Shown here in pieces: positions 1 through 29,772 of a DNA stretch of 29,772 bases. The DNA comes from a virus: positions 1 to 29,772 of the IMG/VR virus record IMGVR_UViG_3300043410_000409; one strand, 5' to 3'. The position numbers and the translations under genes are program-made. Within the stretch, counting starts at the first letter, position 1. Each line of letters opens with the position of its first letter. The notes below the pieces were generated by a model, which saw only the letters and a program-made list of their open reading frames with translations, did not search any database and was not told where the DNA came from.

Positions 1-408
1 CCCGACAACAAGTCGGGCCTGTGCAAGAACTGCGTCATGACCGACCCGCTGATGAAGGCCAAGCGCTCCGCAGCTCTGCGCAAGCGCGTGGCTCAAGACC
101 CGGAGATACTATACTTCCACGTCGCACACATCCCGCCATCGCTGCGTGATGAGTACCGCCTCTTGCGGAGCGGCAAGCGCTTCAACGCTGCCGAGGTGAC
201 GGCCATGCTGCGCGAGGCGCACCCTGCGGCCTTCGCGGCGCATGAGCGCAAGATGGAGGCACGGCGCAGCAACGAGGCGCAGCGCTACATGGCCTACCGC
301 GTGCGTATGTTGCCGGTGCAGCTAGAGGCCGCGCGCCGTAAGGTGCAGGCACTGGAGAACGAGGCGCGCCGCCTCGACATGCACGACCTACTGGAGAGCC
401 GCCCATGA
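1..408 (+). CDS. Zinc-knuckle small protein, 5' end cut by window edge
   Basis: The frame is open from base 1 through the stop at 406-408, so at least 135 residues are visible and the true start lies upstream. The first visible residues read like the second half of a zinc ribbon (Cys-Lys-Asn-Cys after a Gly-Leu), with the first Cys pair expected outside the window. An ATG at 37 is in frame but would cut the knuckle and has no clear Shine-Dalgarno, so I do not use it as the start. The rest is a basic, Arg/Ala-rich helical protein with a likely coiled coil in the last 60 residues. The function is unknown. A nucleic-acid-binding role would fit the position at the head of the replication arm but is an inference. 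Its stop overlaps the next start (ATGA). Confidence 0.7.
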   Translation, partial: PDNKSGLCKNCVMTDPLMKAKRSAALRKRVAQDPEILYFHVAHIPPSLRDEYRLLRSGKRFNAAEVTAMLREAHPAAFAAHERKMEARRSNEAQRYMAYRVRMLPVQLEAARRKVQALENEARRLDMHDLLESRP

Positions 409-662
409 CTGAAGACGACGAATACGAGCACATGGAGCTGCACATTACCGCCGAGGATGAGGTGCGCTGCCTGCTGCACAGAGCCTTCGACGACGAGAAC
501 CGGCTGTGCCGCACGGACGTGCTGATCGCCGTGCTGACGGACGAGCTGCGCAATCTGGACGACGTGGAGGATGTGGCGGACGTTATCGACGCGATCGGCG
601 CCATGATGATCGAACGTGCGATGTCCGACATGCGTATGTTCGACACCGTTGGGTCAGCGTAA
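405..662 (+). CDS. Acidic small protein of unknown function (85 aa)
   Basis: The ATG overlaps the stop of the previous gene in an ATGA junction, which supports translational coupling. The product is strongly acidic (runs of Asp/Glu throughout) and helical, with no motif I recognise. Small acidic proteins are common in early phage regions, where some mimic DNA or bind host enzymes, but nothing here shows that directly. It is followed by the first clear promoter of the window, so it probably ends a transcription unit. Confidence 0.6.
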   Translation: MTEDDEYEHMELHITAEDEVRCLLHRAFDDENRLCRTDVLIAVLTDELRNLDDVEDVADVIDAIGAMMIERAMSDMRMFDTVGSA

Positions 663-671
663 ACCACCTGC

Positions 672-698
672 TTGACAGGCCATGTGCGGGTCTATAGA
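672..698 (+). promoter_or_regulatory. Sigma70-like promoter P1
   Basis: A perfect TTGACA lies at 672-677, and TATAGA at 693-698 could act as the -10 with a 15-base spacer, which is short. It sits in the 67-base gap between two small genes, and a conserved leader (705-724) follows. The matching arrangement at 3563-3614 supports it. A slightly different -10 register is possible. Confidence 0.5.
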
Positions 699-704
699 CG
701 GGCT

Positions 705-724
705 TCATCAGCAACGAAGGAGAC
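705..724 (+). promoter_or_regulatory. Conserved leader with Shine-Dalgarno, copy 1
   Basis: TCATCAGCAAC is followed by a purine and AAGGAGAC. The stretch is 19/20 identical to 3595-3614, and both sit between a TTGACN promoter and the first gene of a block. AAGGAG is a strong ribosome binding site for the ATG at 730. Conservation beyond the SD suggests an mRNA leader or protein-binding function. Confidence 0.65.
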
Positions 725-729
725 TACCC

Positions 730-897
730 ATGGCCACCAAAGCCGAAATCATCAAGGCAGCCAACGACCTCGCGGACGACATCATCGGTCGCGCGCATGA
801 CGTGCTGCGCCAGAAGCCTGAACTGACCCGCGAGCAAGCCATCATGATCGTCATTGAGCTGATGGCCCTCGACATCGACGAAAGGACTGTAGCATGA
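730..897 (+). CDS. Small helical protein of unknown function (55 aa)
   Basis: I place the start at the ATG at 730, nine bases after the strong AAGGAG at 717-722, instead of the upstream in-frame ATG at 682, which lies inside the promoter. The product begins MATKAEIIKAANDL and is a compact, mixed-charge helical protein with no recognised motif. The stop overlaps the next ATG (ATGA). Confidence 0.65.
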   Translation: MATKAEIIKAANDLADDIIGRAHDVLRQKPELTREQAIMIVIELMALDIDERTVA

Positions 898-1064
898 GCA
901 TCTTCAATCCGTGGGCCGAAGCTCGTCAGCTTCGCGCCGAACTTCACCTTGTACGCAATGCCCTTGTAATCGAGCGGTCCGTAGTTGTCAGTCTGCGCGA
1001 GAAGCTGGCCAACGCACACATGCGCGACCCCCAGACGGGCCGCATCCTTCCGAAAGGCAAATAA
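894..1064 (+). CDS. Small protein of unknown function (56 aa)
   Basis: The ATG at 894 overlaps the preceding stop by four bases, and the frame stays open to the TAA at 1062-1064. The 56-residue product starts MSIFNPWAEARQLRAEL, is predicted to be helical with a probable amphipathic coiled coil, and ends in a basic tail. The next gene begins one base after the stop. The tight packing supports it as a real gene, but I cannot name a function. Confidence 0.6.
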   Translation: MSIFNPWAEARQLRAELHLVRNALVIERSVVVSLREKLANAHMRDPQTGRILPKGK

Positions 1065-1065
1065 C

Positions 1066-1266
1066 ATGACCACTGAACTTGAAGTGCTGCGCGAGGCGCA
1101 GCGTGCATTCCGCCGCTACGACAAGGCCCGCGCCGATCTGCGCGCCGCCGAGGACGAGCTGCGCAAACTGTGCCGCGCCTACGACCTCGCGTCGGGCTGC
1201 CGTGGCCTCCGCCCGGAGAGCTTGCGCATCACTGTTGAGAACCGTCTGGGGAAGCGCGCAGCATGA
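1066..1266 (+). CDS. Small coiled-coil protein of unknown function (66 aa)
   Basis: The start is the ATG at 1066, immediately after the previous stop; the upstream in-frame ATG at 985 would overlap the neighbouring gene heavily. The product is basic, with a heptad-like helical region over most of its length (Glu/Arg/Ala-rich) and two Cys residues. The stop overlaps the next start (ATGA). The function is unknown. Confidence 0.6.
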   Translation: MTTELEVLREAQRAFRRYDKARADLRAAEDELRKLCRAYDLASGCRGLRPESLRITVENRLGKRAA

Positions 1267-1481
1267 CCGGCATTGAGACCGCTATTGAGAAGGCGGGCAG
1301 CCGCCGCGCCTTTGCGGACAGCCTGACCCCGCCCGTCACCGTGCAGGCGCTATGCCAGTGGGTGCGGCGGGGTTGGGTACCGCCCGCCCGTGCACTGGAA
1401 ATCGAGCAGCTCTATGGTGTGGACCGGGCCTATCTGGTAAAACCGGAACTGGTGGCCTTAGTCGGCGCACCAATTGATTAA
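1263..1481 (+). CDS. YdaS/Cro-like helix-turn-helix DNA-binding protein (72 aa)
   Basis: The layout matches the YdaS/Cro-like family: an N-terminal helix ending in a Gly-Ser-Arg turn, a helix-turn-helix with the recognition segment VTVQALCQWVRRGWVPP (about residues 25-41), and then an ALEIEQLYGV helix. Family members are phage repressors or Cro-type proteins of about 60-90 residues that bind operators as dimers. Here it sits directly upstream of the primase-helicase, so control of the early genes is a reasonable inference. I see no partner repressor gene of opposite orientation, so a lysogeny switch is not shown. A small excisionase-type role cannot be excluded. Confidence 0.75.
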   Translation: MTGIETAIEKAGSRRAFADSLTPPVTVQALCQWVRRGWVPPARALEIEQLYGVDRAYLVKPELVALVGAPID

Positions 1482-1483
1482 CC

Positions 1484-3544
1484 ATGGAAGAGACACCCGT
1501 GGGCAACGTACAGCCTATATCAGCACAACACCGCCGCCTCGAAGCACCAACCGTCCTGCGCGACTTGCAGGGCTGGCTGCTCTGGCGATACGAGCAGCAC
1601 GAGGGTGAACCGAAGCCCCGCAAGGTTCCCTACTACGCCGACGGCGGCAAACGCTACGGTGCCAACGGTAGCCCGAATGACCGGGCCAAGATGGTCAAGT
1701 TTGCAGCGGCACGTGACGCCGCCGCCAAGCGCAACATGGACGGCGTCGGGCTGGCGCTCATGCCCGAGTTCAACATAACGGCGACTGACTTCGACAACTG
1801 CGTCGATGCTGCCGGGAACGTGCCAGACGAGATCGCGCAGATCGCGGCCCGCACGTACACCGAGTACTCGCCATCCGGCGCAGGCGTGCGCGCCTTCAGC
1901 GTGGGCAGCTACGGCAACAACAAGGCACCCACGACGCCCGAGGCATACGGCTTTGAGACGTTCAGCAACGCAGGCTTCGTGACCTTCACGGGCAACGTGC
2001 TGCCGGTCTGCGAAATACTGGGCCAAGAGGACACGGTCGCGAACGATCCGGTCGTCAACGCCATCATCCAGAACCTGTGCGACACGCGCTTCGGCCAGCG
2101 CAAGGCCGCCGCTCAGATCGACGACGACTTCATGGCCGGGCACGAGCCGAAGCTCGGCCTGAGCGTGGAGACCATGCAGCGCATCCTGAGCCACCTTAGC
2201 TCGGACATGGGCCGCGAGGACTGGATCAGGGTCGGCATGGCCCTGCACCACGAGTGCGAGGGCGACGACACCGGCTTCGACCTGTGGGACGAGTGGAGCG
2301 CTGACGGCATTACGTATCCCGGCACTGAGGGGCTGCGCGGGCAGTGGGACAGCTTCGACCGGCGCGTCGGCGCAGGGCACAAGCAGACCACCATGGCGTC
2401 GGTCATCCACATGGCCAAGAAGAACGGCTACGTTCACAGCCGCCCCGATAACGCAACCAGCATAGAAAGCGTGATGGCCAAGGTCGAAGCCATCACGGCT
2501 GAGTTGCGGACGGACCGCGGCCGCTTCGGCACCATGCCGATCTACGAGCTGGCGATGCAGCCGCCCGGCGACTGGCTCATCAAGGGCGTGCTGCCTGACG
2601 CCGATCTGGTTGTGCTGTTCGGCGCGTCCGGCTCGGGCAAGACCTTCGTGGCGCTCGACATGGCGTTTGCTGTCGCTCAGGGGCTGCCGTGGCGCGGCAA
2701 CCGAGCCAAGAAAGGCAAGGTGGTCATTATCGCGGCGGAAGGCGCTGGCGGCCTTGGCAAGCGCGTCAAGGCGTATGCCCAGTACCACGGCATCGACCTC
2801 AGGGACGTGGACATCCACGTCATCCCCGCCGCGCCGAACTTCCTCCACGAGGACGACATTGCCGAGGTGTTGGCGTCAATTCAGGCGCTCGGCGATGTCG
2901 CCCTTGTGGTTGTAGACACACTGGCGCAGGTGACGCCGGGTGCCAACGAAAACGGCGCGGAGGACATGGGCCGCGCGCTGGCCAACCTGCGCCTGATCCG
3001 CGAGACGGCTGGCGCGACGGTCATGGCCGTGCACCACGCCGGTAAGGACGCATCGAAAGGGTCGCGCGGCTGGTCGGGCATCAAGGCCGCGGCCGACGCC
3101 CAGATCGAAGTGATCCGCCACGAGAGCGGCGAGCGTGAGGTACATCTGGAAAAGATGAAGGACGGCGAGGACGGCCTGCGCTACGGCTTCAAGCTGGAAG
3201 TGGTGGAGCTGGGCTTCGATGCCGACGGCGACCTAATCACGAGCTGCGTGGCCATTGAGGCCGATCTGCCGGTGGCCAAGGTCGAGGACAAGCCGAGCAA
3301 GGGCGTTGTGCGCTACGGGGCCAACGAGCGGCATGTGCTTGAGGTGATCGAGAGCGAGTACGCCGCCGTGGAGAGCGTCTCCGAGCGCCTGTTCGTGGCC
3401 CGCTGCGCCGAGCTGCTGCCCAAGCCTGACGCGGGCAAGCGCGACCAGCGGCACTTCACGATGAAGCGCGCCGTGCAGTCGCTGCTGAAGCGCAAAGACG
3501 GGCCGATCGCAGTCGAACATGGAAAAATCATCTTCTGCACGTAA
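1484..3544 (+). CDS. Primase-helicase: PrimPol-like + PriCT + RepA-type AAA ATPase
   Basis: This is a 686-residue replication protein. Residues about 25-180 look like an archaeo-eukaryotic primase (PrimPol) domain: a DFD acidic pair at 102-104 in the position of the catalytic DxD, and SPSGAGVR at 129-136 in the position of the SGxGxH motif, with Arg where His is usual. Residues about 225-315 resemble PriCT-2, with the conserved DWIRVGMAL and a following WDEWS. Residues about 365-560 form a RepA/DnaB-like hexameric helicase core, with Walker A GASGSGKT at 380-387, Walker B VVVD at 475-478 and the later AVHHAGKDASKGSRG segment. The last 80 residues look like a winged-helix tail. The protein would unwind and possibly prime the phage genome. 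The ATG at 1484 has no obvious SD, and a GTG at 1499 preceded by GAAGAGA is an alternative start. Confidence 0.85.
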   Translation: MEETPVGNVQPISAQHRRLEAPTVLRDLQGWLLWRYEQHEGEPKPRKVPYYADGGKRYGANGSPNDRAKMVKFAAARDAAAKRNMDGVGLALMPEFNITATDFDNCVDAAGNVPDEIAQIAARTYTEYSPSGAGVRAFSVGSYGNNKAPTTPEAYGFETFSNAGFVTFTGNVLPVCEILGQEDTVANDPVVNAIIQNLCDTRFGQRKAAAQIDDDFMAGHEPKLGLSVETMQRILSHLSSDMGREDWIRVGMALHHECEGDDTGFDLWDEWSADGITYPGTEGLRGQWDSFDRRVGAGHKQTTMASVIHMAKKNGYVHSRPDNATSIESVMAKVEAITAELRTDRGRFGTMPIYELAMQPPGDWLIKGVLPDADLVVLFGASGSGKTFVALDMAFAVAQGLPWRGNRAKKGKVVIIAAEGAGGLGKRVKAYAQYHGIDLRDVDIHVIPAAPNFLHEDDIAEVLASIQALGDVALVVVDTLAQVTPGANENGAEDMGRALANLRLIRETAGATVMAVHHAGKDASKGSRGWSGIKAAADAQIEVIRHESGEREVHLEKMKDGEDGLRYGFKLEVVELGFDADGDLITSCVAIEADLPVAKVEDKPSKGVVRYGANERHVLEVIESEYAAVESVSERLFVARCAELLPKPDAGKRDQRHFTMKRAVQSLLKRKDGPIAVEHGKIIFCT

Positions 3545-3562
3545 AAAACTGCAAATGAGGGG

Positions 3563-3590
3563 TTGACCGGTAAACTGGGTGCTTTATGTA
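3563..3590 (+). promoter_or_regulatory. Sigma70-like promoter P2
   Basis: TTGACC at 3563-3568 and TATGTA at 3585-3590 are separated by 16 bases, in the 76-base gap after the primase-helicase. It is followed by the same leader as promoter P1. It would start the second early block (3621 onward). Confidence 0.6.
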
Positions 3591-3594
3591 GGTG

Positions 3595-3614
3595 TCATCA
3601 GCAACAAAGGAGAC
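3595..3614 (+). promoter_or_regulatory. Conserved leader with Shine-Dalgarno, copy 2
   Basis: It differs from the copy at 705-724 at one position only (A in place of G after GCAAC). It contains AAAGGAG, the ribosome binding site for the ATG at 3621. The promoter-to-leader distance and gene-start context match copy 1. Confidence 0.65.
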
Positions 3615-3620
3615 ACCGAC

Positions 3621-3800
3621 ATGATCTGCAACGTACTTGCCGCCGAATACACCAACGGCACGAACCGTTACCCGCCCACCCTGTACATCAACCGCATCAT
3701 TGACGGGCACCGCTCGAACGTGATCGCGTTTAACGTGGCGGGCAAGCGCGAAGCGCGCCAGCTTGCCAAGCAGTACGGCGCCACGCCGTGGAACTTTTGA
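3621..3800 (+). CDS. Small protein of unknown function (59 aa)
   Basis: I choose the ATG at 3621 because of the strong upstream AAAGGAG; the in-frame ATG at 3579 lies in the promoter. The product starts MICNVLAAEYTNGTN and looks like a small beta-beta-alpha protein (a YINRIIDGHRSNVIAF segment followed by a KREARQLAKQYG helix). I do not recognise it. It is the first gene of the block driven by P2, so it is probably expressed early and strongly. Confidence 0.6.
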   Translation: MICNVLAAEYTNGTNRYPPTLYINRIIDGHRSNVIAFNVAGKREARQLAKQYGATPWNF

Positions 3801-3811
3801 GGAGCACTGAC

Positions 3812-4108
3812 ATGGACCGTACCTACTGGCGTTTTGAGCCTACCAGCCGCCTGATTAGCGAAGCCCGCACCAAGGGCTGCGAGTTGTGCTTCGTCCTGAG
3901 CGAGCGCCTCGAAGATGCTGAGTACGCCAACAGCGTTGACCTTGATGAAGCATTGGAGCGCGTCAAGGACTTGCAACTCGACTGCAACCAGCTTGACGAC
4001 AAGGTCTACGAGCTGCGCGTTGAGATCGACAAACTGAACCTGATGATCGGCCAGCGCGAAGATCGCATCGCCGAACTGGAAGCCGCATTAAAGAAGGGCA
4101 AGAACTAA
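3812..4108 (+). CDS. Coiled-coil small protein (98 aa)
   Basis: The start is the ATG at 3812, preceded by GAGGAGCAC; an upstream in-frame ATG at 3788 would overlap the previous gene. The N-terminal 40 residues are mixed, and residues about 45-95 form a strong acidic/basic heptad coiled coil ending in a Lys-rich tail. The function is unknown. The TAATG overlap with the next gene indicates coupling. Confidence 0.65.
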   Translation: MDRTYWRFEPTSRLISEARTKGCELCFVLSERLEDAEYANSVDLDEALERVKDLQLDCNQLDDKVYELRVEIDKLNLMIGQREDRIAELEAALKKGKN

Positions 4109-4563
4109 TGATTAAGATCGAAGTAACCGGCAACAGCATCGCCGAAGTCGCGGACAAGCTGCTTGCCATAGGCAGCAGCCTGCGCGCCACCCCCGCCGAG
4201 CGCAAGTTCGGCAAAGTCGTCGAACTGGGCATGGGCTACGGCGCGCAGTCAATCGATCCGGTCATGCCGGAGGTGGCCGAAGCGGCACCTGCGGACCCTA
4301 CGCCGAGCCAGCCTACGTCCGAAACCTCGACTTCTACGCCCGATACGTCGAGCGATACCGAGCAGAACTCGACGCCGCCAGCATCGGCCTCTGAGCCAGC
4401 CGTCAACGCTGATTTGCTGCGCGATCTGGTGCTGGCCGTGGTGGCCGCCAAGGGCCGCGATGCCATGGTCGCCGTGCTGGACACGTTCGGCGTGGCCAAG
4501 GCGTCCGACGTGCCCGCAGATCAATCTGCTGAACTGGTCGCCGCGCTGGAGGCGCTGCTCTAA
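4108..4563 (+). CDS. Two-domain phage protein with Pro/Ser/Thr linker (151 aa)
   Basis: It has a conserved-looking N-terminal segment (1-45, beginning [18 protein letters not shown]), a low-complexity Pro/Ser/Thr/Glu linker (about 50-98) and a helical C-terminal segment (about 100-151) of the type [18 protein letters not shown] followed by DTFGV. C-terminal segments of this type occur in phage proteins next to recombination and ssDNA-binding genes, which fits the DUF2800 and DUF2815 neighbours. A role as an accessory to that module is an inference. It starts and ends in TAATG overlaps. Confidence 0.6.
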
Positions 4564-5804
4564 TGGCTGCACACGCAAAGCTCAGCCCGTCTGGCGCGCA
4601 TCGCTGGATGCGCTGCCCCGGCAGCATCGTCCTTGAGGCGCAATACCCGGACGACAGCAGCTCGTTTGCTGCCGAGGGCACGCTGGCCCACGAGATCGCG
4701 TCGTGTGTTTTGACGGACCCTGAGTACGTCATCCCCATCGGCGAGCACATGACTGTGGACGGCTTCACCTTCCTCGTCACGCAGGACATGGCCGACTACG
4801 TCATGGACTATTGCAAGCTGGTCTGGGAATACGCCGAGGGCGGCAGTTTGATGGTCGAGCAGCGCGTTGACTTCAGCCGCGTGATCGACACCGCTGACAG
4901 CTACGGCACGTCCGACGCCGTGATCCTGAAAGGTGACGAGCTGATCGTCATGGACCTGAAGTACGGCATGGGCGTAAAGGTGGACGCCGAGGACAACGAG
5001 CAGCTTCAGCTCTACGCTCTGGGCGCGCTCGAAGCCGTCAGCCTGTACAGCGACGACGTGAAGTACGTGACCATGGTGATCCATCAGCCGCGTCTCAACC
5101 ACGTTGCCGAGTGGTGCATCCCCGTGGCCGCTCTGATCGAGTTCGGAGCCAAGGCTAAGGACGCTGCCGCTCGCGTGGTTGAGGCATCCAATCAACCCTA
5201 CATGGACAACCGGGAGGACAGCCTGAGCTTGCGGGGATACCTCAAGGTCGGCGAGAAGCAGTGCCGTTTCTGCAAGGCCAAGGCGACTTGCCCGGCCCTG
5301 CTGGCGGACGTGACCGAGATCGTCGGCGGCAGCGCTGTTGCCACCGCCGAGGACTTCGCTGAGTTTTTGCCGGAAACGGTCGATGGCGACACGGGTGACA
5401 ACTACCTGTCGATCGCCATGAGCAAGGTTGACCTCGTCGAGGCGTGGTGCAAGTCTATCCGGGCTGAGACGGAACGCCGCCTGCTGGCCGGTGACAAGGT
5501 CGATGGCTGGAAGCTCGTCGAAGGCCGCAAGGGCAACCGCGCGTGGGCCGACGAAGCCGCCGTTGAGGAGATGTTCAAGAAGTCCTTCCGCCTGCGCGAC
5601 GACGAGATGTACGTGCAGAAACTGATTAGTCCGACGGTGGCCGAGAAGCTGCTCAAGGACACCCCCAAGCGCTTGAAGCGGGCCATGGACCTGACGATGC
5701 GCTCTGAGGGTAAGCCATCTGTCGCTCCGGCGGCGGATAAGCGGCCAGCACTGGCCGTTTCAAACCTAGCGGATGAATTCCGCACGATACTGGAGACTGA
5801 ATAA
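4563..5804 (+). CDS. DUF2800 PD-(D/E)XK nuclease, RecB/Cas4-like
   Basis: This 413-residue protein has the features of the DUF2800 family in the PD-(D/E)XK superfamily: EGTLAHE with His43, GTSDAV with Asp118, DLKYG with Asp131 and Lys133, and [10 protein letters not shown] with Gln147 and Tyr151. Cys18 (in RWMRCPGS) together with Cys234, Cys237 and Cys243 ([10 protein letters not shown]) reproduces the one-plus-three cysteine spacing that binds a 4Fe-4S cluster in Cas4 and AddB nucleases. A DNA exonuclease in phage replication or recombination is the likely role. It is followed directly by DUF2815 and GapR, and DUF2800-DUF2815-polymerase is a familiar phage gene order. The C-terminal 100 residues are less conserved. 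Confidence 0.85.
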
Positions 5805-6403
5805 TGACTACTGAAACTCGCCGCTCTGTCACCCTGATGCTCAAGAACAAGCGCATCGGTTTCGTTAACCTCGCCGAGCCGCGCTCGGTCAACGGTGGCA
5901 AGCCCAGCTACAGCGTCCGCGTTATCATTGATCCGAAGGACGCCGACGTGAAGGCGCTTGACGCCGCCATTACCGAAGTCGCCACGACCCAGTGGAAGGA
6001 CAAGGCCAAGACGCAGATCGACATGCTCACCGAAAAGAGCCGGATCGCCTTCACCAAGAAGGAATACCGCAGCGCCTCAACGGGTGAAGTGTTCAAGGGC
6101 TTCGAAAACACGTTCAGCCTCAACGCCAGCGCCCCTGCCGACAAGCAGCCCAAGTGCTTCGATGAGTTCGGCAACGAGCTGGACAGCGACGGCATTCGCC
6201 GCAAGCTCTACAGCGGCTGCTTCGCCCACGTTAAGGTCGAAGTGTACCCGCTGCTGCGCGACGACGGCAACCGCATCAACTGCGCCGTTCTGGGCGTGAT
6301 GTTTGCGGCTGAAGGCGAGAGCTTTGGCGGCGGCTCGGTCACGACCGCTGACGACTTCGCTGGCTTGACCAAGAATGCGCCAGAAGCGGAAGACCTGTTC
6401 TAA
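5804..6403 (+). CDS. DUF2815, presumed ssDNA-binding protein (199 aa)
   Basis: Length, position and sequence fit DUF2815: an N-terminal beta strand region (SVTLMLKNKRIGFVNLAEP), a PSYSVRVIIDP segment, a central loop with Gly and aromatic residues, and a YPLLRDDGNRINCAVLGVMF strand near the end. Members are phage replication proteins with an OB-like fold thought to coat single-stranded DNA. The C-terminus is acidic (PEAEDLF), as in many SSBs, where the tail recruits partners. It lies between the DUF2800 nuclease and GapR with TAATG overlaps at both ends. Confidence 0.8.
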   Translation: MTTETRRSVTLMLKNKRIGFVNLAEPRSVNGGKPSYSVRVIIDPKDADVKALDAAITEVATTQWKDKAKTQIDMLTEKSRIAFTKKEYRSASTGEVFKGFENTFSLNASAPADKQPKCFDEFGNELDSDGIRRKLYSGCFAHVKVEVYPLLRDDGNRINCAVLGVMFAAEGESFGGGSVTTADDFAGLTKNAPEAEDLF

Positions 6404-6660
6404 TGTCGGTCATGGGCCACAACGGGGACACTGACGATCGTCTCCGCCTTCTGATCGAGCGCATTGAGCGCTTGGAAGAGGAAAAGCAGGGCATCGCCGA
6501 CGACATCAAGGACGTGTACCTTGAGGCCAAGTCGGTGGGCTACGACGCCAAGATCATGCGCCAGATCGTCCGCCTGCGGAAGATGGCTCCTGACGACCGG
6601 CGCGAAATGGAGACAATTCTTGATCTCTACAAAAGGGCGCTTGGCCTAGACCTAGTCTAA
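6403..6660 (+). CDS. gapR: GapR family / DUF2312 DNA-binding protein
   Basis: The 85-residue product matches DUF2312/GapR along its length: RLRLLIERIERLEEEKQGIA followed by DDIKDVYLEAKSVGYDAKIMRQIVRLRK and a C-terminal helix. GapR in Caulobacter is a tetrameric clamp that binds overtwisted, AT-rich DNA ahead of forks and stimulates type II topoisomerases. A phage copy could manage supercoiling during its own replication or compete with host GapR. The family is concentrated in Alphaproteobacteria, which is my main host clue. It is the last gene before the terminator. A second in-frame ATG at 6412 is possible, but the TAATG overlap at 6403 favours this start. Confidence 0.9.
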   Translation: MSVMGHNGDTDDRLRLLIERIERLEEEKQGIADDIKDVYLEAKSVGYDAKIMRQIVRLRKMAPDDRREMETILDLYKRALGLDLV

Positions 6661-6671
6661 GGCTATATGCC

Positions 6672-6714
6672 GGGTGCGGGGGCGGATGGAAGCTGTCCCC
6701 CGCACCCTCCTTTC
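6672..6714 (+). terminator. Rho-independent terminator after gapR
   Basis: GGGTGCGGGGG (6672-6682) pairs perfectly with CCCCCGCACCC (6697-6707) over 11 bp with a 14-base loop, followed by a short T-containing tract (TCCTTTC). The U tract is weak but the stem is very strong. It lies 11 bases after the gapR stop and would end the P2 transcript. Confidence 0.8.
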
Positions 6715-6791
6715 AGGCGGGCCGTGTCGCACGTTGGGTGTCTCCCTCCGTTGCTGATAACTTTGCGGCACGGCCCACCTGAACGGAGGGT
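6704..6791. repeat. Long imperfect inverted repeat before the HTH gene
   Basis: Arms 6704-6732 and 6763-6791 match as reverse complements at 25 of 29 positions, around a 30-base loop. The loop (about 6740-6760) read on the minus strand resembles the leader copies at 705 and 3595 (TATCAGCAAC followed by GGAGGGAGAC). The right arm supplies the GGAGGG ribosome binding site of the next gene, so folding would sequester it. This could be an operator, an RNA switch or an inverted duplication of a leader. The left arm also overlaps the terminator's 3' stem. Confidence 0.65.
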
Positions 6792-6798
6792 TATCAGC

Positions 6799-7092
6799 AT
6801 GAAACGTACTATCCCAGAAATCCGCGAACTGATCTTCGAACTGACGGACGAGAGCAAGCGCCTCGCCCGGCGGCAGCTCTACATCGCGACCAAGATCGAG
6901 GCGCTGACGAACGAGACGCGTCGCCGCCAGTATGAGCGCGCGCCCGTCACCAGCAACCGCGTCACCGCAGCGGTGCGCCAGAGCGTCCGCGACATGGCAG
7001 CGCAGCACCCGGACCTGTCGCATCAGGCGCTGGCCGAAGCGCACGGCATCAATCCCGGACGCGTTAGCGAAATCTTGCACGGTAAGCGCTGA
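6799..7092 (+). CDS. Helix-turn-helix protein (97 aa)
   Basis: The start is the ATG at 6799, eight bases after GGAGGG (6785-6790); the in-frame ATG at 6667 lies within the terminator and is rejected. The N-terminal 45 residues form a basic amphipathic helix, and residues about 60-97 hold a HTH of the form DLSHQALAEAHGINPGRVSE followed by ILHGKR. It may be a transcriptional regulator, and the inverted repeat in its leader is a natural candidate for autoregulation. It overlaps the polymerase start (TGATG), so it may tune polymerase expression. Confidence 0.7.
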   Translation: MKRTIPEIRELIFELTDESKRLARRQLYIATKIEALTNETRRRQYERAPVTSNRVTAAVRQSVRDMAAQHPDLSHQALAEAHGINPGRVSEILHGKR

Positions 7093-9077
7093 TGGCGACC
7101 CTGTTCCTCGACACGGAAACCTTCAGCACAGTACCGATCACACACGGCACCCACGCATACGCGGAGGGCGCCGAGATCATGCTTGTGCCGTGGGCGTGGG
7201 ATGACGAACCTGTCTATGTCTGGGACACGCAGGACATCCCGAACTGGCGCGATGACTTGCAAGCCATGATCGACAAGGCCGACGAAGTGGTGCTGCACAA
7301 CAGCCATTTTGACCGCACCGTGCTGCGTCATTGCGGCGTAAAAATACCTGTGGATAAAATTACGGACACGATGGTGATCGCGATGCAGCACAGCCTTCCC
7401 GGCTCACTTGCAATGCTTTGCGACGTGCTCGGGGTGCCGCAGGACAAGGCTAAAGACAAGGCGGGCAAGAAGCTGATACAACTGCTTACCAAGCCCCGCC
7501 CCAAGAATGTGAAACTGCGCCGGGCTACGAGGGAGACCCACCCGGATGAGTGGAACGCATTCATCGAATACGCCCGCCTCGATGTGGACGCGATGCGAGA
7601 GCTATATCGACGTTTGCCGCATTGGAACCGTTCTAGTCGTGAGCGCGACCTGTGGATCGCAGACCAAAGAATTAATGACCGTGGCGTCGCCGTTGACCGG
7701 GAGCTGGCCACCGCCGCTCTCCGAGCTTTTCAACGAACTTCACGATCTCTGGCCGCTCGTACCGCCGCTATAACCGGGGGCGTGGTCGCCAGCCTGACGC
7801 AGCGCCAGAAGCTGATGGACTACCTTGCAGTTCATCACAACTTCGCGCCGGAGGACATGACCAAGGGCACGGTGGCTGGCCTGCTCAAGGGCGATCTGGA
7901 CCCGGTGGTGCGTGAGCTGCTTGAGATCAGGCAGCAAGCCTCGGCCACGTCGCCTGCCAAGTACAAGGTCATCCTGAACGCCGCGTCGTCTGACGGGCGT
8001 CTGCGCGGCACGATCCAGTTCTGCGGCGCGTCACGCACTGGCCGCGACGCTGGCCGCATCTTCCAGCCGCAGAATTTGCCGCGCCCTGCGCTGAAGCCGG
8101 ACGTGATCGAACACGGCATTGAGGCGATGAAGCTCGACTGCGAAGACTTGCTCTTCGACAACGTCAGCGAGCTGTGCTCGTCGGCGGTGCGCGGCTGTCT
8201 GGTGGCCGAGCCGGGCAACAAGCTGGTCGTGGCCGATCTGTCCAACATCGAAGGCCGCGTGCTGGCGTGGCTGGCTGGCGAGGATTGGAAAGTCAAGGCG
8301 TTCTACGACTTCGATCGCGGCGTCGGGCACGACCTGTACAAGCTGACCGCTGGCCGCATCCTCGGCAAGGAGCCGGGCGACATCACCAAGGACGAGCGGC
8401 AGGTGTCGGGCAAAGTGCCTGAGCTGGCCTGCGGCTATCAGGGCGGCGTCGGCGCGTTCGCTGCCATGGGCGCGATCTACGGCGTCAACATGCCCGAGGA
8501 AGAGGCGCAAGGCATCGTCAATGCGTGGCGCAAGCAGCACCCGATGACCGTGCGCTTTTGGTACGACGTGGAGCGTGCGGCGATCAAGGCGCTAAAGAAC
8601 CCCGGCGAGGTGTTTGAGGTACGCGCGCTGCGCATCGGCGTGAAGCAGTGGCTGGGCATGGACTGGCTGTGCATCAAGCTGCCGTCTGGCCGGTACTTGT
8701 GCTACCCCAACGCCCACCTCGACTGGAAGCGCGAGATGGCCAACGGCATCGAAATGCGCGGGCCTATCGGCTATGACGGCGTGGACCAGTTCACGAAACA
8801 GTGGCTGTCGCTCGGCACCTACGGCGGCAAGCTGGTCGAAAACATCGTGCAGGCCGTGGCGCGTGACATCTTCATGGGCGGCATGCTGCGCGCCGACGCT
8901 GAGGGCTACCCCGTCTGCGTGCGCGTGCATGACGAGCTGATCTGCGAGACGCCGGACGATCCGGCCTTCACCGTTAAGGCGCTGTCGGCGCACATGACGC
9001 GCGGAGAGAGCTGGTCCACCGGCTTGCCGCTGGCAGCCGCAGGGCATGAGATGTACCGCTACGCGAAACTGGATTGA
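7092..9077 (+). CDS. Family A DNA polymerase with 3'-5' exonuclease
   Basis: The 661-residue protein is a phage PolA-type replicative polymerase. The exonuclease domain is intact: Exo I DTE at 7-9, Exo II with Asp74 (HNSHFD), and Exo III Tyr160/Asp164 (YARLD). Polymerase motif A is ADLSNIEGRVLAWLAGE with Asp382 (cellular enzymes have SQIELR). Motif B carries Arg436, Lys441 and Tyr449 in ERQVSGKVPELACGYQGG. Motif C is VRVHDELI with Asp614 and Glu615. There is no 5'-3' exonuclease domain and no CxxCxGxG zinc-finger insert between the exonuclease and polymerase parts. It would copy the phage genome with proofreading. It starts in a TGATG overlap with the HTH gene. Confidence 0.93.
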   Translation: MATLFLDTETFSTVPITHGTHAYAEGAEIMLVPWAWDDEPVYVWDTQDIPNWRDDLQAMIDKADEVVLHNSHFDRTVLRHCGVKIPVDKITDTMVIAMQHSLPGSLAMLCDVLGVPQDKAKDKAGKKLIQLLTKPRPKNVKLRRATRETHPDEWNAFIEYARLDVDAMRELYRRLPHWNRSSRERDLWIADQRINDRGVAVDRELATAALRAFQRTSRSLAARTAAITGGVVASLTQRQKLMDYLAVHHNFAPEDMTKGTVAGLLKGDLDPVVRELLEIRQQASATSPAKYKVILNAASSDGRLRGTIQFCGASRTGRDAGRIFQPQNLPRPALKPDVIEHGIEAMKLDCEDLLFDNVSELCSSAVRGCLVAEPGNKLVVADLSNIEGRVLAWLAGEDWKVKAFYDFDRGVGHDLYKLTAGRILGKEPGDITKDERQVSGKVPELACGYQGGVGAFAAMGAIYGVNMPEEEAQGIVNAWRKQHPMTVRFWYDVERAAIKALKNPGEVFEVRALRIGVKQWLGMDWLCIKLPSGRYLCYPNAHLDWKREMANGIEMRGPIGYDGVDQFTKQWLSLGTYGGKLVENIVQAVARDIFMGGMLRADAEGYPVCVRVHDELICETPDDPAFTVKALSAHMTRGESWSTGLPLAAAGHEMYRYAKLD

Positions 9078-9089
9078 AAGGAGCACAGT

Positions 9090-9374
9090 ATGAAACGTCT
9101 GGATGTAGTGTCTGTTTTGCAGGCCGAAATTAGCGAAGAAAGCCGTCTGGCGACCTTGCACGTTATGCTTGAGGGACAGATCAAGGCTCTTGAGACGCTG
9201 CTTGAAAACAACGCCGCGCACGTCAAAGACCCCGGCGCTTGGAACGTGGTGGCTGGATTTATCGACCAGCTTCGGTTCTACGCCCCGCGCGTGTTCTATT
9301 CGTCCGAAACCAACCTTGACTGGACTGAAAAACAGGAAGGCATCCCCGCTCATCCACTATTCGGCAAGGACTGA
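9090..9374 (+). CDS. Small protein of unknown function (94 aa)
   Basis: It is preceded by AAAGGAGCAC, a clear ribosome binding site. The product is mostly helical (an early LEGQIKALETLLEN helix), with an aromatic-rich C-terminal third. I recognise no motif. It overlaps the VRR-NUC gene by one base and lies between polymerase and nuclease, so a replication accessory role is plausible but unproven. Confidence 0.6.
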   Translation: MKRLDVVSVLQAEISEESRLATLHVMLEGQIKALETLLENNAAHVKDPGAWNVVAGFIDQLRFYAPRVFYSSETNLDWTEKQEGIPAHPLFGKD

Positions 9375-9655
9375 TGACACCGGCAGGCAAGCTACAGGAC
9401 CACCTCAAGCACGTCGTGCAGAAGAGCGGCGGCCAGTACCGCAAGGTGCGGTGGGAGGGGCGCAGCGGCTGCCCCGACTGCTTCATCTGGTGGACGTGGC
9501 CGCGTGCCGCCTTCATCGAGATCAAGGCTGAAGGCGACCGGCTGAGCAAGCTACAGGCCCGCGAGATTGAGCGGATGGAACTGGCCGGGGTGCCCGTATT
9601 CATCGCACGATCTGTGGAGGAAATCGACGCAATCGTCGCACAGGTACGAGCATGA
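9374..9655 (+). CDS. VRR-NUC domain nuclease (93 aa)
   Basis: This is a minimal stand-alone VRR-NUC protein of the PD-(D/E)XK superfamily. The active site residues are visible: the GCPD segment with Asp35, then FIEIKAEGD with Glu49 and Lys51, and Gln61 in the following LQAREIERM helix. Phage versions are often found beside family A polymerases and SNF2 helicases, as here, and are thought to cut branched or flapped DNA. It overlaps the helicase start by four bases. Confidence 0.9.
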   Translation: MTPAGKLQDHLKHVVQKSGGQYRKVRWEGRSGCPDCFIWWTWPRAAFIEIKAEGDRLSKLQAREIERMELAGVPVFIARSVEEIDAIVAQVRA

Positions 9656-11016
9656 CCCGCACTTTCACACCGCACGACTACCAGCGCGAGGCGATGGAGT
9701 GGCTCTACCGCCACCCGCGCACCGCGCTGTGGATGCCCATGGGCGGCGGGAAGACCGTGTCGTCCCTGACGGCGCTCACGCATCTGGACTTCCTTGAGCC
9801 GGTGTTCCCTGTGCTGGTGCTGGCACCCAAGCGCGTGGCCATCAGCACATGGGTGGACGAAGTCATCAAGTGGAACCACCTCAAGCACCTCAAGGTGTCG
9901 GTTATCAACGGCACGCCTAAGCAGCGTCAGGCGGCGCTTGACACCCCCGCCGACGTGTACACCATGGCCTACGACAACCTGAGCTGGCTGTGCGAGACGC
10001 TGGGCGACGACTGGCCCTTCGTCACGGTCGTGGCTGACGAGCTGACGCGCCTCAAGTCCTTCCGCATCCGGCAGGGCAGCAAGCGCGCCGGTGCACTGGG
10101 CAAAGTGGCGCACACCAAGGTCAAGCGCTTCATCGGCCTGACCGGCACGCCCAGTGCGAACGGCCTTAAAGACCTGTGGGGCCAGACGTGGTTCCTTGAT
10201 CGGGGCGAACGGCTGGGGCGCACCTTCAGCGCCTTTGAGCAGCGCTGGTTTCGCAAGGGCTACGATGGCTTCAGCTTGCAGCCGCTGGCGCACGCTCAGG
10301 CCGAGATACAGGAGTTGCTCAGCGACATCTGCCTGACCGTCACCGGGCTGCCGGTGGACGAGCCGATCCACAATCCAATCTACGTCGATCTGTCTAGCAA
10401 CGTGCGCGGCATATACACGGCGATGGAAAAAGAGATGTTCGCCGAGATCGGCGCAGAGGGCGTCGAGGCGGCCAACGCGGCGGTGCGCACCCAGAAGTGC
10501 TTGCAGATCGCCAACGGCGCGATCTACACGGATGAGGACGGCAACTGGGAGGCGGTTCACGATGCGAAACTCGACGCGCTCGAAAGCGTCATCGAAGAAG
10601 CCAATGGCGCGCCCGTCCTTGTGGCCTATAATTTCAAGCACGACTTGGCACGCCTACGGCACCGTTTCCCTAAAGCTCGGGTGCTGGACGCTGACCCTGA
10701 TACGATCCGCCAGTGGAACGCCGGGAACATCGAAATACTATTCGCTCACCCTGCGTCGGCAGGGCACGGGCTGAACCTAGCCGAGGGCGGCAACATCTTG
10801 GCGTTCTTCGGCCTGAACTGGTCGCTTGAAGAGCATTTGCAGATCATCGAGCGGATCGGCCCAATGCGCCAAAAGCAGGCAGGGTTCGACCGGCCCGTGT
10901 TTGTGCACTATATTATGACCCGAAACACCGTGGACGACATGGTGTTTGACCGACTGCAATCGAAGAAGTCCGTGCAGGAAATTTTGCTTGAAGCACTGAA
11001 AGCGAGGAAGCAATGA
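9652..11016 (+). CDS. SNF2-type DEAD/DEAH helicase (454 aa)
   Basis: The superfamily 2 motifs appear in order: motif I MGGGKT at 30-35, motif II ADEL with Asp129-Glu130, motif III LTGTPSANGL (about 163-172), motif V around SAGHGLNLAEGG, and motif VI QIIERIGPMRQKQ in the place of the usual Q-x-x-GR-x-x-R. There is no separate DNA-binding accessory domain. Phage SNF2-like proteins probably translocate on DNA and help replication or recombination, and linkage to VRR-NUC suggests they act together. The last residues overlap the next gene. Confidence 0.9.
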   Translation: MTRTFTPHDYQREAMEWLYRHPRTALWMPMGGGKTVSSLTALTHLDFLEPVFPVLVLAPKRVAISTWVDEVIKWNHLKHLKVSVINGTPKQRQAALDTPADVYTMAYDNLSWLCETLGDDWPFVTVVADELTRLKSFRIRQGSKRAGALGKVAHTKVKRFIGLTGTPSANGLKDLWGQTWFLDRGERLGRTFSAFEQRWFRKGYDGFSLQPLAHAQAEIQELLSDICLTVTGLPVDEPIHNPIYVDLSSNVRGIYTAMEKEMFAEIGAEGVEAANAAVRTQKCLQIANGAIYTDEDGNWEAVHDAKLDALESVIEEANGAPVLVAYNFKHDLARLRHRFPKARVLDADPDTIRQWNAGNIEILFAHPASAGHGLNLAEGGNILAFFGLNWSLEEHLQIIERIGPMRQKQAGFDRPVFVHYIMTRNTVDDMVFDRLQSKKSVQEILLEALKARKQ

Positions 11017-11348
11017 AAAACGAACATGTGCTCGAAGACACCGTGTCGCTTGAGCTGCACGACGTGCCGCAAGTGCAGGCACCTGAGCTGCTAGGTCGCG
11101 CTGCGGCCCTGATGCACGAACGTGGCAAGACCTATGACACGCCGGAGGGCGAGCGCTCCATGGCCAAGACCGTGGCCGCGTTCAACGCCATCACCGGGCG
11201 CGATCTGACCGAGGCCGAGGGCTGGCTGTTCATGCAGCAGCTCAAGCAAGTGCGCCTGTTCACGCGCTCTGCGTATCATGCAGACAGCGCCGAGGATAAC
11301 ATCGCCTATGCGGCTCTCATGGCCGAAGCCAAGGCGGCGGAAGCGTGA
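11013..11348 (+). CDS. DUF6378-like protein (111 aa)
   Basis: Residues 25-110 match the pattern of DUF6378 phage proteins: LLGRAAALMHERGKTYDTPE, then a helix with a TxxxFxxxTGR stretch, a WxFxxxLKxxR helix, and a helix containing the acidic DSAEDNIAYAAL segment. The family is small, helical and common near phage replication genes. Its biochemical role is unknown, although the all-alpha, acid-rich pattern recalls nucleotide-pyrophosphatase-like folds (a weak inference). It is coupled to the helicase by an ATGA overlap. Confidence 0.75.
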   Translation: MKNEHVLEDTVSLELHDVPQVQAPELLGRAAALMHERGKTYDTPEGERSMAKTVAAFNAITGRDLTEAEGWLFMQQLKQVRLFTRSAYHADSAEDNIAYAALMAEAKAAEA

Positions 11349-11536
11349 AGCCCGTCGTAAATCCGGTGGCATCGATCCCCAAGGCCATGCGAACCGCTTT
11401 GACACTTTTTTGCGCAAAGCACGTGCTGGACCCGAAGGCGGATGTAACGCGGGAAGAAGTCGTAGCGTTCCTCGAAAAAGCCGGATGCCCAGACGCGGCC
11501 ACCAAGTTCGAGGATCGGTATTTACTGCCCTTCTAG
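11345..11536 (+). CDS. Small protein ending the left arm (63 aa)
   Basis: The start is a GTG at 11345 that overlaps the previous stop (GTGA). The product is a short helical protein with two Cys residues. I do not recognise it. Its last 15 bases overlap, in antisense, the end of the 510-residue gene on the other strand, marking the meeting point of the two transcription units. No intrinsic terminator separates them. Confidence 0.55.
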   Translation: MKPVVNPVASIPKAMRTALTLFCAKHVLDPKADVTREEVVAFLEKAGCPDAATKFEDRYLLPF

Positions 11537-13054
11537 CATTCGAAGCAGTTCCGGGGTGAGCACCCCGAACTTGGCCCCAGACTGCATGTACTTTGAGGTG
11601 CCCCCGCGCTCGGTGTTGTACACCTTCGGCGTCTTGCCCTGACGCAGCGCTTGCTCGCGCATGGCGGCTTCTTCTGCGATCTTGAGCTGCTTACCGTAGT
11701 CGGTGAAGTCAGCGTACTGCCCCCTGAATTCGCGGGGGTCGCCGATGTTGTAAATCCGGCTCAGATCGGGGAGCAACTGGGCGACGTTCACGTCTTCGCC
11801 GAGAGTGCCCAACGCCTGTCCGGGGACGCCTCGTGAATAGGTGCGGTGACCGGTTGTTTTCGACACCTCTTGGGTGGGGTCGATTTCGCCCACGTTCTGC
11901 AGCATGAACGACGGCTTATCGAGCTGCGCGGGATCGGCGATGATAGCGCGGGTCATGGGAAGCGTAAGCCCGCCACCCTCCTCGCCAAACTTAACCGCCA
12001 GATCGCTTTGAAGCTGCTTACGCTTAGCGCCGGGGAGCGCTGCGAATTGCTCGTAGCCCAGCGGGTCGCTGATGCCAGCGAAGCCGGGAATGTAGCCTTC
12101 AATGACACGATTGAACGCTGCTTTGTCCCGCTTGCCGAGCGCGGCATCAGCATACGACATCATGGTTTCGCCGGTCATGGTGGCGAAGTCCGATCCTTCG
12201 CCGCCCATGCGGAACGGGAGGTACAGAGGCTTTTGCCCCGTCGTCTCGTGAAGCTGCCGGGCCAAGTTCATGATATTCGACACCGGCGCAGCTTCTGAGG
12301 CCCAGACAAGGCCCTGCTGCGTCGGGTCCAGCATGAAATCTTGGCCGCCCTGCAATTCCACCGGGAAATTCAGCTCGTGCTTTCCGATCTTGGAAATCCG
12401 GTCACCGGCGGCAGACCTATCGGCCATCGAGATGATGAAGGGCCGTCCTTCGAAGTCCGAAAGCGACACTTTCTTCGGCTGCGGGACGACGCGGAAATGC
12501 TCCACACCAACCGGTGAAGCCTGCAGCCGGGGCAAGTCCTTCGTCTTGCGGAGGCCAAAGGTTTCCGGGTTGAACGTCGCGTTGGTGAAGTCGCGGGTGA
12601 TAGAAGGCACCGCAGTCTTCGGCGCGCCTGACATACCGAGAGCCAGTCCGCCTTCAACTGGCGCGGCAACGCGGCTTGCACCGAGGCCCGCACCGGTGAA
12701 GTTGAGCGCAAAGTTCTGCGCTTCCTCCACCGGATCGACATCTTTGCCCGCAAGCACCATGCCGGGCGCTTCGAAAGCACGAGCCAGATCGTAGACGAAC
12801 TGGGGCGCAGTCGGCTCAATATTACCCGAGCTGGCGCTGCGTGCCAGCGGCAGCAGACCGGGACGCTTGATGTCGGGTTGCAGCCCCCAGCGATCCCGCA
12901 AGTCTTGCTGCATCACGGACAGCCCACGCGGGTTCAGGTCGCGCTTGCCGCCGACCTTTACGTCAAACCGCAGCCCCTTGTTAACGCTCTTGCGGATCGC
13001 CGCCTTGCGCTTGTCTTCAGGAACGAGGTCCAGCGATAGGGGCTGCTTGGCCAC
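11522..13054 (-). CDS. Large phage protein, probable virion-associated (510 aa)
   Basis: This is the last gene of the minus-strand structural run, starting with GTG three bases after the previous stop. It begins with a basic segment (residues 1-60), then has a mixed alpha/beta region including FEGRPFIISMADRS and PLYLPFRMGGEG at about residues 200-300, and ends near LTPELLRMLEGQ. Similar segments appear in large multi-domain phage proteins carried in the virion, but I cannot assign an activity. The position after four ejection-type proteins suggests it is packaged or injected. It has no signal peptide or membrane segment. Confidence 0.65.
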   Translation of the reverse strand: MAKQPLSLDLVPEDKRKAAIRKSVNKGLRFDVKVGGKRDLNPRGLSVMQQDLRDRWGLQPDIKRPGLLPLARSASSGNIEPTAPQFVYDLARAFEAPGMVLAGKDVDPVEEAQNFALNFTGAGLGASRVAAPVEGGLALGMSGAPKTAVPSITRDFTNATFNPETFGLRKTKDLPRLQASPVGVEHFRVVPQPKKVSLSDFEGRPFIISMADRSAAGDRISKIGKHELNFPVELQGGQDFMLDPTQQGLVWASEAAPVSNIMNLARQLHETTGQKPLYLPFRMGGEGSDFATMTGETMMSYADAALGKRDKAAFNRVIEGYIPGFAGISDPLGYEQFAALPGAKRKQLQSDLAVKFGEEGGGLTLPMTRAIIADPAQLDKPSFMLQNVGEIDPTQEVSKTTGHRTYSRGVPGQALGTLGEDVNVAQLLPDLSRIYNIGDPREFRGQYADFTDYGKQLKIAEEAAMREQALRQGKTPKVYNTERGGTSKYMQSGAKFGVLTPELLRMLEGQ

Positions 13055-13057
13055 GGA

Positions 13058-15892
13058 TTAGCGAACTCCGGCGTAGCGTTGAAACAGTTCCGCGCGAGTT
13101 TTGGCGGGAGGCAACTTAACCCGACCGCCGTGCGCTTTCTTTACCGGCTTGGCCATAAGCTCGCCCAAAGTCGGCGCTGCGTCATTTGTGTCTTTGTCCA
13201 CGAACATCTTGGTCGCAGGGTCGTACACGATGTTGCGGCCACCCAACTCTGGCGGAGCTTCTTCTGCGGGAGCTTCAGCGGCAGGCGCTTGCGCAGGCGA
13301 AGCTGCTGGAGCCGACGTAGGGAGCGCAGTTACGATGTCGCCTTCGGCCCCTTGTGCGCCGGGCGTAAAGCGCACGTATTCCTTGTGCTCAGGCGTGATC
13401 GTCTTTTCGCGCAAGGCAGCACTTATTCCACTGCCAATGGCGGGCTGATAGCGCTGCATAAGTTCGCCCAGATCGCTTATCAACTTAGGACGCTGTCCCG
13501 CAATAGCGGCGGTTATGCCTTGCTTGATGCCGGGGGTATTTGACACGCCGAGCAAAATATTTGCGAGATACCCGGCCCCCGTCGGATCGACAACAGATGC
13601 TCCGGTGAGGGGGGCGCCAACTGCTAGGCGAGCGGCGGTCCCGCTGTTTGGCTCTAGATTGCCCATAACCTTCTGCGCACTGTCGGCCCACTGCTGCGCC
13701 AACGTGTCGCCCTCGTTAAAGGCGCGGCCACGAACGGTGGTATCACCACGACGTTCGACCGACATAAGCTGCGCGGGGGTAAAAGCACCCGGTTCCGAAC
13801 CCGCCATTCGTCCAGCGTCTTGTGCGCGGGCGAAATAGGCATAACCCTTATCGGTGTTGTCCAGCGCCTCAACAACATCAGCAGGCGAGTTGCGGCGCGC
13901 AGCACCGTCAACCATGGCTTGCAGTTCGTCAACGCCATCAACCAATTCCCAGTTTTCAGCTCTGGCAAAGGCATCGCGCCGCTTGCGCAAGATAGAACTA
14001 AGTTCTTTGTAATCTGCGCCGCCTGCACTCGGATGCGTTACCCGACGCAGCACCTGATCGTTCAGCAACTTGTTCAACCGATTGGCGTTCTCGGGAGCGT
14101 ACATGTCCGATCCGAGTTTTGCCTCAAAGTCCGCCAAGTCGGTGGACATCTGCTGATCCGGGACAAAGTTAAGGCGGCTGCGCACGTTGTCGTAGGCGTT
14201 ATCAAATGCCTCACGAACCATTTTCATGCGCTGAGTTGGTTTTAGCTTTGCTGCTGGCAACTGGAACCCGATGTGCGATCCCGCCTCGTTAAGGTATTGG
14301 CGGTTGAAATCATCGAAAGCCTTTTTGCGCGCTGCAATCGCGATGTCACCGCCACCCAAAAGCAGATTAGAACCCATCTCTTCGAGACGAGCAGCACGGC
14401 CGCCGATGGTTTGGCCCGGTGTCAAAGTGACACCCTTGCTGCGAAGGAACGCAACGTCTTCAGAAGTGTTCGGCTTCAGCACACGCGAAACAGCGGCGGG
14501 TGCCAACTCGCCGAGTGCCGACAAGCCAAAGCCCCTAGCAGCGCCCGACCAGCGGTCTCCCGGTTCGGCTTCTGCTGCGCCTTGCGTGGTGCCAAACACC
14601 ATGTTGGCAACAGATGGAGCCAAGCCTTCGGACACACCGGCAACTTTCATCGCCGGAGACAGCAAACCGCCGAGCTTGCTGGTGCCATACATCTGACCCG
14701 CAAACTCACCGGCGGTAAATCCCGGATTGACTTCGCGCGCCGAAGCAATCGACCGCTCCATCTTTTGCTGAGCATCTTTGTCGAGCAGCCCAACAGCTTC
14801 CGGCATAAGACCTGCGGTAAACCCGGTTACGCCGCCTGCGACAGCACCGCCGAGCGGGTTTTGCAGAAACTTATTAGAGAGCTTCTCGCCCGTGGTAAGC
14901 GGCTTTTCAGCGGGTGCAACACCCCCAAAAGCGCCACCCTCATTGACGGACTTCACGCTGGCCTTAGCACCGCCCGGAGCCACTTGGCCCGGAAGGTTGT
15001 ATTTCTTGAACAGCCCGTTGACGAAGGTCGTAAGCCCTTCTTCCGTAACACGCTTACCAGCAGCGCGTTGAGAGTTGATGTAATTCATCACCTCTTGCTG
15101 CCCTTCGGGCGGCAACTCAACTGCGGTGGTGGTAGCTTCCGACGAAGCCACACCGGCTGAGGGTACATACCCTTCACCTGCGTGCGGACCGCCGAGAGGA
15201 ACTGCGGAAACGGTGGCTGGCTGTTGTTCCGCGCTTGGCTGCGCCGGTTTTTCTTCCGCCTTTGGAGGGGTCATGTAGCCAAGTTCGATCAGGTTCTTGT
15301 TACCCTGTTCGATGCCTACTGGACCAGCCTCAGATGCAAAGCCCTTAATCGCGAGCTGCCGCAGCCGCTTCTTTTCGGCAATTTCCTTCGGCCCTGCGCC
15401 TGAGCTGGGGAAGTAAATCTGGTACTGCTTGATAAATTCTTGCGGCCCAATCGCCGCGCCGCTTTCGAGGCGTAGCGTGGCGCTAAGAAAGTCAGTTACA
15501 GCGTCGCGCGCCAGATTGCGTTCATCGCTGCTCAAATGCGATTGAATGCCGGGCGCAACCGAATGGAACGCCACGTTGAAAAAGCTGTCGGGGTCGAGAT
15601 TGAGATTGTCGAACGTTTTGTTCGCAGCGTAAGTGCGCTGGTAGAAGTTCGTGGCCTTGCCTTGCCCCTCGTTAAGCGTCTGGCCTTGCAGCCGAGCGTT
15701 TTGAATGTCGATCTGAGCCTTTTCGGCTTTCTTTTTCAGTTCGTCCTCAAGGTACTTGAGACGCAAGCGCGTCTCTTCCGTGTTGGCGGCAGAAGACGCA
15801 GCGCCAGCTTGGGACGATTGACGCGAGGCTGTCTGCGCCGGGGTTTCAATCGGCTGCCAATCAATGGAAGCCGGATTAATGCGCTCACCCAT
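13058..15892 (-). CDS. Large internal virion / ejection protein (944 aa)
   Basis: The layout fits an internal core or DNA-ejection protein. Residues about 35-70 form a coiled coil. Residues about 130-200 contain a segment (GAAIGPQEFIKQYQIYFPSS) seen in ejection-type proteins of related phages. A Pro/Ala/Glu-rich linker follows, then a Gly/Ala hydrophobic region (about 340-390, NPLGGAVAGGVTGFTAGL), which could enter a membrane, and a long helical C-terminal half. A second low-complexity Ala/Pro stretch lies near residue 870. Such proteins leave the capsid with the DNA and form a conduit through the cell envelope. It overlaps the preceding gene by 8 bases. Confidence 0.75.
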   Translation of the reverse strand: MGERINPASIDWQPIETPAQTASRQSSQAGAASSAANTEETRLRLKYLEDELKKKAEKAQIDIQNARLQGQTLNEGQGKATNFYQRTYAANKTFDNLNLDPDSFFNVAFHSVAPGIQSHLSSDERNLARDAVTDFLSATLRLESGAAIGPQEFIKQYQIYFPSSGAGPKEIAEKKRLRQLAIKGFASEAGPVGIEQGNKNLIELGYMTPPKAEEKPAQPSAEQQPATVSAVPLGGPHAGEGYVPSAGVASSEATTTAVELPPEGQQEVMNYINSQRAAGKRVTEEGLTTFVNGLFKKYNLPGQVAPGGAKASVKSVNEGGAFGGVAPAEKPLTTGEKLSNKFLQNPLGGAVAGGVTGFTAGLMPEAVGLLDKDAQQKMERSIASAREVNPGFTAGEFAGQMYGTSKLGGLLSPAMKVAGVSEGLAPSVANMVFGTTQGAAEAEPGDRWSGAARGFGLSALGELAPAAVSRVLKPNTSEDVAFLRSKGVTLTPGQTIGGRAARLEEMGSNLLLGGGDIAIAARKKAFDDFNRQYLNEAGSHIGFQLPAAKLKPTQRMKMVREAFDNAYDNVRSRLNFVPDQQMSTDLADFEAKLGSDMYAPENANRLNKLLNDQVLRRVTHPSAGGADYKELSSILRKRRDAFARAENWELVDGVDELQAMVDGAARRNSPADVVEALDNTDKGYAYFARAQDAGRMAGSEPGAFTPAQLMSVERRGDTTVRGRAFNEGDTLAQQWADSAQKVMGNLEPNSGTAARLAVGAPLTGASVVDPTGAGYLANILLGVSNTPGIKQGITAAIAGQRPKLISDLGELMQRYQPAIGSGISAALREKTITPEHKEYVRFTPGAQGAEGDIVTALPTSAPAASPAQAPAAEAPAEEAPPELGGRNIVYDPATKMFVDKDTNDAAPTLGELMAKPVKKAHGGRVKLPPAKTRAELFQRYAGVR

Positions 15893-16778
15893 TGGTCTGG
15901 TTTCCCTTGGCGTCGAAATGAATGATGTTACCCGCAGCGTCCTTTACGGTGAACGAGCCATCGCTATACTGCGTGGTCGGGCGGCCCTTGTACTTGCCTT
16001 CGGGGACTACCCCTTTGCCTATAGCAACGGGGGCGGCCCCACTATCAGGACGCGGAACCCAGCCCACGCCCGGCTGGAAAGTAGCGCCGGACCACGGATT
16101 GGGCTGCTTCAACACCGCAGCGGAAGACGTTTGCAGCTTGAGCAGCCGGTCAATGTCGGCCAGATCGGCATCGTCGCCTTCCAGCAGATACTTGCGGCGC
16201 AGTGCCTGCTGCGCGTCGGCTTTCGCCTGCTCAGCTTCACGGTTGGTCTTCTGGATGTCGGCCAGCGCGGGCGTGATGTTGCCCATGATCTCGCCAAAGC
16301 TGCGGCCCAGCGTGGGCTTGCCGATGGCGGCTGCCAGCGCGAATAGCTGCTCGGAGCGCGACGGGCCAAAGCGGCGGTTTTTAAGCGCTTCGGTCTCTTC
16401 GTCGTAGTTCTTCTGCCGATTGGTTGCCGCCGTAGACAGTCGCGTGTTGAGGCGAGCGGTTAACGCATCCTGCATTCGGTAGAAATCGTCCAACGTGCGC
16501 GGCGCGGTATTGCTGGGAAGCGCGCCCTGTGCAGTTGCTTCGTCGTCTTCCACTTTCGGCGTTCCTTGCTGTGCGTAGACCGGAGCCTGCGACCGATTAA
16601 CTGGGGGCAGTTCGCCTGCGAAGCCGCCCGTGGACAGAGGGCCACTATACGTTGGGGGCGGCAATCCATCAACGAATACATTGTTCGCATTGCGCCAGCG
16701 CTCCAGTTCAGTCGGCATCGCATCCGGGAAGTTTTTCCGAATGTAATCTGTCCACTGATCCGCCGTATAGTGAGACAC
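15885..16778 (-). CDS. Internal virion protein candidate (297 aa)
   Basis: It starts with GTG at 16778, six bases after AAGGA. The N-terminal 90 residues are Pro/Gln-rich and probably disordered. Residues about 90-220 are helical with a coiled coil rich in Ala, Gln and Arg. The C-terminal part has a short beta-rich segment with KYKGRPTTQYSDGSF and NIIHFDAKG. I recognise no enzyme motif. Its place within the block of large Gln/Ala-rich genes suggests an internal virion or ejection component. Confidence 0.65.
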   Translation of the reverse strand: MSHYTADQWTDYIRKNFPDAMPTELERWRNANNVFVDGLPPPTYSGPLSTGGFAGELPPVNRSQAPVYAQQGTPKVEDDEATAQGALPSNTAPRTLDDFYRMQDALTARLNTRLSTAATNRQKNYDEETEALKNRRFGPSRSEQLFALAAAIGKPTLGRSFGEIMGNITPALADIQKTNREAEQAKADAQQALRRKYLLEGDDADLADIDRLLKLQTSSAAVLKQPNPWSGATFQPGVGWVPRPDSGAAPVAIGKGVVPEGKYKGRPTTQYSDGSFTVKDAAGNIIHFDAKGNQTNG

Positions 16779-16787
16779 TGTCGTTCC

Positions 16788-17813
16788 TTAAATCTTTTTA
16801 AGGGCGTTGATAAGACCAGCCGCCGCAGTCGCACCCGAAGCGATGTCCTGACCCGTCGTGGTGGTCGGCACCGCATTCGGAGTGATGCCGAACTCTTCGA
16901 CCGTCTTCGGCACGGCACCGGCCACGCCTTGCAATGCGCCCATCATCGCGTTGAGCTTGTTCTGCTCGTCTGCCTGCTGGCGTTCCCACTCGGCGCGCGC
17001 AAAGTCGAGGTTCTGTTGGCCGAGCTGCTGTTGCTGCGTGCCGATCTGGTTGAGCGCACCGGCACCCGCCAGCTCTTGGTTCTGGCGCTGCTGGGCAAGT
17101 GCGGCCATCTGCGCCGCATTTGCCGCCATGTTCGACGTGTCGGTGTTGTAAAGGCCGCCAGCGAGCTGCCCGAGGGTAGCCTGACGCGACAGATCGGTCT
17201 GAGCCGCGCCCAGCGCCTGACCGTAGCCCTGCTGAAGTGCGCCGGTTTGCTGCGCCGAAATGCCTTCCATGGTGTCGCGCAAGGCGCGGCCCATGAGTTC
17301 AGCCTGACGCGTGCCGCCGAACTGGCCAGCGGCGGTCATGCGGTCGCTGATGCCGGGCAGAAGCTGCTCGTTCAACGTGCGAAGCCCAAGCTGACCGATG
17401 CGGTTGGCGACCTGTTCGGTGTACGGGTTCATGTACGCGCCGACAGTCTGTGCGGCGGTCTGGCCAGCCTGATTGAGGTACGGCTGCGCGGCGTTCAGGC
17501 CCGAGCGGCCGAACGTGTTCTGCGTCTGCTGCGAGGCGGTGTTCAGCTCGGGGCGGAACACGTTGACGCCTTGCTGCGTCTGCTTGAACGCGGCTTCCTG
17601 ATCGGGCGTGAAGCCAGCAAAGCGCTGGATAGGGTTGCCGCTGGCGTCGGTGTACGCTTGGAACGGCTTGGCTGCGATAGCCTGCTGGTTGGCCAGCACA
17701 TCCATGCCGTAGTTGGTGTACCAGTCGGGCAGCGTGGTCGAAGTGCTGAGCGCCTTAACGGCGGACCCGGCCGGAACCTGAGCGCCCCCTGTCAAGAAAT
17801 CACTGAGAGCCAT
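16788..17813 (-). CDS. Gln/Ala-rich internal virion protein (341 aa)
   Basis: The product is highly Gln/Ala/Asn-rich and helical from about residue 85 to 300, with an N-terminal segment containing DWYTNYGMDVL and PFQAYTD. This composition resembles internal core or ejection proteins of podovirus-like phages. The start overlaps the previous stop (TAATG). No catalytic residues are apparent. Confidence 0.7.
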   Translation of the reverse strand: MALSDFLTGGAQVPAGSAVKALSTSTTLPDWYTNYGMDVLANQQAIAAKPFQAYTDASGNPIQRFAGFTPDQEAAFKQTQQGVNVFRPELNTASQQTQNTFGRSGLNAAQPYLNQAGQTAAQTVGAYMNPYTEQVANRIGQLGLRTLNEQLLPGISDRMTAAGQFGGTRQAELMGRALRDTMEGISAQQTGALQQGYGQALGAAQTDLSRQATLGQLAGGLYNTDTSNMAANAAQMAALAQQRQNQELAGAGALNQIGTQQQQLGQQNLDFARAEWERQQADEQNKLNAMMGALQGVAGAVPKTVEEFGITPNAVPTTTTGQDIASGATAAAGLINALKKI

Positions 17814-19903
17814 TACGAACGTCCTCCTGACAGGTATGCCTCGGGCTTTTTGGCATTAACACTAAACTTGCCTCGGGCCAAGTTGCGGCCCTTATGTTTG
17901 CGAATATTCGCGCGGAACTTGTCGAGCTGAGCCGCACCGGCTTTGCTGGAGCCGTTACCGAGCAGCGCGACAGTCTCGGCGTCTATGACGTACTCGCCGT
18001 CGGACAACTGCGCGGGGATGCTGTCGCTGCGCCCATCGCCGGGGCCACCAACGGCAAAGCTGCCGCCCATGGCCTTTTTGACAGGTTCAACGGTTCCGGG
18101 CTTCACTTCAAAATTGACATGCGGCGTCTCTTGCGGGCCGAGCCACTGTGAGGTGAGCGGATCGTAACCCGCCGGGTTCACGCCGCCATACTGCGGGATG
18201 TCGCTGGGCTTCACGCGCTCTGCGGCGGTGCCCATGCCGAACTTGGTCCAGTCGCCGCCAGCCGGAGCCGTGGGGCCGGTAGCGCCGCCCACACCGCCGA
18301 CCTTGAACGCGCCGTTGACGCCGGGCGTGGGCAGCTTGGCCGAATACAGCGGGTTCTTGGCGCCGAGGCCGAAGGGGATCGTCGCGGACGACTTACCGCC
18401 GCCACCGCCGAACAGACTTTCGACAAGCGGAATAAGCGGCGCACCGGCTTCAACAACGTCGATGACCTTGTCGAGGGTGGACTTGGTGTCGGTCTTTTCG
18501 GTGCTGGTGGGCGCCTTCGATCCGCCATCGGGCAGCAATTCGCTGACTGCACTGCCATACACGCTGCTCAGATCAGGCTTAGGCTTTGCCGTAACGACGA
18601 TTTCGCCATCTGGGCCGACAGTGCTTGGAGTGTACGTATCAATAATCGAAGGCACGGCGCTAGATATCGCCCCGGTGGTAGCATCCACTGGTTTCGGCTT
18701 TGCCGTTACGACGATCTGGTCTTCGGCGCTGGGCGGCTGCATCGAGGCGCTCGGGTTCAGCACGCTAGGTGTAACCGAACCCATGATCCCGTCAAAAGCG
18801 CTGTTTAGGTCAGAGTAGCGAACGCCGTTAACGACTAGCGGGTCGGCGGCGTCGAGGGCGCCCTCGGCGCCTTGGGTCGGTGCCGCTTGCTTGATCTCGT
18901 CCAGAGAAGGCAGCTTATCAAAGGACAAGCCGGGTATTTTGCTTGCGATAGTCGGTGCCAGAGCGCCGATAATTCCGGGAAGTGCGCTTTTTGCCGCGTT
19001 AACAACGATCTCGTTTCCGAGTGCGTTCGAAGCCACATCACTGGCGGCACTTGAAACGCCGCTTGGCATGAGTTTGTTGACTTGTTGCAGCGCGTCACCA
19101 AGCACCGGAACCTTATCGAGTGCTTTGCCAATGTCAGACCCAAGGGGCGTGCCTTTGAGCAACCCAGCCGTAGCGGCGGAAATAAGTCCAGCTTTAAGCG
19201 GGTCTTTTCCGGCAGACATCGCGCCAACACCTGAAGCCATACCAGATGCAATAGCAGTTTGAAGAACATTCAGGCCGGGAATGAAAGCCGTGGCAAGGGG
19301 CAAGCCGTATTGCAAAAGCGCGCCCATGACGCCACCAACTCGGGGGTCACTTGCGCCAAAAAGCTGCGTGCCCGGCGTGAAGTTGCCCTGCGCATCGGTT
19401 TTGTACAAGTTAAAACCGTATGGCATTCCGGCTTGTTTCTCAACCAGAGCTTGCATCTCCTCGGGAGTAGATGCTCGGCCGACAACCTCATTTTTGGCAT
19501 CAGTCAGCGCGTAGGATTGGCCCGGCTGAAACACCACAGGGGCATTGTTCCGCTCAACCATATTGCCGCTGGCGTCAGGGGCGGAAAGAGAGCCGGTTCC
19601 TCCGGTGTTCATCGTGTCGAACCGGAACACTTGCCCCGTGTTTGAAGCTGCGTTGTCCGCCGTTACCGGATGAAAGCCCTGATAAATGTCATAGTTGATC
19701 TGATCCAGCCCGCTGCTTGAATACGGGTTGAGCGATACGACTTCTTTGCCCTTGGCGGCCTGATCGGCAATGTACTTATCAAGGATCGACTGTTGCTGTG
19801 CGCGCGCTGCGTTTGCAGCCTTCTGGTCAGCTACATACTGCGTCAGCCATGCGTCCATTTCATCCGCACTAGGGGTCGCGGGAGACACTGCGTAATCAGC
19901 CAT
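17813..19903 (-). CDS. Internal core / ejection protein with IVVTAKPKP repeats
   Basis: I place the start at the ATG at 19903, which overlaps the preceding stop by one base (TAATG), giving 696 residues; the longer in-frame extension to 20026 would overlap the 77-residue gene. Residues about 1-60 are a helical coiled coil. Residues about 210-330 are a Gly/Ala hydrophobic region with several potential membrane helices. Two near-identical IVVTAKPKP motifs lie near residues 398 and 435. The C-terminus has an AMGGSFAVGGPGDGRSDSIP element followed by LSDGEYVIDAETVALL, a conserved signature of large internal proteins in marine-type phages. The role is probably in the virion core and DNA delivery. 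Confidence 0.75.
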   Translation of the reverse strand: MADYAVSPATPSADEMDAWLTQYVADQKAANAARAQQQSILDKYIADQAAKGKEVVSLNPYSSSGLDQINYDIYQGFHPVTADNAASNTGQVFRFDTMNTGGTGSLSAPDASGNMVERNNAPVVFQPGQSYALTDAKNEVVGRASTPEEMQALVEKQAGMPYGFNLYKTDAQGNFTPGTQLFGASDPRVGGVMGALLQYGLPLATAFIPGLNVLQTAIASGMASGVGAMSAGKDPLKAGLISAATAGLLKGTPLGSDIGKALDKVPVLGDALQQVNKLMPSGVSSAASDVASNALGNEIVVNAAKSALPGIIGALAPTIASKIPGLSFDKLPSLDEIKQAAPTQGAEGALDAADPLVVNGVRYSDLNSAFDGIMGSVTPSVLNPSASMQPPSAEDQIVVTAKPKPVDATTGAISSAVPSIIDTYTPSTVGPDGEIVVTAKPKPDLSSVYGSAVSELLPDGGSKAPTSTEKTDTKSTLDKVIDVVEAGAPLIPLVESLFGGGGGKSSATIPFGLGAKNPLYSAKLPTPGVNGAFKVGGVGGATGPTAPAGGDWTKFGMGTAAERVKPSDIPQYGGVNPAGYDPLTSQWLGPQETPHVNFEVKPGTVEPVKKAMGGSFAVGGPGDGRSDSIPAQLSDGEYVIDAETVALLGNGSSKAGAAQLDKFRANIRKHKGRNLARGKFSVNAKKPEAYLSGGRS

Positions 19904-20136
19904 TAACCTTGTCCCTCTAGCATCGGGTATGCTCGCATGGCCCACTCGCGCCACTCGGTGAATTGATACGGGTTCGGAGGGTTGCGCTGCGCAAAGGGCT
20001 GCGCGCGTACAAACGCCGCGGCCCATGGCTGCCAGTCGCGTTCATCGACTAGGCGGCCAAAGGACCAAGCGTCACCGTTGGACAGTATAACCGCATCTGC
20101 CCATTGAAGCAATGTCATGCCGCGCGGGTCGATCAT
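19903..20136 (-). CDS. Small virion-region protein of unknown function (77 aa)
   Basis: It starts in an ATGA overlap with the nozzle-like gene and ends in a TAATG overlap with the core protein gene, so it is firmly in the operon. It is rich in Trp and other aromatics (seven Trp residues, including WADAVIL, WSFGRL and DWQPWAAAF). I do not know its function. Coupling to both neighbours suggests a small structural or assembly factor. Confidence 0.6.
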   Translation of the reverse strand: MIDPRGMTLLQWADAVILSNGDAWSFGRLVDERDWQPWAAAFVRAQPFAQRNPPNPYQFTEWREWAMRAYPMLEGQG

Positions 20137-21752
20137 CCGATGACAGTCGCATCGCCCGGCTGGACGTGCGCCAAGATCAGACCGGTCTGATAGTCGCCGC
20201 CGATCGCGTTGCTGGTAAAGCGGAACCGCAGTTCGCGGCGCTGCGTCTTGAAGTAAACAACCTGATCCTGCGGCGTCGGCGGGTTCTCGTAAATCGTCAT
20301 GATGTCGCCGTTCACTTCCGGCGAGCGGGCGTTGGCGCGGCCGCGCACTTGCACCGTCATGTCACCCGACTGCACGAAGTCCGGTTCAAGCATCAGCACC
20401 TGAAGCGACTTGTTCGTCTGGCTCTGCACCGGCAGCGACATGTCGGCGGTTTCAAAGAACGACAGCACGGGCTGCAAGTTCTGCCCGTCGATCTCGTCCA
20501 CGCCGTCCTCATGCACCCACAGGCGGTATTCTTCGACGTTGCTTTCCTGCGTCACGCGGGTGTTGCCGTCTTCCGTAATGCGCGTGTCGCCAGCTTCAGT
20601 GACGCGCACTTCCTCGCCGCTGATCGTCGGCACAACGCCGGTCATGAGCGGCTTGGGAAAGATCGACGCAAAAGTACCAGCCGAACGGCCGCCGTTGGGC
20701 AGCTCGCAGTCGTACCAAGTGTTCTCGCGCACGTTGTAGATTACGGCGTGCGACGGCTCGGTGGCGTCACCGCGCGGATAGCACCACCAGATTTCACCGT
20801 AGCGCGGCACCTTGAACGCGAACACTTTCTGCCGGTACTGCATGTTCAGTCCGTCGAAGAAGTAGTTCAGGTTCAGCCCGTTTTCGATTTCACGCACGAC
20901 GCCGTTGAACGACAGGAAGCGGTCTGTGCCGATCCAGTAAAAGATGCCGTCGTATTCAATAACCGTGTTCGCGCCGAGGATCGACGACTGCGCGCTGATC
21001 GTGTCGAACTGGAAGATCGCGTCGCCGCCGACGAACGAGGCGCGCACAAGGCTGTCGCCCGACCAGAACAGGCCCGATGGTGAGTTGCCGGGGCCGCCCC
21101 GGAACTGCATCCCGCGCACGATCTTCTGACCGGTGATGTTGGCTGCGCCCGAACCGTCGCCGGTAAAGTCAGTCGGATCACCCGGCACCGACCACATGAT
21201 GTAGCCGTTGTTGCCGAATGCGAAGGTGTACGGATGCAGCGCCACGATCCCGCCGGTCACGCTGTAGCCGGTTGGCAAGTTCGTGATCTCAGTCAGCGCC
21301 GAGGTGCCGAGCAAGTCGCCGTAGAACAACTGGCCGCCGGTGTTATTGCTGATGCTGTTCAGGTTCGGCGCGACTTGCGCGATAAGCTGGATGCCGCCCA
21401 GACCCGCCGCGGTGTCCACGTCGAACTGCCACATGTTGGCGGCGTCCTCAGTCAACGTCGCAGGCGTGCGATTGCTGATGACCGAGGTGTTCAACTCGCT
21501 GTCAATGAAGAAACGCTCAACGTAGTTTCTGGAGCCGCTGTGGACGTAGGTCAGGGCGTCTTGCGTATACTCGTGCAGCGCGCGGCTAACTTCACGCAGA
21601 TACTTGCTGATCGCGCGGTAGCCGCCGATCTTGCGCGGCAGGCCACGCTGAAAGCGCACCCACTGCCCGTCGACGTATTGGTCACCTTCGAACTTGGTGC
21701 CGTCCCGCTTAATGCCGGGCAGTGACCTGATCTGTACGATGTTCTCAGCCAT
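20133..21752 (-). CDS. Nozzle / DNA-stabilisation-like tail protein (539 aa)
   Basis: The protein opens with IRSLPGIKRDGTKFEGDQYV and continues as a beta-rich protein with repeated blade-like elements (a YGSFAFGNNGYIMWSV-type pattern, TDRFLSFNGVVREIE, GEIWWCYPRGD and VYNVRENTWYDCELP). This resembles the beta-propeller-like tail proteins that close the tail tube in short-tailed phages (P22 gp10 type, SU10 nozzle type). It would sit below the adaptor and hold the packaged DNA. About residues 370-400 carry a small tandem of VRVTEAGDTRITEDGNTRVT. Length and position fit; the exact family is an inference. Confidence 0.65.
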   Translation of the reverse strand: MAENIVQIRSLPGIKRDGTKFEGDQYVDGQWVRFQRGLPRKIGGYRAISKYLREVSRALHEYTQDALTYVHSGSRNYVERFFIDSELNTSVISNRTPATLTEDAANMWQFDVDTAAGLGGIQLIAQVAPNLNSISNNTGGQLFYGDLLGTSALTEITNLPTGYSVTGGIVALHPYTFAFGNNGYIMWSVPGDPTDFTGDGSGAANITGQKIVRGMQFRGGPGNSPSGLFWSGDSLVRASFVGGDAIFQFDTISAQSSILGANTVIEYDGIFYWIGTDRFLSFNGVVREIENGLNLNYFFDGLNMQYRQKVFAFKVPRYGEIWWCYPRGDATEPSHAVIYNVRENTWYDCELPNGGRSAGTFASIFPKPLMTGVVPTISGEEVRVTEAGDTRITEDGNTRVTQESNVEEYRLWVHEDGVDEIDGQNLQPVLSFFETADMSLPVQSQTNKSLQVLMLEPDFVQSGDMTVQVRGRANARSPEVNGDIMTIYENPPTPQDQVVYFKTQRRELRFRFTSNAIGGDYQTGLILAHVQPGDATVIG

Positions 21753-21761
21753 AGCCCTGCC

Positions 21762-22466
21762 TTACGCGTAATACTGAAGGGTGACGGAGCCGCCGCTGGG
21801 CACCACGATGCTGTAGCTGTTGCCCGGCGTGACAGCCGTGTTGGTGTACGTCGTGGTCGAAGCCGCGCCGCCCGTGCCGCCGGGGAACGTGAGGCCGATA
21901 GCAGTGGACGACGCGCCAGTTGTCGCGGACGTTTCATAGTACTGCTCGATGCTAAAGTACCAGCCATTGCCGATACCCTTAACCAATGTGCCTGAAGTAT
22001 TGTCCCACGGACCACTAGAAGCGGAGCCAAGGCCGCGCACACGCTTTGACACTGGGTTTTCGTAACTGATAGTCGTACCGTTGGTATTCGGATTGTACAG
22101 GTAGCGCACAGGATAAAAAGTTATCGTGCGGTCTGCGCTGCTGGAGTTTACACTTGATAGTGATGCGTTAGCGTAACCGGTGACATCCGCATACGATGGC
22201 GTGCTACTCGGGCTGCCCGCGCTGGCCGTGCTCTCCAGTGAATACGCAAAATAGCCGCCGTTGCCGGAATACCAGCCCGAACTTGCGGGATCACCCGCGG
22301 CGCCGTAGCCCGACGCCGTAGTAACAAGCGACACGCCGGTTGGCGCGGTCCATGTGCTGTTGCTCGTAAACGTGACCGTTTGCAACGTGCCGCCACCGCC
22401 GGTGGAAGCACGCGCAAACCCAAGAGCCTTAGCGCTTGCCGCACCTTGCGTGATGATAGTCGGCAT
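21762..22466 (-). CDS. Gly/Ser/Thr-rich tail protein (234 aa)
   Basis: It starts at an ATG with AAGGAG about 10 bases upstream. The sequence is rich in Gly, Ser, Thr and Tyr, beginning MPTIITQGAASAKALGF, with an FTSNSTWTAPTG element typical of glycine-rich tail and spike domains. It contains no catalytic motif. The likely role is host-surface recognition at the tail tip or a fibre cap, since it follows the tail fibre gene. It ends with a strand-rich motif (SYSIVVPSGGSVTLQYYA). Confidence 0.6.
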   Translation of the reverse strand: MPTIITQGAASAKALGFARASTGGGGTLQTVTFTSNSTWTAPTGVSLVTTASGYGAAGDPASSGWYSGNGGYFAYSLESTASAGSPSSTPSYADVTGYANASLSSVNSSSADRTITFYPVRYLYNPNTNGTTISYENPVSKRVRGLGSASSGPWDNTSGTLVKGIGNGWYFSIEQYYETSATTGASSTAIGLTFPGGTGGAASTTTYTNTAVTPGNSYSIVVPSGGSVTLQYYA

Positions 22467-22477
22467 CGCGCGGCTCC

Positions 22478-24334
22478 TTAGTACTTGGTCTGCGAAGCCA
22501 GAACCGTGAAGGTGGCGCTGCCCGTCTTGATGACCGTGTAAGTGTACACGTCAATGCTGCTGGCGTTACCGGCAGTCGGCGCGGTGCCGCCCTGCCAACG
22601 GGTCGTGACGCCCGTTGCCGTACCGTCAACCTGCACAACGTTGTTGTAGTACGCGGGCGAGCCTTGCGTCACAAGGAACGCAACCGTGATCGACTGGCCG
22701 GTGCTGAGCAGCGTGTTCAGCGACGTGGTGCCGTTACCGCGCAAGTTCAGCGTCCAGTTACCCGAGGCGGCGGCCGTGTAGTAAACCACCGACTGCGTCG
22801 TCACATCGTAGTTGATCGTGCCAGTCGCAGCCGTGGCGCTTACCGTCGTGGTTTCGGCGATGTTGTTGAACACCGCAGCAAGAGCAGTCGTGCTGCCAGT
22901 GAACGTCTGGCGGCCCGTGAACGTGTTATTGGCAGTAGGATCAAAGCTCGATGCGGCGTTGGTGATCGTGATCGTGCCGGAGCCGTTGGTCACCGAAATG
23001 CCCGAGCCAGCCGTGATGGCGGCGGTGCTGTAGCCCGTGCCATTGCCGATCAGTAGCTGGCCGTTGGTCGGCACACTGGTCGAACCTGTACCGCCCTGCG
23101 CCACACTAAGCGGCGTGGTGAGGCCGGACAGCGACGTAATGTCGCTGTTGGCGCCCGAAGCGGCTGCGGCCAGCGCGGTGCGGGCCAACGACGTAGACGC
23201 GGCGGTGAACAGGCCGATGCCGGTCGTGGTGCCGCCAAGGTTAATCAGCGCGCCGCCAGCGGTCGTTGCGCCGGTGCCGCCGTCCAAGATGGCAACAGGC
23301 GTAGCGATGCCGCCCGTTTCGGCGCTGACCACCACGCTGCCGTCGCAGTACAGGATGGCACGAGCGCCGCGGGCAACAAGAACGCCCGGCGTCTGAGTGC
23401 TGGTCTTGACGCGCAGCGTGTACGAGCCGCCAGTCGTGTTGTTGTAAACCCAGTACTGCTGCACCGTCTTCGGCACGACGATGTCGATGTCGCCAGCCAA
23501 CGCGCCAGTGAACTGGTAGGCAATACGGTTCAGTTCCGAACCGCCCAGCACGTAGTTGCCACTAAGCCCCGCCACGTTGATCGACGTGTAATCGAAGGCA
23601 AACGTTGCATCTTGGCCGAGGCCAAGCGTGTACCAGTTGATGCCGTCAGTCATCAGCGTGGCGCTGTCGCCCGGCTGAAGGGTCAGCGACGCTGCGTCGT
23701 TCACCGTTTCCAGACCTTGCGGGTCGATAGTGAGGTCGCCGGTTCCGCCGTTGCGAACAGCCACAAACCAGTTGTCGCCGACAGCAGAGGCCGAGGGGAG
23801 CGTGAACACGCCGAGGCCAGCGGTCCACACGAAGGCTTTAGCGCGATCGGCGATGCCTGCGGTATAGTCGCTGTTGAACAGCGTAACCGGCGTGGACTGC
23901 GACAGAGTGGCGTTGGTGGCGGTGAGGCCGTAGCCAGCCAGCGCCGAGGCTTGAGCTTGCGCCGTCGATGCACCCATCTGGTACGAGCGCCAGACACCCG
24001 CAGCCGTGCTGTTGTCGGTCAGGTAAAGCTGCCACTGCAACCCTTGCGCAATCGACAGCAGCGTGTTGCCATCGTTGTCCTTGATCGTAATCGTGGACGG
24101 GCCGATGTTGTTGAACAGCACAGTCTGGCCAACGCCGGTCTGATCGGCGGGCGGCATGGTGATCGCGAACGCGCCAGTCGGCGTAACGTCAATGATCCGG
24201 GCGACAAGGTTGTTGCCGACGTTAGCTTCCAGCGGCCACTGAAGCGTGGTGTCGCTTATCAGGCTGAGCGCCAAATAGGATACGTCTGACGGATAAATAG
24301 TGCTTCCGCCAAAGACCTGAGTGTAGCTCGACAT
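22478..24334 (-). CDS. Tail fibre protein (618 aa)
   Basis: The product is low in charge and rich in Gly, Ser, Thr, Val and Asn, with tandem beta-strand modules. It includes several GGTGATTAGGAL/QGGTGSTSVPTNGQLL elements at about residues 350-450, the common repeat of trimeric fibre shafts. The N-terminal 200 residues probably attach to the tail and the C-terminus (from about 480) may bind the receptor. It starts in a TAATG overlap with the adaptor gene. Confidence 0.85.
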   Translation of the reverse strand: MSSYTQVFGGSTIYPSDVSYLALSLISDTTLQWPLEANVGNNLVARIIDVTPTGAFAITMPPADQTGVGQTVLFNNIGPSTITIKDNDGNTLLSIAQGLQWQLYLTDNSTAAGVWRSYQMGASTAQAQASALAGYGLTATNATLSQSTPVTLFNSDYTAGIADRAKAFVWTAGLGVFTLPSASAVGDNWFVAVRNGGTGDLTIDPQGLETVNDAASLTLQPGDSATLMTDGINWYTLGLGQDATFAFDYTSINVAGLSGNYVLGGSELNRIAYQFTGALAGDIDIVVPKTVQQYWVYNNTTGGSYTLRVKTSTQTPGVLVARGARAILYCDGSVVVSAETGGIATPVAILDGGTGATTAGGALINLGGTTTGIGLFTAASTSLARTALAAAASGANSDITSLSGLTTPLSVAQGGTGSTSVPTNGQLLIGNGTGYSTAAITAGSGISVTNGSGTITITNAASSFDPTANNTFTGRQTFTGSTTALAAVFNNIAETTTVSATAATGTINYDVTTQSVVYYTAAASGNWTLNLRGNGTTSLNTLLSTGQSITVAFLVTQGSPAYYNNVVQVDGTATGVTTRWQGGTAPTAGNASSIDVYTYTVIKTGSATFTVLASQTKY

Positions 24335-24987
24335 TACGCCTCCTTCCGAACCGCAGAGCGGTCGAGTATCTTGGCGAGGTCTTCGCCGTTAAGCATGGCC
24401 GCCGAGCGGTCGTACATGCTCTGCCACACCTGAATGCGCTCGTCGTTCTTTAGGAACGGCGTGGCTTCAAGCAGTGTGCCATAGAGCAAGAGCTGCGGCG
24501 CGTATTCGGTAATCCAGTTGGTCTGCACCTCGTCGTCCAGCAACGGCGGCAGCTCATAGTACAGGATTTCAAACGGGTATGCGATGTCCGGCGTCGGCGC
24601 GATCAGCCAGTGGCTGTAATCGTAATCGCTGTAGAATACCGGCTCGCTGGCGTCATCTGGGTTGGGCCAGTAGTTGCGCAGATATTCATAGACCCGCGAG
24701 AAAATGATCTTGCGGTTATTGTTATTCGCGCCGGTGCCAATGTTCATCGACACCGTATCGCGCCAGCGGTCGGGCTTGGGGTATACGGACTGCCCCGGCG
24801 TAAGCGTGCCGGTGACGACGTTGATGAAGCCCTGCACCTTGAGTTCGCGCGCAATGCGACGCTCGGCAAGGTTAATGAGGCGCGGTATCTGCTCGTACAC
24901 GACGGGGTCAGACGCATAGGTTGCGCCACGCTCAAGGTAGCGCCGAACGTCCTGTTGCAGCGTCGTGAATGTCATCGTGGTAGCCAT
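24334..24987 (-). CDS. Head-tail adaptor, SU10-type (217 aa)
   Basis: Features of the SU10-type phage adaptor are visible: an N-terminal helix beginning FTTLQQDVRRYLERG, a region with IPRLINLAERRIARELK, beta strands (VTGTLTPGQSVYPKPDRW), then YWPNPDDASEPVFYSDYDYSH, PFEILYYELPPLLDD and a C-terminal four-helix segment. The protein would ring the portal and bind the tail nozzle. The fibre and nozzle genes next to it support this role. The portal and capsid genes are not in view. Confidence 0.8.
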   Translation of the reverse strand: MATTMTFTTLQQDVRRYLERGATYASDPVVYEQIPRLINLAERRIARELKVQGFINVVTGTLTPGQSVYPKPDRWRDTVSMNIGTGANNNNRKIIFSRVYEYLRNYWPNPDDASEPVFYSDYDYSHWLIAPTPDIAYPFEILYYELPPLLDDEVQTNWITEYAPQLLLYGTLLEATPFLKNDERIQVWQSMYDRSAAMLNGEDLAKILDRSAVRKEA

Positions 24988-25014
24988 ACCGCGCCCCTAT
25001 ATCACAAAGTAATG

Positions 25015-25170
25015 TCAGCCGCCAAGAAAGTGCGATGCCGCCGTGGCGACAGCGGCAACGGTGCCGAGCAGCGCGGCCGCCTTGGCCTTGCCGCCCAGCT
25101 TCGGCTTGTCGTCTTCCATCGGCAAGATTTTGCGAGTGGCTTCTTTGATAAGCAATTTCTTCAGGTCCAT
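25015..25170 (-). CDS. Small single-TM protein (51 aa)
   Basis: I choose the ATG at 25170 preceded by GGAGG; a longer frame to 25224 would overlap the endolysin. The basic N-terminus (MDLKKLLIKEATRK) is followed by a hydrophobic C-terminal helix (about residues 30-50, Ala/Val/Leu/Gly-rich). It lies just after the endolysin, so it may be a membrane accessory to lysis, but it has only one TM and no known motif. Confidence 0.6.
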   Translation of the reverse strand: MDLKKLLIKEATRKILPMEDDKPKLGGKAKAAALLGTVAAVATAASHFLGG

Positions 25171-25180
25171 GTCGGCCTCC

Positions 25181-25792
25181 TTAGAGCCAGCTTGCGAACT
25201 TTTTCGTCTTCGCCTTGCGGTCATCGAGGCCGTGCGTGCCTCCGTTAATCCGCTTCGTCAAAGCAAGGATTGCGCTATCGGTGATGCCCTGATCGCAGAT
25301 CGACCAGAGCTTGTTCTTGTCGAAGAACCACAGGGCGCTTTCGAAGGCGAGTTCAGTTGCCACGAGGTCCGGGTTCGTCATCACGTCCGGGCGATTGATG
25401 TAGTCCGAGAACGCTTTGAAATTCGATTTTCCAGTGAGTTGGAGGCTACCCCTGCCCCTGTACAGCCAACCTTCGCCCGAGGCTTCATCGCCGTTGCCCA
25501 TGCGGTTGGCATAGACGCGGTTGGCGATCTTTTGCGGTTGACGCTCATAGGCACGGGCCAGCGCATCAGTCGGGAAGTACTTGCCAAAGATGCCACGAAG
25601 GCCAGCAGCGCCGTAGTTCAGGTTCTCGCTGAACGCCTTGAAATTGCCGCTTTCGTGCGCCGTTTGAGCAAAGAAATGCGCAGCGCGATTAGGTGATAGC
25701 TTATAGAAAGCTGCAGCCGCTTTAAGCGTGCCCGGACCGAACGCACCATCTGCGCCAACTCCTATTTTCTGTTGAAGATTTACGAGGCTCAT
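25181..25792 (-). CDS. GH19-type endolysin (203 aa)
   Basis: The start is the ATG at 25792, which overlaps the stop of the preceding gene (ATGA). Residues 1-33 look like a short peptidoglycan-binding element (GADGAFGPGTLKAA). The rest is a glycoside hydrolase family 19 (chitinase/lysozyme-like) domain: FAQTAHESGNFKAF with catalytic Glu47, GRGSLQLTGKSNF and ICDQGITDS. It would cut the glycan strands of the host wall at lysis. There is no signal peptide, so it needs a holin to reach its substrate, and candidate holins lie directly upstream. Confidence 0.88.
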   Translation of the reverse strand: MSLVNLQQKIGVGADGAFGPGTLKAAAAFYKLSPNRAAHFFAQTAHESGNFKAFSENLNYGAAGLRGIFGKYFPTDALARAYERQPQKIANRVYANRMGNGDEASGEGWLYRGRGSLQLTGKSNFKAFSDYINRPDVMTNPDLVATELAFESALWFFDKNKLWSICDQGITDSAILALTKRINGGTHGLDDRKAKTKKFASWL

Positions 25793-26289
25793 TGTCCAGC
25801 ACTCCGCCAATCAGGGAAGTCATTTTCATCAACCACGCCGTCTCCGTTGGCGTCGTAGCGCAAATCGTTGCGATACTTTTCCCACGGGGCCATGTCGTCG
25901 TCATCATCCTCGACGTTGTCTGCCACAACCGGCTCTTCTTGAGCGACAACGGGCGTTGTCTCTACAGGCTGATCGACAACCGGCTCGGGAGCAGGCTCTG
26001 GCTCGACTGGCGTAGGTTCTTCCGGCTTGGCATCACGCGCATTGGCGTTGAGGCTCAGGCCGCCCAGCAGGCCGACGAACGCACCGATAACGGTGTTGAA
26101 CGCAGGGCCGATAATGTCGAACACCTTCTGGCTATCGACCACAGTGTCAGGCACGAACAGGCCGACCATCAGTGCGCCGACCACAACAAGGATGACGCAC
26201 GACAGTGTTACGACTGCCATACGGATCGTGAACTCGATGGTATCCTCGATACCGTCCTGCTTGCTCTCAAACTTATCCCAGAAACTCAT
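25789..26289 (-). CDS. Two-TM holin-like protein with EF-hand-like tail
   Basis: I choose the ATG at 26289, seven bases after GGAG; a TTG at 26295 is also possible. Two hydrophobic helices (about 23-46 and 57-80) are followed by a Pro/Glu-rich stretch, a run of acidic residues (128-133) and a final segment with DANGDGVVDENDF (about 146-158), which has Asp, Asn, Asp, Gly and Asp in the positions of a Ca2+-binding EF-hand loop. Two TMs and the place just upstream of the endolysin suggest a holin. The Ca2+-binding tail is unusual for a holin. An exported membrane anchor of the virion type is the alternative. Confidence 0.6.
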   Translation of the reverse strand: MSFWDKFESKQDGIEDTIEFTIRMAVVTLSCVILVVVGALMVGLFVPDTVVDSQKVFDIIGPAFNTVIGAFVGLLGGLSLNANARDAKPEEPTPVEPEPAPEPVVDQPVETTPVVAQEEPVVADNVEDDDDDMAPWEKYRNDLRYDANGDGVVDENDFPDWRSAGQ

Positions 26290-26291
26290 GC

Positions 26292-26798
26292 TCAATCTCC
26301 TTTGCTGGCAAGCGGATTACTAAGCGTCTTGTTGATCTTGTCGTCCATCTGTTTTTCAAGGTCTTTAATACGACGCTGTTGCTCCTGATCCTGCTGCCGC
26401 AGTTCGCTGATGATAGCACGCTGCGATTGCATTGTCTCCCTCTCGGACACTTGGCTTCTGGCCGAGACTGCGTCAACCGTCTGGCGGGCACTCATGACGC
26501 CGCTGCCAAGGCTGGAAGATAGCGAAGCGAGGTTATCCGAGAGGTACTTGGTTGTTTCCAAGTTCATCTTAATCATCTGCTCGTTGCTGTCCTGCCGTTC
26601 CTTCATCTTGGTGAAGTCGTCGCCCATCGACGCATACGTCTCAGTGACTTCCTTCATGGTAAGGAATTGCTGATACACCTCAAAGCCACCCCAAAGCGCG
26701 CCGCCAGCGGTAGACAAAGCCGTGATGAGGGCGAACAGCTTGCCACCCGTGAAGGTCATGCCTCCGAACTCTAAGCTGGTCTTTTCCTCGTCACTCAT
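26292..26798 (-). CDS. i-Spanin-like membrane coiled-coil protein (168 aa)
   Basis: The start is the ATG at 26798, preceded by GGAGGA at 5-6 bases and overlapping the previous stop by 8 bases. Residues about 19-38 form a hydrophobic helix, and residues about 45-150 form a long coiled coil (MKERQDSNEQMIKMN and RQQDQEQQRRIKDLEKQMDD). This is the layout of an inner-membrane spanin (Rz type) and also of many phage XhlA-like or unknown membrane proteins. Its position in the lysis run makes a spanin likely, but I find no lipoprotein partner. It has no catalytic residues. Confidence 0.6.
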   Translation of the reverse strand: MSDEEKTSLEFGGMTFTGGKLFALITALSTAGGALWGGFEVYQQFLTMKEVTETYASMGDDFTKMKERQDSNEQMIKMNLETTKYLSDNLASLSSSLGSGVMSARQTVDAVSARSQVSERETMQSQRAIISELRQQDQEQQRRIKDLEKQMDDKINKTLSNPLASKGD

Positions 26799-28314
26799 AC
26801 TGGTCCTCCACCATTGCGTTCCACGCCGCATCCTGAGAGCGCATCATGCGATAAAGCTCCCAGTAGGCGTCAGGTATCTTGCGCTTTTTATAGATGTCCT
26901 TTGGTGCATAAAAGGGTGCATCTGGAATGCGAGCCTGAACATACGAGCCGTAGCCCGCAGGCACTACAGCCATCTCGGCCATAGCATCGTTCGTGTTGCC
27001 AGTCATCTCAGGCTGCGGCCCCATCTCTGGCATAGAGTTAGACAGCAGTTCCATCGTGGTGACCTGCGACGCGGGGCTGCCCATATCGTCCTGCGCTGGC
27101 GGCTGCGCCACCTCAACTGCCAGTACATCAGGCTCGACGCTGGCTGCCTTGAACCCGCTGTGTAGATCATCCGTCACGGCCTGCTCTGCATCGGCTACGG
27201 TAACTGTGGTGACGGTCTGCTGAGGCACGTCTTGCGCCTCTTGCGCCATCTGTACTCGCTCCGTTACCACATTTGTAGTGGCGGCCTCCGACTGCGTAGC
27301 TGCCTGCTCTGTAGCTACGGGTGCACTGCTTTGGCTTTCAGTAACGCTGGCAGCGGCAGCAACCGCCTCGGTTGCGGCGATCTGTTCACTGCTTTGCGCC
27401 GCGCTATCCTGTTGCTCCATACCGCCAGCCGCCAGCGCCAACACTTGGTCGGGCGATAAACGCTCAGCCACCTTTTCAGTTTCTGCTTTTGGCTCTTCGG
27501 TGCGCGCAGCTTCATCGACTTGATTTGCCGCTTCAGTGGCAGTCTCAGCAGTGATCTCTTGCACTTCGGCGGTCGCTTCAGCAACGACAGGCGTATCTGC
27601 TATGGCTTCCGCAACTATGTCAGATTGGGACACAGTTTCTGCAACAGGCGTTGCCACCGGGGTATATGACTGGACGCACTCAGGCGCGTTGGGCGTGGCT
27701 GCGCAGTCTACAGTTGGCGTCACGACCGGCGCTGTTGGTGTCAGTAGACCGGACTGAAACGACAGGTTAGCGACGTTGGTGCCAAGAAATAGCTGGATAT
27801 TATCATCAACGCCGGGGCCAGTGATGCCAGCGGCTACGATGTGGTACCTGTTAGCAACTGCGCCGTAGTTGATCTGGATAGCGCCGCTGGGCGACAGGTT
27901 GATCTCGAACGTCTCTGAGTTGTTCGTGCCGTACTCTTTGGTGCCGTACCAGCCGAACAGCGCATCAGTCGATGTTAGCCTGTAATATGGGTTACCCCCG
28001 CTAATGAGATCGGACCAGTACGCATAGATCGTGTTACGCTGCGCTTGTTCCATAGGCATACCATTGCAGCACAGGCTATCGCCCGACTGGAATGAGACGA
28101 AGCCGTTGCTCGACACCCATGCGCTGGTGAACGTCTGGCCGAAGTACTCAAACGGAAAGCCAAATTCCACGAGCCGGGTGTTATCGTCGCCCAGATTGAG
28201 CGGCGTCATGGTAGTCGGCGCACCTATGATCTGCGCCGGTAGAAGCGTGGGGTCGTAACTCTGAGCGCTGACAGGTGCGGCAAGCAATGCCAGCACCAGC
28301 GCAAGGCGTTTCAT
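26791..28314 (-). CDS. Secreted beta-domain protein with acidic stalk (507 aa)
   Basis: A clear signal peptide (MKRLALVLALLAAPVSA, cleavage near residue 18) is followed by a beta-rich domain (about 40-190) with FGFPFEYFGQTFTSAWVSSN, a paired Cys82-Cys83, an AYWSDL segment and FEINLSPSGAIQINYG, recalling nidogen-like adhesive domains. Residues about 215-410 are a low-complexity Ala/Glu/Gln/Thr/Val stalk with few Lys or Arg. The last 60 residues (IPDAPFYAPKDIYKKRKIP and onward) look conserved and basic-aromatic. The gene is coupled to the repeat protein upstream (ATGA) and the spanin-like gene downstream. Its function is unknown; an envelope or extracellular role at the end of infection is an inference. 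Confidence 0.7.
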   Translation of the reverse strand: MKRLALVLALLAAPVSAQSYDPTLLPAQIIGAPTTMTPLNLGDDNTRLVEFGFPFEYFGQTFTSAWVSSNGFVSFQSGDSLCCNGMPMEQAQRNTIYAYWSDLISGGNPYYRLTSTDALFGWYGTKEYGTNNSETFEINLSPSGAIQINYGAVANRYHIVAAGITGPGVDDNIQLFLGTNVANLSFQSGLLTPTAPVVTPTVDCAATPNAPECVQSYTPVATPVAETVSQSDIVAEAIADTPVVAEATAEVQEITAETATEAANQVDEAARTEEPKAETEKVAERLSPDQVLALAAGGMEQQDSAAQSSEQIAATEAVAAAASVTESQSSAPVATEQAATQSEAATTNVVTERVQMAQEAQDVPQQTVTTVTVADAEQAVTDDLHSGFKAASVEPDVLAVEVAQPPAQDDMGSPASQVTTMELLSNSMPEMGPQPEMTGNTNDAMAEMAVVPAGYGSYVQARIPDAPFYAPKDIYKKRKIPDAYWELYRMMRSQDAAWNAMVEDQYE

Positions 28315-29321
28315 TTCTTAGGCTTCTTGTCGGGATTAGCCAGCCACGCCGCCTTTGCCTTGTCGCCAATCAGGCCGTCGTAGGGGCATGGCGTGCCAGC
28401 TTCCCACATAGCCTCAAAGATGCGACGGTCTTGGCAGAGCAGGCTAACGGCAGCCACGCGCATACCCATATCGTACAGCGTCTTGCTCAGTTTCAGGTTT
28501 TCGCAGTTGTGGTCGCGGATCGCCTTGCCAGCCGAGAGGCCGAAGATCTGCGTCTGCACAGCACCGCTCGCGCCAGTCGTGCAAACATCTTGGCTGTAGC
28601 TCATCATGCTAGGCGCGATGGCGCTAGGCGGCGGCGACTTCACGTTCTGGTCAATGACTTGCCGCGAGACGTTTTCGCTATAGCTAGTGCTCTTGCTGTC
28701 ATTGACGTTGACGTTCTGGTTGACGTTTTCCGACGTGCTGGCCGAGACGTTCTGATTGACGTTGGTGCTGGTCGATACGCTCTGATTGATGTTGGTGTTC
28801 GTCGCCGTGCTAGTCGAGGTGCTGACGTTCGTGTTCAGGTTCTCAGACGTGCTGGTGTTCTGGTTGACGTTAGTGCTGGCAATCGTGCTGTTGGTCGTGT
28901 TGTTGACCGTCTGGTTCACAGTGCTGGTAGACACGTCCGTGTTATGGTTCGTGTTCGTGGCTGTGACCGCAGAGGTGTTCTGGTTGATGTTCGTCAGCGT
29001 GCCCGACTGAATGTTGTTGTTCGTGCTCGTCGAGGTGGACGTGTTCACGTTGTTATTGTTGTTCGTCAGCGTACCCGACTGGATGTTATTATTCGTGTTA
29101 ACATTGGTCGCGCTGGTGGTGTTCTGGTTGATGTTGGTCACCGTACCAGACTGGATATTGTTGTTCGTGTTGACGTTCGTCGCCGTGCTCGTGGACGTGT
29201 TGACGTTCGTGTTCGACGCTGTGCTGGTGGTCGTTGTGTCGTAGACGTAGTTCGTGGTCTGCGCGACCACGGTGCTACACCAAGCAACCCCAACAAGGAC
29301 AAGATAGCGGCGATTAATCAT
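28311..29321 (-). CDS. Secreted Asn/Thr/Ser repeat protein with four-Cys domain
   Basis: A signal peptide-like N-terminus (MINRRYLVLVGVAWCSTVVA) precedes about 200 residues (30-228) composed almost entirely of Asn, Thr, Ser, Val, Gln and Ile. NNNIQSGT occurs at 53-60, 77-84 and 101-108, with an exact 24-residue period. Later units vary (TNVNQNTSTS, TNINQSVSTS). A C-terminal domain (about 229-336) is Pro-linked, non-repetitive and has Cys247, Cys273, Cys296 and Cys312. The composition suggests a stacked beta-solenoid or amyloid-like fibre. The lipobox position has Trp before Cys15, so it is probably not a lipoprotein. It lies in the lysis run. The function is unknown. Confidence 0.75.
   Translation of the reverse strand: MINRRYLVLVGVAWCSTVVAQTTNYVYDTTTTSTASNTNVNTSTSTATNVNTNNNIQSGTVTNINQNTTSATNVNTNNNIQSGTLTNNNNNVNTSTSTSTNNNIQSGTLTNINQNTSAVTATNTNHNTDVSTSTVNQTVNNTTNSTIASTNVNQNTSTSENLNTNVSTSTSTATNTNINQSVSTSTNVNQNVSASTSENVNQNVNVNDSKSTSYSENVSRQVIDQNVKSPPPSAIAPSMMSYSQDVCTTGASGAVQTQIFGLSAGKAIRDHNCENLKLSKTLYDMGMRVAAVSLLCQDRRIFEAMWEAGTPCPYDGLIGDKAKAAWLANPDKKPKK
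28680..29240 (-). repeat. Degenerate tandem repeat inside the Asn/Thr-rich gene
   Basis: The coding repeat is most regular at 28998-29021, 29070-29093 and 29142-29165, three imperfect copies 72 bases (24 codons) apart. Further left the repeat is irregular, built of Asn-Thr and Ser-Thr codon runs. Synonymous changes between copies suggest old duplication with selection on the protein. Confidence 0.7.
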
Positions 29322-29482
29322 ACGCGGAAAGCAATCGTTGCAAGGAGGCCAATGATAGCAGCAGCCGCGCCGATCAGCAGGCTTTCGAGCCGCTTGATGC
29401 GCAAGATCGTTTCCTTCCAGCGCTCAGCGCACACGGCTTCATGCGTGGTCAGGCGGACGTACAGTTCGTGCGGATCGACCAT
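29318..29482 (-). CDS. Small membrane-anchored protein (54 aa)
   Basis: This short gene starts with the ATG at 29482, which overlaps the preceding stop (TGATG), and ends at 29318-29320, overlapping the next ATG (ATGA). The product starts MVDPHELYVRLTTHEAVCAE, has a short basic amphipathic helix, and ends in a hydrophobic helix (about 35-52, LLIGAAAAIIGLLATIAF). The helix-plus-single-TM architecture recalls XhlA-type lysis proteins. It could be a holin partner of the lysis run, but the assignment is an inference. Confidence 0.6.
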   Translation of the reverse strand: MVDPHELYVRLTTHEAVCAERWKETILRIKRLESLLIGAAAAIIGLLATIAFRV

Positions 29483-29772
29483 CACTTCAGGTTCCGCAGC
29501 TTGTAGATGGTGCTCAAGTACACGCCGGTCAGGCTGTCGATCAGGTTAGCGACCGCGCGGTTGCCCAGACAGATGTCTTCGTGGTTGCTTTCGATCCAGT
29601 CGGCGTCGCCCTCAAGCAGCGCCAGCACGTCGCCTTTGGGCGTCTCTGGCGCCGGGATGCTGCCGATCAAATCAAATGCGCCCTGATAGGCTTCGACCAG
29701 ATCGTCGATCGCCTCAATCACGTCATCGTAGAAACTGCCCAGCGCCATGTGCTTGGAGAAGCTGCCTTCACC
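29482..29772 (-). CDS. DUF5856/ferritin-like phage protein, 5' end cut by window
   Basis: The open frame continues past the internal ATG at 29748 to the window edge, adding GEGSFSKH before MALGSFYDDV. The SFSKHMALGSFYDDVIEAI stretch matches the continuous first helices of DUF5856-type phage proteins, so the ATG at 29748 is probably internal and the real start lies outside. The visible 96 residues are helical and end in NLIDSLTGVYLSTIYKLRNLK. Relatives have ferritin-like helix bundles of unknown function, and a Dps-like protection role is speculative. It is the first visible gene of the lysis run, coupled to the 54-residue protein by TGATG. Confidence 0.7.
   Translation of the reverse strand, partial: GEGSFSKHMALGSFYDDVIEAIDDLVEAYQGAFDLIGSIPAPETPKGDVLALLEGDADWIESNHEDICLGNRAVANLIDSLTGVYLSTIYKLRNLK

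Follow-up and report, generated by a model that had tools for sequence, protein, structure and literature searches.

An exported Asn/Thr/Ser repeat protein is encoded in a conserved three-gene set of aquatic phages

Described systems and the gene run in the window

Phage T7 keeps its lysis genes between its tail-fibre and terminase genes, and in phage T5 receptor masking is carried out by a small lipoprotein. Beta-solenoid ice-binding proteins have a Thr-rich face and a 12-residue periodicity, which resemble the repeat described below. Pelagiphages carry CsgG/CsgF clusters, for which the suggested roles range from aggregation to lysis timing (PMC7029224, PMC9599517, PMC9004378).

The sequence analysed here (the window) is an entire IMG/VR record, a linear fragment 29,772 bases long. 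Its minus strand carries, in order, genes for a 54-aa membrane protein, the repeat protein (A), two further proteins (B and C), a two-segment membrane protein and a GH19 endolysin (Table 1). Adjacent genes of this operon overlap or almost abut; the 54-aa gene ends within the start of A, and B begins within the end of A. The 54-aa protein gave no Pfam or clear PHROG match, and the two-segment membrane protein matched no family in PHROGs or Pfam; the annotated start of the latter is TTG, and an internal ATG is likely. The initial annotation had placed A in a lysis-type operon, and the presence of the GH19 endolysin in the gene run supported this assignment.

Table 1. Positions of the genes, domains and motifs of the gene run in the window.
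Feature	Position	Strand	Evidence or remark
Small protein, 54 aa, C-terminal membrane segment; holin-like candidate	29318..29482	-	Sequence and translation
A, 336 aa: exported protein with an Asn/Thr/Ser repeat and a C-terminal four-cysteine domain	28311..29321	-	phrog_20531, E 1.6e-14
A residues 1-21: Sec-type signal peptide, without lipobox	29259..29321	-	Sequence
A residues 22-230: Asn/Thr/Ser region, alternating faces (Asn/Ser vs Thr/Val/Ile)	28632..29258	-	
NNNIQSGT copy 1, A residues 53-60	29142..29165	-	
NNNIQSGT copy 2, A residues 77-84	29070..29093	-	
NNNIQSGT copy 3, A residues 101-108	28998..29021	-	
Four-Cys domain, A residues 247-334; cysteines at 247, 273, 296 and 312, helical from approximately residue 270 onward	28320..28583	-	Cys invariant; pLDDT 75-94 from residue 271
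B, 507 aa: exported partner whose signal peptide and N-terminal beta domain precede a disordered acidic stalk and a conserved C-terminal tail	26791..28314	-	
B residues 19-200: N-terminal beta domain, differs among phages	27715..28260	-	pLDDT mostly 80-94 (residues 31-180)
Conserved tail at the C terminus of B, residues 452-507 (PFYxPKDIY ... DQYE)	26794..26961	-	
C: coiled-coil protein with an N-terminal membrane segment, ending in NPL	26292..26831	-	Probable start ATG at 26801
Membrane protein, two hydrophobic segments and acidic tail; holin-like candidate	25789..26295	-	Sequence
Endolysin (GH19 / chitinase class I)	25181..25792	-	phrog_181 endolysin, E 1.4e-61; PF00182, E 6.7e-8

Export and repeat structure of protein A

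Relatives of A were examined using a simple hydropathy/AxA rule. A signal-peptide-like N-terminus was found in 90 of 94 and a lipobox in none (0/94); the window's A has a signal-peptidase-I-like site. The prediction that this minus-strand ORF encodes a secreted protein of 336 residues held at the level of the N-terminal sequence. A hydrophobic C-terminal tail was present in 17 of the 94 proteins.

Asn, Thr and Ser together make up 66.5% of residues 22-230 of A. The three copies of NNNIQSGT at an exact spacing of 24, reported previously, were located at residues 53, 77 and 101, a recurrence beyond chance: any 8-mer was present three times in 1 of 2,000 residue shuffles. Since these copies have differing synonymous codons and unchanged amino acids, they do not represent a recent DNA duplication. 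The spacing of 24 is twice 12, and across the A family the rule was even spacing with strict two-residue alternation. Spacings between SG[TDS]xT motifs in the relatives of A were all even (188/188) and mostly 12, and odd spacings accounted for 67 of 6,253 pairs of repeated 5-mers. Lag-2 self-similarity gave z > 4 in all 61 relatives with a long repeat, the commonest best lag being 12, and no odd lag passed in these sequences. In the window's A, 45 Asn and 27 Ser fall in one parity class, and Thr (45), Val (16) and Ile (6) in the other. Across the 61 relatives one parity took a median of 89% of the Thr residues (minimum 80%), and in every sequence Thr kept to one face and Asn/Ser to the opposite one, in a single register spanning from 120 to more than 300 residues. 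The parity signal of hydrophobic residues alone was weaker than that of Thr/Asn/Ser. A register maintained over hundreds of residues points to a two-faced extended beta-structure in A.

Even spacing could also arise without structural meaning, if slippage in steps of six bases (two residues) lengthened the repeat within a dispensable linker. The repeat varies greatly in length among relatives (it exceeds 300 residues in some members and is nearly absent in others that retain the Cys domain), and dipeptide expansion would likewise yield even spacing. However, the synonymous codon differences between the NNNIQSGT copies and the single register in 61 of 61 sequences suggest that selection maintains the even spacing, the latter requiring selection against odd shifts. 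Slippage, which is a separate question from the role of the protein, was considered improbable.

AlphaFold modelling of the A repeat (51 sequences) placed strands approximately every 12 residues, at a pLDDT of 56-64. A fold search of the PDB with A returned weak matches, the best being the beta-helix proteins RP2 (Z 3.7) and CAP1 (Z 3.5), and a BFVD search returned chiefly A's own unnamed relatives. From these models a solenoid is a suggestion. The earlier proposal of a beta-solenoid or amyloid-like structure was upheld as regards a beta-structured repeat, given the alternation in all 61 sequences; the strand model is of low confidence and the comparison with curlin, taken as membership, was not supported. 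No Curlin or other Pfam family was matched by A at E 0.1, and CsgG was detected neither in the window nor in any of 50 A-bearing records, which include HTVC023P and Mosig and of which six are whole phage records, while the IMG/VR ones may be fragments; control genomes gave a signal in the same search. Pairing of A with a curli system was accordingly discarded, and the A module and curli are separate systems.

These data also bear on a possible extracellular fibre or matrix, already raised in the initial annotation, in which the two-faced repeat, derived from a bacterial surface protein family, would assemble into amyloid-like or beta-solenoid fibres. The strict alternation, even-only spacing and predicted strands are in keeping with such fibres, as are the weak beta-helix matches and the cellular homologues (see below), which adjoin other exported Ser/Gly/Asn-rich proteins. 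The absence of the CsgG pore from the 50 records and the low confidence of the repeat model argue against them. Moreover, in HTVC115P and ctXG6705 the repeat is nearly gone while the Cys domain, B and C persist, and a fibre or matrix role was judged unlikely.

Distribution of the Cys domain and the A-B-C gene set

None of the 94 non-redundant relatives whose domain is complete lacks any of the four C-terminal cysteines, and AlphaFold predicted residues 271-328 of A to be helical (pLDDT mostly 75-94). A matched phrog_20531, over residues 141-313, and no Pfam family; the HTVC023P and Baldr members matched as well, and this group carries no function. Searches of Pfam, NCBIfam and PHROGs assigned no function to A, B or C, in agreement with the initial annotation, which had known of no described function for A. 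By tblastn, the Cys domain was detected in 11 of 50,697 phage records: the pelagiphages HTVC115P, HTVC202P, HTVC033P, HTVC023P, Baldr and the T4-like Mosig, Votkovvirus S28C10, the roseophages CRP-810 and CRP-207, and two uncultured phages. Six peptide patterns derived from A alone retrieved 399 relatives from IMG/VR, on contigs of up to 364 kb. A profile built from phage sequences alone identified a homologous domain in the N4-like Achromobacter phage JWDelta (E 5.5e-5), where it lies in the early region, away from the lysis genes.

The same domain was found beyond phages, on a Variovorax megaplasmid, on Burkholderia and Novosphingobium replicons and in a 4.1-Mb gammaproteobacterial genome (in the GTDB sense). 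These cellular relatives were recovered by the phage-only profile at E values of 1.4e-15 to 1.1e-9 (Z = 1 million) and have, as in A, a signal peptide, a Ser/Asn/Thr-rich region and four Cys; the Novosphingobium protein runs on into what reads as an OmpA-like C-terminal domain. Their genes are in non-phage chromosomal settings, next to genes for other exported Ser/Gly/Asn-rich proteins. The domain was rare: approximately 370 genomes of the first class yielded one clear case and approximately 385 of the second yielded one marginal case, counts that exclude two genomes (G048 and G045) picked because they hold matches. Matches in metagenome-assembled genomes of many phyla, outside the named bacteria, are mostly misbinned phage contigs, as judged from the fact that many bear C as well. 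The separate four-cysteine domain had been recognised at the outset, without mention of its cellular relatives; it marks an uncharacterised family of exported bacterial proteins.

In phages, A was one third of a fixed set, which the initial annotation had not mentioned. Non-redundant loci were taken as testable where 3.2 kb or more of sequence followed A, and in 69 of 69 such loci A was followed by B and then by C. In each of them B was the first long ORF past A and had a signal-peptide-like N-terminus, and an FY..IY-type tail motif was present in 62. Every C protein ended in Asn-Pro-Leu (69/69), compared with 1 of 2,847 control ORFs from the same loci; an N-terminal membrane segment was found in 68, and the sequences were coiled-coil-like. 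Signal peptides and membrane segments were called by simple rules. Phages with the set range from T7-like and T4-like to very large ones and include cultured SAR11 phages; in the cultured pelagiphage HTVC023P, A, B and C are gp45, gp46 and gp48. The set is represented in HTVC115P and ctXG6705 by the Cys domain, B and C with almost no A repeat.

The N-terminal part of B swaps type between phages, while its tail persists. AlphaFold predicted a beta domain at approximately residues 25-200 of B, a disordered stalk and helices at the tail; a PDB fold search with the window's B gave weak matches alone (best Z 5.4), and a tblastn search of phage isolates with the tail of the window's B and with one long B gave no match. 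B diverges rapidly. In Votkovvirus and HTVC033P it is annotated as a 'putative carbohydrate binding domain'.

This architecture raises the possibility of receptor masking, in which the N-terminal domain of B and the A arm, shown at the surface of the infected cell or released, cover phage receptors, thereby blocking superinfection and keeping released progeny off debris. The exchange of the B N-terminal domain among unrelated types with a constant tail, the carbohydrate-binding annotation in two phages and the predicted export of both A and B are consistent with such a function. Nevertheless, no confident fold match was obtained for the putative binding domain, and genes of this kind need no endolysin neighbour, yet A loci often have one. 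Receptor masking was therefore regarded as somewhat unlikely.

Alternatively, A and B may join the particle, for example at lysis, as a virion accessory fibre. Virions often bear repeat proteins and lectin-like domains that can be exchanged. Just a few bands were identified in the virion analysis of JWAlpha and JWDelta (PMC3915230), which leaves room for a virion location, and published virion proteomics yielded nothing on A. Against this location, the signal peptides of A and B and the membrane segment of C are ill-suited to cytoplasmic assembly. Searches of PHROGs, Pfam and NCBIfam gave no named tail or capsid family for B or for A, including its C-terminal domain, and a place on the virion seems quite improbable.

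Lysis genes were found near A in many phages. A survey for the C-terminal domain next to endolysins had been suggested at the outset; a recognisable endolysin lay within 6 kb in 26 of the 48 loci with enough flanking sequence, and none was found in the remainder. This count excludes hits seeded by the CRP-810 and CRP-207 'lysozymes', which are really C proteins, and a doubtful Votkovvirus peptidase. In the T7-like Votkovvirus, A-B-C lies between the tail-fibre and terminase genes, the position of the lysis genes in T7. Rz/Rz1-like genes adjoin A in four loci (L022, L052, L045 and L069); in L022, L052 and L069, spanin genes (for an Rz-like protein and a lipoprotein o-spanin) and then an endolysin gene come directly before A-B-C. 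A sister phage (L009), whose A is 72% identical to that of the window, has an overlapping Rz/Rz1-like pair right after the endolysin, matching a PHROG Rz-like spanin at E 9.5e-4 and 1.1e-3 as single proteins and at 1.1e-7 in a genome search. No lipobox ORF was found near the A operon in the window, where such an ORF may be absent or lie outside the fragment.

The suggestion that A acts in place of an o-spanin was not borne out. A was rejected both as an o-spanin (Rz1-type lipoprotein) and as its replacement, there being no lipobox in any of the 94 relatives and spanin genes being present beside A, even in the sister phage; since Rz/Rz1 coexist with A, it is not an o-spanin substitute in these phages. 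PHROGs and Pfam gave no spanin match for C.

A possible envelope role and comparison with known systems

The reading that we tentatively favour, although we hold it with less than even confidence, is that A-B-C forms an inner-membrane-anchored envelope complex that helps late envelope breach or release. It builds on features evident in the sequences, namely the gene set, the signal peptides, the membrane segment, the conserved ends, the alternation and an endolysin nearby in about half of the loci. A would be one subunit of a three-protein envelope module that is made late, alongside the lysis genes. A and B would exit the cytoplasm via their signal peptides, and the N-terminal segment of C would fix it in the inner membrane, its coiled coil projecting into the periplasm with NPL at the tip. 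Given the predicted inner-membrane anchor of C and the predicted export of A and B, a periplasmic complex with outward arms would be the simplest layout. The conserved ends of the three proteins have the look of mutual contact points, and the variable parts that of arms contacting the host. The core would thus comprise the four-Cys domain of A, the tail of B and the NPL tip of C, binding mutually. Facing outward would be the length-variable beta repeat of A and the exchangeable N-terminal domain of B on its long disordered stalk, and these arms would reach the wall, the outer membrane or surface glycans. The complex would then aid envelope breach or remodelling and progeny release, beside the holin, the endolysin and any spanins.

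Several observations are consistent with an envelope role, among them the constant A-B-C set with its export signals and the lysis surroundings, including the spanin-endolysin-A-B-C rows and the Votkovvirus position. The 17 hydrophobic tails among 94 A proteins fit membrane proximity, the four invariant Cys suit an exported disulphide domain, and the Novosphingobium relative appears to carry an OmpA-like domain. The cellular homologues, with their non-phage chromosomal settings, speak against the envelope reading. The main evidence against a pure lysis role is the early-region location of the JWDelta domain, together with the approximately half of loci that have no recognised endolysin within 6 kb. 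A more detailed version, in which aquatic phages possess in A-B-C an envelope machine not described before, the NPL tip of C holding both A, as a two-faced beta-solenoid arm of variable length, and B, with its exchangeable N-terminal domains, to provide a further step in breach or release beside holin, endolysin and spanins, is possible but doubtful.

In broader terms, A-B-C is a widespread, undescribed phage module that probably acts on the host envelope late in infection. No description was found of the A-B-C linkage or of the cellular relatives, and no known system tested here has these parts. SAR11 bacteria are among the commonest in the sea. The occurrence of the same three genes in T7-like, T4-like and very large phages, including those of SAR11, suggests that the module is probably important in infection in natural waters. 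If A-B-C acts in lysis or release, holin-endolysin-spanin models miss a part for these phages; its function can now be tested in cultured phages.

The likeness of the A repeat to beta-solenoid ice-binding proteins is a lead only, there being no sequence match or confident structural match. The four-Cys proteins of Burkholderiales and Novosphingobium share with A a signal peptide, a Ser/Asn/Thr-rich region and a homologous domain, but are chromosomal and have extra C-terminal parts, and neither B nor C was seen nearby. Like the curli (type VIII secretion) system, A has an exported, Asn/Gln-containing two-faced repeat and occurs in pelagiphages; unlike curli, it has no Curlin match, no CsgG and a four-Cys domain, which to our knowledge does not occur in curlins. 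Compared with Rz/Rz1 two-component spanins, the A-B-C set includes no lipoprotein, and separate Rz/Rz1 genes occur in the same operons. C resembles an i-spanin in its N-terminal membrane segment and a coiled coil predicted to be periplasmic; it is not claimed as one, since separate i-spanin genes coexist. What A-B-C and the two-component spanins have in common are exported and membrane-anchored, putatively late proteins, an inner-membrane coiled-coil partner, a conserved tip and lysis surroundings.

Termini of the A and C proteins

A hydrophobic tail was present at the C-terminus of 17 of the 94 A proteins (exported repeat proteins with a four-Cys domain), most of these proteins having a GIGALLGVLVHKLF-like end; the tail is perhaps a membrane anchor. 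Two roseophage proteins had the layout of C, the last gene product of the A-B-C module: an N-terminal membrane segment, a coiled coil and an Asn-Pro-Leu (NPL) terminus. Their 'lysozyme' annotation looks wrong.

Features in the window and in other loci
Feature	Location	Remarks
88-aa protein	window 29482-29748 (-)	DUF5856 match (E 9e-9); upstream of lysis-type operon
Lysine-acyltransferase (toxin-activating) annotation	L082:11237-11686	pelagiphage HTVC115P
A proteins with hydrophobic tail	L078, L071, L077, L045, L052, others	last 20-30 residues
CRP-810 gp51 (C)	L087:6156-6578	annotated 'lysozyme'
CRP-207 gp73 (C)	L196:3292-3873	annotated 'lysozyme'
JWDelta gp25 (four-Cys)	L202:5485-6417	N4-like Achromobacter phage
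Burkholderiales four-Cys clusters	L195:6905-8905, L211:8930-10741, L199:7225-11000, L200:7186-11000	
Novosphingobium four-Cys protein	L201:8509-9777	OmpA-like C-terminal domain, read from sequence

Neighbours and MAG placement of the module

In HTVC115P, the acyltransferase-annotated gene lies a few genes downstream from the module. Module-bearing phage contigs (L170-L194) were assigned to MAGs of Archaea, Bacteroidetes, Actinomycetota, Marinimicrobia and others, a placement that is probably due to misbinning.

The four-Cys domain in bacteria and phage JWDelta

The four-Cys protein of the Burkholderiales clusters comes after one or two exported repeat proteins rich in Ser, Gly and Asn, and before a further small exported protein; regulator-like genes lie close by in Variovorax and B. 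multivorans. The Novosphingobium protein is predicted to run on into an OmpA-like domain. JWDelta gp25, encoded in the early region, has a Gly/Asn/Gln-rich repeat followed by the four-Cys domain, and its annotation records similarity to ORF070 of Ralstonia phage RSL1.
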